Shown one piece after another: positions 1-64,000 of a stretch of DNA of 64,000 bases (position 1 is the first letter of the stretch; every line of letters begins with the position of its first letter). This stretch comes from Vicingaceae bacterium (lineage in GTDB: Bacteria > Bacteroidota > Bacteroidia > Flavobacteriales_E > Vicingaceae), in assembly GCA_028336925.1 (NCBI GenBank), contig JAOKVV010000006.1:1-64000 (forward strand), written 5' to 3'. Both the position numbers and the translations under genes were made by a program. The notes below the pieces were generated by a model. The model did not search any database and had not been told where the DNA came from. It was given only the letters and a program-made list of their open reading frames with translations.

Positions 1-1
1 C

Positions 2-112
2 TTAGGCCTTAACTATGCAATGACTATGGTAAAATTACATAATGGAAGTATAAAACATAAAAACAATTCACCACATGGATCCATTTTTTCCCTCTTTCTA
101 CCCTTTAGGTAA
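2..112 (+). CDS. Sensor histidine kinase, C-terminal end (partial)
   Basis: Reading from base 2 to the TAA at 110-112 gives 36 residues beginning LGLNYAMTMVKLHNG and ending in GSIFSLFLPFR. This matches the end of a HATPase domain: the G2-box remnant GLGL, the helix that follows it, a short acidic or neutral loop, and the closing strand before the stop. The rest of the gene lies left of the window. The response regulator starts 16 bases after this stop, so the two are very probably a two-component pair in one transcript. The sensed signal cannot be inferred. Confidence is high for the family because of the position and the motif, although only 36 residues are visible. Confidence 0.75.
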   Translation, partial: LGLNYAMTMVKLHNGSIKHKNNSPHGSIFSLFLPFR

Positions 113-128
113 TAAAAAAGAACCTAGT

Positions 129-830
129 ATGAAACAATATAGAGCAACCATATTATTATTAGAAGATGATGAAAACCTAGGATTTGTAACCAAAGATAAA
201 TTGCAAGAAGAAGGTTACTTTGTGAAACTTTGCACAGATGGTGAACAAGCTGTCAAATCTATACAAACAGAGCATGTTGACATTTGTCTTCTAGATATTA
301 TGTTGCCTAAAATGGATGGATTCACAGTAGGTAAAATAATTAAAGAAAAAGATGAACGGATACCAATTCTCTTTGTCACAGCTAGAGCGCAGAAGAAAGA
401 CAAAATTAAAGGCCTAAAGCTTGGCGCTGATGACTACATCACAAAACCTTTTGATTTTGATGAACTTACTTTAAGAATAGCCAATATTCTAACTAGATCT
501 AAGCAACAAAAAAAAATAAAAGACAACTTGCCTAAAGTGCATCAAATTGGAGAATATACCTTTAATGTAAACAATCAATTTTTAGAGCGGAATGGTAAAC
601 GTCAAAAACTGACCAAAAAAGAAACCGATTTATTACAATTACTTTCATTGAATATCAACGAAGTAGTTAACAGAGAGGAAGCGCTCGTAGAGGTTTGGGG
701 AGTAAATAATTACTTCAGCGGAAGAAGTATGGATGTGTATATTTCTAAAATTCGAAAGTTCTTGAATAAAGACCTTAAAATTGAAATTATCAACATCCAT
801 GGTGTTGGTTTTAAATTAGCAATTGAGTAA
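129..830 (+). CDS. OmpR/PhoB-family response regulator
   Basis: This is a two-domain DNA-binding response regulator of 233 residues. The receiver domain has the acidic pocket LLLEDDE, the phospho-acceptor Asp at about residue 56 in LLDIMLPKMDG, and the conserved Lys in DDYITKPF. The C-terminal half is a winged-helix Trans_reg_C domain with the LTKKETDLL segment and a final wing VDVYISKIRKFL-like region ending in HGVGFKL. An in-frame ATG at 75 would overlap the upstream kinase and add a non-conserved 18-residue leader, so I place the start at 129. It is probably co-transcribed with the kinase. Only 9 bases separate it from the AddB-like gene, but a functional link to DNA repair is not implied. 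Target genes are unknown. Confidence 0.9.
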   Translation: MKQYRATILLLEDDENLGFVTKDKLQEEGYFVKLCTDGEQAVKSIQTEHVDICLLDIMLPKMDGFTVGKIIKEKDERIPILFVTARAQKKDKIKGLKLGADDYITKPFDFDELTLRIANILTRSKQQKKIKDNLPKVHQIGEYTFNVNNQFLERNGKRQKLTKKETDLLQLLSLNINEVVNREEALVEVWGVNNYFSGRSMDVYISKIRKFLNKDLKIEIINIHGVGFKLAIE

Positions 831-839
831 GTTTACGTC

Positions 840-3635
840 ATGCAAGACTTTCTTTATCAATCAGCTCAACGAATTATAAAAGAACAAGATGAGCAATTAG
901 AAAACACCTTAATTGTACTTCCGAATAGAAGAGCTGCTTTATTTATAAAAAAGCATCTAGGCGGATTAATAAAAAACACCATTTGGTCGCCAACAATTAT
1001 AAGCACTGAAGAATTTATAGAGGACCTTTCTGCTACAAGTGTTATAGATAATGTTCAACTCTTATTTGAATTTTTTGAGGTTTATAAAAAAGTAATCCCT
1101 CGGGAGGAGCAAAATGAGTTTGATGTCTTCATTCAATGGGGAACCACATTACTCCAAGATTTTAATGAGATTGATCGCTACTTAATTGATCCTGAAAAGA
1201 TATTCTCTTATGTAAATGAAGCTAGAGCAATTGAAGTATGGAATCTAGAACTAACTGAAATAACAGAAGTTCAAAGCAATTACCTGAAGTTTTGGATGCA
1301 AATGAAAGAATTATACTTTTCATTTAAAAAACACCTAGAATCTTTACAGCTATCCTATCCGGGTCTTTCATACAGAACAGCCGCTGAAAACCTAACCAAC
1401 GAAAAAATTGAATCGACCCCATATCAACATATTTACTTTACTGGTTTTAATGCGCTTACTACTGCGGAGCAATTAATTATGGAGAAGTATGTAGCGGCGG
1501 GCAAAGCCACACTACTTTTCGATTCTGATGAATACTATCTGAACGATCAAATTCAAGAAGCAGGTCTATTTCTTAGACAACTCAGAAAAAACGCTCACTT
1601 TTCAACCGGTTTCAATCAAATTGGAAGGTATTTTAAACAAAAGAAGAACATTACTGTCTACTCTGTTGCTAAAAATATTGGTCAGGCAAAATTAGCAGGT
1701 CAACTTTTAAAAGAAGTGGACCAAGACAATGACTTTAAAGATACTGCAGTTGTTCTTTCCGATGAAAATCTATTATTACCGGTACTTCAATCGCTACCTG
1801 AAGAAGTTGATAAAGTAAACATTACAATGGGTTACACCATTAGCAATAGCCCGATATACACTTTCTTTGAACGCTACATTCACTTGCATTTAAGAGCTGA
1901 AAGAAATTTAGAGCAACGAAAGGTAATTGCTTTCTACAATCAAGATTTATTCAATCTGCTCTCCCACCCTTTTATTGCCAATGTTTCCGAAAGCTTTAGC
2001 TCTGAAAAATTACAAACGTGTAAAGAAAACATTCTAAATGCCAACCTGGCTTACTTAAATATTGATGATTTAGAAAAATGGATTCCAGGGTATGAAGAAG
2101 TTGGGATAAAGAAAGCAGCGGAGTTATCTGTTAATTTCATTTTAAAAAGACTCTTAAAGTTAATCGAAATTGCTAAAAATAAGTTAGCAGAAACAGATCA
2201 TGAAACCAAAAAATTAGAGATTGAGTACCTTTTTAATATTGCTAAAATATTAAACCAACTAACTGATTTACAAAATCGTTTTAATAGCATCCATCAAGTT
2301 TCTACACTCTATACCATTTTTACACAACTCTGTAAACAATCCACCATTCCATTTTTTGGAGAGCCATTAAGCGGGTTACAACTTTTAGGCGTTTTGGAAA
2401 CTCGTACAATTGACTTTAAGAATATTATATTACTCTCGCTCAATGAAGGAGTGTTACCTTCAGGAAAAACAAACAATTCTTTTATCCCTTTTGATATAAA
2501 AATCCAGTTTGGCCTACCTACTCACAAAGAGAAAGATGCCATTTACGCCTATCACTTTTATCGCCTAATCCAACGAGCTGAAAATGTATCGTTAATTTAC
2601 AATTCTTCTGCCGGCAAAATGGGCGGTGGAGAACGCAGTAGATTTATAGAGCAACTAGTAAATGAACTGCCTAACTACAACTCTGATATCACTATCAAGG
2701 AGGTTGTTGTGCAAACCCCCTTACCAACTGATGCATTTGAAGATAAAACAATACCTAGAAACAGTTCTATCAACGAAGCCATTTTAAACCATCTAAAAAG
2801 AGGTATTTCTCCTTCAGCGATCAACACATTCATATCCTGCCCTTTAGATTATTACTACAGGTATGTCCTTCGACTAAAAGAACCGAAAGAAGTAGAAGAA
2901 CACATAGCAGCCAACACTTTTGGTGATCTCATTCATGAATCATTAGAAATAGCTTATGGAAGAGAACTAGAAGGTCAAACCATAATAAAAGAGCAATTAA
3001 CAGAATTAGAAAAAATTGCAAAAGAACATTGTCAAAGACTGTTTACAGAAAACTATGGAGCCGAAGCGTTGAAGGTAGGTAAAAATCATCTAATTTATTC
3101 TGTAGCCCAATCCTATATTCGAGAATTCTTCAAACAAGAGAAAGAATTACTTAAAAAACATACCCTAAGAATAATTAGTGTTGAAGAAACCTTGGAGGTA
3201 CCATTTAAATTCAATTATAAAGGTGAAGAAATTACCGTATCTCTCGAAGGAAAGGCCGATAGAATAGACGAAATAGACGGAGAATTGCGAATAATAGATT
3301 ATAAAACAGGAATAGTTGATAATCTAAAACTAATCATTAATAAAGATTTTGATGAAATAGAGTTAAACAAATCAAGCCAAGCAATTCAACTTTTAGTTTA
3401 CGCATATACCTATGCTAAAAAGCACCAATTAAAAGAATTACCAATAGCAGGTATTTTATCATTTAGAAAAATAAAAGATGGATTAAGCACGGTTAATTTT
3501 GGCAAAAGCTTTCCTTCCACAGATCATTTAGCATCGGTTGAAGGTTTATTAAGTCGTATTATTACAGAAATGCTAGAAAAAGAATGCTTCGAGCATAATT
3601 CTGATGCAAAATATTGTAAATTTTGTCATCAATAA
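840..3635 (+). CDS. AddB-like PD-(D/E)XK nuclease / inactive helicase subunit
   Basis: This 931-residue protein resembles the AddB/RexB-type subunit of the double-strand-break resection nuclease found in Bacteroidota. The N-terminus (TLIVLPNRRAALFIKKHL) resembles the degenerate helicase domain of AddB and lacks a Walker A motif. The C-terminal nuclease shows EGKADRID followed by RIIDYKTG near residues 802-823, which carries the catalytic Asp and Lys of the RecB nuclease family. Cys667 in FISCPLDYYYRY, with Cys916, Cys926 and Cys929 at the extreme C-terminus, could bind an Fe-S cluster like that of AddB, though the spacing is C-X9-C-X2-C. The likely partner is the helicase-nuclease at 55709-58903. 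The gene starts 9 bases after the response regulator. The role in recombination is inferred from the family. Confidence 0.82.
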   Translation: MQDFLYQSAQRIIKEQDEQLENTLIVLPNRRAALFIKKHLGGLIKNTIWSPTIISTEEFIEDLSATSVIDNVQLLFEFFEVYKKVIPREEQNEFDVFIQWGTTLLQDFNEIDRYLIDPEKIFSYVNEARAIEVWNLELTEITEVQSNYLKFWMQMKELYFSFKKHLESLQLSYPGLSYRTAAENLTNEKIESTPYQHIYFTGFNALTTAEQLIMEKYVAAGKATLLFDSDEYYLNDQIQEAGLFLRQLRKNAHFSTGFNQIGRYFKQKKNITVYSVAKNIGQAKLAGQLLKEVDQDNDFKDTAVVLSDENLLLPVLQSLPEEVDKVNITMGYTISNSPIYTFFERYIHLHLRAERNLEQRKVIAFYNQDLFNLLSHPFIANVSESFSSEKLQTCKENILNANLAYLNIDDLEKWIPGYEEVGIKKAAELSVNFILKRLLKLIEIAKNKLAETDHETKKLEIEYLFNIAKILNQLTDLQNRFNSIHQVSTLYTIFTQLCKQSTIPFFGEPLSGLQLLGVLETRTIDFKNIILLSLNEGVLPSGKTNNSFIPFDIKIQFGLPTHKEKDAIYAYHFYRLIQRAENVSLIYNSSAGKMGGGERSRFIEQLVNELPNYNSDITIKEVVVQTPLPTDAFEDKTIPRNSSINEAILNHLKRGISPSAINTFISCPLDYYYRYVLRLKEPKEVEEHIAANTFGDLIHESLEIAYGRELEGQTIIKEQLTELEKIAKEHCQRLFTENYGAEALKVGKNHLIYSVAQSYIREFFKQEKELLKKHTLRIISVEETLEVPFKFNYKGEEITVSLEGKADRIDEIDGELRIIDYKTGIVDNLKLIINKDFDEIELNKSSQAIQLLVYAYTYAKKHQLKELPIAGILSFRKIKDGLSTVNFGKSFPSTDHLASVEGLLSRIITEMLEKECFEHNSDAKYCKFCHQ

Positions 3636-3641
3636 AAAAAA

Positions 3642-3664
3642 GCCTTCGATGGGAACTCGAAGGC
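3642..3664. terminator. Hairpin after the AddB-like gene
   Basis: GCCTTCGA (3642-3649) pairs perfectly with TCGAAGGC (3657-3664) around a 7-base loop, 6 bases after the AddB-like stop. An A-run lies on the left, so a T-run follows the stem only when it is read on the minus strand. On the plus strand the stem is followed by CTAAAT, a weak tail. It probably acts as a transcript end for the plus-strand gene and possibly as a bidirectional terminator. Confidence 0.5.
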
Positions 3665-3752
3665 CTAAATTATGGGAAACGGCATACTAACTAATATCAA
3701 CCTATTCCTTAGACGTAAAACAATGCTAAATAGTTGGAAATAAATTCACAAT

Positions 3753-4970
3753 ATGAAAAATTTAACATTTTTTTTCTCCTTTTTTCTAACCTTTAATTTG
3801 ACTTTGTTCGCCCAAATAGAGAGATGTGGTAAGGATATTAAATTACAAGAACGATTGAAGGAAAACCCTGAACTAGCTAACATTATAGACCTACAAAACA
3901 AGCAAATAGCCAATTACACAGTCAATAACAAAGCAAGAGCCGTTATTACGATACCAGTTGTAGTTCATGTTGTTTATAATACATCATCTCAGAATGTTTC
4001 TGATGCTCAAATTTATTCACAGATAAATGTACTCAATGAGGATTACAGGCGATTAAACTCGGATGCCGTAAATACCCCTTCTGTATTTTCAGGAGTAGAT
4101 ACTGAAATAGAATTTTGTTTAGCTACTTCAGAACCAAATGGAAATCCAACAACCGGAATTACAAGAACCTCTACCACATACAACGAAATTGGTAACACAA
4201 CAAGATACTACAGCACCGCTAGAGGCGGAAAGGATATTTGGAACAGAGATAACTATTTAAATATTTGGGTGTGTGATTTAGGGCCTTTGTATTTAGGATT
4301 TGCTTATGCTCCAAATACTGCCCCATCTAGTTATGATGGTTTAGTAATTGACCCAAGGTATTTTGGAACCATTGGATCGGCTCAAGCGCCTTATAACAAA
4401 GGAAGAACTGCTACACATGAAATTGGTCATTGGTTTAATCTAGAACACCTTTGGGGTGCAGGATTTGGAGGTTGTTTTAGTACCGATTATGTAAGCGACA
4501 CACCTACTCAATTTGAAGAAAATTATGGTTGCTTAAATCATCCATCTCCTTCTTGTAATAATAATGGTGATATGTTCATGAATTACATGGATTATTCTGA
4601 TGATGCTTGTATGAACGCTTTTACATTAGGGCAAAAAAATAGAATGATTGCAGCTATTCAAAATTTCCGGCCTACCCTTCTTACCTCTGCCGGTTGTGGT
4701 ACTGTTGGAATAACTTCAAATGAGTTAAAAGAGTCCTTTAAGATTTATCCCACTTTTACGAGTGAATCAATTACTATAAAAAGTAATGGTAATGCACCAT
4801 ACACCTACGAAATCGTTAACTTAATGGGCCAAAAACAAGGCACATTGAAAACCATTAACAATCCTGAGGTGTTATTAAAAGTAGATAATTTATCACCTGG
4901 CGTTTACTTTATATCTGTTTCCTCCAATGGTGCTCGATTTACACAGAAATTTATAAAAATAGCACCATAA
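3753..4970 (+). CDS. Secreted M43-family zinc metalloprotease with T9SS sorting domain
   Basis: A 405-residue secreted protease. Residues 1-20 form a hydrophobic signal peptide ending LFAQ. The catalytic motif HEIGHWFNLEH at residues 222-232 is the HExxHxxGxxH-type zinc site of the metzincins. A Met-turn segment MFMNYMD lies near 274-280. Together these fit the pappalysin-like M43 family (cytophagalysin type). From about residue 327 there is a type A T9SS sorting domain with the usual NLMGQ and LSPGVYFISV elements, predicting export through the T9SS and cell-surface attachment or release. The natural substrate is unknown. The gene stands 118 bases after the preceding stop and 9 bases before mqnE, although a functional link with menaquinone synthesis seems unlikely. 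Confidence 0.9.
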   Translation: MKNLTFFFSFFLTFNLTLFAQIERCGKDIKLQERLKENPELANIIDLQNKQIANYTVNNKARAVITIPVVVHVVYNTSSQNVSDAQIYSQINVLNEDYRRLNSDAVNTPSVFSGVDTEIEFCLATSEPNGNPTTGITRTSTTYNEIGNTTRYYSTARGGKDIWNRDNYLNIWVCDLGPLYLGFAYAPNTAPSSYDGLVIDPRYFGTIGSAQAPYNKGRTATHEIGHWFNLEHLWGAGFGGCFSTDYVSDTPTQFEENYGCLNHPSPSCNNNGDMFMNYMDYSDDACMNAFTLGQKNRMIAAIQNFRPTLLTSAGCGTVGITSNELKESFKIYPTFTSESITIKSNGNAPYTYEIVNLMGQKQGTLKTINNPEVLLKVDNLSPGVYFISVSSNGARFTQKFIKIAP

Positions 4971-4978
4971 ACTATTAC

Positions 4979-6166
4979 ATGAAAACATACGACAATATGA
5001 GTCTAGAGAATATAAACATGCTATTAAAATCAGAAATTGACGCTGATTTAAAAGCTATTGCGCAAAAAGTAATTAATGACGAACGCATCACCTTTGATGA
5101 AGGTGTAACGCTTTATAAAAAAGGCGAGTTATCTTTTGTTGGGGCTTTGGCCAATTTCATCAGAGAAAAGAAACACGGAGATAATACCTACTTCAATAAA
5201 AATTTCCACGTAGAGCCTACCAATATTTGTGTGTTCGATTGTAAATTTTGCGCCTACTCTAAATTAATTCGTGAAAAAACGGATTATGATGCATGGGAAT
5301 TAACAGAAGAGCAAATAGTAGAAAAGGTAAAAAGCTATGATGGAACAGCTGTTACAGAAGTTCATATAGTGGGCGGTGTTCATCCTAAAATGGGCTTACA
5401 CTACTTCGCCAATATGATTAAAAAAATAAAGGAAGTACGACCTGATATTCATGTAAAAGCATTTACTGCTGTAGAGCTAGAATACATGTGCAGAAAGGCT
5501 AAAGTAAGCTACCGAGAAGGTTTACAAATTTTAAAAGATCACGGTCAGAATTCATTACCAGGTGGTGGTGCTGAAATTTTTGCTGAGGCGATTAGAGAAG
5601 AAATTTGCAAGGATAAATGTACTTCTGATGAATGGTTAGAAATACACCAAACTGCACACGAAATAGGCATGCCTTCTAATGCAACTATGCTGTATGGTCA
5701 CATAGAAAGTTTTGAAGACCGCGTAGACCACATGGACAGACTCCGCAATTTACAAGACAAAACTGGCGGTTTCAATACGTTTATTCCATTGAAATATAGA
5801 AATGGTAACAACCAAATGAGCCACGTTTCAGAGGTTTCTGTAATTGAAGATTTAAGAAACTATGCAATCGCTCGTATTTATATGGATAACTTCCCACACT
5901 TAAAGGCGTATTGGCCTATGATTGGAAGAGATACGGCACAAATTTCACTGAGCTATGGTGTAAATGATATAGACGGAACCATCGACGATACCACAAAAAT
6001 TTACAGCATGGCCGGTGCTGAAGAGCAAAACCCTGCTATGACGACAGAACAATTGGTAAAAATGGTAAAACAAGTCAACAGACGACCAGTCGAGAGAGAC
6101 AGCGTCTACAATATCATAAAAGATTATACCAACGAATTTGAAGAAGAAAAAGTAGCTGCTTATTGA
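4979..6166 (+). CDS. mqnE: Aminofutalosine synthase MqnE (radical SAM)
   Basis: This enzyme of the futalosine route to menaquinone joins chorismate-derived enolpyruvyl benzoate to S-adenosylmethionine to give aminofutalosine. The radical-SAM cluster ligands are Cys84, Cys88 and Cys91 in CVFDCKFC (CX3CX2C). The SLPGGGAEIF motif at about 192-201 favours MqnE over the related MqnC, which normally has a glycine-richer version. The length of 395 residues is normal. No other mqn gene lies in the window, so the pathway must be completed elsewhere. A strong terminator follows. An internal Met at residue 7 (MSLENI) is an alternative start. Confidence 0.92.
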   Translation: MKTYDNMSLENINMLLKSEIDADLKAIAQKVINDERITFDEGVTLYKKGELSFVGALANFIREKKHGDNTYFNKNFHVEPTNICVFDCKFCAYSKLIREKTDYDAWELTEEQIVEKVKSYDGTAVTEVHIVGGVHPKMGLHYFANMIKKIKEVRPDIHVKAFTAVELEYMCRKAKVSYREGLQILKDHGQNSLPGGGAEIFAEAIREEICKDKCTSDEWLEIHQTAHEIGMPSNATMLYGHIESFEDRVDHMDRLRNLQDKTGGFNTFIPLKYRNGNNQMSHVSEVSVIEDLRNYAIARIYMDNFPHLKAYWPMIGRDTAQISLSYGVNDIDGTIDDTTKIYSMAGAEEQNPAMTTEQLVKMVKQVNRRPVERDSVYNIIKDYTNEFEEEKVAAY

Positions 6167-6197
6167 TCCTAATTATTCAACGTAAACCATAAAGTTA

Positions 6198-6244
6198 AAC
6201 CTCCAAGTCATAAGGAAATTCTCCTTAGACCTTGGAGGTTTTTT
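6198..6244 (+). terminator. Rho-independent terminator of mqnE
   Basis: AACCTCCAAG (6198-6207) pairs with CTTGGAGGTT (6231-6240). An inner stem is formed by TAAGGA (6211-6216) and TCCTTA (6222-6227). A run of six T at 6239-6244 follows. This is a canonical plus-strand terminator about 30 bases after mqnE. Confidence 0.85.
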
Positions 6245-6352
6245 CATTGTAAAAACTTCCAAATGGCAAGAATTTAACATCCTTGTAATGAAAATAACCT
6301 TTTACTCAGCTGCTATGAATTTTACCAACTAGTAAACTGAAGACATGGTCAA

Positions 6353-7582
6353 TTAAACCTCTTCTACTTTAAAACCAATCTTATCCAAAGCATTCCAAAA
6401 GTCGGGGAATGACTTTTTTACTACTTCTGCATCTTTTATAATTATCTCATCTTGCTTCAAAGCTAATCCTGCAAAAGCCATGGCCATGCGATGATCTTTA
6501 TAGGTTTCAATAGGTTCAGTTGATGGGTGGAATTCTTGTGCCTTCAATTCGAAAGATTCTTCATCAAACGGCAATAAATCAATTCCAAATTTGGCAATTT
6601 CATTCTTAAGCGCTTCTACTCGATCTGTTTCCTTTATTTTTAGACTTTTAATACCTGAAAAAATAGAAGGCAATCCCTGCTGAGCAACCAAAGGAGCAAA
6701 AGTTTGAGCCAAATCAGGACAGTCGCTGAAGTCATAATCAAATTGCTGATATGGATTGTCAGGAATCTCTTTTCTCAACTTAATGCCTTTTTTAAGGTAG
6801 GAAACCTTCACTCCAAACTGCTCAAAAAGACTTGAAATGATGCTATCGCCTTGGATACTTTCTTTATTTAGTCCGTTTAGCGTCAACTCGCTAGAAGATG
6901 CTAATGCGGCCATTTGAAAAAAGTAAGATGCAGCACTCCAATCTGGTTCTACGATAACACTAAGTGGCTTATATTTTTGAGAAGGAACAGTGATGACATT
7001 ATCTTTCCATAAATAACTAATGCCCATGCGTTTCATTAATTCCAATGTCATTTGAATATAGGGCTTAGAAGCTATTTTTCCTTTTAAAGTAACCGTTAAA
7101 CCAAGTTCTAAACGAGGTGCAATCAACAAAAGCGCCGAAATATACTGACTACTAATGCTTCCATCTATTTTAATTTCACCACCTTTAAGCTGTTTTCCTC
7201 TAATCGCAATGGGCGGATAACCTTCTTGATCCATATAAGAAATATCAGCACCCAATTCTCGGAGTGCATCAACTAATACTTTTATTGGTCGCTCCTTCAT
7301 TCGAGGGCTTCCTGTAAGAATTTTTTCACCCTCTTGAGTAGAATAAAATGCCGTCAGAAAACGAAAGGTAGTTCCTGCATCTTCAGCATCTACCACGTTT
7401 CTATCGCTTGCAAGTATGGCAGATAATAACTCCGTATCTTTTGCAGTACTTTTATTTATTATTTCAAATGACTGATCGCAAAGTTGCTGAATAATCAACA
7501 ACCGATTGCTGATACTTTTAGACGCGGGAAGATCTACTTTTCCGAATAAAAACTTGGTTGGGTGGCTGATTTTTAAATTCAT
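6353..7582 (-). CDS. aroA: 3-phosphoshikimate 1-carboxyvinyltransferase (EPSP synthase)
   Basis: The sixth step of the shikimate pathway: transfer of enolpyruvate from PEP to shikimate-3-phosphate. The N-terminal substrate loop LPASKSISNR lies at residues 18-27, and the PEP-binding region AGTTFRFLTA at about 69-78. Later motifs are KETDRVEALKNE and KDHRMAMAFAGLAL, all typical of the family. The length of 409 residues is normal for Bacteroidota forms. The ATG overlaps the aroB stop by 4 bases (ATGA), which indicates translational coupling in an aroB-aroA operon. Confidence 0.95.
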   Translation of the reverse strand: MNLKISHPTKFLFGKVDLPASKSISNRLLIIQQLCDQSFEIINKSTAKDTELLSAILASDRNVVDAEDAGTTFRFLTAFYSTQEGEKILTGSPRMKERPIKVLVDALRELGADISYMDQEGYPPIAIRGKQLKGGEIKIDGSISSQYISALLLIAPRLELGLTVTLKGKIASKPYIQMTLELMKRMGISYLWKDNVITVPSQKYKPLSVIVEPDWSAASYFFQMAALASSSELTLNGLNKESIQGDSIISSLFEQFGVKVSYLKKGIKLRKEIPDNPYQQFDYDFSDCPDLAQTFAPLVAQQGLPSIFSGIKSLKIKETDRVEALKNEIAKFGIDLLPFDEESFELKAQEFHPSTEPIETYKDHRMAMAFAGLALKQDEIIIKDAEVVKKSFPDFWNALDKIGFKVEEV

Positions 7583-8655
7583 AGAGTTATTCGGATATGA
7601 TAATTTTGAAATGCTTTTGTTAATTCTGTCGCTGCGGTAAATTGATTAATAACCCCTTTACCCAGTAAAGTTATCAAGGTACAATTAATTCCTTCACCGT
7701 GGTTCTTTTTATCTTGATGGGTCAACTTTATTATGGGTTCCCATTGCGCCTCAGCGATATTTTTTAATGGGAAAAATGGCTGAAAAACGGCATAAATTTC
7801 TGCTAATTCAGTATCCGGTAGAATTCCTTTTATAACTGACAGCTCAGCTTCTATGAGCATCCCAATTGCGATTGCCTCTCCATGAATCAGCTCTTCTTCT
7901 GTTTCTAAATAATGACTTTCAATGGCATGCCCAACTGTATGTCCAAAATTGAGCAACTTTCGGTTGCCTTTTTCAAATGTATCTGCTTGAACAATATCAT
8001 TTTTTATGCGAATACTCGTGGCTACAATCGTTTCAAAATCTACGTTTGATAAAGTAGCATTTACCGCTTCAAAGTATGCCTTATCGGCAATTAAACCGTG
8101 TTTAAATACTTCAGCCATGCCCGAAACCAATTGTCTTTTCTCTAGTGTACGCAGAAAATCAATGTTGATAAATACAGCCACAGGATTCTGAAATGCACCC
8201 AATTGGTTTTTATACCCCATAAAATCAATTCCTGTCTTACCACCTACGCTAGCATCTACTTGAGCCAACAAACTGGTGGGTAATTGCACAAAATCAACGC
8301 CGCGCTTATAAATGGAGGCTACAAATCCACCTAAATCCGTTACTACTCCACCGCCCAAATTGATAATTAAATCATTGCGGGAGAAAGTAAGCTCTGTGAG
8401 TGTTTCCCAAATAGAAGCACAAATTGATAAGTCCTTGCTTCCTTCGCCGGGCTCAATTTCAATCACTTCTACATCAGATAAACTAGGAACTTCTTTTACA
8501 AGAACAGGCAAACAATGCTCCAGTGTATTGGTGTCAGCAATGATGACTTTTTTTGAGGTACTGTAATTAGATTCTAGAAATTCACTAAACTCAGTAAGTA
8601 CTGATTTATCACTTACTAAGATAGAATAATCGGAAGCTTGAATTCGGTGTGCCAT
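7579..8655 (-). CDS. aroB: 3-dehydroquinate synthase
   Basis: The second shikimate-pathway enzyme, converting DAHP to 3-dehydroquinate with NAD and a divalent metal. The NAD-binding region GGGVVTDLGGF, the loop DASVGGKTGID and the metal-binding HGEAIAIGM and NFGHTVGHA segments are all present. An upstream in-frame TTG would add three residues, but the ATG at 8655 (MAHRIQ) is the better start. It is the first gene of the aroBA operon. The DAHP synthase that supplies its substrate lies at 50027-51118. Confidence 0.95.
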   Translation of the reverse strand: MAHRIQASDYSILVSDKSVLTEFSEFLESNYSTSKKVIIADTNTLEHCLPVLVKEVPSLSDVEVIEIEPGEGSKDLSICASIWETLTELTFSRNDLIINLGGGVVTDLGGFVASIYKRGVDFVQLPTSLLAQVDASVGGKTGIDFMGYKNQLGAFQNPVAVFINIDFLRTLEKRQLVSGMAEVFKHGLIADKAYFEAVNATLSNVDFETIVATSIRIKNDIVQADTFEKGNRKLLNFGHTVGHAIESHYLETEEELIHGEAIAIGMLIEAELSVIKGILPDTELAEIYAVFQPFFPLKNIAEAQWEPIIKLTHQDKKNHGEGINCTLITLLGKGVINQFTAATELTKAFQNYHIRITL

Positions 8656-8721
8656 AAGGCACAAAAATGAACAATTTATCCTGATTTTGCTAAGCCCATT
8701 TTTTATAAATAACTTAGAGCT

Positions 8722-9219
8722 GTGAAAAGAATAGGATTATTATCTGATACGCACGGTTATTTGCATCCAGCAATTTTTAAGCATTTCGAAGAATGTGATG
8801 AAATATGGCATGCAGGAGATATTGGAAACATTGAATTAATGGATGAGTTATCAGACTTTAGGCCCGTTAGAGCTGTTTTTGGTAATATCGATGGCAATGA
8901 TGTAAGAAAAGTCTATCACTTGCATAATCGCTTTTTCTGCGAAGGCGTAGATGTTTGGTTGACGCACATTGGCGGTTATCCAGGAAGATATAGTCAGGCT
9001 ATTCGAAAAGAAATAAATGATAACCCACCCAAACTTTTCATTTGCGGACATTCACACATTCTAAAAGTAGTGAACGACCCGAAACTACAACTCCTCCACA
9101 TCAACCCAGGAGCTGCAGGAAAACATGGTTTTCATAAAATATTGACCATTGTGCGTTTTACTCTTAGTAAAGGCAATATTACAGACCTACAGGTGATTGA
9201 ACTGGAGGATAAGAAGTAA
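8722..9219 (+). CDS. YfcE/MJ0936-type metallophosphoesterase
   Basis: A small (165-residue) calcineurin-like phosphodiesterase. Metal-binding motifs in order are SDTHG (Asp9, His11), GDIGN (Asp33), GNIDG (Asn55) and CGHSH (His110, His112), followed by HINPGAAG. This layout defines the YfcE/MJ0936 family, whose physiological substrate is generally unknown. The start codon is GTG at 8722, directly before KRIGLLSDTHG. It is divergent from aroB, with 66 bases between the two starts. Confidence 0.88.
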   Translation: MKRIGLLSDTHGYLHPAIFKHFEECDEIWHAGDIGNIELMDELSDFRPVRAVFGNIDGNDVRKVYHLHNRFFCEGVDVWLTHIGGYPGRYSQAIRKEINDNPPKLFICGHSHILKVVNDPKLQLLHINPGAAGKHGFHKILTIVRFTLSKGNITDLQVIELEDKK

Positions 9220-9252
9220 GTAAAAAAACTACCCTAACTTATTGAAAAACAA

Positions 9253-9531
9253 CTACCTTTTAGAAACCCTATTGTTACTAATTGTGCGTTGACGATCACA
9301 TTTAAAACGCCCTTTTACATTACTTCTTAATGCTTGATGCTTTGTTTTTCTACCTTGCACACGTTTTCTCCACATTCTAAAACTAGATGGCTTCATCTCA
9401 GCTCTCATAATTTCTATGGTTTCTTGCTCGCTTACGCCAAATTGAAATGTGATAGCATCAAACGGTGTTCTGTCTTCCCAACCCATTTCTACTATTCGGT
9501 CTATATCTTCCTGGGATAATTTCTTTTCCAT
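9253..9531 (-). CDS. TIGR03643 / DUF2805 family protein
   Basis: A 92-residue basic protein containing the family signature MGWEDRTPFDAI followed by QFGVSEQETIEIMR and KPSSFRMWRKRV. These features match the TIGR03643/DUF2805 family of short, helix-turn-helix-like proteins common in Bacteroidota and Proteobacteria. The function is unknown. The C-terminus is strongly basic (GRKTKHQALRSNVKGRFK), so nucleic-acid binding is possible. The gene is transcribed convergently with the phosphoesterase. Confidence 0.8.
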   Translation of the reverse strand: MEKKLSQEDIDRIVEMGWEDRTPFDAITFQFGVSEQETIEIMRAEMKPSSFRMWRKRVQGRKTKHQALRSNVKGRFKCDRQRTISNNRVSKR

Positions 9532-9728
9532 ATTTTAATAAACCGGATTACTGTAAAAATGTTTGCTCTAATTCACGAAGATAGATTACGACTCCTATTA
9601 TCTACTGAGTTCTCAAATAAGCACTATAATTATGCATCAAACTTACTTTAAATCAGAGCCCAACACTAATAGATATCTATTTTGTAACACCAATTGAAAT
9701 AATTGATTAGCTTAAATCTATAATTATT

Positions 9729-10934
9729 TTACTCTCCTTTTACGTAGCCATTCAGATATTTATATTCATTATTTAATTCACCTCGTTCGGTAATAGTTGC
9801 ACGACCAATAACTCGATCATTATCTGTGCCCAATAAATGAGGAAGAATATTCTCAATTAACTCACTACCAAAATCATCTGAGGCGTCTTTTGGTAATTCA
9901 CATGGCAGGTTATCTACAGCCATGACAGTAATAGAATCTGCATTAATTTCTTTTGTTTCCTCTCCTGTAAAACGATTTACATAATAAATAGGGTTAGCAA
10001 TGGTAGACGGACGGACTGTAGAAGCAACAGGACCGTCAATATCACAACTGATATCTGCGATAGTTCTTATCGTAAAGTCACTTTTCTGCATATCTGTCTT
10101 GGTAAGAATAAATGGCGCTTCAGAATCCCAATAGTGACAAGGTATAAACATGTCTGCAACCTGCGCAAATCGATAAAAATTACTTTCAAATAATTGAGGA
10201 GATTGATAAAACTCGCTCGTTTTAAATTCTAAGCCATCCACTCTTTTATTATAGTCTTTAACACCTAAAACAGTATAAACAGGCTCATTAAAATCCTCCG
10301 ATAAAAAATCAGCAGAATTTACCTCTTTTAAGTTTAGCTTCTTTAGAATTTCCACTGCTCCTTTACCAACTCTACCTGTACCGGTAAGAACTATTTTGAA
10401 ATTACTGGGCAAATTTACTTTACTCAACTCTCCTTCCATCTCTGAACGATCTTCGCACAGATGGGCTGCTTTTAGAGAGAATTTATGGCTAGTTTTTCCA
10501 TAAGCTAGAAACCCATTATAAGTTCCTACAATTCCCGCATAACGCCCAAAACCAACTAACCTTCTTCCCTTTTTATCTGTTAAGCATTCATAATCTACCA
10601 TCTTTATATTCCTCTCCATTATTGCTAATAACAAATCGCGATTATAAGGCTGTTCTTTAATTGTATGTGAAAAGAAAAAATGAGTTTTATCGGCATGAAG
10701 CATGTCAATAGGCACTTCTTTAACACCAAAAATTACATCAGCATCTGAAATATTTTCAACCACTTTTATTCCATTAATCCGGTACTCATCATCTGTAAAT
10801 GCTCTTATAGGGCTTTCTTGAACAACCAATTCTAATTGAGGATACTTATCCATTATTAATTTACATTGTTTTGGTGTAAATGGAACCCTTTTATCTAGTG
10901 GTGTTTTTCCTTCTCTGATAATACCTATCTTCAT
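9729..10934 (-). CDS. Saccharopine/alanine dehydrogenase-family NAD(P)-dependent oxidoreductase
   Basis: This 401-residue protein has the N-terminal AlaDh/PNT fold (IGIIREGKTPLDKRVPFTP, with the conserved RE and KRV residues) and a Rossmann segment VLTGTGRVGKGAVEIL. The arrangement, including DISCDIDGPVAST, is closest to Lys1-type saccharopine dehydrogenases that release lysine, but bacterial members may act on other substrates. The exact reaction is not established from sequence. Followed on its 3' side by a gap of about 200 bases with no gene. The upstream intergenic region holds an unusual hairpin. Confidence 0.75.
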   Translation of the reverse strand: MKIGIIREGKTPLDKRVPFTPKQCKLIMDKYPQLELVVQESPIRAFTDDEYRINGIKVVENISDADVIFGVKEVPIDMLHADKTHFFFSHTIKEQPYNRDLLLAIMERNIKMVDYECLTDKKGRRLVGFGRYAGIVGTYNGFLAYGKTSHKFSLKAAHLCEDRSEMEGELSKVNLPSNFKIVLTGTGRVGKGAVEILKKLNLKEVNSADFLSEDFNEPVYTVLGVKDYNKRVDGLEFKTSEFYQSPQLFESNFYRFAQVADMFIPCHYWDSEAPFILTKTDMQKSDFTIRTIADISCDIDGPVASTVRPSTIANPIYYVNRFTGEETKEINADSITVMAVDNLPCELPKDASDDFGSELIENILPHLLGTDNDRVIGRATITERGELNNEYKYLNGYVKGE

Positions 10935-11048
10935 GCTATGTAATTTAAGCTACAAATTTAAGAATTTATGCTCAAGGCTTGCAGTTTAAATGTGGAACTG
11001 ACAATACCCTGCTGCAATACAAACCTTATTTTTTATAATTATTTTGCT

Positions 11049-11101
11049 TCAAAACTTTTCCAAAGTTTTGGATGCCGCATACAACTTTGGAAAAGTTTTG
11101 A
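11049..11101. repeat. Perfect 19-bp inverted repeat
   Basis: The left arm (11049-11067, TCAAAACTTTTCCAAAGTT) and the right arm (11083-11101) are exact reverse complements with a 15-base loop that itself contains GATGCCGCAT. No T-run follows on either strand. The arms are unusually long for a terminator and resemble a REP-like or mini-transposon hairpin. No second copy was noticed in the window. Confidence 0.75.
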
Positions 11102-11303
11102 GCACCTAATGTTGATTCAGGCTCATTCAATTCTGAAAATTTATATGTAGTATTTTGTTTTAAAAGTTAGCCTGTAGTAACTTTATAACAATGAATGCCT
11201 TATTTATTTTCTTTTATCTTAAAACAAAATGAACTTATCTGCCTTGCCTCACGCAGGAAATTCAAGGATGTGAAAAAACAGAATAAAAAGAGTTGCTTCA
11301 AAA

Positions 11304-11367
11304 CAGTTATACCCAAAAGTCTTAATAATTAGTATGCCTTTTATTTAAATCGGAAACTCTTGATTTT
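11304..11367. repeat. Dispersed intergenic repeat, copy A
   Basis: The segment running from CAGTTATACC through AATAATTAG, TATGC, ATCGGA and TTGATTTTA aligns over about 64 bases with 19145-19212. The two copies share the same order and spacing of blocks with scattered mismatches and 1-2 base gaps. Both lie in intergenic DNA and neither encodes a protein, which suggests a decayed mobile-element end or a small repeat family. Confidence 0.6.
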
Positions 11368-11436
11368 AAATTTGCTTTAAAATTTAGAAGGCTGATTAAA
11401 CAGTTACTTTTCAATTTTAAACAATTTACATTAAAG

Positions 11437-12675
11437 CTATTCCATTACACCTAGCTTTGCAATAACAGCTTCAGCAGCTTGCTCTCCGGCCATCATCGCT
11501 GCATTTAAAGATCCATTAAGTGTTATATCACCTGCTAAGAATACATTATCTAAAATTTGTGTCTCTGTAGCGGGAATTTGATATTGAATATTATCTAATT
11601 GAGGCAATGCTTTAGGAATAATAAAAGAATGTTGTAAAGCTCCTGCTTCAATATCGCAAAACGCTTTCAACTCATGTCGAACTCTTTTCTCTAAATCAGA
11701 ACCTGATAATTCTTTATTATCAACAACTGTTACTGAAAGTAAGTTTGTTCTATCACTCGTTAATGAGTTTACGTAATGAAGGTTATTGATTAAATGCTTA
11801 TCCGGAATTAATCCAATTAGGGCTTCTTTGATAACCTTATCAGTTGTTTCGAAATAAAAAGAATGACATGATTTCCATTCTGAATGCTGGTTTCTTAAAT
11901 TATTTACCAGATCATCCGCTTCTGTTGCTATTATGGTATAATCACTTTCTACTAATGGTAAACCATTTATATGCAACCCATTACTATCTACCTGATTAAT
12001 ATCTACATTGAAATGAAAAGTAGTGTTCTTTAACTTCGATTTTAATTGTTTTGGAATTTCTTCAATTCCTGCCTTTGGGACGCTAGCTTCCCCTTCTGCA
12101 AACAACTTAAAGACAAACTCAAACATTCTACTAGAGGTATTTAAGTCTGTTTCTAAAAATATTCCGCTAAAAAATGGCTGAAAAAATTGGTTAATGATTC
12201 TTTCAGAAAAACCGACCCTCTTTAGATAATCAAATGTGGTAATTTCTTGTTTTTTAAAAATCTCTTCGAATGTTTGTTTTTTTAATTCATTTGATAAACT
12301 ATAGACTTTCAATTTATCTGAAAATGTAGCTTGGCGGCTAAATATGGTTGAAATTAGCAAACTTGAATTCCTTATTGGATCACCAAATTTGGTCACTTTT
12401 TCATGGTCAAATATCACGGAACCAGGTTGGAAACGCTGTAAATTTAATGCGTTATAATCCAAATACTTTTGGGCCATTGGATAAGCTTCCAGTAAAACTT
12501 GAAATCCATGATCAAAGACTAACGTTCCTTTCGTTTCCGTTTTTACCCGGCCTCCTGCTCGATCGGTTCTTTCAAAAATATGAGGTTTAAAACCTGCTTT
12601 TTCTAGAACTGTGGCTGCTATTAAACCACTCACACCTGCCCCTACTATATTAACTCTTATCACTTTACTCGACAT
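11437..12675 (-). CDS. FAD-dependent amine-oxidase/phytoene-desaturase-like oxidoreductase
   Basis: The N-terminus has the FAD-binding Rossmann motif VGAGVSGLIAATVLEKAG at about residues 11-28, then an acidic residue in HIFERTDRAGGRVKT, the typical GG-doublet motif of the amine oxidase superfamily (protoporphyrinogen oxidase, phytoene desaturase, monoamine oxidases). A C-terminal FAD motif VFLAGDITLNGSLNAAMMAGEQAAEAV closes the domain. Substrate specificity cannot be read from sequence. The divergently placed isoprenoid-fold enzyme at 13933 makes a terpenoid or quinone substrate conceivable but unproven. The length of 412 residues fits small family members. Confidence 0.8.
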   Translation of the reverse strand: MSSKVIRVNIVGAGVSGLIAATVLEKAGFKPHIFERTDRAGGRVKTETKGTLVFDHGFQVLLEAYPMAQKYLDYNALNLQRFQPGSVIFDHEKVTKFGDPIRNSSLLISTIFSRQATFSDKLKVYSLSNELKKQTFEEIFKKQEITTFDYLKRVGFSERIINQFFQPFFSGIFLETDLNTSSRMFEFVFKLFAEGEASVPKAGIEEIPKQLKSKLKNTTFHFNVDINQVDSNGLHINGLPLVESDYTIIATEADDLVNNLRNQHSEWKSCHSFYFETTDKVIKEALIGLIPDKHLINNLHYVNSLTSDRTNLLSVTVVDNKELSGSDLEKRVRHELKAFCDIEAGALQHSFIIPKALPQLDNIQYQIPATETQILDNVFLAGDITLNGSLNAAMMAGEQAAEAVIAKLGVME

Positions 12676-13117
12676 TTACAATATCTTTTAAACTTAACGC
12701 TTAACTTTTACTTATGTTAGTTCGTAAAGATATTATTTATTCTATTGATGTATTTTGGTTCAAGGTGTTTTTAATAGATTATAGCATCAGAGTTTGTAAG
12801 GTCCATTAAATGTTAAATTGGGGCTTACTTTTTAATTGTAAACTCAAAGGAGTTAAAGCATCAAGATACAACACAAATTCATATTCAATTCAAAAATTTT
12901 AATCGGACAACAATGATATTTTACAAAATAGTAAATTTTCTCAAAATAGACTTCTTGCAACATTTTTTTAGGGTAATGGTTAATAACTTCTTTGTAAAAC
13001 CTCAATAAGTTACTTAAAATCAACAATTAAAAATTTAATTCTAGTAGATACACCGGATTCAAATTTGGATTAATATTGATTCGAATTTATGTCTTATTAA
13101 AAACGATACAAAAGGCT
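12676..13117. other. Intergenic region with repeat fragments
   Basis: About 440 bases between divergent genes (the FAD enzyme on minus, the SET protein on plus). The region contains the 24-bp block at 12814-12837, which recurs inverted at 19069-19092, and a short ATCGGACAACAATGAT motif at about 12902-12917 that resembles the end of the dispersed repeat at 19192-19208. No tRNA, riboswitch or small ORF could be supported. Promoters for both flanking genes presumably lie here. Confidence 0.5.
12814..12837 (-). repeat. 24-bp intergenic repeat, copy 1
   Basis: On the minus strand the block begins AATTAAAAAGTAAGCCCC and is identical over 24 bases to 19069-19092 read on the plus strand. The two copies therefore lie in inverted orientation about 6.2 kb apart. 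Both are intergenic. Confidence 0.75.
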
Positions 13118-13720
13118 ATGATACATCCACATACAACCATTAAGCACATCAATGAAACTGTAGGTTATGGCGTATTTGCTACGCAAGATATTCCGGAGGG
13201 AACTATTGTTTATGTAAAAGATAGCATGGAGCTAGAAATTAGCCCAATGGAATACCTAACACATCAAAAAGAAATACAAGAAGTAATCGAAAAATACAGT
13301 TATATGGATCAGCGAGGTTACCGAATAGTAAGTTGGGATTTTGCTAAATATGTAAACCATTGTTGTAATTTCAATACCATCATTACAGGTTATGGTTTTG
13401 AGATAGCCGTACGCGATATAAAAGCAGGTGAACAAATTACCGATGAATACGGTATTTTTAACCTCACCTATGACATTGAATTAACTTGTGCGGAACCAAA
13501 TTGCAGAAAAACAGTGAAGCCAAAAGATTTTGATACCTTTTATACTCAATGGGATGAAACCATTAAACGATCATTGACAAAGTTCAAATCTGTTGACCAA
13601 CCACTACTCGTCTTTATAGATGATTTTTCTAAACAAGAATTAGAGGCGTTTATTATTGATCCTTTGGCTTACCAATCGGTTTACTCCCCAAGAAATCAAG
13701 AAGGTATTTCTAAGCTATAG
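13118..13720 (+). CDS. SET-domain protein (putative protein-lysine methyltransferase)
   Basis: A 200-residue protein with a SET-domain core. Numbered from the ATG at 13118, it shows GYGVFATQDIPEGTIV at about 16-31, YVNHCCNFNT (the NHxC motif) at about 78-87, and ITDEYG (the active-site DEY motif, usually DYG or EY) at about 107-112, followed by LTCAEPNCRK. The two last cysteines and NHCC resemble a reduced post-SET zinc site. Family members use S-adenosylmethionine to methylate lysine in proteins. An in-frame TTG at 13076 would add 14 non-conserved residues, so I prefer 13118. The substrate is unknown, and histone-like or ribosomal proteins are only guesses. Confidence 0.85.
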   Translation: MIHPHTTIKHINETVGYGVFATQDIPEGTIVYVKDSMELEISPMEYLTHQKEIQEVIEKYSYMDQRGYRIVSWDFAKYVNHCCNFNTIITGYGFEIAVRDIKAGEQITDEYGIFNLTYDIELTCAEPNCRKTVKPKDFDTFYTQWDETIKRSLTKFKSVDQPLLVFIDDFSKQELEAFIIDPLAYQSVYSPRNQEGISKL

Positions 13721-13932
13721 CAGAATTCCAATGAATATAAACTTTATTTTGAAAGAAAGACTTCTTAAGTAGCTATTATGTAATGATATCAGAACTGAGG
13801 CCTATTTAAAATTTATACCGATTAACTACCTTCCGACAAATAAAGGATTGATATGTTGATCATTTGCTAAAAGATTAGATTGAACAATTACAGCATTGTT
13901 ACATTCATGCATTAAAAACTTACTTTTAGCGG

Positions 13933-14862
13933 ATGAAAAAGGCTTTTGGGCTTCTACCTCTCTTTCCGATACTTCTAAAAAGGAAAAACCGCCAACAGCA
14001 ATTTGTGCAAGAAAACTTTGCTGCAGAACTTAGTCCTATTCAGGAATCAAATAACACCTTACACAACAAACTGATGTATTACGCCACTTGGGGAGTTGTT
14101 TCCATTAGTGAGGTGTTTGCTGATCTTAACAAAAGAGTATTATCTCATGAAGAGCGTTATTTGGCTTCTGTTCTATCTATATTATATGCATTGGCTGATT
14201 ATATGGTGGATGAACTAAAATTGAGCCATAGCGCAACCACTCTTTATATAAATGGGAAACAAAGTGAAGATCTTTTAATTACTTGGGCGCAGAAATTATT
14301 AACTGAGTTGCAAAATAAACCGGCTATTGGAGAACACCTCTCTAAAGCAATTGATGCACAACTAGAAAGTAAAGAACAAACTGCGAATTCAACCATTGAA
14401 AAAGTGAAAGAACTGACACATAGAAAAGGAAGCCTTACGATGTTCTTGTATCGATGCTTTATTGATGCTCCAATTAATGAGACTGAAAAAGCAGTGGTTC
14501 TTCAATTGGGTTACACCCTACAATTAGCCGATGATATTATAGATGCTTATGATGATACAGCAGATAAAATAAATACAACGGCCAACGCAACTGATTTACT
14601 TTCCGTAGAAAACCACTTTCAAGAGCAGATCAATATTTCTAAGAAATTATTTTTAAATAGCTACGGAGGTTCTAGACGCGTAAAAAAAGCATTTTTGCAA
14701 TTCGAACTTCTTTTTGGAATTTCACATTTCGCAGCAAAGCGATTTAAAAAAATGAATATCGAGCAATTTAATACTTTTACTATTTTGCAGCACCACCGAT
14801 CTAACTTTATAATAGATATGGAAAAGCCTTCCGATTTTCTGAAAGTTCTATTCTATTTCTAA
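13933..14862 (+). CDS. Divergent class I isoprenoid-synthase-fold enzyme
   Basis: This 309-residue, mostly helical protein carries two aspartate-rich segments in the order and spacing of class I prenyltransferases and terpene synthases. ALADYMVDE (residues 86-94) is the first and QLADDIIDAYDD (197-208) is the second. Between them lies THRKGSLTMFLYR (162-174), resembling the conserved Lys/Thr region before the second Asp motif. The first motif is weak (D-X3-D-E rather than DDxxD), so catalytic activity on a diphosphate is plausible but not shown. Database members are called class 1 isoprenoid biosynthesis enzyme. It starts about 210 bases after the SET gene on the same strand. Product unknown. 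Confidence 0.65.
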   Translation: MKKAFGLLPLFPILLKRKNRQQQFVQENFAAELSPIQESNNTLHNKLMYYATWGVVSISEVFADLNKRVLSHEERYLASVLSILYALADYMVDELKLSHSATTLYINGKQSEDLLITWAQKLLTELQNKPAIGEHLSKAIDAQLESKEQTANSTIEKVKELTHRKGSLTMFLYRCFIDAPINETEKAVVLQLGYTLQLADDIIDAYDDTADKINTTANATDLLSVENHFQEQINISKKLFLNSYGGSRRVKKAFLQFELLFGISHFAAKRFKKMNIEQFNTFTILQHHRSNFIIDMEKPSDFLKVLFYF

Positions 14863-14943
14863 CATATAAAGACCCAGAGAATGCTAATTCAAAAAAATGA
14901 TAGTTCAGATAATGCTTAACTTTAACTATATAATAAATAACAC

Positions 14944-16029
14944 ATGAAAAAGATAACAAGCGACCTAAGTAAAATCTATCAGCTTATGGTTATTGTGGTA
15001 ATTTCTGTATTAGGATTAATTTATTGTAAATCTATACTTCTGCCACTAATATTTTCACTATTCATCTCACTAGCTTTATATCCTGTAGTTGTATTTTTTA
15101 AAAAGTATTTTAAAAATAAAGTTATGTCAATCGTGATAACACTGCTAGTAGTTTTATCGATCGTCGGTCTGGGTATTTACTTAACCTCTTCACAATTTCA
15201 TAGTTTAATTTCAGAATTACCTGATTTACAAGAGAAATTTATAATTTTCATAAATGGATTGGCTGATTATGTAGAAGATAACTTTCACTATACATCTAAA
15301 GAACAAATAGCTTACCTTAGAAATGGCGCTCAAGATTTATTAAAATCAAGTGGATCTTTCTTCAGCGAAGCTATTAATACAACTTCATCTATTTTTAGTT
15401 TTTTGACATTAGTACCCATTTATGTATTCTTCATTCTTTTATATTCCGATCACTTTAAGTTATTTTTTGAAAAAGTAACCCCTAAAGATGCAGAAGAGAA
15501 TTACTTAACTGTAGTTACGCAAATTATAAATGTAGTACAAGGATATATTGGTGGAATGGGCGTAGTTATACTCATTATTGCCGTTTTTAATTGTATCGGA
15601 CTCTTTGCTTTAGGAATTAAATATGCGTTATTCTTCGGTATTTTATCGGCTTTTCTGACCATCATTCCCTACATCGGAATTGCCATTGGGGCTAGTTTAC
15701 CTGCACTTTTCGCATTAGTTACGACTGATTCACTTTGGTATCCTGCCGGTGTTTTAATCATATATGCAGTTGTTCAATTCCTAGAAGGTAATGTAATCAC
15801 ACCTAAAATAGTAGGTGACAAAGTTAACATTAATCCTCTTGCTGCAATTATTGCTTTAATAATTGGAGGAAGTATTTGGGGAATAATCGGAATGATTTTA
15901 GCAATTCCAATGACTGGAATTTTGCAGATATTATTACACAGAAAAGAAAGCACAAGAGCTTACGCTACTTTACTGAAGGCAGAAATTGAAGGTACCTCTG
16001 CACCACTAGAGGAAGTGAATAATAAATAG
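14944..16029 (+). CDS. AI-2E family transporter (PerM/YdiK-like)
   Basis: A polytopic inner-membrane protein of 361 residues. Two hydrophobic segments occur within the first 50 residues, another at about 60-80, then a soluble stretch (about 85-145), then several membrane segments to about residue 330. The C-terminal part contains IGIAIGASLPALFALV and GIIGMILAIPMTGILQILL, typical of the PerM/AI-2E transporter family. Members have been linked to autoinducer-2 export or Na+/H+ transport, so the substrate cannot be assigned. It follows the isoprenoid-fold gene by about 80 bases on the same strand. Confidence 0.88.
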   Translation: MKKITSDLSKIYQLMVIVVISVLGLIYCKSILLPLIFSLFISLALYPVVVFFKKYFKNKVMSIVITLLVVLSIVGLGIYLTSSQFHSLISELPDLQEKFIIFINGLADYVEDNFHYTSKEQIAYLRNGAQDLLKSSGSFFSEAINTTSSIFSFLTLVPIYVFFILLYSDHFKLFFEKVTPKDAEENYLTVVTQIINVVQGYIGGMGVVILIIAVFNCIGLFALGIKYALFFGILSAFLTIIPYIGIAIGASLPALFALVTTDSLWYPAGVLIIYAVVQFLEGNVITPKIVGDKVNINPLAAIIALIIGGSIWGIIGMILAIPMTGILQILLHRKESTRAYATLLKAEIEGTSAPLEEVNNK

Positions 16030-16049
16030 TAAAAAATACTTAGTAAGAT

Positions 16050-17651
16050 TTACCGTTCATCCATCAACACTGAAAACTGATCAGTTGGTAAACTGAAATT
16101 TTCATATAATGGACGCATAAATTCAGTTCCGTAATTATAATAAATAGATGAGAAATTATCGGTGCGTTCTTGCAATCCGCCATCTGGGAAAAGCGATGCT
16201 TTTAGCGCTGTAATTTTATCAACCAACTCCTTACTTTTCCTTTTTTCAGCTCGAAGTAGTTTTTTACCACTTACCTCTAAATCATTTAAATGTTTGGCTA
16301 AACGAGCCTCAAAATGAGGAACTAGAGTAACATCTATCGATACAGCTCTTTGCTGTAGTTTCTCGAAAGTAGCCGTAAGTTCAGCCCTCTCTTCAGATAA
16401 TTCAAAATCAATAGCAGAATTCTCTTTTACCAAAACTTTAATTAACGCAACTTCCGGAGTAAATAACTGCTCTAAATCTATGTTTAGTTGATGATACAAC
16501 TTGGTTTGTTTATTATTTAATATAGCAGCAGAATTCCGCAGAAGTAATCCTGGGAAAGGAACTGAAAAATGCTTAAAAACAGATTTTAACTGAAACCAAT
16601 AGGCTAATTCACCTCCACCACCGATATACGCTAAGTTAGGCAGAATCATTTCTTGAAAAAGTGGTCGTAAAACCACATTTGGACTAAACTTTTCAGGCGC
16701 TGATTCTAATAATGATAACAATTCATCTTTGGTAAAACGTAAATCGGTTTCGTTTACTACAAAACCATCGCCATCTGCCACTATTCGAGCACGTAAACCT
16801 TCATCTAAGTAAAAAAGGTTGATCTCTCTTGGATTAACTTGTATTTTATAATGTTTGCTTAATTCAGCGTTGGTTTTCTCAATTAAGAATGATGATATGG
16901 TATTAATCAATTCATCTCTAAAAGCAGGAATCATAACCTGCTTAAGTTCTCTGCGATCACCATCTATAATTACCAACCCTTCTGCTTGAAATAGCTCATG
17001 TACCAATACTCTAGTCGCATCAGCCAAATTATCTTGCTTTAGGTATGCATTCTCAAACAGTTGACGTAAAAAGTTGGTATTCTCATTGTAATCAGTCAAT
17101 AAGGAAGAAAATTCCTGATAAACCTGCTCAAGTCCGGATAACTTAAATCGCCCTACTCTACCTTTCTGATCGGTATTCCATTGAATCTTTTTCCCCTTAA
17201 AATTAAAATGATTTACTTCAGCAAAATCATGATCTTCTGTTGCCATCCAATAAATAGGAACAAACTCATAATTTGGATAAGCAGTCTTCAGTTGCTTACA
17301 TAAGTTGATCACACTGATAATTTTGTAAATGAAATACAGCGGTCCTGTGTACAAACACAATTGATGGCCAGTAGTAATCGTAAAAGTCTTACCATCAACC
17401 AATAAATCTATATTTTGGAAAACTTTAGGTGCTTTTTTGATGTTGGCCTCTGAGTATTGTGCCTTTAAATCGTTTACTAAGATTGTTCTATCTGTAGTAA
17501 ACTGCTCTTTATCTGCAATAATCTGCTTAAAATTCTCAATGGTTGGATAATCCTTGTAAAAGGGTTTTATTTTGTCATCTTGAATTAAGTAATCTTTAAT
17601 AATTGCGGAAAAATAACCGGTGTTCTTAAAAGATAGAGAGCTAAATTTCAT
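16050..17651 (-). CDS. bshC: Bacillithiol biosynthesis cysteine-adding enzyme BshC
   Basis: The last step of bacillithiol synthesis: addition of cysteine to glucosaminyl malate. The 533-residue length and the conserved segments ITTGHQLCLYTGPLYFIYK, YWMATEDHDFAEVNHF and YIGGGGELAYWFQLK identify the family. A C-terminal coiled-coil region (about residues 420-490) is also typical. The cell therefore probably uses bacillithiol as a low-molecular-weight thiol. bshA and bshB are not in the window. It follows rimO by 6 bases on the same strand, so the two are probably co-transcribed. Confidence 0.93.
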   Translation of the reverse strand: MKFSSLSFKNTGYFSAIIKDYLIQDDKIKPFYKDYPTIENFKQIIADKEQFTTDRTILVNDLKAQYSEANIKKAPKVFQNIDLLVDGKTFTITTGHQLCLYTGPLYFIYKIISVINLCKQLKTAYPNYEFVPIYWMATEDHDFAEVNHFNFKGKKIQWNTDQKGRVGRFKLSGLEQVYQEFSSLLTDYNENTNFLRQLFENAYLKQDNLADATRVLVHELFQAEGLVIIDGDRRELKQVMIPAFRDELINTISSFLIEKTNAELSKHYKIQVNPREINLFYLDEGLRARIVADGDGFVVNETDLRFTKDELLSLLESAPEKFSPNVVLRPLFQEMILPNLAYIGGGGELAYWFQLKSVFKHFSVPFPGLLLRNSAAILNNKQTKLYHQLNIDLEQLFTPEVALIKVLVKENSAIDFELSEERAELTATFEKLQQRAVSIDVTLVPHFEARLAKHLNDLEVSGKKLLRAEKRKSKELVDKITALKASLFPDGGLQERTDNFSSIYYNYGTEFMRPLYENFSLPTDQFSVLMDER

Positions 17652-17657
17652 AGTAAA

Positions 17658-18971
17658 CTAAGCGATTGGATCAGCATATAAATCAAAGTGGTCTGCTTCT
17701 CTAACTTTTACAGTTACAAAATCGCCTACTCGTACAAAATGATCTTTCTTGTGAATCAAAACTTCATTATCCACTTCAGGTGAATCAAATTCAGTTCTAC
17801 CAATAAAATAATCACCCTCTACTCGATCAATTAATACCTTAAATTCTTTGCCAATTTTTTCTTGATTCAATTCAAATGAAATGGCGCTTTGAACATCCAT
17901 AATCCGCTCCGCTCGTGCTTCCTTTACTTCTTGTGGCACATCATCTTCTAATTTGTAAGCATGTGTATTCTCTTCATGCGAATAAGTAAATGCACCCAAT
18001 CGGTCAAATCTACTTTCTTCTACCCACTTCAACATTTCCTCGAAGTCTTCTTCGGTTTCTCCGGGGTATCCTACAATTAGCGTAGTACGAATAGCTATAC
18101 CTGGAACTTCATTTCTGAATTTCTCGATCAAAGCAGTTGTTTTAGCTTTAGTGGTTCCTCTGCGCATTGATTTCAAAACAGAATCACTGATATGCTGCAA
18201 CGGTATATCGAGGTAATTGCAGATATTATCACGCTCACGCATTACTTCAAGCACATCTTCAGGAAATCCTGTTGGGAAGGCATAATGCAAACGAATCCAC
18301 TCAATACCCTCAACATCTGATAGATTACGAAGTAATTCCGCTAAGTTTCTTTTCTTGTAAATATCTAAACCGTAATAAGTTAAATCTTGAGCAATCAATA
18401 TCAACTCTTTCACGCCTTGAGCAGCTAGGGATTGTGCATTCTTAACCAATTGCTCAATCGGTGTAGAAACGTGTTTTCCACGCATTAATGGTATTGCACA
18501 AAATGAACATGGACGATCGCAACCTTCCGCTATCTTAAAATAAGCAAAGTGATTGGGTGTAGTTAATAAACGTTCACCAACTAATTCATGCTTGTAATCA
18601 GCTTTTAGCGTTTTCAATAAACGAGGCAATTCTCTTGTACCAAAAAAGGAATCAACCTCAGGCATTTCCTCTTGTAATTCTTCACGGTAGCGCTCAGATA
18701 AACAGCCAGTAACGTACACTTTATCTACTCTGCCGTCTTTTTTAGCTTCTACGTAACTGATAATAGTATCAATTGATTCTTGTTTCGCATTGTCGATAAA
18801 TCCGCACGTATTGATAATCACAATCTCAGAATCATCTTGCTTTGCTTCATGTTCCACCTCAAAATTATTCGCTTTAAGCTGATTCATCATTACTTCAGAA
18901 TCGAAAATATTTTTAGAACAACCTAGTGTAACTACGTTGACTTTATTTTTCTTTAATGTTTTTGTCTTCAT
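17658..18971 (-). CDS. rimO: Ribosomal protein S12 methylthiotransferase RimO
   Basis: This enzyme methylthiolates Asp89 (E. coli numbering) of ribosomal protein S12. It has the N-terminal MTTase domain with TLGCSKNIFDSEVM, a radical-SAM cluster motif in EGCDRPCSFCAIPLMRG (CX3CX2C), and a C-terminal TRAM domain. The ATG at 18971 (MKTKTLKKNK) is preferred. An in-frame ATG seven codons upstream adds MYSIIAY, not expected in the family. The sequence TATAATTG just upstream resembles a -7 box, so the transcript may have a very short leader. Confidence 0.94.
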   Translation of the reverse strand: MKTKTLKKNKVNVVTLGCSKNIFDSEVMMNQLKANNFEVEHEAKQDDSEIVIINTCGFIDNAKQESIDTIISYVEAKKDGRVDKVYVTGCLSERYREELQEEMPEVDSFFGTRELPRLLKTLKADYKHELVGERLLTTPNHFAYFKIAEGCDRPCSFCAIPLMRGKHVSTPIEQLVKNAQSLAAQGVKELILIAQDLTYYGLDIYKKRNLAELLRNLSDVEGIEWIRLHYAFPTGFPEDVLEVMRERDNICNYLDIPLQHISDSVLKSMRRGTTKAKTTALIEKFRNEVPGIAIRTTLIVGYPGETEEDFEEMLKWVEESRFDRLGAFTYSHEENTHAYKLEDDVPQEVKEARAERIMDVQSAISFELNQEKIGKEFKVLIDRVEGDYFIGRTEFDSPEVDNEVLIHKKDHFVRVGDFVTVKVREADHFDLYADPIA

Positions 18972-19068
18972 GTATGCAATTATAGAGTACAAAATTACAG
19001 AAAAAAGAGGTGCTTAGATGATTAATAAAGGATTGGATTTGGAAGACTATTATGTATGCAATAAACTT

Positions 19069-19092
19069 AATTAAAAAGTAAGCCCCAATTTA
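19069..19092 (+). repeat. 24-bp intergenic repeat, copy 2
   Basis: Plus-strand block beginning AATTAAAAAGTAAGCCCC, identical over 24 bases to the reverse complement of 12814-12837. Flanks differ between the copies, so only this short block is conserved exactly. Confidence 0.75.
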
Positions 19093-19144
19093 GCTTTTAA
19101 CTGATTGTGTCTTAATTTACGACAATTATGTGCTTAATATAAAT

Positions 19145-19212
19145 CAGTTATACCTAAAAAGACATAATAATTAGATATGCTTCCGTTTTTTTATCGGACA
19201 CTAACGATTTAC
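19145..19212. repeat. Dispersed intergenic repeat, copy B
   Basis: Runs from CAGTTATACC through AATAATTAG, ATATGC, TTTTTTTATCGGACACTAACGA (in two blocks) to the end of the alignment with copy A at 11304-11367. The ATCGGACACTAACGAT end block recurs in weaker form at about 12902-12917 and possibly, inverted, at about 27532-27548. Confidence 0.6.
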
Positions 19213-19239
19213 AATTTATAAATCAATTTGATGAAATGA

Positions 19240-19262
19240 GATGGTATTTCAATAATACCATC
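19240..19262. other. Hairpin of unknown function
   Basis: GATGGTATT (19240-19248) and AATACCATC (19254-19262) are perfect complements around a 5-base loop. No T-run follows on either strand, so it is not an obvious terminator. It lies just beyond dispersed repeat copy B and may belong to it. Confidence 0.4.
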
Positions 19263-19328
19263 CATAATGCGCGATTAAAGTTAATTGAGTAGCTTAATAA
19301 AGGCCCTATAAGCTCCAAATAAATTAAC

Positions 19329-19364
19329 TACTTCCGCCCTTGACAAAATTCCTGGGCGGAAGTA
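19329..19364 (-). terminator. Probable terminator hairpin of the PLP gene
   Basis: TACTTCCGCCC (19329-19339) pairs with GGGCGGAAGTA (19354-19364) over 11 bp with a 14-base loop, only 8 bases beyond the minus-strand stop at 19373. The tail lacks a strong T-run. The GC-rich stem and its position suggest a transcript-end hairpin. Confidence 0.5.
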
Positions 19365-19372
19365 ACAAATAT

Positions 19373-21223
19373 CTAAATATTACGAACGAATTCTTTAAAC
19401 ACGCTTTTATGTTTCTCTAAATCCAAATCAGGAGAAAGAGATGCTCTTACAATATAATCCTTATCCCCTTCTTTGGTTGTACCTTGAGTAGAAGTTGCAG
19501 GAATTGTCCAATAGCAACCTTTTAATTGACCATAACTAACACAAAATTTACTTTCAGTAGGTATTTCTGAAATCATTAAATTGATCAATTGGAGATTCAG
19601 TGCTCGTTTATTGGTTTCTCTTTCTTCATCGTTGGCTCCTGAAGTTGGCAAATCGAGTGAAAAAACAGATGGTGTAAATCCTTGCTGTGCTAACTCTTCT
19701 GAAACAAAATTAATTTTTGCTGAAGGTAATGTTGCTTGAATAAACTCAACAAATGCTCTTGTATTTTGGTAAGCATCAGCTATTCGCTGAATCATAGTAG
19801 GTAATTGATTAGCCAATAGATGGTATTGAACATCGGTAGCTTCATTGTCACACAACAGCAAATGAGATTCTATTTGACTCATATAGTTAGCCCCTTTCTC
19901 GTTTGCAACACAGTATCCTGCTGTGCACTTCCCTCCGCTTGGAAACTTAGAACCGCTGGCGTAAGAGATGGTTTTTATGGTGGATAGAATTGCTCCTTCT
20001 CCAAGAAAGTTTACATTCGGGCAAAAAGTTTGATCCAATATAAAAACCGGTTCAACAGCTAAAGTGCCTGAAGTGGTATGTCTTTCTAACATTAAGGCAT
20101 CTCTCAAATCACTTAAATTGGGTACTTCTACTCTTGGGTTAGTCGGAATTTCTGCAATAATATAAGGAACGGCATCCTCTTTCGCCATTTCAGATAACAC
20201 TTGGCGAACACTACTAATCATATCATTATCACCATCAACCGGCAAATCAACCACTTCTACGTTATCAATGCATTTTGCTACGCGCCTAGCTTGATCGTTA
20301 GTTCCCCCATAACAATTGGGTGGTACAATAAATCGAATCGGTTTTCCTGGGTGGCTTTTTATCGCATCATTAATTAACCCCATCATAATGGCGTATTGAA
20401 TTGATAAGCCACTAGAAGCTACTATGGCATTTGTTGGTGATTTGGTGATCTCTTTTAACGAAGATATCACCTGTTGTTTATTATCTGAATGGTCTCCTTT
20501 CTGAACCTGTTGTTGTTCTAAGTTTAACATATTTCGAAGAACTTCCAATGTGTCTATTGGCGTCATTGAAATGGACTCACGTCTTCTTACATGCTGAATT
20601 TCTGAAACATATTCAGTAGTATGAGCTCCGCAAACTGTAATAATACTTCCTTTCTCACCAAAAGTATTTAAGATAAAATCTACCGAAGAGTTGAACGTTA
20701 GTACGCCTCCATCAATTTTATCATCAGTAATAAATACAGTACTGCCATCAAACTCTGCCACTTGGTCGAATCCATCAACCTTTACTAAATCTAATTGATA
20801 ACCATATACTTCGGTTAACACTTTTTGGTCAATCGGCAAGGGTAACTGATTTTCATAGCAAACCCGTGTTCTTTTTTTATCTAATAAGTTCTTCCTAAGA
20901 ATAGCTAATAAAGGTGTCATCTTAGACGAAAAAGCAATTACATTCGCCGGATTAATTTCATTTATTTCAGCAATAGTCCATTCCAAAATACATGACAATG
21001 GATGACCTAATCTAATGTAATCATAGGCGGTAGGCAAGCGATCTAAATCTTCCGTAGAGAATTTGTTTGCTAGATATAACTCATTGAAATTCTCTAAAAA
21101 AGCTGTTTTAGCTTTTTGTTCATTATATATATCTAACCGATGGGTTGTGATACTTAGCCAGCCTGCAGGCATGTGATCAATTACCTGTTTTATGAATTCA
21201 ATTGTAGCCTTAGCGCTCATCAT
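19373..21223 (-). CDS. Long Cys/Met-metabolism-type PLP enzyme
   Basis: The C-terminal two-thirds look like a cystathionine gamma-synthase-family enzyme: SSGLSIQYAIMMGL near 270, LDQTF with the pyridine-ring Asp at about 397, and the PLP lysine in SYASGSKFPSGGK at about Lys426. Known members are about 380-400 residues, but this protein has 616. The first about 250 residues form an extra N-terminal domain without a motif I recognise. The reaction could be a sulfur amino-acid lyase or gamma-replacement, and I cannot choose. A second Met follows immediately (MM), so the start may be three bases later. No sulfur-metabolism neighbour helps. Confidence 0.7.
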   Translation of the reverse strand: MMSAKATIEFIKQVIDHMPAGWLSITTHRLDIYNEQKAKTAFLENFNELYLANKFSTEDLDRLPTAYDYIRLGHPLSCILEWTIAEINEINPANVIAFSSKMTPLLAILRKNLLDKKRTRVCYENQLPLPIDQKVLTEVYGYQLDLVKVDGFDQVAEFDGSTVFITDDKIDGGVLTFNSSVDFILNTFGEKGSIITVCGAHTTEYVSEIQHVRRRESISMTPIDTLEVLRNMLNLEQQQVQKGDHSDNKQQVISSLKEITKSPTNAIVASSGLSIQYAIMMGLINDAIKSHPGKPIRFIVPPNCYGGTNDQARRVAKCIDNVEVVDLPVDGDNDMISSVRQVLSEMAKEDAVPYIIAEIPTNPRVEVPNLSDLRDALMLERHTTSGTLAVEPVFILDQTFCPNVNFLGEGAILSTIKTISYASGSKFPSGGKCTAGYCVANEKGANYMSQIESHLLLCDNEATDVQYHLLANQLPTMIQRIADAYQNTRAFVEFIQATLPSAKINFVSEELAQQGFTPSVFSLDLPTSGANDEERETNKRALNLQLINLMISEIPTESKFCVSYGQLKGCYWTIPATSTQGTTKEGDKDYIVRASLSPDLDLEKHKSVFKEFVRNI

Positions 21224-21328
21224 AATGTGTTTAATTTTTTAAGAAAGGAAAATTACTTTAATCAGCTAAACTGATAAAGTAATAATTGAAGAAAATTTAA
21301 AATCGATTGTTCTAATGGTAGAGCTTAA

Positions 21329-22141
21329 TTACCAGCTTCCACCGGCACCGCCGCCGCCGAAGCCACCGCCGCCAAAACCACCAAAACCACCGCCGCCTCC
21401 ACCGAAGCCGCCAAAACCACCACCGCCAGAATTAAAGTTGTTCCAGCTTCCTCCATGAGAACGAGAAGCAGAGCCCATTAACCAAAGTGCGGTCCATAGA
21501 GATACATTGTGGCCAATGGAGTACTTTTTAGCTCGTTTTACAGAACTATATATGAAGATAAAAATGATAAATAAAACAAACAAAAAAGGAGAAAGTGGCG
21601 CCTTGGCTGTTGTTTTTTTCTTGTAAGCAGCTGCTGAATATTCACCACCAACGATGCTTATAATGGTTTCAATCCCTTTAAAAATTCCCTGAACCTGTGC
21701 ACCTTGTTTAAAAAAGGGGATCATTTCTTGTTCTACTATTCTTTTACTAATTGCATCGGGTAAAACACCTTCTAAGCCATAACCTGTAGCAATGAAAACT
21801 TGCCCTTTACTATCAGCTGTTTTAGGTTTAAACAACAATACAATTCCATTGTCAAACCTGGCATCACCCACGCCCCACTTTTCACCCAACTCAAAAGCAA
21901 ATGCCCCTGCATCATTTCCACACAAATCGTTTACCGTTACCACCGCTATTTGTGTAGAAGTAGTATCATTAAAAACTACTAACCTATTCTCTAAGGCTTG
22001 CACCTCACTTGGCTGCATTATTTTAGCAAAGTCATTAACCAAACGAGGTGGCGAAGGCTTGGCGGGCATACAGTCTTGAGCTGAAAGCCCCACGCTAATC
22101 AGTAGAAATAATAATAAGGTGAATCGTTTTACTTGAATCAT
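21329..22141 (-). CDS. TPM-domain membrane protein with Gly-rich tail
   Basis: A 270-residue protein with an N-terminal signal peptide, a TPM domain (about residues 30-160; PSPPRLVNDFAKIMQPSEVQALE, then the GVGDARFDNGIVLLFKPK and ATGYGLEGVLPD motifs), a membrane segment near 186-200, and a C-terminal glycine/serine-rich tail of about 45 residues (GGGGFGGFGG repeats). This is the layout of the YgcG/TPM_phosphatase family. The function in bacteria is unknown, although the domain was linked to thylakoid repair in plants. It is the last gene of a lemA-TPM-TPM operon, 3 bases after the preceding stop. Confidence 0.85.
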   Translation of the reverse strand: MIQVKRFTLLLFLLISVGLSAQDCMPAKPSPPRLVNDFAKIMQPSEVQALENRLVVFNDTTSTQIAVVTVNDLCGNDAGAFAFELGEKWGVGDARFDNGIVLLFKPKTADSKGQVFIATGYGLEGVLPDAISKRIVEQEMIPFFKQGAQVQGIFKGIETIISIVGGEYSAAAYKKKTTAKAPLSPFLFVLFIIFIFIYSSVKRAKKYSIGHNVSLWTALWLMGSASRSHGGSWNNFNSGGGGFGGFGGGGGGFGGFGGGGFGGGGAGGSW

Positions 22142-22144
22142 AGT

Positions 22145-22582
22145 TTATTTTTTTCCAAATGAGACCTCATTCGGTAATTCATCCACATCATCTTTCTGAT
22201 ATGGAAAATGTGCTTTTAGTTGTTCGCCAGATTTTTTTAATCCTTCTACTAGACCTTCTGTGAATTCTCCTTTTTTAAAGTAATCCACCATCATATCGCG
22301 TATTTCATCCCAAAATCCTTTTGGAACTACTTTGTTGATGCCCACATCACCTAAAATGGCAAACTGCTTGTCTTCAGTAGCTAAATAAAACAGAACTCCA
22401 TTTCGGAGCTCTGTTTTTTGCATTTCTAATAAGCTAAATACGTGAGAAGCTCTGTCTAGAACATCTTCTTTGCATCGCTTTTCTATGTGTACACGAATTT
22501 CGCCAGAGGTGTTCATTTCTGCTTCACCTATCGATTGCTCAATGTACTTGATTTGTTCTTCTGTAAATAAATCTTTCGCCAT
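22145..22582 (-). CDS. TPM-domain protein without signal peptide
   Basis: A 145-residue cytoplasmic-looking protein with a TPM domain: FTEEQIKYIEQSIGEAEMNTSGEIRVHIEKRC, then NGVLFYLATEDKQFAILGDVGINKVVP. It resembles the partner gene but lacks the signal peptide, membrane segment and glycine-rich tail. The middle gene of the operon, separated by 3 bases from each neighbour, which points to translation as one transcript. Confidence 0.85.
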   Translation of the reverse strand: MAKDLFTEEQIKYIEQSIGEAEMNTSGEIRVHIEKRCKEDVLDRASHVFSLLEMQKTELRNGVLFYLATEDKQFAILGDVGINKVVPKGFWDEIRDMMVDYFKKGEFTEGLVEGLKKSGEQLKAHFPYQKDDVDELPNEVSFGKK

Positions 22583-22585
22583 AAC

Positions 22586-23164
22586 TTAAAATTGTACTTC
22601 AGGTGCTTTTTCTGCTCCTGCATCTGCTTCAAAATAAGGTTTCTTTTCAAAATCAAACCAGCCTGCATAAATCACTCTAGGAAATTGCTTGATATACGTA
22701 TTGTAATCGCCTGTAGCATCGTTAAACTTTTTACGTTCTACTGTGATTCTGTTTTCTGCTCCTTCTAATTGCGCCTGAAGCTCTAAAAAGTTCTGGTTCG
22801 CTTTCAGCTCAGGGTAACGCTCAACTGAAAGCAATAATCGGCTTAGTGCTCCTGATAATTCGCCTTGCGCTGCTTGAAACTTTTGCATGCTTGCTTCATC
22901 TAACTTTGATGCATCTATGTTCATACTCGTTGCTTTAGAGCGTGCCTCTATCACATCAGTAAGCGTTGTCTTTTCAAAGTCTGCTGCTCCTTTTACTGTG
23001 TTTACTAAGTTCGGAATCAGGTCGGCTCGACGTTGATAAACATTTTGAACTTGTGCCCAAGATTTATCTACAGTTTCACCCTTTTCTACCATGCTGTTAT
23101 ATCCACATGACGACATAGAAGTAGCGAAAAGTACTACCAATAATAGTTTTATAATTTTTTTCAT
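22586..23164 (-). CDS. lemA: LemA family protein
   Basis: A 192-residue membrane-anchored protein. Its N-terminal segment is hydrophobic with a Cys at residue 20 (SMSSCGYN), consistent with a lipoprotein signal. The LemA signature runs from VDKSWAQVQNVYQRRADLIPNLVNTVK to the coiled-coil segment SRLLLSVERYPELKANQNF. LemA proteins commonly sit beside TPM-domain genes, and their function is unclear. First gene of the operon. A terminator of the upstream htpG gene lies between them. Confidence 0.92.
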   Translation of the reverse strand: MKKIIKLLLVVLFATSMSSCGYNSMVEKGETVDKSWAQVQNVYQRRADLIPNLVNTVKGAADFEKTTLTDVIEARSKATSMNIDASKLDEASMQKFQAAQGELSGALSRLLLSVERYPELKANQNFLELQAQLEGAENRITVERKKFNDATGDYNTYIKQFPRVIYAGWFDFEKKPYFEADAGAEKAPEVQF

Positions 23165-23201
23165 CTTGTTTTAGATTATTTGTTAGTTAAAGGTATTAAA
23201 A

Positions 23202-23232
23202 AAATGCCTCCTTAAAATTTAAGGAGGCATTT
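23202..23232 (-). terminator. Terminator of htpG
   Basis: AAATGCCTCCTTAAA (23202-23216) pairs with TTTAAGGAGGCATTT (23218-23232), and an A-run to the left gives a T-run on the minus strand. It lies just beyond the htpG stop, making it a canonical minus-strand terminator. Confidence 0.8.
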
Positions 23233-23235
23233 ACA

Positions 23236-25113
23236 TTAGTTGATTAATTCAATGCTCCGTTTTATAAATGAGTTTAGTTCTTCTCCCTTCAATAAATTTT
23301 GAGAAAGTAATGCTAAATCAGTCGCCTGCTTGGCCATGCTGCTCTGCTTCGTCGCTTCTGATTCGTTTAGTATTTTACTCACTAATGGGTGATTAGCATT
23401 CACTACTAAGTTGTACATCTCGGGTAGGTTGCCCATGCCCATCATACCGCCACCGCCGCCTACAGCGCTCATGTCTTTCATTCTTCTCATAAATTCAGAC
23501 TGCGTAATGGTAAATGGCTGATCTGTTTCGCTCATACTTTCAAACGTAACCGTAAACTTCTCTTTAGGAACTGCCGCCTCAATTACTGGCTTTAGTTTCT
23601 TCTCATCGTCTTCAGTTAATTTAGAAGGAATTTCTTCATCCTTTTTGATCAACTTATCAATGGTATCTCCATCTACTCGAGTAAAGGTTGTGTCCTTATA
23701 TTCTTGCTCTAATTTACCTACTAAGTGCGCAGAAAGTGGTGAATCTAATACCACTACATCATATCCTTTGTCTTTAGCTGAGCTGATGTAAGCGTATTGC
23801 TCCTCTTTATTAGAAGTATAAAGAACCACTACTTTACCATCTTTATCGGTTTGAAGTGGCTTAATTTGCTCCAAATACTCTTCCATTGTTTTAGCAACGC
23901 CTTCTGTGTTCTTCAACAATGCAAAACCTTTCGCTTTATCAAAGAATTTGTCATCTGAAAGCATACCGTATTCAATGAAGATTTTAATGTCATCCCACTT
24001 CTTTTCAAAATCAGGACGATCATTTTTGTATAAATCTTCTAGTTTGTCCGCTACTTTCTTAGAAATGTATTTAGATATCTTTTTCACATTCGCATCACTC
24101 TGTAAGTAAGAACGAGAAACGTTTAACGGAATATCAGGAGAGTCAATTACACCATGTAGCATGGTTAAAAAGTCAGGTACAATCCCTTCTACCGATTCAG
24201 TAACAAACACCTGATTTGAATACAATTGAATCTTATTTTTCTGCATTTCCATGTTGGATTTCAACTTAGGGAAAAACAAAATACCGGTTAAGTTAAACGG
24301 ATAATCTACATTTAAGTGAATGTGAAATAATGGCTCATCAAAAGTCATTGGATACAATTCTCTATAGAAGTTTTTATAATCATCAGCCGCCAAATCAGAT
24401 GGAGCTTTTGTCCAAGCAGGTGATGGGTTATTAATGATGTTATCTTCTACAATAGTTTCTTCTTTTGCATCGTCGCCTTCACCTATTTTCTCTTTTCGTT
24501 CGTTAGTTCCGAATTTAATTTCAATCGGCATAAACTTGCAATACTTGTCCAACAGCTGCTGAATCTTTGCTTTTTCCAAGTATTCTAACGCGTCGTCTGC
24601 AATATGCAATACAATATCTGTTCCTCTGCCGTCTTTCTCAGCTTCTTCTAATGTAAAGTTTGGCGAACCATCACATTCCCATTTCACTGCTTTTGATCCT
24701 TCTGTATGCGAAAGTGAGATAATTTCCACTTTAGAAGCCACCATAAATGCAGAATAGAAACCTAAACCAAAGTGGCCGATAACGCTAGCCTTATCTTTAT
24801 ACTTCTGCACAAATTCCTCAGCTCCTGAGAATGCGATTTGATTGATGTATTTATCTACTTCTTCGGCGGTCATACCGATACCATTATCCGAAAAAGTTAA
24901 GGTTTTAGCGTCCTTATCTAATTTCACTTCTACTCGTAAGTTTTCTACATTCGCTTTCGACTCACCCAATTGTGCAAGTGTTCTTAGCTTCTGCGTAGCA
25001 TCTACTGCGTTAGAAATTAGTTCTCTCAAAAATATTTCTTGATCTGAATACAAGAATTGTTTAATGATTGGAAAAATGTTTTCAGTTTGAACATTAATCT
25101 TTCCTTGTGCCAT
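23236..25113 (-). CDS. htpG: Molecular chaperone HtpG (Hsp90)
   Basis: ATP-dependent Hsp90-family chaperone of 625 residues. The N-terminal GHKL ATPase domain has FLRELISNAVDA (Asn for Mg), DNGIGMT and GHFGLGFYSAFMV. A middle domain with LFHIHLNVDYPFNLTGILFFPK and the C-terminal dimerisation domain follow. The C-terminal region includes the glycine/methionine-rich loop GGGGGMMGMGNLPEMYNLV, as in other Bacteroidota forms. The upstream region holds a small palindrome at 25206-25218. Heat regulation is possible but not visible. Confidence 0.96.
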   Translation of the reverse strand: MAQGKINVQTENIFPIIKQFLYSDQEIFLRELISNAVDATQKLRTLAQLGESKANVENLRVEVKLDKDAKTLTFSDNGIGMTAEEVDKYINQIAFSGAEEFVQKYKDKASVIGHFGLGFYSAFMVASKVEIISLSHTEGSKAVKWECDGSPNFTLEEAEKDGRGTDIVLHIADDALEYLEKAKIQQLLDKYCKFMPIEIKFGTNERKEKIGEGDDAKEETIVEDNIINNPSPAWTKAPSDLAADDYKNFYRELYPMTFDEPLFHIHLNVDYPFNLTGILFFPKLKSNMEMQKNKIQLYSNQVFVTESVEGIVPDFLTMLHGVIDSPDIPLNVSRSYLQSDANVKKISKYISKKVADKLEDLYKNDRPDFEKKWDDIKIFIEYGMLSDDKFFDKAKGFALLKNTEGVAKTMEEYLEQIKPLQTDKDGKVVVLYTSNKEEQYAYISSAKDKGYDVVVLDSPLSAHLVGKLEQEYKDTTFTRVDGDTIDKLIKKDEEIPSKLTEDDEKKLKPVIEAAVPKEKFTVTFESMSETDQPFTITQSEFMRRMKDMSAVGGGGGMMGMGNLPEMYNLVVNANHPLVSKILNESEATKQSSMAKQATDLALLSQNLLKGEELNSFIKRSIELIN

Positions 25114-25205
25114 TGTTGTGCTATTTTAAGTTATTATTTATAAATTTAAATCGACTTTTTTAAAGTCATGAGGTTATTTCAAAGTATATACCAAAGCTTA
25201 AACTC

Positions 25206-25218
25206 TGACAAATTGTCA
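25206..25218. promoter_or_regulatory. Palindrome upstream of htpG
   Basis: TGACAAATTGTCA is a perfect 13-base palindrome around a central A, about 93-105 bases upstream of the htpG start. Its symmetry and location suit an operator, but it does not match CIRCE (TTAGCACTC-N9-GAGTGCTAA). No regulator can be named. Confidence 0.35.
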
Positions 25219-25618
25219 AAACACCCTTATTTTAACCCATCAATTTAATTGATAAATACAAATTGTAGTCCATTTTGGCATTAGCGAACGCGTTACATTT
25301 CATTTTACAATCTCAAATGAAGATCTTATTATTAACATCGTCATCAATTAGAACTAACATAAAATTTGTTATTCTTACAGACCAACTCTATGAGTTAAGT
25401 CTGTTTTTTATTTTACAAAAACAAAAACTTAATAATCGGCTTAAAGATTAGCTCTTGTACTTCAACTTTACATTTTTAATTGAACAACCTTGGTTTTATA
25501 AAAAAAATAGACTCTTTATTGTAACTATAATAGTTAGCTTATTTTCAAAATGAACTTATAACGAAACCATCGTTCAAAAGTTCGAATCAGCAAAAAGTAT
25601 TAATCCAAACAATCCACC

Positions 25619-25626
25619 TACCTTTG
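25619..25626 (+). promoter_or_regulatory. Bacteroidota -7 box of the RhlE-like gene
   Basis: TACCTTTG matches the TAnnTTTG consensus for sigma-A promoters in Bacteroidota and lies 17 bases before the ATG at 25644. No good TTTG -33 box was identified at the usual spacing. Confidence 0.5.
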
Positions 25627-25643
25627 CATTTTAATAAAAATAT

Positions 25644-26960
25644 ATGACATTCAAAGAATTAGGGGTTATCGAACCCATTCTTAAGGCCTTAGACGCCGAA
25701 GGATATACACATCCTACTCCAATACAAGAACAATCGATTCCAAAACTTTTAGAAAAAAGAGATTTATTAGGTTGCGCACAAACCGGAACTGGTAAAACAG
25801 CTGCCTTTACAATTCCGATTTTACAACACTTACATCTAGAAAAATCAAATTATAATAGAAATAGGCCTATTAAAGCCCTAATCATTACTCCTACTCGTGA
25901 GCTGGCGCTTCAAATTGGCGAAAGCATTGATACATACGGAAAGAACACCCGCTTAAAGAGTACAGTGATATTTGGTGGTGTAAAACAAGGAAAACAAACT
26001 ACGGCACTTAGCCAAGGAATTGATATATTGGTAGCTACACCCGGCCGTTTATTAGATCTTATTGGACAAGGTTTTATTAGCTTAAATGCCATCGAATATT
26101 TTGTGTTAGATGAAGCGGACCAAATGTTAGACATGGGTTTTATCCACGACATTAAAAAGGTATTAGCTAAGTTGCCAAAGAATAGACAATCGCTTTTCTT
26201 CTCAGCAACTATGGCGCCTGCTATCGTATCACTTTCTAATGAAATATTAGGAAATCCTGAAAAGGTAACGGTTAAACCAGAACAAGCTACGGCTGAGAAA
26301 GTAGGTCAAGGAGTTTACTTTGTCAGTAAAGGGGATAAACCTAAATTATTAGTTCACCTTATTGAGCAAAAAGGCGTTAACTCAGTTTTAGTATTTTCTA
26401 GAACCAAACATGGAGCTAATAAAATTGTAAAACAGTTAGCCATGTCTGATATAACAGCTGAAGCAATTCACGGTAATAAATCACAAACCGCCCGTGTAAA
26501 AGCCTTAAATAACTTTAAAGATGGAATTACTAAAGTATTAGTAGCTACAGATATTGCAGCAAGAGGTATTGATATCGACGAATTAGAATTAGTGGTTAAT
26601 TACGACCTACCTAATGTACCCGAAACGTATGTGCACCGAATTGGTAGGACAGGACGTGCAAAAGCAAGTGGTGAAGCCTTAAGCTTTTGTGATGGAGAGG
26701 AAAGAGAATATCTAAAAGATATACAAAAACTGATTAAGCAAGATGTTCCAGTTGTTACTGATCATCCCTACACTGATGATGGAACTTTCATTCCAACAGA
26801 AAAGAAAAAACCACAGCAAAGTCGCAATTCAAATAGAGGACCAAAGAAAACGTTTAGAGGTGGTGGAAATAAATCACCTCGTTCAAATTCTGGAAACAAA
26901 AGTGCAAATTCTTCTAGCAATAGAGACGGAAATAGACCAAGACGTAGAAGAGAAGATTAA
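25644..26960 (+). CDS. DEAD-box RNA helicase (RhlE-like)
   Basis: A 438-residue ATP-dependent RNA helicase. Motifs in order are the Q motif (PTPIQEQSIP), Walker A (AQTGTGKT), PTRELALQ, TPGRLLD, DEADQMLDMGF (motif II), SAT, and TDIAARGIDIDEL plus HRIGRTGRA (motifs V and VI). The C-terminal about 65 residues are low-complexity and rich in Ser, Asn, Arg and Lys, as in RhlE proteins involved in ribosome assembly and RNA decay. It stands 20 bases before the MmcQ/YjbR gene. Confidence 0.92.
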   Translation: MTFKELGVIEPILKALDAEGYTHPTPIQEQSIPKLLEKRDLLGCAQTGTGKTAAFTIPILQHLHLEKSNYNRNRPIKALIITPTRELALQIGESIDTYGKNTRLKSTVIFGGVKQGKQTTALSQGIDILVATPGRLLDLIGQGFISLNAIEYFVLDEADQMLDMGFIHDIKKVLAKLPKNRQSLFFSATMAPAIVSLSNEILGNPEKVTVKPEQATAEKVGQGVYFVSKGDKPKLLVHLIEQKGVNSVLVFSRTKHGANKIVKQLAMSDITAEAIHGNKSQTARVKALNNFKDGITKVLVATDIAARGIDIDELELVVNYDLPNVPETYVHRIGRTGRAKASGEALSFCDGEEREYLKDIQKLIKQDVPVVTDHPYTDDGTFIPTEKKKPQQSRNSNRGPKKTFRGGGNKSPRSNSGNKSANSSSNRDGNRPRRRRED

Positions 26961-26980
26961 TTAATATCTTTATTCAACAA

Positions 26981-27334
26981 ATGAATATTGAAGAACTCAG
27001 AGATTATTGCTTATCGTTGAAAGGTGTTTCGGAAGGAATGCCTTTCAATGATCAAGTTCTTGTATTCAAAGTTATGGGGAAGATGTTTTGCTTGACTAAC
27101 GTTGTGCAATATGAGTCGGTTAACCTCAAATGTGATCCTGAGAAAGCAGTGGACCTTCGTGAATCTTATGAAGCAGTTAAGCCTGGATATCATATGAGTA
27201 AAATCCACTGGAATACAGTGATGATTGATGGCTCTATTTCTGTAGCTCAGCTTCAAGATTGGATAATAGATTCATACAATTTAGTTGCAAAAAGTTTAAC
27301 TAAGAAACTGAAAGAGGAGCTGGCAAATTTGTAA
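26981..27334 (+). CDS. MmcQ/YjbR family DNA-binding protein
   Basis: A 117-residue protein of the MmcQ/YjbR family. It starts MNIEELRDYCLSLKGVSEGMPF, has KVMGKMFCLTNV and then PGYHMSKIHWNTVMI, matching the CyaY-like fold used for DNA binding. The function in Bacteroidota is unknown. It lies 20 bases downstream of the helicase on the same strand, so the two are probably co-transcribed. Confidence 0.88.
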   Translation: MNIEELRDYCLSLKGVSEGMPFNDQVLVFKVMGKMFCLTNVVQYESVNLKCDPEKAVDLRESYEAVKPGYHMSKIHWNTVMIDGSISVAQLQDWIIDSYNLVAKSLTKKLKEELANL

Positions 27335-27387
27335 AATCTCATATTGAAGAATTATCATACGACTAAGTAGAAAAACAAAGCTCAATC

Positions 27388-27453
27388 ATGAAAAAAACCA
27401 AAAGCTTCTTGGACTTAGTTTCGCTGCAGTTCACTTCTGCCAAGAAGGTTTAA
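27388..27453 (+). CDS. Possible 21-residue peptide
   Basis: An ATG at 27388 opens 21 codons (MKKTKSFLDLVS...) to TAA at 27451. The product is basic and has no paralog seen here. The coding stretch is an imperfect inverted repeat (CTTCTTGG and CCAAGAAG), so it may simply be a transcript-end hairpin of the MmcQ gene with a chance ORF. No ribosome-binding site is recognisable, which is normal for this phylum. The call is weak. Confidence 0.2.
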   Translation: MKKTKSFLDLVSLQFTSAKKV

Positions 27454-27564
27454 TTAATCAACATAACTTATAATTTAGAATTGCACTAAAAAGGGAAAGC
27501 CTACAGATAATATCTACAAAACAGTTTTCTAGCGTTAGTGGACATTAAATTATTGTGATATTCT

Positions 27565-27572
27565 TAATTTTG
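27565..27572 (+). promoter_or_regulatory. -7 box directly before the S4-domain gene
   Basis: TAATTTTG matches TAnnTTTG and ends 4 bases before the ATG at 27577. If used, transcription would start at or next to the start codon, giving a leaderless or nearly leaderless mRNA. Confidence 0.45.
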
Positions 27573-27576
27573 AAAT

Positions 27577-27945
27577 ATGCGAATTGATAAATACATCTGG
27601 TGTGTTAGGTTGGTAAAAACCCGGTCGCTTGCTTCTAAATTAGTAAGTGATGAAAAAATAAAGCTAAATGAAGCCTTTGTAAAGTCATCCAAGACTGTAA
27701 AGGCAGGCAATATAGTAGCCATGAAAGAAATACCCATTTGGCGTACATTTAAGATTTTAGATATCCCTAAGAGTCGTGTTGGAGCTCCCCTAGTAAAAGA
27801 CTTAATTGTAGAGACTACTTCTGAAGAAGATATGGCGATGCTAGAAGAAGTAAGAGAAACCAACAGACAGAATCTTCAATTCGGTATAAAAGGTAGACCA
27901 ACTAAAAAGAACAGAAGAAATTTAGATGGATTTAAACACAGTTAA
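27577..27945 (+). CDS. S4-domain RNA-binding protein (Hsp15/HslR-like)
   Basis: A 122-residue protein with an N-terminal S4 RNA-binding domain: MRIDKYIWCVRLVKTRSLASKLVSDEKIKLN, then a basic C-terminal half rich in Arg and Lys (KGRPTKKNRRNLDGFK). This is the HslR/Hsp15 family, which in E. coli binds the 50S subunit carrying a nascent chain and helps recycle stalled subunits. It is a single gene flanked by a -7 box 5' and a terminator 3'. Confidence 0.9.
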   Translation: MRIDKYIWCVRLVKTRSLASKLVSDEKIKLNEAFVKSSKTVKAGNIVAMKEIPIWRTFKILDIPKSRVGAPLVKDLIVETTSEEDMAMLEEVRETNRQNLQFGIKGRPTKKNRRNLDGFKHS

Positions 27946-27959
27946 AACAGGGCATAAAA

Positions 27960-27987
27960 AAAGGCTACTAGTTATCTAGCAGCCTTT
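27960..27987 (-). terminator. Terminator of the TPR gene
   Basis: AAAGGCTACTAG (27960-27971) pairs with CTAGCAGCCTTT (27976-27987) with one mismatch and a 4-base loop. A run of A to the left gives a T-run on the minus strand, 18 bases past the TPR stop. It may also end the S4 gene from the other side. Confidence 0.7.
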
Positions 27988-28004
27988 AAAGAGTTTTGTT
28001 AAAA

Positions 28005-29273
28005 TTACTCAGCTATTAACTTAGCTTTCATAATTTTATAATTTTCATTATCACCTTCGTTGATATAAATCTTCATCAAAGAGTCAATAGTACCTTTATC
28101 TGAAGGGTCTATTTCATGAGCAGTTTTTAATGGGCCTTTTGCTTTGGTAAAAAACTCCTCTGCTTTCTTAGTTGCTTCTTTAATTTTTGTTGCTTCTTTA
28201 TAACTGTATTCGTTTGCTTTGTTATTATAATTTGCAGCTTGGTTAAAGTACATAGCTCCTAAGTTGTATGCAGCATCAAAATAGTCAGGCTTTAATTCCA
28301 AAGCTTTATTGTAATCTGCCGCTGCTAAAGCTAAGCTTCCTTTTTTATCATGAATAGTTCCTCTAGCAAACACTAATAAAGCATTCTCAGGATCTTTAGA
28401 TATTGCTAAATCAAGGTTTGCAAGTGCTTCATCACTCTTTCCTGTTTGTAAGTAGTAATCTAATTCTTCAATTATTAGCCCCTTATCATCCGGATATGCT
28501 TTTCGTCCATCTTGAATGGTAGCAACAGCCATAATAGTATCACCCATTTTTCTGCACAATGCAGCTTTATAGGTATACATTTTAGCCTCACCGTAATTAA
28601 GCTCAGTTAACTTATTATATAAAACCAAGGCTTTATCGTATTGCTGACTGTTTTCTGCTGCTAATGCTGAGTTATATATAGCTAATGTATCCACATTACC
28701 CATTAATTCACTAAGGTAAATAGATGTTTCAAAATGTGTTAAAGCAGTTTTGGGATCTGATTTTTGAAATGCTTCTACTCCTTTATTGATAAAACCGTTT
28801 GATATAACAGGTAATTTAGCGCGCATTACATCTGCTTGCCAATCTCTATCTTCGTAAGAAGTATTCTCATTTAAAATAGCCGCTTTCAAAATAGCCTTGC
28901 CTTCTTCTGTTGTTAAATTTGCAGAAGCTACTTTAGCATTTTCCGCAATATTAAATTTTACCATTTTTAAGTAAAACTCCATTGATTTCTCTAATGCATT
29001 TGGAATTGACTCCTTACACTCTTTTGGAGCAAAAGTAAGTGCGCCATAATATAAGTTACCACCATAATAAAAGGTTTTAGGCCAAGTGTTAGTTGATGAA
29101 TTATTTGCAGCCTCTTCAATCGCAGCAATTCCTTTTTTTAATTCACTACAATCTTTATCTCTTTTAAAAGAACGTTCATAGTTATAAGCTGAAGTAACTT
29201 TGTTTTTTTGTGCAAAGGTGGGGATACCTCCTATTAGAGCAATTCCAAGCAGTGCAATTGTCTTTGTTTTCAT
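28005..29273 (-). CDS. Exported tetratricopeptide-repeat protein
   Basis: A 422-residue protein with a signal peptide (MKTKTIALLGIALIGGIPTFAQ) and at least six TPR-like repeats. Clear units include DYNKALELKPDYFDAAYNLGAMYFN, DLAISKDPENALLVFARGTIH and YNSALAAENSQQYDKALVLYNKL. It is presumably periplasmic. The longer ORF reaching 29480 overlaps the gyrA 3' end in another frame; the true start is the ATG at 29273 with its signal sequence. It is 28 bases downstream of gyrA, a pairing common in Bacteroidota. Confidence 0.85.
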   Translation of the reverse strand: MKTKTIALLGIALIGGIPTFAQKNKVTSAYNYERSFKRDKDCSELKKGIAAIEEAANNSSTNTWPKTFYYGGNLYYGALTFAPKECKESIPNALEKSMEFYLKMVKFNIAENAKVASANLTTEEGKAILKAAILNENTSYEDRDWQADVMRAKLPVISNGFINKGVEAFQKSDPKTALTHFETSIYLSELMGNVDTLAIYNSALAAENSQQYDKALVLYNKLTELNYGEAKMYTYKAALCRKMGDTIMAVATIQDGRKAYPDDKGLIIEELDYYLQTGKSDEALANLDLAISKDPENALLVFARGTIHDKKGSLALAAADYNKALELKPDYFDAAYNLGAMYFNQAANYNNKANEYSYKEATKIKEATKKAEEFFTKAKGPLKTAHEIDPSDKGTIDSLMKIYINEGDNENYKIMKAKLIAE

Positions 29274-29301
29274 ATCTGTTGTTCTAAAATTATAGGTTTT
29301 A

Positions 29302-31917
29302 TTAATTTTCATTTTCAGTATTATCAATATCCTTGCCAGACTCTTCATCTGAACCTGCTTCTTCCGAAGAAATATTGGAATTTTCAGAAAGTTCATCTCC
29401 TTCAGAAACAATAATATTGCCTTCCTCATCGTAAAGTACTTCAGCTTCTTCTTCAACATCAACTTTCGCAACTGCTGCAATGGAATCGTTTGATTTTAAG
29501 TTAATCAATCGAACACCTTGTGTAGCTCTACCCATTACTCTTAAATCAGCAACGGCTATTCTAATCATAATTCCAGATCGATTAATGATCATTAAATCAT
29601 TATCATCGGTTACGAGCTTCATCGCGATAAGGTTACCGGTTTTTTCAGTAACACTAAGTGTTTTCACACCTTTACCACCTCGGTTTGTGATTCTATAAAT
29701 TTCACCACCATCTTCCGGATCGTTTAGGAATGAACGTTTCCCGTAACCTTTTTCAGAAACTACCAAAACAGTCTGTTCTAATGGACGCTCAACAGCTACC
29801 ATTCCTACCACTTCATCATCCGGTGAGCTTAGCGTAACACCTCTTACACCGGAAGCATTTCTTCCCATTGGTCGAACTTTAGATTCATTAAATCGGATAG
29901 CTCTACCTGATTTTAATGCCATCATAATCTCATCTTCTCCTGAAGTCATTTTTGCTTCTAACAAAATGTCATTCTCACGAATTGTAATTGCATTAATTCC
30001 ATTAGTTCTAGGACGAGAATAAGCTTCTAATGAAGTCTTCTTTATAATTCCCTGCTTGGTGCACATAACGATGAAGTTGTTTTTAATGTACTCTTCATCT
30101 TTAAGGTCCTTTACATTAATGTAGGCTTTTACATTATCGTCTGGTTCAATACTGATCAAGTTTTGTATCGCTCTACCTTTAGATGTTTTCGTTCCTTCAG
30201 GAATTTCAAACACGCGCATCCAGAAACACTTACCTTTTTCAGTAAAAATCAATAAATAGTTGTGCGTAGTAGCTGTAAATAAGTGCTCTAAGAAGTCTGC
30301 ATCTCTTGTTGCGCTACCTCTACTGCCTTTCCCTCCTCTATTTTGTTGTTTATATTCTGATAGTTGAGTACGTTTTATGTATCCTAAATGTGAAATAGTA
30401 ACCACTACTTGCTCATCAGGTATCATATCTTCAATGGTGAAATCTTCAGCTGAGTATTCAATAATACTTCTTCGTTCATCACCGTATTTATCACGGATCT
30501 CTACTAATTCCTCTTTGATAATACTCATTCTTAATGCTTCATCACCTAGGATACTTTCTAAGTACTCGATCAGCTTCATTAATTCTGCGTATTCTTCTTT
30601 TAACTTATCTCTTTCAAGACCTGTAAGCTTCTGTAATCTTAGGTCTAGAATTGCTCTTGCCTGAATTTCTGATAGTGAGAATCGTGACATTAACTCTTCT
30701 CTTGCAATTTCAGGAGTTTGAGAGGCTCTAATTAATTTAATTACTTCATCTAAATTGTCGATAGCAATAATCAAACCTTCAATAACGTGTGCTTTCTCTT
30801 GAGCTTTTCTTAAATCGTACTTCGTTCTTCTTACGATAACTTCATGACGGAATTTTACAAATTCCACAATCATGTCCTTCAAGTTTAACATTACTGGACG
30901 ACCATCCACTAGCGCAATGTTATTCACACTAAATGAAGTCTGCAGAGAGGTGTACTTATATAAATTATTTAAGACTACATTCGTGATTGCATCACGTTTT
31001 AAATCATAAACAATTCGCATTCCATTTCTATCCGACTCATCGTTCAAATCAGAAATACCCTCTATTTTCTTGTCATTAACTAAGTCAGCAGTTCGCTTTA
31101 TAAGTTCTGCTTTATTTACTTGGTAAGGAATCTCGGTAACGATAATTCGCTCACGACCATTTTTTTCGTCAACTTCTATTTCGGCTTTAGCACGCATTAC
31201 AATACGGCCTTTTCCCGTTTCAAAAGCATCCTTTACACCCTCATAACCGTAAATTATACCACCGGTAGGAAAATCAGGTGCTTTCACATGCTGCATTAAT
31301 TCCGAAACTTCTATTTCATTATTGTCGATATAAGCTATGGTACCATCAATAACTTCTGTTAAGTTATGTGGAGCCATATTGGTTGCCATACCTACTGCAA
31401 TACCCGATGCACCATTAACTAACAAGGCCGGTATTCTTGTAGGTAAAACCGTCGGTTCTTCAATGGAATCATCAAAATTTAGCCTAAAGTCTACCGTTTC
31501 TTTATCGATATCAGCTAGCATTTCTTCTGAAATCTTTCTTAGTCTAGCTTCAGTATATCTCATTGCTGCAGGGCTATCACCATCAACAGATCCAAAGTTA
31601 CCTTGACCATCAACTAGCATATACCTTAATGACCATGGCTGTGCCATACGCACCATGGTGTCATATACTGCTGTATCTCCATGAGGGTGATACTTACCCA
31701 AAACTTCTCCGACTATTCTTGCCGACTTTTTATATGATCGATTAGAAAGTAAACCCAAGTCTTGCATCGCAAATAAAATTCTACGGTGTACCGGCTTTAA
31801 GCCATCTCTAACATCCGGAAGTGCTCTACTTACAATAACAGACATCGAATAATCGATGTAGGCTGACTTCATTTCCTCTTCAATATTAATCTGAATTATT
31901 TTTTCTCCTTCTGCCAT
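29302..31917 (-). CDS. gyrA: DNA gyrase subunit A
   Basis: The breakage-reunion subunit of gyrase, 871 residues. The catalytic Tyr is in [10 protein letters not shown] (Tyr121), and the quinolone region reads [11 protein letters not shown] (Thr82 at the E. coli Ser83 position, Asp86 at Asp87). The C-terminal domain contains the GyrA-box-like [10 protein letters not shown]. The last about 40 residues form a Glu/Asp/Ser-rich acidic tail ([16 protein letters not shown] and on), as in some Bacteroidota GyrA. gyrA is first in the minus-strand pair with the TPR gene and divergent from clpC. Confidence 0.95.
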
Positions 31918-32188
31918 TTTTACAGTCTGATTTTATTGAAATATTTATGTTCTTAAATAACGCTCGAAGATAAGCATTTAAGCGGCCTTACCCCTATTTT
32001 AATACCCCTACTTACTAACAAAATTCTGTTGATAAAAACGAATTGGAGCGGCATTTGCAGGTAAGTCTCGAATTAATTTTGATTTAATAAGATAAATCTT
32101 AAATTTCGTCAAGAAATAAACAATTTGATTAGTTATTTCGTCTTAGTTTTAGAATATCAATTAAAGATAACGATATATCCCTAAAAAT

Positions 32189-34750
32189 ATGGAATCAAAT
32201 TTTTCACAACGAGTAAAGGATGTCATCACCTACAGCCGCGAAGAGGCGTTAAGGTTGGGCCATGATTATATAGGTATCGAACACCTTATGTTAGGAATGA
32301 TTAGAGAAAATGAAGGAGTTGGTGTACAGCTGCTAAAAACATTAGGTGCTGACCTATCCCTTTTAAGGAAACGGATTGAAAGTTCAACTAAAGTAGGAAG
32401 CAACAGCCCTTTTCATTTATCAAATATTCCTTTAGTTAAACAAGCAGAACGGGTATTGAAGATCACCTATTTAGAGGCAAAGTTGTTTAATCAAACAATG
32501 ATTGGAACTGAGCATTTACTGCTTTCTATTCTGAAAGATGAAAACAATATTGCTACACAAGCTTTAGAGGAACAGAATGTCAATTACGACAATGTAAAAG
32601 AAGAGCTAGAAGCAACACTTTCAGACCAACCAAGAACTAAAAATGAAATACCCGGGTCTACCAATGATGACGAGTCAAGCAGTTTTATGGGTGGAGATAG
32701 CAACAGCGGTGATGCCAGCAATTCAAAAAAGCCGAGTGATAGCAAATCTAAAACTCCTGTGTTAGACAACTTTGGTAGAGATTTAACACTCATGGCTGAA
32801 GAAGATAAATTGGATCCTATTGTTGGCAGAGAGAAGGAAATAGAACGTGTTTCTCAAATCTTGAGTCGTCGTAAAAAGAATAATCCAATATTAATTGGTG
32901 AACCTGGCGTTGGTAAATCGGCTATTGCTGAAGGATTGGCGTTAAGAATCGTTCAAAAGAAAGTTTCTAGGGTATTATTCAATAAACGAATTGTGACCTT
33001 AGATTTGGCATCCCTAGTTGCAGGAACTAAATACCGTGGCCAATTTGAAGAACGAATGAAGGCGGTAATGAATGAATTAGAGAAGTCTCCTAACATTATT
33101 CTATTTATTGATGAAATACACACGATTATTGGAGCAGGTGGTGCATCAGGATCTTTAGATGCTTCCAATATGTTTAAACCCGCTTTAGCACGCGGAGAAA
33201 TACAATGTATTGGTGCTACTACTTTAGATGAATTTCGCCAGCACATTGAAAAAGATGGTGCTTTAGAAAGACGTTTTCAAAAGATCATCGTAGAGCCTAC
33301 TACGCCAGATGAGACGATTCAAATCCTTAATAATATCAAAGAACGGTACGAAGATCACCACAACGTGATTTATACTCCGGAAGCAATAGAAGCTTGCGTT
33401 CAATTAACCAATCGCTATATGAGCGACCGTCATTTGCCAGATAAAGCTATTGACGCATTAGATGAAGCAGGTTCAAGAGTTCATATCACCAATATTCGTG
33501 TTCCTCAGAACATCATTGATATTGAGAAGCAAATTGAAGAAGTTAAAGAACAAAAAAATCAGGTTGTAAAAAAGCAAAAGTATGAAGAAGCTGCAAAGCT
33601 TAGAGACAGCGAGCGTCAGCTTTCAGAGGCTTTGGATACAGCTAAAATAGCTTGGGAAGAAGAAACTAAAGCAAACCGCGAAACAGTATCAGAAGAAAAT
33701 GTGGCTGAAGTTGTTTCTATGATTACAGGCATTCCTGTCCAGAGGGTGGCTCAAAAAGAAGGAAAGAAGCTCATTCAAATGATGGATGAAATTCAAGACA
33801 AAGTAATCGGACAAAATGATGCAGTTAAAAAAGTAGTTAAAGCTATACAACGTAACCGAGCAGGATTAAAAGATCCAAATAAACCAATTGGTTCATTTAT
33901 ATTCTTAGGTCCTACAGGAGTTGGTAAAACTCAACTTGCTAAGGTATTGGCACGTCACTTATTTGACAACGACGATGCACTAATTCGAATAGATATGAGT
34001 GAGTATATGGAAAAATTCGCCGTATCACGTTTGATTGGAGCACCTCCGGGATACATTGGCTATGAGGAAGGCGGACAGTTGACTGAAAAAGTTAGACGTC
34101 ATCCCTATTCTGTTATACTTTTAGATGAAATTGAAAAAGCACATCCAGATGTTTTTAATTTATTGCTTCAAATCTTAGATGATGGTCAAATTACAGATTC
34201 ATTAGGTCGTAAAGTAAGTTTTAAGAACACGATTATTATCATGACATCAAATATTGGCGCACGCCAATTAAAAGATTTCGGTCAAGGAGTTGGGTTTAAA
34301 ACTGCAGCAAAAGCATCGGGTGCTAGTGAATACAGTCAAGGGGTTATTCAAAGTGCATTAAAAAAGGCATTTGCTCCTGAATTTTTGAATAGAATTGACG
34401 ATATTATGATATTCAACTCCTTACTTAAGGAGGATATTCACCATATTATTAACTTGGAATTAGAAAGTCTGTATTCAAGAACAAGAGAACTTGGATTTAC
34501 TGTTGAAATATCAGACAAGGCAAAAGATTTTATTGCTGAAAAGGGATTTGATGCTGATTATGGTGCAAGGCCATTAAAAAGAGCAATTCAAAAATACTTA
34601 GAGGACCCTTTAGCAGAAGAAATTATTAAGTCTAATTTAGTAGAGGGTGATTTAATCAGTATCAAGTTTGATGACGATAAAAAAGAAATCAAAATTGATA
34701 TTATAAAGCCTAAAAAGAAAAAAGAGAAGAAAGAAGAAGATCAGGAATAA
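32189..34750 (+). CDS. clpC: ATP-dependent Clp protease ATPase ClpC
   Basis: An 853-residue Hsp100 unfoldase. Two N-terminal ClpN repeats (residues about 10-140), a low-complexity Asp/Ser/Asn linker near 155-185, first AAA domain with GEPGVGKSA, a coiled-coil M-domain with a UVR motif (about 415-455, [13 protein letters not shown]), and a second AAA domain with [11 protein letters not shown]. The UVR motif marks it as ClpC rather than ClpB. It feeds ClpP for protein quality control. A strong terminator follows. The 271 bases upstream, shared with gyrA, hold no clear regulatory motif. Confidence 0.95.
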
Positions 34751-34768
34751 TAAAATTCTTTAGAAGCA

Positions 34769-34800
34769 AAAAGGGGGATGTTTAAAAACATCCCCCTTTT
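34769..34800 (+). terminator. Terminator of clpC
   Basis: AAAAGGGGGATGTTT (34769-34783) pairs with AAACATCCCCCTTTT (34786-34800). It lies 18 bases past the clpC stop with A- and T-runs on the two sides, so it may serve both strands and also the fabI gene ending at 34831. Confidence 0.85.
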
Positions 34801-34830
34801 GTATTATATAGAAATTAATCTAACTGTTTT

Positions 34831-35652
34831 CTAATCATTAAATCGATCCATTACTTTTTGGCTTACTCCTGTGTTTGAAAAACCTCCATCATGGAATAAA
34901 TTCTGCATGGTTACATATTTAGTTAAATCAGAGAACATCGTAATACAATAGTTAGCACAATCAATTGCTCCGGCATTACCTAAAGGAGACATTTCGTCTG
35001 CATACTTAATAAAACCATCAAATCCTTTTACTCCGCTACCTGCAGTAGTTACTGTTGGTGACTGAGAAATGGTATTTACTCTCACCTTTTTCTTTACCCC
35101 TAATTGATATCCAAAACTTCTACCAATACTCTCTAACAATGATTTAGCATCAGCCATATCATTGTAATCAGGAAATACACGCTGAGCAGCAATATAAGAC
35201 AAGCCTACTACAGATCCCCATTCATTAAGTGCATCCAACTTTAGAGCAGTTTGCATCGTTTTATGAAATGACATCGCCGAAACATCCAAGGTTTTCTGAA
35301 AGAAATCGTAATTGGTTTCAGTATAATGTTTCCCTTTTCTAACGTTTGGAGACATACCAATTGAATGTAAAACAAAATCTATTTTACCACCCAAAATTTC
35401 AACTGATTGACTAAATAAGTTTTCTAAATCTTCAAGTGAAGTAGCATCAGCCGGTATAACTTCAGCGTTGCATGCTTCTGCTAGTTTATTAATCTCTCCC
35501 ATTCGCATTGCGATTGGTGCATTGGTCAATGTAAAGATTGCACCTTCTTCATGCGCTCTTTCTGCTACTTTCCAAGCTATTGACTGATCATTTAATGCTC
35601 CAAAAATAATTCCTCTTTTACCTTTTAATAGATTGTGTGATGGATTCGACAT
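34831..35652 (-). CDS. fabI: Enoyl-[acyl-carrier-protein] reductase (NADH) FabI
   Basis: The final reduction step of type II fatty-acid elongation. A 273-residue short-chain dehydrogenase-like protein with the FabI-type NAD-binding start GKRGIIFGALNDQSIAWKVAE, SIGMSPN, and the catalytic Tyr-X6-Lys in YNDMADAKSLLES. The C-terminal VTMQNLFHDGGFSNTG fits FabI. It is the last gene in the minus-strand block, 53 bases after recN. FabI is the target of triclosan in other bacteria. Confidence 0.94.
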   Translation of the reverse strand: MSNPSHNLLKGKRGIIFGALNDQSIAWKVAERAHEEGAIFTLTNAPIAMRMGEINKLAEACNAEVIPADATSLEDLENLFSQSVEILGGKIDFVLHSIGMSPNVRKGKHYTETNYDFFQKTLDVSAMSFHKTMQTALKLDALNEWGSVVGLSYIAAQRVFPDYNDMADAKSLLESIGRSFGYQLGVKKKVRVNTISQSPTVTTAGSGVKGFDGFIKYADEMSPLGNAGAIDCANYCITMFSDLTKYVTMQNLFHDGGFSNTGVSQKVMDRFND

Positions 35653-35705
35653 AATTAAATATTAAAATTTTATGATTGACAAATATATAAAAACCAATTA
35701 AAGGA

Positions 35706-37361
35706 TTACTGATTTAATAGTGCTTTCGCATTATCAATTGCAGCAACCGACATTTTGGATCCACTTAACATTTTAGCTAATTCCTCTATACGCTCCTCAT
35801 TATTTAGAACTTTGATAAATGACCGCGTTTCTCCATCGATGTCTTCTTTGTATACTTTCAGATGACTGTTTCCTTTTGCAGCCATTTGAGGCAGATGAGT
35901 TATACTAACGACTTGCAATTCTTTGCTAATTAGTTTTAAAATATCTCCTACCTTATCCGCTATTTCACCAGATACTCCTGTATCAATTTCATCAAAAATT
36001 ATAGTTGGCATCTTCACTTTTCTAGCTAGTATGCTTTTAATGGCTAGCATCAGTCTAGATAACTCACCACCCGAAGCCACCTTCGATAATTCTCTTTCTT
36101 CTAAACCTTTATTAGCTGTAAACAAGAATTGAATATCTTCTTTTCCACTTGAACTAAATTCTTGATTTGAAATAACCTTTACTGTCAATGAGGCATTCTT
36201 CATGCCTAATCTAATGAGTAACTCTTTTACCTTTGATTCTAAGATTGGTGCTGCAGAATTTCTTCTTGCTGTCAAATCTGAAGCATAGTTATTAAGTAAA
36301 AGTTCAATTTTTGAGACTTCCAACTTCAATTCTTCGATATCGTTATCGAAATTCGAAATCTCTACTAATTTTGACTCAATACTTGATTTAATATCAATCA
36401 ATTCTTGATTAGTAGAAACACCATGTTTTTTCTGTAGACTATAAATAGAAGACAATCTATTCCTAATAAACTCCAATCGATCAGGATCATATTCTAAATT
36501 ATTATTCTCTGATTCAATTTCATTTGTTATATCTTGAAATTCGATTAATAAGGAAGATAAACGTTCGTTTAATTCCTCTACAATTTTATTAAATTTAGAG
36601 GCATCTGAAAGTTGTGATTTACCTAATCGCATCAAATCAGTTGCATTTTCATCTTGGTAAACTAAAACATTTAATGCATGATTCATCGAGGCTTTAGTTT
36701 CCTCCATGTGTTCTAGACTGCTTTGCTCCTCCTCTAACTCTTCATCTTCATCTATTGAAAGTTTTAACTGATCTAATTCATCAAATTGAAACTGTAAGAA
36801 ATTCTCTTCTGCTTTAGCCTTTACAATTGACTCTTCCTTTTGATAGAGTTTCTTCTTGAATGACTTATAAGTTGAATAGGCCAATTTATAATCAGAAAGT
36901 AGCGATTTATTGTCTGCAAGGGAATCAATTAGCTTTAATTGAAACAGATTGTTATTTAAAGTTAATGTATTGTGTTGAGAATGAATATCAATTAATTGAT
37001 CTCCCAACTCTTTTAATTGGCTTAAATTGACAGGTGAGTCATTGATAAAAGCCCTAGATTTTCCATTTGGTGTTATCTCTCTACGAACTATGGTATGTCT
37101 ATCATAATCCCAATCATTCTGCTTAAATAGCAAGTGTAAATCATACTTTTCAATATTAAATTGAGCTTCGATAATGCACTTTTTAGATTGATCCTTTAGG
37201 GCACTTAAATCTGCACGTTGGCCAATTATTAAGCCCAATGCACCAAGTAAAATTGATTTTCCGGCGCCTGTCTCGCCTGTTATGATTGTGAATGATTGAT
37301 CGAGCTCTACATAAAGCTCCTCAATAAGTGCATAATTTGATATCTTAAGCGATTTAAGCAT
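35706..37361 (-). CDS. recN: DNA repair protein RecN
   Basis: A 551-residue SMC-like ATPase acting early in double-strand-break repair. The N-terminus has Walker A TGETGAGKSILLGALGL; the central third is coiled coil; the C-terminal part has the ABC signature (VASGGELSRLMLAIK) and Walker B IIFDEIDTGVSG. Repair context is shared with the AddAB-like genes elsewhere in the window. In the block it lies 60 bases after the DUF4835 gene. Confidence 0.95.
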   Translation of the reverse strand: MLKSLKISNYALIEELYVELDQSFTIITGETGAGKSILLGALGLIIGQRADLSALKDQSKKCIIEAQFNIEKYDLHLLFKQNDWDYDRHTIVRREITPNGKSRAFINDSPVNLSQLKELGDQLIDIHSQHNTLTLNNNLFQLKLIDSLADNKSLLSDYKLAYSTYKSFKKKLYQKEESIVKAKAEENFLQFQFDELDQLKLSIDEDEELEEEQSSLEHMEETKASMNHALNVLVYQDENATDLMRLGKSQLSDASKFNKIVEELNERLSSLLIEFQDITNEIESENNNLEYDPDRLEFIRNRLSSIYSLQKKHGVSTNQELIDIKSSIESKLVEISNFDNDIEELKLEVSKIELLLNNYASDLTARRNSAAPILESKVKELLIRLGMKNASLTVKVISNQEFSSSGKEDIQFLFTANKGLEERELSKVASGGELSRLMLAIKSILARKVKMPTIIFDEIDTGVSGEIADKVGDILKLISKELQVVSITHLPQMAAKGNSHLKVYKEDIDGETRSFIKVLNNEERIEELAKMLSGSKMSVAAIDNAKALLNQ

Positions 37362-37421
37362 AGCACAAAGTTAATTGCTTATTTGAAAAATATGACCTTA
37401 ATAAAAGCGGATTATCAACAA

Positions 37422-38321
37422 TTATTTTTTCTTTAATATTTGCTGGTAGTTATTCGCGTTACCCGGATCTATTCGAGTCAAAAGAGAGACTATATCTTGT
37501 TTGTTAGAAACATCTGAACCCTGATACAATTGTATAATTTCATCTTTTTTGGCATTAAAAAATACTTGAAGATTATAACTTGATGGCTTTACATTGTGAA
37601 CCGGTAAAAGTGATTGTAGCCCTGTAGTTATTTCGTTTAATGCTTGTTGAGGCTTTGTACTCATTAAATCGAACCCCTTCCTATGGTAGTTATAATATAA
37701 TTTTCGAAAAGGCTTGAATTGTCCGTTAAGGTAATTTTCTACCAACCAATAACGATTGGATTGACTTTCAAATGCTTTCCATCCTGACTCGCTACTAGCC
37801 TGTGCGTTATTTAATATTCGTTGAGCAATCTGGAAGAATGGAGTACCTCCCTCTAAAGCATAAGAGTCGTAATCAAACCCTAATATAAGATAAACATAGT
37901 ATGATAAAATAGTAGGTAACTCACCATTATAACTTGTCTCATTATAAAGTAAAGGTTCAAATTGATTATAATCTATCACAAAGTCTCGATCCAAAACATT
38001 CATGGTTGGAGAATAATAATTTGTACCATAAATCGGCCTTCTTGACTGAATCTGTATATTTCCCTTAAAGCGATTATTACTTATCCGTTCAGTTAGGTTA
38101 ATTAAAATATTACATTCTATTTTTTCATCAATCTTAAATTGATCATTCGTCCATTTACGATTATTTACAAACTCATTGATAGCTCTTTGCATCTCCTCAA
38201 ATATAACCTTTTCGCTCCCTTCCACTTGCCTTGAATTAACAGTAACTGTACATATTAATTCTTGTGAAAATGAACCAAAGGAAGTGAGCACTATCAATAA
38301 GAAGATTAAATTGTGTTTCAT
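37422..38321 (-). CDS. DUF4835 family protein (T9SS PorD-like)
   Basis: A 299-residue exported protein with signal peptide (MKHNLIFLLIVLTSFGSFSQ). The sequence matches the DUF4835 family, with VNSRQVEGSEKVIFEEMQRAINEFVNNRKWT, a long YYVYLILGFDYDSYALEGG segment and a C-terminal ILTRIDPGNANNYQQILKK-type end. Recent databases label this family PorD of the T9SS; I rely on memory for that label. It fits the presence of a T9SS cargo protein at 3753. Located between recN and coaBC on the same strand. Confidence 0.75.
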   Translation of the reverse strand: MKHNLIFLLIVLTSFGSFSQELICTVTVNSRQVEGSEKVIFEEMQRAINEFVNNRKWTNDQFKIDEKIECNILINLTERISNNRFKGNIQIQSRRPIYGTNYYSPTMNVLDRDFVIDYNQFEPLLYNETSYNGELPTILSYYVYLILGFDYDSYALEGGTPFFQIAQRILNNAQASSESGWKAFESQSNRYWLVENYLNGQFKPFRKLYYNYHRKGFDLMSTKPQQALNEITTGLQSLLPVHNVKPSSYNLQVFFNAKKDEIIQLYQGSDVSNKQDIVSLLTRIDPGNANNYQQILKKK

Positions 38322-38333
38322 AGAAAGTTCATA

Positions 38334-39530
38334 TTAGGATTGCAATTGAATAATCTTATTAAGAATATCTTGAGCAACCTCATTTTTGGTTTGTAACGGA
38401 AGCTCATCTATATTGTTGTCAGAAGAAATCAGTTTTACTTTATTTGTATTTCCTCCAAACCCTGCACCTTTATCGTTTAAAGAGTTTAAAACAATTAAAT
38501 CCAGGTTCTTTTTTTGTAATTTAATTAACGCATTTTCTAATTCGTTCTGGGTTTCTAAAGCAAAACCAACTAAAAATTGACCTGTTTTTTTTACATCACC
38601 TAATGATTTTAAAATATCAATATTTTTAATCAAATTAAGCTGATGAGTAGATGATGATTTTTTGATTTTCTGATTAGCCACTTCAATCGGTCGATAGTCA
38701 GCTACGGCTGCTGCACAGATTGCTATATCATAGCTATTCTGATGCATTTGCACCGATCGATACATTTCTTCAGCCGATTTAACTTTAATCACCTCTACCC
38801 GCTGCGGGATTTCTAAGTGAGTTGGGCCTGAAATTAAAACAACTTCTGCACCTAGTGATTCTGCAGCAATTGCTAACTCGTAACCCATTTTTCCGGAAGA
38901 ATGGTTTCCTATAAACCGCACAGGATCTATTGCTTCGTAGGTTGGACCTGCCGTGATAATTACTTTTTTATTTTTAAGCGGTTGATCTGCACTAAATGAT
39001 TGAAGAAAAGCTAGAATGTTCTCCGGCTCTTCCATCCTTCCTTCTCCTAAAAGACCGCTAGCCAACTCTCCGGAAGTGGAGTTAATGATATAATTTCCAA
39101 AGGAGACTAATTTGTTTAGATTATTCTTGAATGCAGGATGTTGATACATATCAAGATCCATTGCAGGCGCAATGTATACAGGACAATCCGAAGATAAATA
39201 GGTAGCTATTAATAAATTATCACATTGCCCATTAGCCATTTTGGCAATGGTGTTTGACGTGGCAGGTGCAATAATAAACAAGTCAGCCCACTTTCCAAGC
39301 TCAACATGGTTACTCCACTCTCCAGTTTTTGGATCAAAATATTCAGAGTATACCGGATTTTTAGACAGAGTAGCCAGAGTTAGTGCTCCTATAAAATGCA
39401 AAGAATCGGGAGTCATGACAACTTTGACATGTGCTCCCGATTTAATTAATAATCTTACAAGAGTAGCAGTTTTATAGGCTGCTATACTGGCGGTAATACC
39501 AACTAAAACATGTTTACCGCTTAAATTCAT
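38334..39530 (-). CDS. coaBC: Bifunctional phosphopantothenoylcysteine decarboxylase/synthetase
   Basis: Two steps of coenzyme A synthesis. The N-terminal half is the flavoprotein CoaC: GITASIAAYKTATLVR, the flavin/substrate region HVELGKWADLFIIAPATSNT, and PAMDLDMYQHPA. The C-terminal half is CoaB: ITAGPTYEAIDPVRFIGNHSSGKMG, then KIKKSS. The 398-residue length is normal. Its start abuts the omega-subunit stop (39530/39531), so the two genes are translated from one transcript, a pairing found in many bacteria. Confidence 0.95.
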   Translation of the reverse strand: MNLSGKHVLVGITASIAAYKTATLVRLLIKSGAHVKVVMTPDSLHFIGALTLATLSKNPVYSEYFDPKTGEWSNHVELGKWADLFIIAPATSNTIAKMANGQCDNLLIATYLSSDCPVYIAPAMDLDMYQHPAFKNNLNKLVSFGNYIINSTSGELASGLLGEGRMEEPENILAFLQSFSADQPLKNKKVIITAGPTYEAIDPVRFIGNHSSGKMGYELAIAAESLGAEVVLISGPTHLEIPQRVEVIKVKSAEEMYRSVQMHQNSYDIAICAAAVADYRPIEVANQKIKKSSSTHQLNLIKNIDILKSLGDVKKTGQFLVGFALETQNELENALIKLQKKNLDLIVLNSLNDKGAGFGGNTNKVKLISSDNNIDELPLQTKNEVAQDILNKIIQLQS

Positions 39531-39878
39531 TTATTCTTCAATTGAAGCTTGTTTTACTTCTACAACTTCAGGTCTTCTAAAATATACTTCGTCGCTTAAA
39601 AATTCACTAATTGCTAAAGCATTTGATTTTGGCATACGCTCATAATATTTAGAGATTTCTATTTGCTCACGGTTTTCAAATATTTCTTCTAGGTTATCTG
39701 AAGTTGTTGCAAACTCGTTTAATTTAGAAGTTAATTCTTCTTTTATACCTAAACTTATTTGATTAGAACGCTTAGCAATTATTGTAATTGCTTCGTAAAT
39801 ATTACCTGTTGGCTGTTCTAATTCGTCAAGATTTCTTGTAATCGTTGAGAAAGCTGCTTCTGTATTTTTATTTTTCAT
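39531..39878 (-). CDS. rpoZ: DNA-directed RNA polymerase omega subunit
   Basis: A 115-residue Bacteroidota-type omega subunit, recognised by TGNIYEAITIIAKRSNQIS near the centre and the extended C-terminus. Omega stabilises the beta-prime subunit in RNA polymerase. It sits between bamD and coaBC, in agreement with the usual rpoZ-coaBC order. Small but well supported by context. Confidence 0.85.
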   Translation of the reverse strand: MKNKNTEAAFSTITRNLDELEQPTGNIYEAITIIAKRSNQISLGIKEELTSKLNEFATTSDNLEEIFENREQIEISKYYERMPKSNALAISEFLSDEVYFRRPEVVEVKQASIEE

Positions 39879-39935
39879 CTCTAATGTAGTATAAAATTCT
39901 TTCCTTTATATATTATCTAAACAACCTAATAATAA

Positions 39936-40742
39936 TTACTTAGATTCAATTTCTTCTTTATAATCTCTAGCGTTTGCAAATAATTGCTCGGCTTCCTTTG
40001 CGTATTCGCTTTCTGCAAAATTATCAATAAAATTGTAGTAAGCCTCTATTGTATTGTTTAATCGTTGTAATTTCTTTTCCTCAATACTTTTTACTGCTAG
40101 GTAATAGGTAGACTGTAAGATGTAAAATGAGACCTCTTCTCTGTAGTCTGTATCGGGATATTCTGTTAAAGTATTATTTAAAGATACAATTGCTGCATCA
40201 TATTGTCTTAATTTGTAATAATTCTTTGCTTTAAGGTATGATTTTGTCTCTAATTTAAATCTAAGATTATCCACTAATTCATTGCAAGTATCTCTTAACG
40301 AACTATTTGGATATATATTAACAAAAGTTTGTAACTCTTCTAAGGCTCTATAGGTATTTGATTGGTCTAATGTAGGTTCAGGTGACATTAGATAGTTACA
40401 ATAAGCGCTCATAAAATTACATTCTTCAGCTTTATCACTTATCGGATAAGTAGTTGAAAAACGCTTAAACTGATAACTTGCCAGTATATAATCATCCAAA
40501 TAAAAATTAGCATAAGCATACATATAATACAATGATTCACCTTTATCAGTTCCTCTTAAAGCAGGAATCAAATCCTCCATTAATGGAAGCGCTTTGTAGT
40601 ATTCATCAGCCTCGTAATACTCTACCGTCTTTTGGTATTTGTACTCCAAATTGGTGCTTTTAAGTACTTTTTGATACTCACTGCAACCAACTAATGCGAA
40701 TAGTAATATGCTAAAAAATATAAACGGTAGTTTCTTAAACAT
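39936..40742 (-). CDS. bamD: Outer membrane assembly lipoprotein BamD
   Basis: A 268-residue lipoprotein of the BAM complex that inserts beta-barrel proteins. Signal peptide with lipobox LVGC (Cys19-20 region, ALVGCSEYQKVLK). The remainder is TPR-like helices: YYEADEYYKALPLMEDLIPAL, SYQFKRFSTTYPISDKAEECNFMSAYC, and TLTEYPDTDYREEVSFYILQS. It is the first gene of the block that continues to fabI. Coupling to rpoZ is likely, with a 57-base gap. Confidence 0.92.
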   Translation of the reverse strand: MFKKLPFIFFSILLFALVGCSEYQKVLKSTNLEYKYQKTVEYYEADEYYKALPLMEDLIPALRGTDKGESLYYMYAYANFYLDDYILASYQFKRFSTTYPISDKAEECNFMSAYCNYLMSPEPTLDQSNTYRALEELQTFVNIYPNSSLRDTCNELVDNLRFKLETKSYLKAKNYYKLRQYDAAIVSLNNTLTEYPDTDYREEVSFYILQSTYYLAVKSIEEKKLQRLNNTIEAYYNFIDNFAESEYAKEAEQLFANARDYKEEIESK

Positions 40743-40825
40743 CGTTCAAAGTTACGCTATTTTATGAATTTTATTGTGGAAACTTTTTCTACAATGTAAT
40801 GTTTATAGATTACAAACTTGAATAT

Positions 40826-40856
40826 TTTGTTGCACTACTAGAAAAGAGTATTTTTG
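40826..40856 (+). promoter_or_regulatory. Promoter of the SPT-like gene
   Basis: TTTG at 40826-40829 and TATTTTTG at 40849-40856 are separated by 19 bases, matching the Bacteroidota -33/-7 consensus (TTTG and TAnnTTTG). The ATG at 40891 follows 34 bases later. The best promoter in the window. Confidence 0.65.
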
Positions 40857-40890
40857 CAGACTTAATTAGAGACAAAAACAATTAAAAAGG

Positions 40891-42135
40891 ATGAAAGACC
40901 TATTTGATAAAATTAAAGCAAACAGAGGGCCATTAGGACAACACGCTAAAGAAAGTCATGGTTACTTTACTTTTCCTAAGTTAGAGGGAGAGATAAAAAA
41001 CCGTATGATGTTCCGAGGAAAAGAGCGACTTCAATGGAGTTTGAATAACTATTTGGGCCTATCGAACCACCCTGAAGTAAGAAAAGCAGACGAAGATGCT
41101 GCTAAAAACTGGGGAATGGGTTATCCGATGGGAGCTAGAATGATGTCTGGTAACACCAATTTTCATGAGCAGTTAGAATCTGAATTAGCAGCATTCGTTC
41201 ATAAGCAAGATGCAATCTTAGTTAACTTTGGTTATCAAGCCATGGTTTCTTGTATTGATGCTATGGTAGATCGAAATGATGTAATTGTTTACGATGCTGA
41301 ATCTCATGCTTGTATTATAGATGGTGTTCGTTTACACCAAGGAAAACGATATGTTTTTCAGCACAACAATATTGAGAATTTAGAAAAGCAATTACAACGT
41401 GCCACAAAATTAGCGGAAGCGCAAAATGGAGCAATTTTAGTAATTACTGAAGGTGTTTTTGGAATGTCAGGAAACCAAGGTAAGTTAGTTGAAATAGCAG
41501 CTTTAAAGAAAAAATACAACTTTCGTATTCTTTGTGATGATGCCCACGGTATAGGCACAATGGGACCAACCGGTGCAGGAACTGGAGAAGCTCAAGGTGT
41601 TCAGGATGAAATGGATGTTTACTTTGGTACATTTGCAAAATCTTTTGCTAGTATTGGTGGATTTATAGCCTCTAGCGAAGATATTGTAGAGTATTTACGT
41701 TATAACATGCGTTCTCAAATCTTTGCTAAATCCTTGCCAATGCCATTAGTTATTGGTGCTTTAAAGCGGTTGGATATGATTAGAACCATGCCTGAGTTAC
41801 GTAAAAATTTATGGACAATAGCAAATGCGCTACAAAGCGGATTAAAAGATGCTGGTTTTAACATTGGTACAACCAATACTCAAGTAACACCTGTAATTTT
41901 AAGTGGTGGATTAGGTGAGGCGACAAATTTGACTTTCGATCTAAGAGAGAACCATAATTTATTCTGCTCTATCGTGGTGTATCCGGTTATCCCTAAAGGA
42001 ATGATTATTTTACGATTGATTCCTACCGCAATGCATACCTTGGAAGATGTAGAGTACACGATTGAAACATTTAAGAAAGTAAAAGAAAAATTAGAGGCTG
42101 GTGAGTATAAATCAGATACTATAGCAGCTATTTAA
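40891..42135 (+). CDS. Alpha-oxoamine synthase (serine palmitoyltransferase-like)
   Basis: A 414-residue class II PLP aminotransferase-fold enzyme of the alpha-oxoamine synthase family. The PLP Lys is in TFAKSFASIGGF (about Lys252), with the pyridine-ring motif DDAHGIGTMG and the family SHACIIDGVRL. In Bacteroidota the close relatives condense serine or cysteate with an acyl-CoA/ACP to start sphingolipid or sulfonolipid synthesis; KBL (2-amino-3-ketobutyrate ligase) is an alternative. It has a well-placed promoter and terminator, so it is a single transcript. Confidence 0.8.
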   Translation: MKDLFDKIKANRGPLGQHAKESHGYFTFPKLEGEIKNRMMFRGKERLQWSLNNYLGLSNHPEVRKADEDAAKNWGMGYPMGARMMSGNTNFHEQLESELAAFVHKQDAILVNFGYQAMVSCIDAMVDRNDVIVYDAESHACIIDGVRLHQGKRYVFQHNNIENLEKQLQRATKLAEAQNGAILVITEGVFGMSGNQGKLVEIAALKKKYNFRILCDDAHGIGTMGPTGAGTGEAQGVQDEMDVYFGTFAKSFASIGGFIASSEDIVEYLRYNMRSQIFAKSLPMPLVIGALKRLDMIRTMPELRKNLWTIANALQSGLKDAGFNIGTTNTQVTPVILSGGLGEATNLTFDLRENHNLFCSIVVYPVIPKGMIILRLIPTAMHTLEDVEYTIETFKKVKEKLEAGEYKSDTIAAI

Positions 42136-42157
42136 TTAATTCATATTAAGTATATTT

Positions 42158-42195
42158 AAGCGAGATTTTAGTTCATTCTAATTTCTCGCTTTTTT
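42158..42195 (+). terminator. Terminator after the SPT-like gene
   Basis: AAGCGAGA (42158-42165) pairs with TCTCGCTT (42184-42191), followed by more T up to 42195. It lies 23 bases past the stop and just before the SdpI gene, so SdpI probably needs its own promoter. Confidence 0.75.
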
Positions 42196-42204
42196 ATTTA
42201 ATAA

Positions 42205-42537
42205 ATGGAAGACTTACTCATACAAAATATACTAATTGGCGCCATCTTGATGACAGTTGGCATCATCTCACGAACATTTCCACCCAAGAAACCGAATAGC
42301 TTTTATGGGTATAGAACCAAACGATCCATGAAAACACGCTCATCTTGGAAAATAGCCAATGAATATTTTTCAGGAGGTATTATTATGCTCAGCGCAGCTT
42401 CCATATTAATTGGACTGTTTACCACCATCATCGTAGCTAAATATTCTTCAGCCATCACAATTATTGCTACAATTGGTCTACTAATCGGATTGTTTTATAA
42501 AACAGAAGAGCTTTTAAAAGGAAAGGAAGAAAATTGA
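42205..42537 (+). CDS. SdpI-family membrane protein
   Basis: A 110-residue membrane protein with three hydrophobic segments (about 7-25, 58-76 and 80-98). The loop after the first contains NSFYGYRTKRSMKTRSSWKIAN, the signature of the SdpI/YhfL family. In Bacillus subtilis SdpI gives immunity to the SdpC toxin, but solitary homologs have no known role and no sdp toxin is visible here. It starts 10 bases after a terminator. Confidence 0.8.
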   Translation: MEDLLIQNILIGAILMTVGIISRTFPPKKPNSFYGYRTKRSMKTRSSWKIANEYFSGGIIMLSAASILIGLFTTIIVAKYSSAITIIATIGLLIGLFYKTEELLKGKEEN

Positions 42538-42690
42538 CTTGATTTCATCTTATCTTTTAGTACATTCCTCTCTTTGCGGCAAAAGGCAAACGAGAATTCA
42601 GAAAAGGAAATTATTTTGTCAGTTTTTACAGATTTAAAAAGTCCTATATTCTACAAAAAGCAAAATATAACTACAGAAGTTATTTTTCTT

Positions 42691-42714
42691 GTCAGTTTGA
42701 GCGGAGTCGAAAAC
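42691..42714 (+). repeat. REP-like intergenic element
   Basis: The block GTCAGTTTGAGCGGAGTCGA (plus AAAC) resembles a short palindrome-prone element often seen between genes in Flavobacteriia and other Bacteroidota. The region 42538-42796 around it also includes CGATGCATCG-type palindromic words but no supported gene. An ORF on plus from 42574 is discounted. Confidence 0.5.
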
Positions 42715-42796
42715 AGAAAGAAAATTGAAAATTTATCATTGATACTCGATGCATCGCGCATTAACGGTAAAATTCATCGCGAATCAACAATAAAAC

Positions 42797-44080
42797 CTAT
42801 TCCAATTCTAAAGTGCTTTGTTCGTCATCATCTTCATCAGAACCAGGCAATTCCAATGCTTTTACAGTACCTATAGCATTTCCGGCAATTCCTTTAATAC
42901 TGCCATACATATCAATGGTGTTGGTCACCACCTTTTCTATTTGTTTCTCACGACTTTTCCAAATCCGTTGCATCGAACGTTTTTCAGATTCTAAATCGTT
43001 TTTCATAGTAGTAAAACCTTCTACTATCGCTTCAATTTGTAGCTTAAAAGCATTCGAAGTCAGGAAGTCATACAACATACCCATTTTATCACCTTTGTTC
43101 TCTTGTGATGAAATAGCAGCACTTAAACGGATGATGGATTCTCTTAAAACATTACTCAATCCTTTGAACTCATCAAACGTACAAATCCAAATACCGTCTT
43201 TCATTCCTAGTCGCTGCATATCAGACGGCATTACTTCTGTAACCAATACTCCTATGTCGGCTCCTTTATCTCTAATATCTGCTTTAAACTTTTCGATCCA
43301 AGTCGGTTGGAAATCTTTCGTTCTTTTACTTTCGTAACAAATTTTCCCGCAATTCGCCTTACTTCTAGTGTTTACAATTTGCACGCAGTCAGCACCTCTA
43401 GCTCCTTTTTTGATCTCTTCTATCGTGTCTAATGGAAAAGTAGCTTCTAGCCACTCCTCTATTGCCAATTCTTGAACCTCGCCTTGCAATTGCATAGAGC
43501 CTTGCTCCTGCTTGCGTTTCATCTCTTCAGTCAGCTTTTTCTGATCTTCGAGTTGCTTTTTCAGCTCTTTCATAGCCAATTCCATTCGGTCTTCTTCTTG
43601 GCGCTTTATTTTATCTTTTTCTAAGAGAATTTGCTGGCTAAATTTCTTCTCAGCCGCCATTTCTATTTCTTCTTTCAGTTCAGTCTTTTCTCGCTTCAAT
43701 CGCTCTAAGTCAGCTTGCATTCGGTTATATTCCTTCAGCTTATCTGATTTTTCTTGCAATTCCTTTTGAATACCAGCCATAACTTCGCTGTTTTCTTCCG
43801 CTAATTGCTTTTTCAGTTGCTCGTTCATCAACGATTTCTCTTCTTTCAGCTTCGCTTCTAAACGTTCTTTAAAGAGTTCATTTTCTTTCTTTTTTACCTC
43901 TTCAAACTGCCTTTTTTGTTCGGCAAAGAGAGCAGCCTCTTTTTCTTGCTGCCTAGATACTTCTACTAATTGGGCATCATACTTCTTTTTAAGATCACCT
44001 TCTAATTGGCGATATAGAATTTGATTGACATCAATAGATGTTTGGCAATTTGGGCAAGAAATTTTAGAAGACTGATCCAT
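42797..44080 (-). CDS. DUF2130 family protein (PD-(D/E)XK-like)
   Basis: A 427-residue protein with an N-terminal CPNCQTSID (Cys9, Cys12; half a zinc ribbon), a long coiled coil from about residue 30 to 210, and a C-terminal DUF2130 domain. That domain holds GADCVQ..., ICYESKRTKDFQ and VTEVMPSDMQR, where the Asp and Glu-X-Lys pattern resembles the PD-(D/E)XK nuclease fold, as in the RmuC family. Nuclease activity is an inference only. The function in cells is unknown. It precedes the S1/P1 nuclease on the same strand by 36 bases in transcription order. Confidence 0.8.
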   Translation of the reverse strand: MDQSSKISCPNCQTSIDVNQILYRQLEGDLKKKYDAQLVEVSRQQEKEAALFAEQKRQFEEVKKKENELFKERLEAKLKEEKSLMNEQLKKQLAEENSEVMAGIQKELQEKSDKLKEYNRMQADLERLKREKTELKEEIEMAAEKKFSQQILLEKDKIKRQEEDRMELAMKELKKQLEDQKKLTEEMKRKQEQGSMQLQGEVQELAIEEWLEATFPLDTIEEIKKGARGADCVQIVNTRSKANCGKICYESKRTKDFQPTWIEKFKADIRDKGADIGVLVTEVMPSDMQRLGMKDGIWICTFDEFKGLSNVLRESIIRLSAAISSQENKGDKMGMLYDFLTSNAFKLQIEAIVEGFTTMKNDLESEKRSMQRIWKSREKQIEKVVTNTIDMYGSIKGIAGNAIGTVKALELPGSDEDDDEQSTLELE

Positions 44081-44116
44081 TTGAGTAATAATTTAAGACT
44101 AGAAAGTTATTGATTT

Positions 44117-44884
44117 CTATTGGAATAAAGAATTTAGTACGCCTGCTAATCGCACACCTGATTTTAACAACTGCTCTTGCATTAAATCCCAATGCTGGTA
44201 AGCATACTCATACCCTATTTTTTCTAACCCCTTATCCGGATAAATAGTTTCACGTATAATTGCAGCCTCATCAGCCCAATCAGCCGTGGTGCTTGACTGC
44301 CATAAGTTGATTTGTTCAGGTGTGGTAGAATCAATCACTTCTACCAATTCAGAATAGCTGTATTCTTTGTGCTCAATCAATTGGCTATCCCAAATACGGT
44401 GTAGGTTGCTATTAGAATAAAACCATTTGATATTAAAATCATTGCCACCTCTATCCGTTCCATTTCCAACGTGTAACGGTTGGTGAATGTCACCTACAAG
44501 ATGAACTAAAAAACGTAAAGCAACTTTCTTATCTTCCAAAGTAGATGAAGGATTTATGATAATCGCTTTCATATCTTCTATGGCTTTTACCGCTTCTCCT
44601 TTTTCACTTTTTTCGCAAGTAGCGTAGGTTTCTCCATTAGGAATAGTGGTATAATGCCAAGCGTGTGTGTGGTCATACGCATCGTCACTTTTTACTTCAT
44701 CCATAAAGGTAGAAGCCACAGCTAGGCTTTCATTTCCTAAGATTGCTTGTATCGCCTTTTTGGTTTCCGGAGTGATGTAGTTTTCTGCTACTTTCCCCAC
44801 TACTCTGTGCCCTATTTGGCCCCAAGCCATGGCTGAGAAGCTAATAAAAAATGATAATACGGTAGTAATGATGATCTGTTTCAT
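44117..44884 (-). CDS. Exported S1/P1 nuclease
   Basis: A 255-residue zinc-dependent single-strand nuclease/3'-nucleotidase. Signal peptide cleavage after AMA would expose an N-terminal Trp (WGQIGHRVVGK), which coordinates a zinc ion in this family. Other metal motifs are HTHAWHYTTIP and HLVGDIHQPLHVGNGTDRGGNDF, and HRIWD. It is likely used to scavenge extracellular nucleic acids or phosphate. The DUF2130 gene follows on the same strand. Its promoter must lie in the 464-base region upstream. Confidence 0.93.
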   Translation of the reverse strand: MKQIIITTVLSFFISFSAMAWGQIGHRVVGKVAENYITPETKKAIQAILGNESLAVASTFMDEVKSDDAYDHTHAWHYTTIPNGETYATCEKSEKGEAVKAIEDMKAIIINPSSTLEDKKVALRFLVHLVGDIHQPLHVGNGTDRGGNDFNIKWFYSNSNLHRIWDSQLIEHKEYSYSELVEVIDSTTPEQINLWQSSTTADWADEAAIIRETIYPDKGLEKIGYEYAYQHWDLMQEQLLKSGVRLAGVLNSLFQ

Positions 44885-45348
44885 TTAATATGTTAGTTGA
44901 TTAAAACTGCCGTAAAATTACCGCTCTTTTAAAGGAGTTGCCAACTAAATTTATTAAGGTTTTCAACAAGTTTTCTACTTAGAACATTAAATTTAAGATA
45001 TATGAAATTATTATTTCTATTGATAATTATTCAGACTTTAAAACACATTTAAAAGAGTGAAAAACAGTAATCCAATTATTATTGTCAAATAAAGTAAGTC
45101 CTTAATTATTAAAAGAAAAGAGGACTTACTTTTTTGACCGTTCTCTTTTTTTTAGTTTTATGTTTCATGCTCTTAAGTTTTAGACTCAAAAAGCAGGACT
45201 GGATGATTTACTCTGTCTTTCAAGCTCTTACTCGTTCAAAATGAGGAAAGACAAAAGATCATCACCAAGCACTCATTTTACAAAAAAATGAAAACTCAAG
45301 GGACAACAGTAAAAAAGTGTTGTTAAATTAATCTTGTACTTATTATTA
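44885..45348. other. Intergenic region with unassigned hairpin
   Basis: 464 AT-rich bases between two minus-strand genes. The main structure is the inverted repeat at 45091-45135, described separately. The segment on its right (45140-45340) has no recognisable gene or site. Confidence 0.5.
45091..45135. terminator. Terminator-like inverted repeat
   Basis: AAAGTAAGTCC (45091-45101) pairs with GGACTTACTTT (45122-45132) around a 20-base loop and runs into T to 45135 on the plus strand. The neighbouring genes are both on minus, so a plus-strand terminator here has no obvious client. On minus it would lie about 210 bases past the kinase gene with a weaker T-tail. Confidence 0.55.
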
Positions 45349-46335
45349 TTAATCTAACAGATTCAAAGCCTGCTCCGACATCTTCTCGCTATAGTTATTC
45401 AGTTTTCGATGCGATGGCGACCAACCGACTAAAAAACGCGTAAAATCAGCCCAAGCTAGCGGAAATAATCTCCTCCACTCCTTTTCTATCAATTTGGCAT
45501 CAAGATTTGACTGTTTATTACTTAGTGCGATTGTGAACTGTTCAAAATAATAGTCCAACAATTCAGTTTCATGTCGTTCGCATTCATTTTCAGAAAGACA
45601 ACTTCCTAAAAAGTAAGCTACATCTTTCATTCCACATCCGCCACCTGCATATTGAAAATCAACAGCAGCGACTGACATATAATCATTTGAAAAACAGAAA
45701 TTAGCTACTTTAGCATCACCATGTACGATGGTTTTAAATTGGCAATTCGTCAGTAATTGATCTATTTCTAGCGCTTTACTTTTGAGTTTACTTTCCGTCA
45801 TTTCCTTCCATTCATCGGGGCGTGTGGACAAATGCCAATAGGTGCCTACTTCCCATAATTTATCAGGAGTTGAATTCATAAATATAGCATGAAAGTTGGC
45901 CAACCATTTCAAAACTGTTTTGGCTTCATTGATTTCTAGTGATTCTCTTCGTTTTGGATAACCTGATGGATTCAAATCTTCCAACAAAATCAGTTTTTGC
46001 GCTTCTTTGTTAGTTGAAAAGTAACATTTTGGAATTCTACAGTAGGTATCACATTGATTGGCCCATTTAGAATACCACTCCTGCTCTACTTCGTAAGACT
46101 TTACCTTTCTGAGGTGCGAACGATCCGTGTTCCATCCCCGTGGATGATTTTTAGTAGCCGATAAATCGATGTTCTTGATAATTATAGAACTGATTTTAGC
46201 ATCATCAAGATGAATTCGAACTATTTCACCGCAGCCACTCCACAATGTTTGAATGGCTTCGATTCGCAAGATTTTAGCAAACCCAAGCCTCGAAAGTAAT
46301 GATTGAAGTTGTTGTTGTTGTTGTTGATTCGACAC
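45349..46335 (-). CDS. EcKL/aminoglycoside phosphotransferase-like kinase
   Basis: A 328-residue protein of the kinase-like phosphotransferase superfamily. [11 protein letters not shown] is the catalytic loop (HGD motif) and [20 protein letters not shown] carries the metal-binding Asp and the CHK/EcKL-style continuation. Upstream LILLEDLN fits the ATP-binding hinge. In insects EcKL enzymes phosphorylate ecdysteroids, while bacterial substrates are unknown. The start is GTG at 46335. A run of six CAA codons (six Gln) follows three codons later. Confidence 0.7.
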
Positions 46336-46459
46336 TGTGCAAAACTAAGGCTAGCTTTCTATAAACTGAAGTACAGTGTCCAAAAATTTACACTTAATTA
46401 ATAGTCTGTGCCCAAGTACTTCAAGATTATTAAAACATTATGTATTTAATTTTAAACTC

Positions 46460-46972
46460 CTACCCCACTTTTTTCTTAATCGTTTTTTGTAAAAACACAT
46501 TACTTGGGAGTGTAATTTGATCACCATCAACTGTTTTTAGGGTAATAAAAAAGTAACCAATATCTACAATGCGCCCAGTTTGCTCATAATCCTTATCCAT
46601 AATGGTAATGGTGTCGTCTAGCTTTATGGAATGGTTAAAAAACAGAATAACACCAGCTGTAAGATTAGAAAGTAAGGACCATTGAGCGACTAAAGCAACT
46701 CCTATTACGGTAAGCACTGAAGTCATAAACACAATTAATTCAGATTGATCAACACCCCAAATGATTAAAACAGTAATGATAAAGAGTGTTGTTAGCGCAA
46801 AATTTAGAATCTTTCGAATAAGCTTTCCTCGTGTTTTATTCAACAAGCTCTTTACAACCGTTTTAGAAATGAAATAATTAACAACTAATTTAAGTAACAT
46901 AATTATTATCAGCACAACAATTGACTCAATGAGCTTTAATTCGAGCAGGTTTATTTGGGATAGATCGAACAT
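46460..46972 (-). CDS. Short MscS-family mechanosensitive channel
   Basis: A 170-residue membrane protein with TM helices at about 10-35, 50-72 and 77-105 and a MscS pore/beta region GVALVAQWSLLSNLTAGVILFFNHSIKLDDTITIMD. It ends after LPSNVFLQKTIKKK, so the C-terminal alpha/beta cage of full-length MscS (about 280 residues) is missing. It could be a naturally short form, and no broken downstream piece is visible. It would act in hypo-osmotic shock release. Confidence 0.85.
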   Translation of the reverse strand: MFDLSQINLLELKLIESIVVLIIIMLLKLVVNYFISKTVVKSLLNKTRGKLIRKILNFALTTLFIITVLIIWGVDQSELIVFMTSVLTVIGVALVAQWSLLSNLTAGVILFFNHSIKLDDTITIMDKDYEQTGRIVDIGYFFITLKTVDGDQITLPSNVFLQKTIKKKVG

Positions 46973-47069
46973 TTTTGGTTATTTATAATTTAACATGCTT
47001 GCTATGCAATATTAAATAGAAAAAGTAGACCTTAATTGAGCCCTGCTAATTATTTGTCATTCTTTTCTA

Positions 47070-47708
47070 CTAAAACTTTATCGACATGTTCCCTTTTGGA
47101 TCATACTCTTCCTGTATAGTCGGTTTAAACTTATTCTGGTGTAATTCCACATAGTTCAATCGTTTCATTCTTTCTATCGGCTCGGGAACCCATTCAAGAT
47201 CGTTCCCATTTAAGTAAAGCGATTCTAACGTGGTAATTTTAGTAATGCTATTGGGTAGTTCTCTTAGTTGATCATTTTCGAGATGAAGAGATTTTAGTTT
47301 TGGCAACCTTACTAGCGTTTCTATCGTTTGGGATAAATCCATATTAACCTCTTCATTTAAATACAATTCTTCAAGGTTTCGAAGCTTGAAAAAGCTTTCA
47401 GGTAAAGTAACAAAATCATTACCACTAAGGTCTAACACCTTTAGATTCTTTAATTCGGTAATTTCTAATGGAATTTCATTTAAATGATCACCTCTTAAGC
47501 TTAAATATTCAAGGTTTTTAAACTTTTTGAACAAGCTAGCAGAAAAATCAATGCGTTGATTACTTAAATCCAATCGAATAACCTGATCAGGATTCACCAA
47601 TGCCTCTTCTATGTCAGTAAATTCTATAGTAAGCTGCGGTTGCTCTTGTGAGAAAACACTAATTGAACATAAAAGGCTAAATAACAGAATGATTATAATA
47701 TTTTTCAT
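47070..47708 (-). CDS. Exported leucine-rich-repeat protein
   Basis: A 212-residue protein with a signal peptide (MKNIIIILLFSLLCSISVFSQ) and about six leucine-rich repeats of 23 residues: LKNLKVLDLSGNDFVTLPES, LRNLEELYLNEEVN, LPKLKSLHLENDQLRELPNS, and ITTLESLYLNGNDLEWVPEP. It is probably periplasmic or surface-located. The function is unknown. No obvious operon partner. Confidence 0.8.
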   Translation of the reverse strand: MKNIIIILLFSLLCSISVFSQEQPQLTIEFTDIEEALVNPDQVIRLDLSNQRIDFSASLFKKFKNLEYLSLRGDHLNEIPLEITELKNLKVLDLSGNDFVTLPESFFKLRNLEELYLNEEVNMDLSQTIETLVRLPKLKSLHLENDQLRELPNSITKITTLESLYLNGNDLEWVPEPIERMKRLNYVELHQNKFKPTIQEEYDPKGNMSIKF

Positions 47709-47963
47709 AGAATTAAATTTAAATGTTTGTATCTTAATTGTCAGAGAAAAAAAATTTTATCAGCTAATTAAAATTAGAAGTAAATTTACATAAACAATGA
47801 ATTATAAATACACATCAATTCATTAAATTATTTAATGAATTCCATTAACTAATTGCTGCTATTTCTTCGGCTCGCATATACATTTTTAGCATAACCGCAA
47901 GCTTTTCTTAAATAAGTGTCTTAATTGTTTATTTTTGATAATTTTTATATTTAACCTATTTAT

Positions 47964-48797
47964 ATGCGTTTGAAATTACCCTTTCTAATTGGTTTTATAA
48001 TTATTTCTAGCTCTGTAGTATTTAGTCAAGGAGCTTATAATTACATGGATGAACAAGAAGAGACTACTCGCTTTTTTATAGGTGTCAATTTAGGTGGTTT
48101 CTTTGCAAATAAGAAATCTGCTGAAGTATACTCTGGAAGCCCAAATGTTACTAATTTCAGTATTCCAACTATACTGAATAATCAATTTTACAAGCCCACT
48201 TTCGATCAATATTTTGGACCTTCTCCTTATAAAGTTGAAGAATACCCCTTTGATATTAAATACCGACCAGCTTTTGAAATTGGCTTGCATACGGGTTATA
48301 ATATAAACAGTAAAATAGCTCTTTTCTTAGATTTTAACATTGCTCAGTTAGATGTAGAGCAGTTTTTTACCATAGCTATAGACGACCCAACCAACCAGAT
48401 AGTTGGACCCACATTGGAACAGTATGCTTTATTTGGTGAAGAAAATCGACTTAATCTTAATTTAGGGGCGCAGTTAAATTTTTATGTAGGTGAGAATTCC
48501 AAAGCATACCTATCTCTATTTTTTAATATGAATGATGTTGATATGCGAAGAAATTATATTGTTATTAACGAAACACAGTACGAGATTTTTCACATAAATG
48601 ATGAACAACCTGACCTTCGATTAGGTGGAATTGGAATTGGTGGAGGTGCAGGATTAGGTTATCGGTTTCACGTATCAAGCAATGTGCTCGCTGATTTATT
48701 CTATAACATGATATACACTAAAACTAACCTAAGCGAAAATTATCAATACTATAACGCACAACACAGTCTAGGAATCCGTGTTTTGTTAGCGAAATAA
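47964..48797 (+). CDS. Outer-membrane beta-barrel-like protein
   Basis: A 277-residue exported protein with signal peptide (MRLKLPFLIGFIIISSSVVFSQ). The body has alternating hydrophobic/aromatic strands such as RFFIGVNLGGFF, IALFLDFNIAQL, LNLNLGAQLNFYV, and LRLGGIGIGGGAGLGYRFHV, typical of a small beta-barrel or PorT-like protein. No conserved family was recognised. A TATTTTTG box at 47930-47937 may be its promoter. The acyltransferase follows 42 bases later. Confidence 0.6.
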   Translation: MRLKLPFLIGFIIISSSVVFSQGAYNYMDEQEETTRFFIGVNLGGFFANKKSAEVYSGSPNVTNFSIPTILNNQFYKPTFDQYFGPSPYKVEEYPFDIKYRPAFEIGLHTGYNINSKIALFLDFNIAQLDVEQFFTIAIDDPTNQIVGPTLEQYALFGEENRLNLNLGAQLNFYVGENSKAYLSLFFNMNDVDMRRNYIVINETQYEIFHINDEQPDLRLGGIGIGGGAGLGYRFHVSSNVLADLFYNMIYTKTNLSENYQYYNAQHSLGIRVLLAK

Positions 48798-48839
48798 CAA
48801 TTATGTTCAGTTTCAGCCTTATTTTTTTTTAGAAGATCC

Positions 48840-49925
48840 ATGATTTATCATAAAAGTTTAGACTCAATAAGAGCATTAGCAGTTATTTCAGTTTTAATAG
48901 GTCACTGGTTTGTTCCTTTTAATTCAGGCAAGGGAACTGACTTATACTTCTGGATAAAAGGGCTAATACCTTCTGCTGCTTTTGGCGTTCATCTATTTTT
49001 CGTATTAAGTGGTTTTCTGATCACTAATATTTTATTAGAAGCTAGATTTAATAGTAATAATAGCACAGGAGTAATTATTAAGAATTTTATTATTCGTAGA
49101 GTTCTAAGAATTTTTCCGATATACTATTTATCAATTATACTTCTTTATTTAGCAGGATTCCCTTTTAAAGATGGCACATTAGCCTACATACTTTTATATA
49201 TAACAAATATTAAATTTTATCAAGATATTTCCTTCTTTCCTTGGGGGCATACATGGTCCTTAGCTGTCGAAGAGCAATTTTATCTAATTTGGCCATGGCT
49301 TATCTTGTTATTACCTAAGCATTACTTAAAACCCTTTTTTTGTATAGCAATTTTTATTGGGCTCGTTGTTGGTATCTACACCATGGGGTTTTTAAATAAT
49401 TGGGCGGGAATTTTTTTAATGCCCACGGCAATCCAAGCTTTTGGTATTGGTGGGTTATACGCATATTTAAAGCGTAAAAATAAGCTAACAAATTACTCTA
49501 CCTTTTTTAAGTTTTTATTTATTTTTTCACTAATCATATATTATCAGTGGAGTTTTAACCATGAATGGCAAGATAAGTACAACTATTTCAATATGTTAAT
49601 AAATAGTATCATATCTATCGGATTGATTCATCAGGCAATTTATAATAAATCTGAAAAATGGAATAAATATTTCTTTCACAATAAGTTTTTAAATAAAATA
49701 GGGAAAATTAGTTATGGAATATACCTCTATCATCTAGGAATGGAGTTCACTTATAACGGTATTGTAAATTTATTTACTGATGAATCAACAAAAGCGGGAG
49801 CATGGTTACTTGATTGGACAAATGCGTATTACTTTAAATTGGTAATGGTTTATTATCTATCACTTTGGAGCTATAACTACATTGAAAAACCAATTTTGAT
49901 GCTCAAAACACGATTCGAGTATTAA
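48840..49925 (+). CDS. Acyltransferase 3 (OafA/YrhL) family membrane protein
   Basis: A 361-residue protein with about ten membrane helices. The N-terminus has SIRALAVISVLIGHWFVPF, with the conserved active-site His in GHW, then HLFFVLSGFLITNILLEARF and SLAVEEQFYLIWPW (AVEEQFY motif). These are the family hallmarks of enzymes that O-acetylate or otherwise acylate surface sugars. The acceptor is unknown. Possibly co-transcribed with the preceding beta-barrel gene. Confidence 0.9.
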   Translation: MIYHKSLDSIRALAVISVLIGHWFVPFNSGKGTDLYFWIKGLIPSAAFGVHLFFVLSGFLITNILLEARFNSNNSTGVIIKNFIIRRVLRIFPIYYLSIILLYLAGFPFKDGTLAYILLYITNIKFYQDISFFPWGHTWSLAVEEQFYLIWPWLILLLPKHYLKPFFCIAIFIGLVVGIYTMGFLNNWAGIFLMPTAIQAFGIGGLYAYLKRKNKLTNYSTFFKFLFIFSLIIYYQWSFNHEWQDKYNYFNMLINSIISIGLIHQAIYNKSEKWNKYFFHNKFLNKIGKISYGIYLYHLGMEFTYNGIVNLFTDESTKAGAWLLDWTNAYYFKLVMVYYLSLWSYNYIEKPILMLKTRFEY

Positions 49926-50026
49926 CATAAACTGAAAACTTATTTTCAACCAAAATTGTTGAAACCAATTAAGAATAGCTACATAAAATCTTAATTACAG
50001 TTATTAAGAGAACTTAAATTGCAAAA

Positions 50027-51118
50027 ATGGCCGATCTGTTAAAATTAAATGACATAAAAACTTGGTTCAGTAATGGACAGCGGCCTTACCATATATTTGG
50101 TCCATGCAGCGCTGAAAGTCCTGAGCAATTAAGGAAAACAGCTTCAGAAATTCATCAAAACTTTAAGAATGTAGTTTTTCGTGCCGGAGTTTGGAAACCT
50201 AGAACTCGTCCAAATTCGTTTGAAGGTGTCGGCGCAGAGGCGTTAAAGTGGATGCAGGAAATAAAACAAGAGTTTGGGTTTAAAATTGCTACAGAGGTTG
50301 CTGACTATCAACATGTAGAGTCTTGCCTTAAAGCAGGAGTTGATATTTTATGGATTGGTGCAAGAACAACCGTAAATCCATTCTCAGTTCAATCAATTGC
50401 AGATAGTTTAAAAGGGATAGATATACCTGTATTTGTTAAAAATCCAATCAATCCTGATTTGGCTTTATGGATTGGTGCCCTTGAAAGAATAAATAAAGCA
50501 GGAATAGATAAGCTTGGTGCAATTCATCGCGGGTTTCACATGACTGATAACGGACCTTATAGAAATTTTCCCAATTGGAATCTTGCCATTCAATTAAAGG
50601 CAACGTTCCCGGATCTTCCAATTATTTGTGATCCAAGTCACATTTCTGGAAAACCTGAATTAATACCTTACATCGCTCAAAAATCAATCGATTTAGATAT
50701 GGATGGTTTAATGATTGAGACGCATTACAATCCTTCTGTTGCATTAAGTGATAAACAACAACAGTTAACCCCAAATCAACTACATAACCTAATAAATAAT
50801 CTTAAGCCAAAGCGTAAAACTTCTAGTAACATTGATTTCAAAACTCAGCTTGATGACTTGAGGGAGCAAATTGATCGTATTGATAATGATATTATTGAGC
50901 GATTAGCTGAACGAATGAGTCTAGCCAAAAGAATTGGTGACAATAAAGAGAAAAATGGGATTACTGTTTTTCAGGTTGAGCGTTGGCAAAAGATATTAAA
51001 CAGAACACTTAAAAACGGTAAAGCCTTAGGATTGAATGATAAATTCATCTTCGACTTTTTAAACTCAATACACGACGAATCAATACGTCAACAAACAACT
51101 GATCACTTAAGTGAATAA
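50027..51118 (+). CDS. Bifunctional DAHP synthase / chorismate mutase
   Basis: This protein starts the shikimate pathway and later diverts chorismate to prephenate. Residues about 1-255 are a DAHP synthase of the class I-beta (KDO8PS-like) type: FGPCSAES, FRAGVWKPRTRPNSFEG, and CDPSHISGKPEL. Residues about 270-360 form an AroQ-type chorismate mutase: DLREQIDRIDNDIIERLAERMSLAKRIG. The fusion often imparts allosteric feedback control. The aroB and aroA genes lie at 6-9 kb. A single gene, convergent with the ABC-F gene. Confidence 0.93.
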   Translation: MADLLKLNDIKTWFSNGQRPYHIFGPCSAESPEQLRKTASEIHQNFKNVVFRAGVWKPRTRPNSFEGVGAEALKWMQEIKQEFGFKIATEVADYQHVESCLKAGVDILWIGARTTVNPFSVQSIADSLKGIDIPVFVKNPINPDLALWIGALERINKAGIDKLGAIHRGFHMTDNGPYRNFPNWNLAIQLKATFPDLPIICDPSHISGKPELIPYIAQKSIDLDMDGLMIETHYNPSVALSDKQQQLTPNQLHNLINNLKPKRKTSSNIDFKTQLDDLREQIDRIDNDIIERLAERMSLAKRIGDNKEKNGITVFQVERWQKILNRTLKNGKALGLNDKFIFDFLNSIHDESIRQQTTDHLSE

Positions 51119-51120
51119 AT

Positions 51121-52755
51121 TTATACCAAATCTAATTCTTTAATGTTCTGAATTCGGTTGCGCTCTAAAAATGCATCGATTGTTTCAAAGTGCTCAATAA
51201 CGCGCTTATTCTTAAAATCAAAAACCTTTTCTGACAATCCCATTAAGAAATCACGATCGTGTGAAACTAAAATCAACGTACCATCAAATGCTTTCAGTGC
51301 TTCTTTCAACACATCCTTAGATTTCAAATCCAAATGGTTTGTAGGCTCATCGAGAATCAATAAATTAACCGGTTCTAACAATAATTTCACCATCGCTAAT
51401 CGAGTGCGTTCTCCACCTGATAACATGCTTACTTTCTTATCAATATCATCTCCACTAAACATAAAACCACCTAAAATGGATTTTATTTGTGTTCTGATTT
51501 CTCCTTTGGCAACTTCATCTACTGTTTGAAAAACGGTAAGGTTAGCATCTAATAAAGCTGCTTGATTTTGGGCAAAATAACCCACTTTTACATTATGTCC
51601 GAGCTCACACTTCCCTTCTACTTCGATCTCTCCTAAAATGGCTTTAATCATCGTAGATTTACCTTCGCCATTTCTACCCACAAACGAGACCTTCTCTCCT
51701 CTACTCACCGAAAAACTTGCATCTTCGAATACCACATGCTCATCGTAGTGTTTTGATATATGATTAACCGTAACCGGATAATCTCCTGATCGAGGCGCTG
51801 GAGGAAAACGCAAACGAAGCGCTGAAGTATCTATTTCATCAACTTCAATCACTTTCATTTTTTCCAACATTCGCTCTCTCGAGTTCACTTGATTGGTTTT
51901 AGAGTAAGTTCCTCTAAATCGTTCTATAAATCCTTTGATGTCTGCAATTTCTTTCTGCTGCTCGTCATAAGCTTTTTGCTGATGCATTCTGCGGTCTTCT
52001 CTCAACTGCAAGTAATGACTGTAATTGGCCTTATAATCATAAATTCGGCCCATTGTTACTTCTATGGTTCTATTGGTAATGTTGTCAATAAACGTTCTAT
52101 CGTGAGAAATTACAATTACGGCTTTCGCTTTGTGTACCAAGAAATGTTCTAACCACAAAACAGACTCAATATCAATGTGGTTAGTTGGCTCATCTAATAG
52201 AATTAAATCAGGTTTTTGCAATAGAATTTTCGCCAATTCAATTCGCATTCTCCAACCTCCACTAAACTCACCAGTAGGTCGTTGAAAATCTTCTCGCTTA
52301 AAGCCTAATCCTTTTAATGCCTTTTCGATATCAGCATCGTAATTGGTGTCTTCAATGGCATAAAACTTTTCACCTAAATCACTTACACGATATATTAGAC
52401 CCAAATATTCAGCTGATTCGTAATCTGTACGCGTTTCTAATTGCTTGTTGATGGACTCAATTTCATCGCGCATAGAAAATATTTCTTTGAAAGCCTTTGC
52501 TGCTTCTTCAAAAACAGTGCAATCATCATCCGTTAATAAATGCTGTGGCAAATAAGCAATTACAGCATCTTTCGGGCCATTTACTTTACCTCTAGTTGGC
52601 TTTTGTGCTCCTGCAATAATTTTCATCATAGTAGATTTTCCTGCACCATTATTCCCCATTAAGGCGATTTTATCGTTTTCATTCACCACAAAGGAAACAT
52701 CGCTAAACAAGGTTTCTCCACTAAATTCTACCGCAAGGCCGTCTACTGTAATCAT
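51121..52755 (-). CDS. ABC-F family ATPase
   Basis: A 544-residue soluble protein with two ABC domains and no membrane segment. First domain: GNNGAGKSTMMKII, then LLDEPTNHIDIES. Second domain: VGRNGEGKSTMIKAI and LSGGERTRLAMVKLLLEPVNLLILDEPTNHLDL. A charged linker lies between them (about 240-320). ABC-F proteins act on ribosomes, and some protect against antibiotics. This one is likely the housekeeping EttA/Uup-type. No specific subgroup is assigned. Confidence 0.9.
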   Translation of the reverse strand: MITVDGLAVEFSGETLFSDVSFVVNENDKIALMGNNGAGKSTMMKIIAGAQKPTRGKVNGPKDAVIAYLPQHLLTDDDCTVFEEAAKAFKEIFSMRDEIESINKQLETRTDYESAEYLGLIYRVSDLGEKFYAIEDTNYDADIEKALKGLGFKREDFQRPTGEFSGGWRMRIELAKILLQKPDLILLDEPTNHIDIESVLWLEHFLVHKAKAVIVISHDRTFIDNITNRTIEVTMGRIYDYKANYSHYLQLREDRRMHQQKAYDEQQKEIADIKGFIERFRGTYSKTNQVNSRERMLEKMKVIEVDEIDTSALRLRFPPAPRSGDYPVTVNHISKHYDEHVVFEDASFSVSRGEKVSFVGRNGEGKSTMIKAILGEIEVEGKCELGHNVKVGYFAQNQAALLDANLTVFQTVDEVAKGEIRTQIKSILGGFMFSGDDIDKKVSMLSGGERTRLAMVKLLLEPVNLLILDEPTNHLDLKSKDVLKEALKAFDGTLILVSHDRDFLMGLSEKVFDFKNKRVIEHFETIDAFLERNRIQNIKELDLV

Positions 52756-52802
52756 TGAATCTATTTTAAGCGCGCAAAATTATTCATTTTAAAGCGAACT
52801 AA

Positions 52803-53162
52803 ATAGTAAAAGCAGACCTAAGAACAAGTGGATTAATAGAATTAAATGAAACGGTAACGTGGTCTGCCGTGCATTTTGGAGTTAGGCAACAACTAACCAC
52901 CATAATCACAGAAATGGATTCTCCAACGTATTTTGTGGATGAAATGGTAAAAGGAGCGTTCAAGTCCATCCGTCATGAACATCACTTCTCGTTTGAAGAA
53001 GGTAAAACGACTATGATCGATCAATTTTATTTTGAATCTCCTTTTGGAATTTTAGGCAAATTAGTGAAATTGATAATTCTCAAAAAATACATGACCAATT
53101 TTTTACTAGAAAGGAATAAAGCCATTAAACTTGCAGCTGAAAAGCAGGCAGTAATTGCTTAA
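52803..53162 (+). pseudogene. SRPBCC-family protein, 5'-truncated
   Basis: The reading frame is open from 52803 (just after TAA) to 53162 and encodes KADLRTSGLIELNETVTW, then MVKGAFKSIRHEHHF and YFESPFGILGKLV, all near-intact motifs of about 150-residue SRPBCC proteins often annotated as cell-division inhibitor or polyketide cyclase-like. About 45 N-terminal residues are missing and no ATG opens the frame; GTG at 52869 is the only start candidate and would cut deeper into the domain. Only 47 bases separate the frame from the ABC-F start. This indicates a deletion that fused the remnant to the ABC-F promoter region. Confidence 0.7.
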
Positions 53163-53178
53163 TTAACAATTCAACATC

Positions 53179-53913
53179 GTGAAATTATTCAAATCAACCT
53201 TTTTACCTATTGCTCTTATAGCTTCCCTTGTATCGAGCTGTATTTCTACTAAAAAGGTGGAGAGCTTATTTGGTTATTACCGCCCGATTATTAATTATTA
53301 CCCTGACAGCGAGTTAAAACTAGATAAACTACCCTTTTCAGTAGCTATTGGTGAAATAAAGATGGATAGTTTGGTGAGACAAAAAACTACGGTAACTAAA
53401 AAAAGTGGTTGGATTGTTCCTTTGATTTTGGTCAATGTGTGGGAATCTAAAAAGACCTGCTACCAAGGTGTTTCAAGCTATTACACCCCCATTGAAAATT
53501 CATTTGAATACTACTTAAAGAAAGAGTCTGAAAGATCTGGAATTTTCTATTTAGACAGTTTAGACGCTGACTATAAATTAGATATTATTATCCAAAAAGT
53601 AGAAGCTTATGGTCAGTATAAGGATTTCGGGTTTTCATTTCTTAACTATGCCCTATATTACGAAGGTATTACAGGGCCTGCTGAATCAGCGTTTGTTGTA
53701 ACTTATCAACTCAAGAAAAAACAGCTGGTTGTTAGAGAAGAAACCTTTATGTCAAGTCGTAAAATTGATTTTGATTATTACGACAATAAGAATAGAAAAG
53801 TGTTATTAAAAGCCTATTCTGTTAGAATGGCAGAAGCTACATCGAAAAATACCAAAACGGTAATTGAAGCCATCATCGTAGATTTAAATAGCTATTTTAG
53901 AAGTTTGAACTAA
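53179..53913 (+). CDS. Lipoprotein of unknown function
   Basis: A 244-residue protein with an N-terminal signal and lipobox (LVSSC, Cys21). No family recognised. The body is mixed alpha/beta with several Tyr-rich segments (YYRPIINYYPDSEL and NYALYYEGITGP). Start GTG at 53179. It lies 16 bases after the SRPBCC remnant, so the pair may once have been an operon. Confidence 0.6.
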   Translation: MKLFKSTFLPIALIASLVSSCISTKKVESLFGYYRPIINYYPDSELKLDKLPFSVAIGEIKMDSLVRQKTTVTKKSGWIVPLILVNVWESKKTCYQGVSSYYTPIENSFEYYLKKESERSGIFYLDSLDADYKLDIIIQKVEAYGQYKDFGFSFLNYALYYEGITGPAESAFVVTYQLKKKQLVVREETFMSSRKIDFDYYDNKNRKVLLKAYSVRMAEATSKNTKTVIEAIIVDLNSYFRSLN

Positions 53914-54011
53914 CCAATTCTTACTTTTGTTGTTAACATAACCTTCTTTTAAACCAATAGCAGTTGCCGATTAGAAGAATATCAAATATTAAAAGATAAA
54001 TAGCTTTAAAC

Positions 54012-55202
54012 ATGTCCAAAAGCAAAGATATATTTTACCAAAATTTAGCCCAAACCACTCCGTTTGCTTTGGGTTATGAAATTAGTCATGCAGAAGGTTC
54101 TACCATTTATACTACCGATGGAAGGTCCATTTTAGATTTTATTTCTGGTATTGCTGTAAGTAGTTTAGGACATGGGCATCCTGCAATTAAGAAGGCAGTT
54201 GTTGACCAAGTAGAAAAGCACATGCATGTAATGGTTTATGGAGAATTTATTCAAGAAGCTCAATCGCGATTAGGTGAGGAATTGAAACACGTTTTACCTC
54301 CTGAAATTGATAGCTATTACTTTGTTAATTCTGGGACTGAAGCCATAGAGGGTGCATTAAAATTGGCTAAACGTGTAACTGGTCGACAACAAATGATTGC
54401 TTTTGAAAAAGCCTATCACGGCAGTACACATGGGGCATTAAGTGTAAGTGGGAATAAAGTAAAACAGGCTCCCTTCCTGCCCTTGTTGCCAAATGTTGAC
54501 CGCATTCGATTGAATGAAATAGCCGATTTAAATAAAATTACAACAGAAACTGCTTGTGTCATTCTAGAAACCATTCAAGGCGACGCTGGGGTTCGGATTC
54601 CTGATTATGACTATATCAATGCACTTAGAAACCGATGCACCGAAATGGGCGCACTTTTAATTCTGGATGAAATTCAGTGTGGCATTGGCCGAACAGGAAA
54701 ATTTATGGCTTTTGAGCATTTCAACATAATTCCAGACATCGTAACTATGGGTAAAGCACTGGGCGGTGGGATGCCTATTGGTTGTTTTGCGTCAAAGAAG
54801 GAATGGATGTCTGAATTGAGTGAAAATCCTATGTTGGGACACATTACTACTTTTGGCGGGCACCCCGTAGTTTGTGCAGCTGCAGCTGCAGCCCTTAAAG
54901 TTATTCGTGAAGAAAATTTACTTCCTACAGTTCAAACAAAAGCAGATAAAATCGCCTCTTTATTAGTTCACCCATTTATAAAAGAAGTTAGGTATAAAGG
55001 CTTAATGTTCGCCATAGATCTTGACAGTGAAGACCGTGTTCAAAAGGTAGTTGAGGATTGTTTAGCAAATGGTTTACTCACTTTTTGGTTTTTGTCAACC
55101 GCTTACTCTTTCCGTTTAGCACCACCTTTAAACATCACTGATGAAGACTTAGAAAAGGGCTGTGCCATAATTTTAGCTGCAATTGAGCAATCTGCTAATT
55201 AG
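54012..55202 (+). CDS. Class III aminotransferase (ArgD/acetylornithine-like)
   Basis: A 396-residue PLP-dependent omega-aminotransferase. YFVNSGTEAIEGALKLAKR and EKAYHGSTHGALS bind PLP phosphate. LLILDEIQCGIGRTGKFMAFEHF holds the Asp that pairs with the pyridine ring, and VTMGKALGGGMPIGCF holds the Schiff-base Lys (about residue 250). It could act on ornithine, acetylornithine or another amine, and no arginine-biosynthesis gene is nearby. smpB follows 21 bases later. Confidence 0.85.
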   Translation: MSKSKDIFYQNLAQTTPFALGYEISHAEGSTIYTTDGRSILDFISGIAVSSLGHGHPAIKKAVVDQVEKHMHVMVYGEFIQEAQSRLGEELKHVLPPEIDSYYFVNSGTEAIEGALKLAKRVTGRQQMIAFEKAYHGSTHGALSVSGNKVKQAPFLPLLPNVDRIRLNEIADLNKITTETACVILETIQGDAGVRIPDYDYINALRNRCTEMGALLILDEIQCGIGRTGKFMAFEHFNIIPDIVTMGKALGGGMPIGCFASKKEWMSELSENPMLGHITTFGGHPVVCAAAAAALKVIREENLLPTVQTKADKIASLLVHPFIKEVRYKGLMFAIDLDSEDRVQKVVEDCLANGLLTFWFLSTAYSFRLAPPLNITDEDLEKGCAIILAAIEQSAN

Positions 55203-55223
55203 AATAATTAATTTCGCAAGTAT

Positions 55224-55688
55224 ATGGCTAAGGAGAAAAAAGAAACCAACATAACAATAAAAAATAAAAAAGCATCATTCGAATACGAATTCATAGATAC
55301 TTACGAAGCCGGCATGCAATTAATGGGGACAGAGATTAAATCAATTCGTGACTCAAAAGCCAGTATTAAAGAAGGCTATTGTGTATTTAAAAAAGGAGAG
55401 CTGTTTGTTAAGAATATTCATATCTCAGAATATAAGGAAGGTAGCTACAACAACCATGAGCCTAAACGAGATCGCAAATTACTCTTGCATAAAAGAGAAC
55501 TAGAGAAACTCTCAAAAAAGAAAAATGATGTTGGACTAACAATCATACCTGTTCGTTTGTACATCAATTCTAAAGGCCTAGCCAAAATGATGATCGCGTT
55601 AGCGAAAGGTAAAAAAATGCACGATAAGCGTGAAAGCTTAAAAGCTAAAGATGATAAACGCGCCATGGACAGGGCAATGAAGGTCTAA
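55224..55688 (+). CDS. smpB: SsrA-binding protein
   Basis: A 154-residue protein needed for trans-translation, binding tmRNA to rescue stalled ribosomes. [19 protein letters not shown] opens the OB-fold, [19 protein letters not shown] follows, and the basic C-terminal tail [26 protein letters not shown] is standard. A TAATTTCG motif sits just before the ATG. No tmRNA gene was found in the window. Confidence 0.95.
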
Positions 55689-55708
55689 TTAAATCAATTG
55701 ATTATCAA

Positions 55709-58700
55709 TTACTCAAAAACCTCTACCTCTACTAAATCTTTAATGTAAATTAAACTACCTGTTACTTTTTGGGTTTCTACTTGCTGCAGTAATTGAACAT
55801 AATTTGACAGCTGCTCTTTATGCTTTTCAGAAAACTTACCAGTTTTGAAATCAATCACCTTTACTGAGTTGTTTAAATAAACAACTCTATCAGGGCGAAA
55901 TGTTTTGCCGTCGGTGGTTAATAAATCACACTCTGTTTTCACTTTTAACCCTTTTAAAAAATATGGTGCAAATGTTTTGTGGTCTAAAAGCTGAAGTATC
56001 TCTGCCTCATAAACTAACCGTTGATTTGAAGTAATGCTCCCTTGCTTCAATAGTCTATTTAAAACGTGTTCAACATCGTTCGGAGTTTTAATCAAAGAAA
56101 GGATTAGGTGAACCGTATTACCATTTTGTCGTGCATCTTCACCAAAATTTACATCCCAATAATCAGGAGCTTGATAGCTAAGTGTTAACTTTTCGTTCCA
56201 GTCTGTTGAAATAAAAGTGTCTAATCTTTTCACCTCTTTGTCAGGTATCACATTAGACGCCTTTACTGTTGCCTCCTCTCCTGCCAGTACATAAGTACTT
56301 TCTGAACTATCCCAATCCTTCTTAACCATTAAAAAATTGGAAACTAAAGAAGGAATACTAGTATTCTCAGGATTTTTAGGAGGTTTATTGCTGATTACAT
56401 ATAACCGATCTTTTGGTCGAGTAAAAGCAACATAAAGGGTATTGAAAAAATCAATAGTAGCATTCCTTTTTTCAGCCTCAAAAATTGAATCAAAAGCGCT
56501 TTTTTTCAGCTTCTTACTAACTGAAACAAAATTTAATTGATCTATCGGTAATTCCTCCGTGTTATTTTCTACCCATTTACCACCTGATACTTTTACACGA
56601 TCAGCTGCGTATGGCATAATAACTACAGGAAACTCTAAGCCTTTAGACTTATGAATAGTTAGTATATTAAGCGCATTCAGTCCTTCAGGTAGCTCTATCG
56701 ATTTCTTCTCCTTGCGTTCTGTCCACCAATTTAAAAAGCCTAGAATATCATTGTTATTACTTAACGAATAATCAAACACTTCATCTAAGAAAAACTGAAC
56801 ATAGGGATTGGCCAAATTCAACAATCCAAAATTCCGAAATGCATTTTCAACAATTTCAAACAATGGACGCTGTGTAATATCTTCTTTATTTAAATCTTCA
56901 AAATCCCCGCCGACTTTTTGCCAAAAAGATAAAATCGATTTCTCTTCCAGTAACCGCTTATAAATGTCATCTAATGCTTCCTCTTTGAAATACTGATAGT
57001 TGAACAATGCATCAACAATACTCTTTTTATAAATTTGCTCTTTAGGATAGATTAGCGAAAATAAAACATTCTCGATTAATTGAACCGCAGGAGAATTAGA
57101 AATCATAACTGATTCTGCCGAAGATATAGGGTACCCCTTATCAATTAGAATCTTGGCAACCTGATTCGCTTTGGTATTACCACGAAACAACAAGGCGATA
57201 TCTTTATATTGATACCCATCTGATATACATCGCTCTATTCGATCAATTATCACCTCTATTTGCTCCGAATCTTCCACCGTTTCCTCATCGTCTTCTTCTC
57301 CAAAACTTGCCTTAGCTTTAGCTGCACAGAAGTGAATTTCGGCGTAGCCACCTTTACCGTTTTTAGGCGTTTGGCCGTGTCCCTTATATAACTTTTCCAA
57401 TTCCGGAGAGTGTGCAACACAAAAATCAAAAAATTCGGTATTGAAATTTACTATCTCTTCTTTTGTTCTGAAATTATCATTTAAATCAGCAGTGACTGTA
57501 TCTTCAGTAAATAAAGCTTGACTACTTGCAACAGTAGGATTTTGATCTGCTTTATAAATGTCAGGTAATTCAACAAACTGTTCTACCTCCCCACCTCTAA
57601 ACCTATAAATAGCTTGCTTTGCATCTCCAACAAGCATATTATAATACCCTTGACTCAGAGAGTTACTAAACAAAGGAATTAAATTATGAAACTGCATCAC
57701 AGAAGTATCCTGAAACTCATCAATTAAATAATGGTGATACTTTTCCCCAATTCTTTCATAAATAAATGGGGCGGGTTCTTTGGCGATTACATTAGAAATT
57801 CGCTTATTAAATTCTGATATATGTACCTTATTTTCAGTTGTTCTTAAATCATCAATAATCTTATCCAGTTCATTGATAAGCGCTACTGAGTATAAATTAT
57901 CTAAAATAATATTATTCTCTAAAAACAGGGGATACAAATTAGTTAGTTGATCATTCGCTTGATTATATAAATCCTTTAATTGGTCCTTAATACTATCTAT
58001 AGCAGCATATTGTTCGCTACCACTTTTTACCTTACCCGCAAACCATTGATCATTTTTAATCGTATTTGATACATAGGAGTTTGGCGTCAAATTCTCCTTT
58101 TGGCCTTCTTTCAATTTTTTAAAGAATCCGGGAATTCCGCTTGCTCCATTTGAAAAACTAGCAGGAAGTGCACCACTTTTTTCAATTAGCTCATGGGCTT
58201 CTTGCCCAATACCTATCATTTCCTTTAAAAACTGCTCATTAAATGATTTCAATCGATCAATTTTTGATTGAAAATCCTTGAAGCCAAACTGTTTTAAGCG
58301 TTTGATATAAACAGCTCCATCTTCTTTTAGTAACTCTAAAGCAATCGATTGTATATCTGATTCCAGATGGTATTTATCTCCGTTATCAACTTTTGATTGA
58401 GCAAACTGTATTAAAAAGTTAGTCAATTCATCGTCCACTCCTACCTTAGCAAGTAATAATTCAATTGCTTTATCAATAATTATTTTATTGTCTAACTCAA
58501 CTTCAAAATTAACTGGCAAATTTAAGTCTCGTGCAAAGGTTCTAATAATTCGGTGTGTAAATCGATCAATAGTTCCTATTCCTAAATCTGCATAATTATG
58601 TAAAATGGCTCGAAGTACATGATGTGATTTTTGTTGTAATTCGGATTCTGAAATTGAAAGTTCCTCTAGTAATAAAGTCTTTAAAATATTAGATTTGGAT

Positions 58701-58903
58701 CCTACTAACTCCGGAGTTGCTAAAAGTGCCAATGCCTCCAAAACACGCCCTTTCATTTCATTTGCTGCTTTATTCGTAAAGGTAGTCGCCAGTATTCTTC
58801 TAAAAGCTACATCAGAATTAGCTTGTAAAGCTAGTTTTAAATATTCTTTAACGAGTGTAAACGTTTTACCAGATCCTGCAGAAGATTTATAAATTTTAAA
58901 CAT
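55709..58903 (-). CDS. AddA-like UvrD helicase-nuclease
   Basis: A 1064-residue protein with a UvrD/RecB-type helicase and C-terminal nuclease. Motifs in order: Walker A SSAGSGKTFTLVKEYL (residues 6-21), DEFQDTSVMQF, VGDAKQAIYRFRGG, NFRTKEEIVNFN, and LTIHKSKGLEFPVVIM. The C-terminal nuclease has FRPDRVVYLNNSVKVIDFKTG with the PD-(D/E)XK residues. The likely partner is the AddB-like protein at 840-3635. The start overlaps the miaA stop by 8 bases, so they are translationally coupled. Role: double-strand-break processing and recombination. Confidence 0.88.
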   Translation of the reverse strand: MFKIYKSSAGSGKTFTLVKEYLKLALQANSDVAFRRILATTFTNKAANEMKGRVLEALALLATPELVGSKSNILKTLLLEELSISESELQQKSHHVLRAILHNYADLGIGTIDRFTHRIIRTFARDLNLPVNFEVELDNKIIIDKAIELLLAKVGVDDELTNFLIQFAQSKVDNGDKYHLESDIQSIALELLKEDGAVYIKRLKQFGFKDFQSKIDRLKSFNEQFLKEMIGIGQEAHELIEKSGALPASFSNGASGIPGFFKKLKEGQKENLTPNSYVSNTIKNDQWFAGKVKSGSEQYAAIDSIKDQLKDLYNQANDQLTNLYPLFLENNIILDNLYSVALINELDKIIDDLRTTENKVHISEFNKRISNVIAKEPAPFIYERIGEKYHHYLIDEFQDTSVMQFHNLIPLFSNSLSQGYYNMLVGDAKQAIYRFRGGEVEQFVELPDIYKADQNPTVASSQALFTEDTVTADLNDNFRTKEEIVNFNTEFFDFCVAHSPELEKLYKGHGQTPKNGKGGYAEIHFCAAKAKASFGEEDDEETVEDSEQIEVIIDRIERCISDGYQYKDIALLFRGNTKANQVAKILIDKGYPISSAESVMISNSPAVQLIENVLFSLIYPKEQIYKKSIVDALFNYQYFKEEALDDIYKRLLEEKSILSFWQKVGGDFEDLNKEDITQRPLFEIVENAFRNFGLLNLANPYVQFFLDEVFDYSLSNNNDILGFLNWWTERKEKKSIELPEGLNALNILTIHKSKGLEFPVVIMPYAADRVKVSGGKWVENNTEELPIDQLNFVSVSKKLKKSAFDSIFEAEKRNATIDFFNTLYVAFTRPKDRLYVISNKPPKNPENTSIPSLVSNFLMVKKDWDSSESTYVLAGEEATVKASNVIPDKEVKRLDTFISTDWNEKLTLSYQAPDYWDVNFGEDARQNGNTVHLILSLIKTPNDVEHVLNRLLKQGSITSNQRLVYEAEILQLLDHKTFAPYFLKGLKVKTECDLLTTDGKTFRPDRVVYLNNSVKVIDFKTGKFSEKHKEQLSNYVQLLQQVETQKVTGSLIYIKDLVEVEVFE

Positions 58904-59816
58904 TCAATTTTGATTTAATTATATTCATAACATTCACAATCTGAGAATCAAGTGTGTCATTCGCATCAACCCAATGAATTATTGTTCCTTTCTTCTCCAT
59001 TCTCCTATACCAAGTCATCTGACGTTTAGCATAATTACAAATAGCTTTATAAAGTTCTGCAAAAAGCTCATCCTTATCTATTTTAGCAGTTAAGTATTGA
59101 CTAACATATCGGTATTCTAAACCATAATAATTTAGTTGTTCATGGGTAACTCCTTTTTTTATCAATTCTTCAACTTCTTCGATCAACCCCTCATTTATTC
59201 GATTCTTTAAACGAAGGTGAATGTTTTCTTTTATCTTTTCTCTAGAAGTAGATAATCCAATTATCAATACAGGAAAATTAGGCATTGCTTCGGGAGGTTG
59301 TTCGTTTTCAAAAGTTGCAATTTCTATCGCTCTAATTAATCGATCTTGATCTAAAATATCTGAAGAATTATGGAGTGGCTTTAACGCCGACAAGTAGTCA
59401 ACCAACTGATCATTTGATTTATTTACAATTCCTCGTCGCAGTGCCTCATTTCTCGGAACCGGTAAAATTTTATCTTTTTGGAGTGCTGCACTTAAATACA
59501 TACCCGTTCCGCCACATAAAATAGTTGGTTTTCCTTTTTTACTAATCAACTCAAATGCATCCAGAAAGTCTTTCTGAAATTCAAAAACACTGTAGGCCTC
59601 GCCTGCCTCTTTTATATCAATTAGATGATAAGGCACGCTTAAGCCGTCCAATTTAAAATCTGCCAAATCTTTTCCAGTGCCTATATCCATGCCTTTATAA
59701 ACTTGACGGCTATCAGCTGAAACTAATTCTCCATTTAGATGTTTACATAAAGAGACTGCTAACCTAGTTTTTCCTATTGCAGTAGGCCCTAAAACGACAA
59801 TTAATGGTTGGTTCAT
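58896..59816 (-). CDS. miaA: tRNA dimethylallyltransferase
   Basis: Modifies adenosine 37 of tRNAs reading U-initial codons with a dimethylallyl group. The P-loop GPTAIGKTRLAVSLC, SADSRQVYKGMDIGTGK and LDQDRLIRAIEI motifs identify MiaA, as does the C-terminal YGLEYRY and AICNYAKRQMTWYRRM. The length of 306 residues is normal. It overlaps the downstream AddA-like gene by 8 bases and is divergent from the copper-locus peptide gene. Confidence 0.95.
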   Translation of the reverse strand: MNQPLIVVLGPTAIGKTRLAVSLCKHLNGELVSADSRQVYKGMDIGTGKDLADFKLDGLSVPYHLIDIKEAGEAYSVFEFQKDFLDAFELISKKGKPTILCGGTGMYLSAALQKDKILPVPRNEALRRGIVNKSNDQLVDYLSALKPLHNSSDILDQDRLIRAIEIATFENEQPPEAMPNFPVLIIGLSTSREKIKENIHLRLKNRINEGLIEEVEELIKKGVTHEQLNYYGLEYRYVSQYLTAKIDKDELFAELYKAICNYAKRQMTWYRRMEKKGTIIHWVDANDTLDSQIVNVMNIIKSKLNV

Positions 59817-59862
59817 TGTGATAAAAGTAACAAATGTCGCAAAAGCTTTAATAATTATGTAC

Positions 59863-59870
59863 TAACTTTG
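59863..59870 (+). promoter_or_regulatory. -7 box of the copper-locus first gene
   Basis: TAACTTTG matches TAnnTTTG and ends 4 bases before the ATG at 59875. It suggests a nearly leaderless transcript, and no clear -33 box was found. If real, it drives the peptide/barrel/MbnP/MbnH genes. Confidence 0.45.
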
Positions 59871-59874
59871 ATTC

Positions 59875-60261
59875 ATGTTAAAAGTACACCAAATATTATC
59901 TATAGTTATAATATTACCGCTGTTTTTAGTGGGTACTTTTCATTATTCCTTTGTCTCTATAAATTTCCAGTTAAATAGAGAATACATCACTCAACAGTTT
60001 TGTATAAATAAAGACAAACCTGAATTAGCTTGCGGCGGTCAGTGCCATTTTATGAAACAAATGTCTGACTTAAAAGAGGCAGACGAAGAACGCACCGGTG
60101 ATCAAGAAACAAGTCAAGATGAGCGACCAACAAATTTGTTCTTCGCTTCCCCATTAAGCGATTATATCAATACTTCTTCCATAAAATTAAACTATCCGGT
60201 AGTTTCCAATACCATCAATGATGGATTTATTCAATTAGTAAAAGCCCCACCACAAGCATAG
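59875..60261 (+). CDS. Small membrane-anchored Cys-motif protein
   Basis: A 128-residue protein with a hydrophobic N-terminal segment (about residues 7-24) and a conserved-looking motif FCINKDKPELACGGQCHF (Cys43, Cys53, Cys57: C-X9-C-X3-C). The acidic stretch SDLKEADEERTGDQETSQDE follows. Similar short proteins occur upstream of metal-uptake or copper-related genes in Bacteroidota, and the cysteines could bind a metal; this is inference. It is the first gene of a four-gene locus, 14 bases before the beta-barrel gene. Confidence 0.6.
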   Translation: MLKVHQILSIVIILPLFLVGTFHYSFVSINFQLNREYITQQFCINKDKPELACGGQCHFMKQMSDLKEADEERTGDQETSQDERPTNLFFASPLSDYINTSSIKLNYPVVSNTINDGFIQLVKAPPQA

Positions 60262-60275
60262 TAAACTATTCGTGT

Positions 60276-61320
60276 TTGCCAAAATTAGTTTGGCTTATTT
60301 ATTTATCACAAGATTTTACTTTTATATTAGTTAAGAAACAGCTTAGGTTGTGGCTCTTAGGAATATTGAGTGCATTAAGCATCAACTCCTACGCCTGCGA
60401 TTTATGCAACATCTATGTAGGAATTAGACCAGATGATTATCAAAGCTCCTTTGGAATAGTTCATCGTTTTAGATCATTTGATTCTGATTTTTTGGCCACG
60501 ATTCCAGGGGCTAGTCAAGAGAAACACGGTGAAGAATTTGCCCTTGAAGATTATAGTCTACAAGAAGAATTTAACAGCTATGATTTTTGGTTTAGGTATT
60601 TTTTGACACCTCGTTTACAACTTAATGCGTCTATTTCGTTTTCAGATAACTACATGGGTAGAAATGACAGTATGACGCAATCGATAGCAGGCCAAGGAGA
60701 TTTGATTCTAATGGCTAAATATCAGATATACAACAGTAAATTGTGCGAAGATACAAGTGAATGGACTAAACGGTTAACTGCAGGAGGAGGTATTAAATTG
60801 CCGACAGGTACTTACAATAAAAACCTATATGTATTACCCAATTAAATCAAATACAAAAGGTGTTTATTACAGTGATCCTGAGAACCATCTTGACCCTCAC
60901 ATGCAGGCAGGAACAGGTAGTGTTGATTTTATCTTATTTCTAGAAGGTGTTCTGATGAGAAATTATTTTGGAGTAAGCACAAATTTGAATTATAAAATAA
61001 ACTCCAGAAATAAAAATAATTTCAAGTTTGCCAACCGTTTCAATTTAAATCCGTCTATCTTCTTTATAAAAGATTTGAATAAGGTGAAAATAATGCCAAC
61101 TATAGGTGCTGCCTATGAAAGTAGCAACAGAGATCAATGGAATGGTGATTTTTACAGACACTCAGGAGGTGAAACACTATTTGGTAATGCAAGCTTAACC
61201 GCTTTTTATGATAAAATTTCGATTGGTATGACCTACTTCAATCCAATATATCAAAACTTAAATGACAATCAAATTCAGAACAAGATGCGATTGTTAACAG
61301 AATTAAATTATTATTTTTAA
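60276..61320 (+). pseudogene. Outer-membrane beta-barrel protein with frameshift
   Basis: Two overlapping ORFs (60276-60845 and 60829-61320) together encode one 347-residue beta-barrel protein. The first part has a signal segment ending SINSYACDLCNIYVG and strands such as GQGDLILMAKYQIY, breaking after LPTGTYNKNLYV; the second continues with DPHMQAGTGSVDFILFLEG and ends in an aromatic residue (NYYF). The break lies at a run of five A at 60819-60823. Losing one A joins the frames and restores continuous barrel strands. The start, nominally TTG at 60276, is uncertain since no ATG precedes the signal segment. It may be a phase-variable gene, a recent pseudogene, or a sequencing error. Confidence 0.7.
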
Positions 61321-61342
61321 CATACTTAATACAATCTATATT

Positions 61343-62143
61343 ATGAAAACATTTTTTAAAACCATGTTCATAACTGCTACAATAGGTTTAGCAGTATCAT
61401 TAAATGCATGCGACACAGATGATGACGATGACATCACAACTCCAGTATTTCCGAGTCAAAGTGTTGGAATTAACTTTATGCACCTTTCAGGGGCGGACAC
61501 TATTGAACTAAACACTTCAAACAGACCTTACACCAATGCATTAGGTCAACAATATAATGTAACCAAATTACGCTACCTTATTTCTAATGTTACGCTACAT
61601 CAAGTAAATGGTGTAAATATTGAATTAGATGAATACTTTTTTGTTGACATTTCAAAACCTGAAACATTTAGTTTTACCGGTTCTAGAATGATTCCACAGG
61701 GAACTTACAGTGGTATATCTTACACCTTTGGCTTTGATGAAAATGATAATACGGATGGCATTTACACAGATTTGAATGTAGCTAACTGGAATTGGCCAAG
61801 CCCGATAGGCGGAGGTTATCATTTTATGCAATTAGAAGGTAGATATATTGATTCTAACTCAGCTGATCAGTTTTTTGCAACGCACATGGGTACCGCAAGA
61901 AAAATTGATTCAACAGGAACTACTTTTGAAGCGAACCACTTTACGGTTATGATACCAAATTCAGGTTTTGTAGTAGGTAACAATAATATTGAACTTGAAT
62001 TTACTATGAATATCAATGAATGGTACACCAACCCTGTTAATTGGGATTTTAATGTTTATGGCGCAGGAATTATGCCGAACTACAACGCTCAAAAATTGTT
62101 AAATACCAACGGTAAAGATATCTTTACTGTAAGAATAAAATAG
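61343..62143 (+). CDS. MbnP-family copper-binding lipoprotein
   Basis: A 266-residue lipoprotein with lipobox SLNAC at residue 23 followed by DTDDDDD, an acidic tail after the Cys typical of surface-exposed Bacteroidota lipoproteins. The body matches the MbnP family: GQQYNVTKLRYLISNV, VDISKPETFSFTG, NWNWPSPIGGGYHFMQLEGRY and MNINEWY. Known MbnP proteins bind Cu(I), with a Trp oxidised to kynurenine by the partner MbnH. A conserved Trp is present in the NWNWP segment, but which Trp is modified cannot be told here. It sits directly upstream of the MbnH-like gene. Confidence 0.78.
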   Translation: MKTFFKTMFITATIGLAVSLNACDTDDDDDITTPVFPSQSVGINFMHLSGADTIELNTSNRPYTNALGQQYNVTKLRYLISNVTLHQVNGVNIELDEYFFVDISKPETFSFTGSRMIPQGTYSGISYTFGFDENDNTDGIYTDLNVANWNWPSPIGGGYHFMQLEGRYIDSNSADQFFATHMGTARKIDSTGTTFEANHFTVMIPNSGFVVGNNNIELEFTMNINEWYTNPVNWDFNVYGAGIMPNYNAQKLLNTNGKDIFTVRIK

Positions 62144-62149
62144 TATGAA

Positions 62150-62178
62150 GTAGGCTATAGAATTGTACTATAGCCTAC
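62150..62178. other. Intercistronic hairpin between mbnP- and mbnH-like genes
   Basis: GTAGGCTATAG (62150-62160) and CTATAGCCTAC (62168-62178) are perfect complements with a 7-base loop. No strong T-run follows. Located between the two copper genes, it could shape differential mRNA stability or partial termination. Confidence 0.5.
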
Positions 62179-62199
62179 TCTATCATTAAATTTAAAACA

Positions 62200-63333
62200 A
62201 TGAGAAAAGATAATTCACTTATAATTGTATTTATTGTTTTTAGTAGCATGCTAACACTCGTAGCTTGTGTTGATGATGATCCTATAAAGCCGGTACATTG
62301 CGAAAACTGTCCAAGTGAAAACTATCCGACTCCATACTCGTTAAAGCTTCCTCCATTATTTGCAAGTCAGACGGCACCACTAAATATTCCTGCGGATAAT
62401 CCGCTTACCGTGGAAGGAATTGCTTTAGGAAAAAAGTTATTTTTTGAAAAACGATTATCTATTAACAATACGATATCTTGCGCAAGTTGCCACCAACCCG
62501 AAAATTCATTTAATGATCGCGGCAAATCATTTAGTTTAGGCGCTATTGGACAGCCGGGTCATATAAATGCAATGCCTTTAGTAAATTTAATTTATGCTGA
62601 TAGGTTTAATTGGGACGGTTCCGCCAAGTCTTTAGAAGAACAAGCGCTTATACCGGTGGCACACCCATTAGAAATGATGGAGAAGTGGGTTGATGTTGCT
62701 ATAAAAATTCAAGCAGACCCAATGTATGTGTTAGATTTTGGTAAAGCTTTCCCGAATGAATCAATTGATTCAACGACTATAACTAAAGCATTGGCTCAAT
62801 TTGAGCGCACATTGGTTTCAGGAAACTCTCCTGCTGATAATTATTTCGGTGCTGAGGTAGGAATCGTTCCTCAAGGAAGGGTTTTAACTGCGGAAGAAAT
62901 CAGGGGTTTCGAGGTGTTTGATGATCCCGACAGAGGTGATTGTGGGCACTGTCATGGTGGTCAATACAATCCTAATTGGACTGATTATACCTTTAGAAAC
63001 AATGGTTTAGATTTAAATCCTGACTCCGGATTAGCAAAAGTTACGAAAAAGCCTTTTGACGTGGGCAAGTTTAAAGTTCCAAGCTTAAGAAATTTGAAAT
63101 ATACGGCTCCTTACATGCACGATGGAAGATTCAACACTTTAGAAGAGGTTGTTCAGTTTTACATGGATGGTGTAGAGCCTAACTCAACTAACATAAGCGT
63201 TGACATGTTTCATAGGACAGGTGCTAATGGGCACACTATAGCTTTAACTCTACAAGAAAAATCAGATTTAGTTGCATTTTTGAAAGCACTCACGGATGAA
63301 GAATTTGTAACCAATCCGAATTTCAGACCTTAA
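62200..63333 (+). CDS. MbnH/MauG-like diheme cytochrome c peroxidase
   Basis: A 377-residue lipoprotein (lipobox LVAC at about residue 23, followed by VDDDP). It carries two c-type heme motifs, CASCHQ (about 95-100) and CGHCHG (about 249-254), and the family segments LFFEKRLSINNTISCASCH, FERTLVSGNSPADNYF, and APYMHDGRFNTLEEVVQFY. This fits the MauG/BCCP superfamily, of which MbnH modifies MbnP. The adjacency to an MbnP homolog supports that role. Classical bacterial cytochrome c peroxidase is the alternative. It is the last gene of the locus. Confidence 0.82.
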   Translation: MRKDNSLIIVFIVFSSMLTLVACVDDDPIKPVHCENCPSENYPTPYSLKLPPLFASQTAPLNIPADNPLTVEGIALGKKLFFEKRLSINNTISCASCHQPENSFNDRGKSFSLGAIGQPGHINAMPLVNLIYADRFNWDGSAKSLEEQALIPVAHPLEMMEKWVDVAIKIQADPMYVLDFGKAFPNESIDSTTITKALAQFERTLVSGNSPADNYFGAEVGIVPQGRVLTAEEIRGFEVFDDPDRGDCGHCHGGQYNPNWTDYTFRNNGLDLNPDSGLAKVTKKPFDVGKFKVPSLRNLKYTAPYMHDGRFNTLEEVVQFYMDGVEPNSTNISVDMFHRTGANGHTIALTLQEKSDLVAFLKALTDEEFVTNPNFRP

Positions 63334-63349
63334 GAAATGGAAAAATCAA

Positions 63350-63373
63350 AGAGGACTATTTGGTTAGTCCTCT
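63350..63373. terminator. Convergent terminator
   Basis: AGAGGACTA (63350-63358) pairs with TAGTCCTCT (63365-63373) around a 6-base loop, overlapping the stop codon of the minus-strand gene. A T-rich stretch follows on the minus strand. It could end both the copper locus and the minus-strand gene. Confidence 0.65.
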
Positions 63374-64000
63374 CTATATTCATGATACTTAGACACATTT
63401 TCCACATGCGTCATTCCATTTTCTTCCATTATGTTTAATGGCATTTTTTCGCCATTTACCAAACGGTAGCATTTCAATTTATCCTTAAATACAGACGACT
63501 TGTAAACACTTTTACCTAAAAGCATGCGCACACACTCTTGAATACCTTCCACTATGGATGGATGTGGATGAATCATGTGTGCTAACTCATCAATTCCCTT
63601 ACCCATATACATTAGAAGAGCAACTCCTTGAATCGCACTTGAGGCATGCTCACCAACTGCTCGCATACCTAGAACTTTCATTTCTTCATCATCTGAAACT
63701 ATAATTTTGAAGAAACCATTGGTCTTTCTCATAGCAATAGCTCTTGCTATGGTTGAATAATCTACTTTGGATACTCTAATTGGAATATTTTGCTCCACTG
63801 CCTGTTGTACATTAATCCCAACAGCGGCAACCTCAGGATTTAAAAACATAATGGTGGATATATTTGAATATCTGATCGGCTTAACCGGAAAGTCAGCAAA
63901 CATCTTAACAACAGCATGTCTAGCCTCTCGCTCACCAATATTTACTAATGCCATATTTCCAGAAACATCTCCTACCGCGTAAATATGAGATATGTTGGTT
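63364..64000 (-). CDS. Pyridine-nucleotide disulfide oxidoreductase, C-terminal part (partial)
   Basis: The frame is open to the right end of the window, so the gene continues beyond it. Visible is TNISHIYAVGDVSGNMALVN (the FAD-binding GD motif) and the dimerisation domain to the end with HPHPSIVEGIQECVRM, the His-Glu pair of the family. The C-terminal continuation KSVYKSSVFKDKLKCYRL favours a dihydrolipoamide-dehydrogenase- or SthA-like enzyme, but the redox-active CXXXXC lies outside. It is the last gene of the window, convergent with the copper locus. Confidence 0.85.
   Translation of the reverse strand, partial: TNISHIYAVGDVSGNMALVNIGEREARHAVVKMFADFPVKPIRYSNISTIMFLNPEVAAVGINVQQAVEQNIPIRVSKVDYSTIARAIAMRKTNGFFKIIVSDDEEMKVLGMRAVGEHASSAIQGVALLMYMGKGIDELAHMIHPHPSIVEGIQECVRMLLGKSVYKSSVFKDKLKCYRLVNGEKMPLNIMEENGMTHVENVSKYHEYRED

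Follow-up and report, generated by a model that had tools for sequence, protein, structure and literature searches.

A candidate copper-responsive nascent-chain leader heads a barrel-MbnP-MbnH operon in a Vicingaceae bacterium

The closest described systems are CruR of Bordetella and CutF of Rhodobacter, leaders whose nascent chains respond to copper. Arrest of CruR at RAPP and its control by copper are experimental findings (PMC9426467; PMC12992588), and CutF works through a CxxxC motif, a C-terminus rich in proline and a stem-loop (PMC9973294). According to a survey of RAPP/RGPP arrest peptides published in 2025, upstream ORFs related to copper are missing from Bacteroidota (PMC12992588), a phylum whose copper acquisition is poorly known. 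Kenney & Rosenzweig 2013 (PMC3621798) already stated that the MbnP/MbnH pair is conserved far beyond producers of methanobactin (Mbn), so its occurrence away from methanobactin genes in the DNA analysed here is not in itself new.

We analysed a 64,000-nucleotide stretch of contig JAOKVV010000006.1 from a Vicingaceae bacterium (the window), which comes from a fragmented assembly that is 70% complete. Positions 59875-63333 hold four genes, for a 128-aa Cys-motif leader, a beta-barrel, MbnP and MbnH; all four were found as predicted, collinear on the + strand with short gaps, in the following arrangement.

59875-60261, + strand: leader gene, 128 aa, CutF/CruR-like, with an N-terminal hydrophobic segment, FCINKDKPELACGGQCHF and C-terminal KAPPQA
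60324-61320, + strand: outer-membrane beta-barrel gene, CDLC after the signal peptide, frameshifted, ATA at the aligned start
61343-62143, + strand: MbnP-like lipoprotein, 266 aa, WNW motif at residues 149-151, PF20243
62200-63333, + strand: MbnH-like di-haem enzyme, 377 aa, lipoprotein-type N-terminus, two CXXCH, Tyr321 at the axial-ligand position
63347-63376, no strand assigned: hairpin separating the convergent genes for MbnH and a disulfide reductase, likely the operon end

The leader-barrel-MbnP-MbnH order is kept in relatives, across family and class, more than chance would give, and loci found by barrel patterns carried MbnP and MbnH in 12/12 cases and the leader in all 11 that had enough upstream DNA. 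The original prediction had set down beforehand that it would fall if barrel and small protein were not conserved with MbnP and MbnH; the order recurs in relatives, and the prediction therefore passed this test of its own. Its claim that methanobactin genes are absent also held for the available sequence, as the MbnB family (PF05114) had no match in the whole assembly (70% complete), and on this basis a methanobactin relation was rejected. A search for pmoA/amoA, as markers of methanotrophy, gave no match, its control queries being equally unmatched. The copper-acquisition reading of an MbnP/MbnH and barrel module in an organism without methanobactin genes fits the gene content, and we lean slightly towards the view, drawn from sequence and from analogy, that the four genes form one operon that acquires or handles copper at the outer membrane and is switched by its own first gene.

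Homology searches bear out the assignment of both MbnP and MbnH. The former matches PF20243 (E 2e-28, 100 bits, cut-off 27), and the two tryptophans of its WNW motif are conserved in operon homologues (W149 in 35/35, W151 in 34/35). A profile search of PDB sequences found nothing for it; the fold search alone gave a match, at E<=0.001 exclusively to Methylosinus trichosporium MbnP 7L6G (six chains, E 2e-7 to 3e-6, TM about 0.5). Its score lies below the curated cut-off of TIGR04052, the MbnP_like_WxW equivalog (23.1 vs 140 bits). MbnH matches CCP_MauG (E 8e-52) and TIGR04039, "MbnH family di-heme enzyme" (E 2e-75, 253.7 bits, below the curated cut-off of 362.85), and its CXXCH haem sites at residues 94-98 and 248-252 are invariant. 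Tyr321 aligns with a Tyr of 6E1C and with a Met of the peroxidase 3O5C. The best relative of MbnH among solved structures is 6E1C (title "Di-heme enzyme"), which we take to be M. trichosporium MbnH. A 2021 study of MbnP reportedly found kynurenine formation; here, MbnH would oxidise a Trp of MbnP and thereby create a Cu(I) site, while the barrel would provide a channel through the outer membrane.

The predicted beta-barrel stood as to its fold but not as a single open reading frame. The nearest intact homologue is predicted to form an outer-membrane barrel (pLDDT 83), with FapF and COG4313 channels as the closest folds, and the N-terminal half of the window barrel weakly matches PF13557; the barrels carry an N-terminal CDxC. 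In the window gene, a single-base frameshift within a run of A near 60818 breaks the reading frame in two, and the codon aligned with the start, at 60324, is ATA; relatives have one ORF that starts with ATG. This frameshift is either a mutation or an assembly error. Were the frameshift and the missing ATG real, the barrel would be a pseudogene and the module of this strain would be decaying, much as in family member L051, in which leader and barrel are both broken and MbnP and MbnH are intact. We regard such decay as unlikely, if worth keeping in mind: the two halves of the barrel each share 79% identity with the nearest relative, have a dN/dS near 0.07-0.08 (dS saturated) and contain no further stops, and single-base errors are common in a fragmented, 70% complete assembly.

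The "peptide" of the original prediction, cast there as a new partner of the MbnP/MbnH pair, is a 128-aa protein ending in KAPPQA, and three of its elements deserve separate mention.

60001-60003, + strand: codon of Cys43, the third invariant Cys of the leader
60031-60045, + strand: C-x-G-x-C codons (Cys53, Gly55, Cys57), putative metal site, invariant columns
60241-60252, + strand: Lys-Ala-Pro-Pro codons, putative arrest motif two residues before the stop, P125 and P126 invariant

Its family shares an N-terminal hydrophobic segment, the pattern FC-x-NK...C-x-G-x-CHL, a divergent stretch of fixed length and a Pro-Pro just before the stop, with C43, N45, C53, G55, C57, P125 and P126 invariant among 26 members. 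CxGxC was found in 110/112 family members and a Pro-Pro no more than 9 residues from the stop in 111/112 (L160, at 9, included); control ORFs had PP in their last 8 residues in only 3/546 long and 7/279 short cases. The Cys motif and the Pro-Pro are separated by 66.0 +/- 2.0 residues (n=110), and the stretch between them is nearly free to vary. The putative arrest motif, KAPP in the window, is mostly FHPP in the family. Searches of Pfam and NCBIfam matched the leader to no known family, and it was accordingly rejected both as a member of DUF2946 (PF11162) and as a known NCBIfam family; 26/26 leaders were unmatched by DUF2946 at E<=10, and that domain exceeded its cut-off in 1/100 related genomes, away from any leader. 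By its sequence, the leader is thus one of a large Bacteroidota family that is uncurated and unnamed.

The C-terminal Pro-Pro, the fixed spacing and the position at the head of the operon point to a regulatory leader and tell against a structural partner; for these reasons we read the protein as a regulator of the CruR/CutF type. Its layout, as judged from sequence, is that of these copper-responsive nascent-chain leaders, and it looks like a copper sensor that stalls its own ribosome. The real find at this locus is therefore the small leader protein, more likely a regulator than a partner. An exported metal binder anchored in the membrane, either a chaperone for copper or a thiol protein of the periplasm, that gives copper to the barrel and MbnP or takes it from them would also account for the co-conservation of leader and module, for the CDxC of the barrels and for an invariant CxGxC that could bind Cu(I) with the third Cys; its Pro-Pro would then be incidental or a feature of stability or export. 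The low dN of the leader (0.30 against a dS of 2.0, window vs nearest relative, dS saturated) would suit such a working protein, as it would any translated gene. We think this distinctly unlikely, since a chaperone has no need for a Pro-Pro at a fixed distance of 66 residues and a fixed place before the stop with an almost unconstrained stretch between, the leader comes first ahead of quite different downstream genes, and CutF, whose layout is the same, is broken down in vivo and escapes detection there (PMC9973294).

In a sample of the class drawn independently of MbnP, 105/198 genomes, about half, have the leader. Barrel, MbnP and/or MbnH lie downstream of 47/85 leaders, and the other first genes are mostly those for TonB receptors (19/42) or YtkA proteins (12/42), such that the leader heads barrel/MbnP/MbnH, TonB-receptor, YtkA and SCO/PepSY operons. 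Leader, TonB receptor and PepSY follow one another on a Hymenobacter plasmid just as the genes of cruR-crtA-crpH do; a Spirosoma plasmid has the leader upstream of SCO1/SenC and PepSY. Some family members stand before genes with no evident copper link. The CutF-like leaders of the CutF survey (PMC9973294) are not all copper-type, and the score of MbnP far under the TIGR04052 cut-off (23 vs 140) would likewise allow a different metal (iron, zinc or nickel), or a different Trp-derived group made by MbnP and MbnH with no metal role. Against this, the genes that repeatedly follow the leader include YtkA, SCO1/SenC, PepSY_TM and MbnP, and the fold match of MbnP is a copper protein, 7L6G; we hold a function apart from copper to be very improbable.

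Three features of the non-coding DNA bear on how the operon may be expressed.

59863-59870, + strand: Bacteroidota -7 promoter box TAACTTTG (TAnnTTTG), its end 4 nt upstream of the leader ATG
60262-60323, + strand: leader-barrel intergenic region, 62 nt, with a terminator-like hairpin at 60278-60294
62149-62179, + strand: 12-bp perfect hairpin between the MbnP and MbnH genes, z -4.3

A sigma-70 promoter scan was of no use, as expected for Bacteroidota. A -7 box ending 2-10 nt before the in-frame start was found at 58/102 leader loci vs 36/871 control genes. Gaps between leader and next gene are short (median 75 nt; 62 nt in the window), and across the family the leader stop region pairs with the gap by 9.8 base pairs, vs 5.4 after shuffling (P = 3e-8); control gaps gave 5.1 observed vs 5.4 shuffled. 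The leader-barrel RNA of the window itself folds no better than shuffles (z +0.27), and the RNA part of the model consequently rests on the family average. The MbnP-MbnH intergenic region is structured in relatives also (mean z -4.2, 94% below -2).

We propose that copper is most likely sensed co-translationally and sets the expression of a surface copper-acquisition module, a model built on sequence features and on what CruR does. Translation of the leader would take place at the Sec translocon, with the ribosome slowing or stopping at x-P-P right before the stop codon. The combined length of ribosome tunnel and translocon crossing roughly matches 66 residues, an argument that has some slack; because the distance from Cys motif to Pro-Pro is about this length, the motif would be at the periplasmic exit during the pause, able to bind copper. 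At low copper, the persisting paused ribosome would block pairing or termination of the RNA around the leader stop, and barrel, MbnP and MbnH would be made. Copper bound to the nascent Cys motif would release the arrest and turn the downstream genes off, following the logic of CruR.

The opposite, CutF-like sign of the switch is possible. Copper would then strengthen the pause and turn the operon on, with MbnP, MbnH and the barrel protecting from or sequestering excess copper. The CxxxC of CutF has the same cysteine spacing as CxGxC, and CutF is copper-induced and works via a stem-loop in a short intergenic gap (PMC9973294), as the short gaps of our leaders (median 75 nt) and the pairing of their stop regions into these gaps might suggest here. 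We judge this sign rather unlikely, as the downstream TonB receptors, PepSY, SCO and MbnP/MbnH resemble genes for acquisition or assembly, copper shuts cruR-crtA-crpH, the characterised operon with this gene order (PMC9426467), and CorA/MopE with their di-haem partners are copper-repressed (PMC3621798, PMC3912023). Whatever the sign of the switch, we suggest tentatively, and with somewhat less than even confidence, that Bacteroidota possess phylum-typical metal-sensing nascent chains, with no detectable relation to DUF2946, whose Cys motif and arrest site would be set apart by roughly the length of tunnel plus translocon, which would read copper in the periplasm while on the ribosome, and which, made from near-leaderless mRNAs with no Shine-Dalgarno, would control barrel-MbnP-MbnH copper uptake.

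A leader family with FHPP-type ends would fill the Bacteroidota gap in copper-related upstream ORFs and would tie a new barrel, together with MbnP/MbnH, to control by copper. CxGxC, 66 residues and PP together offer a sequence handle for finding copper operons across the phylum, and the fixed spacing yields a directly testable prediction of where the nascent chain senses metal.

The nearest counterpart is CruR-CrtA-CrpH of Bordetella pertussis, with a DUF2946 leader (PMC9426467, PMC12914433, PMC12992588). CruR too is the first gene of a copper-acquisition operon and has an N-terminal export signal, a Cys pair, x-P-P a few residues before the stop and a fixed Cys-to-PP spacing; some CruR operons contain MbnPH-like genes, and the Hymenobacter leader stands before TonB receptor and PepSY just as CruR does. 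The Bacteroidota leader differs in that DUF2946 does not match it, its Cys motif is CxGxC with a third Cys where CruR has CXXC, its motifs lie 66 residues apart and not 45, its C-terminal motif is FHPP/PPP/KAPP where that of CruR is RAPP, the median gap is 75 nt against 162, and the start adjoins a -7 box.

CutF-CutO-CutG of Rhodobacter capsulatus (PMC9973294) shares CxxxC, a Pro-rich C-terminus, a signal sequence and a stem-loop in a short gap. The window leader (128 aa, 62-nt gap, signal judged by hydropathy only) falls within all the CutF-like filters given there (length <150 aa, PP among the final 15 residues, N-terminal signal, next gene on the same strand within 1000 nt), and the CutF-like list includes many Bacteroidota proteins; MbnP/MbnH/barrel operons are not mentioned in the accessible text of the survey. 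CutF is assigned to DUF2946, which the Bacteroidota family does not match, and it switches on a multicopper oxidase in response to copper.

The MbnP/MbnH pair of M. trichosporium (7L6G, 6E1C; PMC3621798) resembles ours in its adjacent genes, the MbnP fold with WxW and a di-haem enzyme with an axial Tyr, whereas the window pair has no methanobactin genes in its 70% complete assembly, scores under both NCBIfam equivalog cut-offs and shares its operon with a leader and a COG4313-type barrel. Two methanotroph systems, CorA/CorB and MopE/SACCP (PMC3912023), are likewise surface copper proteins, copper-repressed, with Trp converted to kynurenine and a di-haem peroxidase-like partner, but in the fold search the window MbnP matches 7L6G and not CorA/MopE. 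Finally, COG4313/MetA-type outer-membrane channels (4RL8) and FapF (5O65) share the predicted barrel fold and the weak PF13557 match, from which the window barrel is set apart by its N-terminal CDxC and its place in a copper-type operon.

Four collinear genes, as originally predicted, are present on the + strand of the window with short gaps between them, encoding a 128-residue small protein that its sequence marks as probably a leader, a beta-barrel, MbnP and MbnH. The window MbnP easily clears the Pfam PF20243 cut-off, and the only PDB matches to its predicted fold at E<=0.001 are six MbnP chains from Methylosinus trichosporium. MbnH is a di-haem protein of the CCP_MauG type whose nearest solved structure is 6E1C; neither protein reaches its NCBIfam equivalog cut-off. 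The two CXXCH motifs of MbnH are invariant among homologues from like operons, its Tyr321 aligns with the axial Met position of a peroxidase, where 6E1C has Tyr, and the Trp pair of the MbnP WxW motif is conserved in 35/35 and 34/35 operon homologues. A perfect 12-bp hairpin (62149-62179) lies between mbnP and mbnH, a gap that in relatives folds far more stably than shuffles (mean z -4.2); it may set the MbnP:MbnH ratio or shield mRNA ends. A further MbnP/MbnH locus of the same genome, on a different contig (L003 2793-5872, contig C35), has an MbnP ending in a type IX secretion tail, then two MauG-like di-haem genes, and no leader or barrel nearby.

The expectation that barrel and small protein would be conserved together with MbnP/MbnH held. 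Retrieval by barrel pattern from named genomes gave 12 loci, all from Flavobacteriales or Bacteroidia and including cultured Acidiluteibacter ferrifornacis S-15; MbnP and MbnH are found in 12/12, and the small protein in 11/11 with upstream DNA. Of the loci retrieved a second way, via MbnP across 100 related genomes, well over a dozen are ordered leader-barrel-MbnP-MbnH; others run leader-MbnP-MbnH. Outside the window's family, a ~130-residue protein, DUF4625/Ig-like by family counts, often lies 3' of the barrel in leader operons (loci L115, L129, L131, L136, L156, L167 and L168).

The barrel of relatives is a single ORF from ATG, mostly of 327-351 residues, predicted in one relative at pLDDT 83 with a fold resembling FapF and the COG4313 channel; barrels carry CDxC at their start, past the signal peptide. 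In the window gene an A-run (60815-60824) carries a one-base frameshift, near 60818, that splits the ORF, and the aligned start, at 60324, is ATA. Both halves have kept 79% identity to the nearest relative (dN/dS near 0.07-0.08, dS saturated), from which we take the lesion to be either of recent origin or an error of assembly. In another family member (L051 3495-5700) leader and barrel are both degraded and MbnP and MbnH intact, as if the first two had been lost jointly.

The leader matches no family in Pfam or NCBIfam. Alignment with relatives reveals three invariant Cys (C-x-N...C-x-G-x-C) behind a hydrophobic N-terminus, followed by a variable middle and an invariant Pro-Pro. CxGxC occurs in 110/112 members, and in 111/112 Pro-Pro lies at most 9 residues from the stop, the exception being a broken copy; among control ORFs of these loci, 3/546 and 7/279 carry PP in the final 8 residues. 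The spacing between the two motifs is 66.0 +/- 2.0 residues, and PP is preceded mostly by His, Pro or Arg, FHPP being the commonest ending.

In 58/102 leaders an in-frame start lies 2-10 nt past the end of a Bacteroidota -7 box (TAnnTTTG), compared with 36/871 control genes. The window elements are:

59863-59870, + strand: -7 box, with the leader ATG at 59875
60278-60294: terminator-like hairpin in the leader-barrel gap

In Flavobacterium johnsoniae, transcription from probable promoters starts 4-5 nt past the -7 box, and most transcripts have leaders >10 nt (PMC6847099); mRNAs of the small protein, unlike most, should accordingly begin at or beside the start codon, as near-leaderless transcripts. 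Bacteroidota lack Shine-Dalgarno sequences and tune initiation by structure near start codons (PMC6847099). Around the leader stop codon (-12 to +12), base pairs with the gap behind it number 9.8 where 5.4 are expected (P = 3e-8); in control gaps the figures are 5.1 and 5.4. The window's own leader-barrel RNA folds no better than shuffles, so pairing or attenuation is a family trend, not established at this locus.

Leaders were found in 105/198 genomes of the class sample and 44/118 of the phylum sample; in the class sample, barrel, MbnP or MbnH lies within four genes 3' in 47/85. Among 42 other first genes, 19 encode a TonB plug and 12 a YtkA-like protein, and second genes include TonB receptors and PepSY_TM. 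The order is leader-TonB receptor-PepSY on a Hymenobacter tibetensis plasmid, and leader-lipoprotein of no known type-SCO1/SenC-PepSY on one of Spirosoma oryzicola. A recurrent arrangement, leader, ~270-300-residue lipoprotein (YtkA type by family counts) and ~660-680-residue TonB receptor (L099, L102, L108, L113, L121, L124; further loci L133, L143, L147, L164, L173), is a candidate further Bacteroidota copper uptake operon.

On balance we lean towards the leader being a copper-responsive nascent chain that governs a surface copper module with the CruR sign, on in low copper. With Pro-Pro in the ribosome, the Cys motif would be just emerging from the translocon; given tunnel and translocon length, the 66-residue spacing would suit such a position. 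As in known families, MbnH would act on MbnP and the barrel would serve as a channel; the haem-copper oxidase present in the genome is a plausible client.

The MbnP/MbnH pair had been described outside methanobactin producers in 2013 (PMC3621798). Searches of the open literature found no prior description of the leader family as such, its 66-residue rule and near-leaderless start, or its link to barrel-MbnP-MbnH. A 2023 survey counts CutF-like proteins in Bacteroidota (40% of its normalised set), and the window leader passes the filters given there (PMC9973294). The main rival to our reading, a switch of the CutF sign, seems to us rather unlikely. A later survey, limited to RAPP/RGPP, has copper-related leaders missing from Bacteroidota (PMC12992588). 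Bordetella CruR, whose sign we prefer for the leader, senses copper via CXXC, arrests at RAPP and controls downstream genes (PMC9426467, PMC12992588); the Hymenobacter tibetensis leader operon has the order of Bordetella cruR-crtA-crpH, and CruR operons likewise hold MbnPH-like genes.
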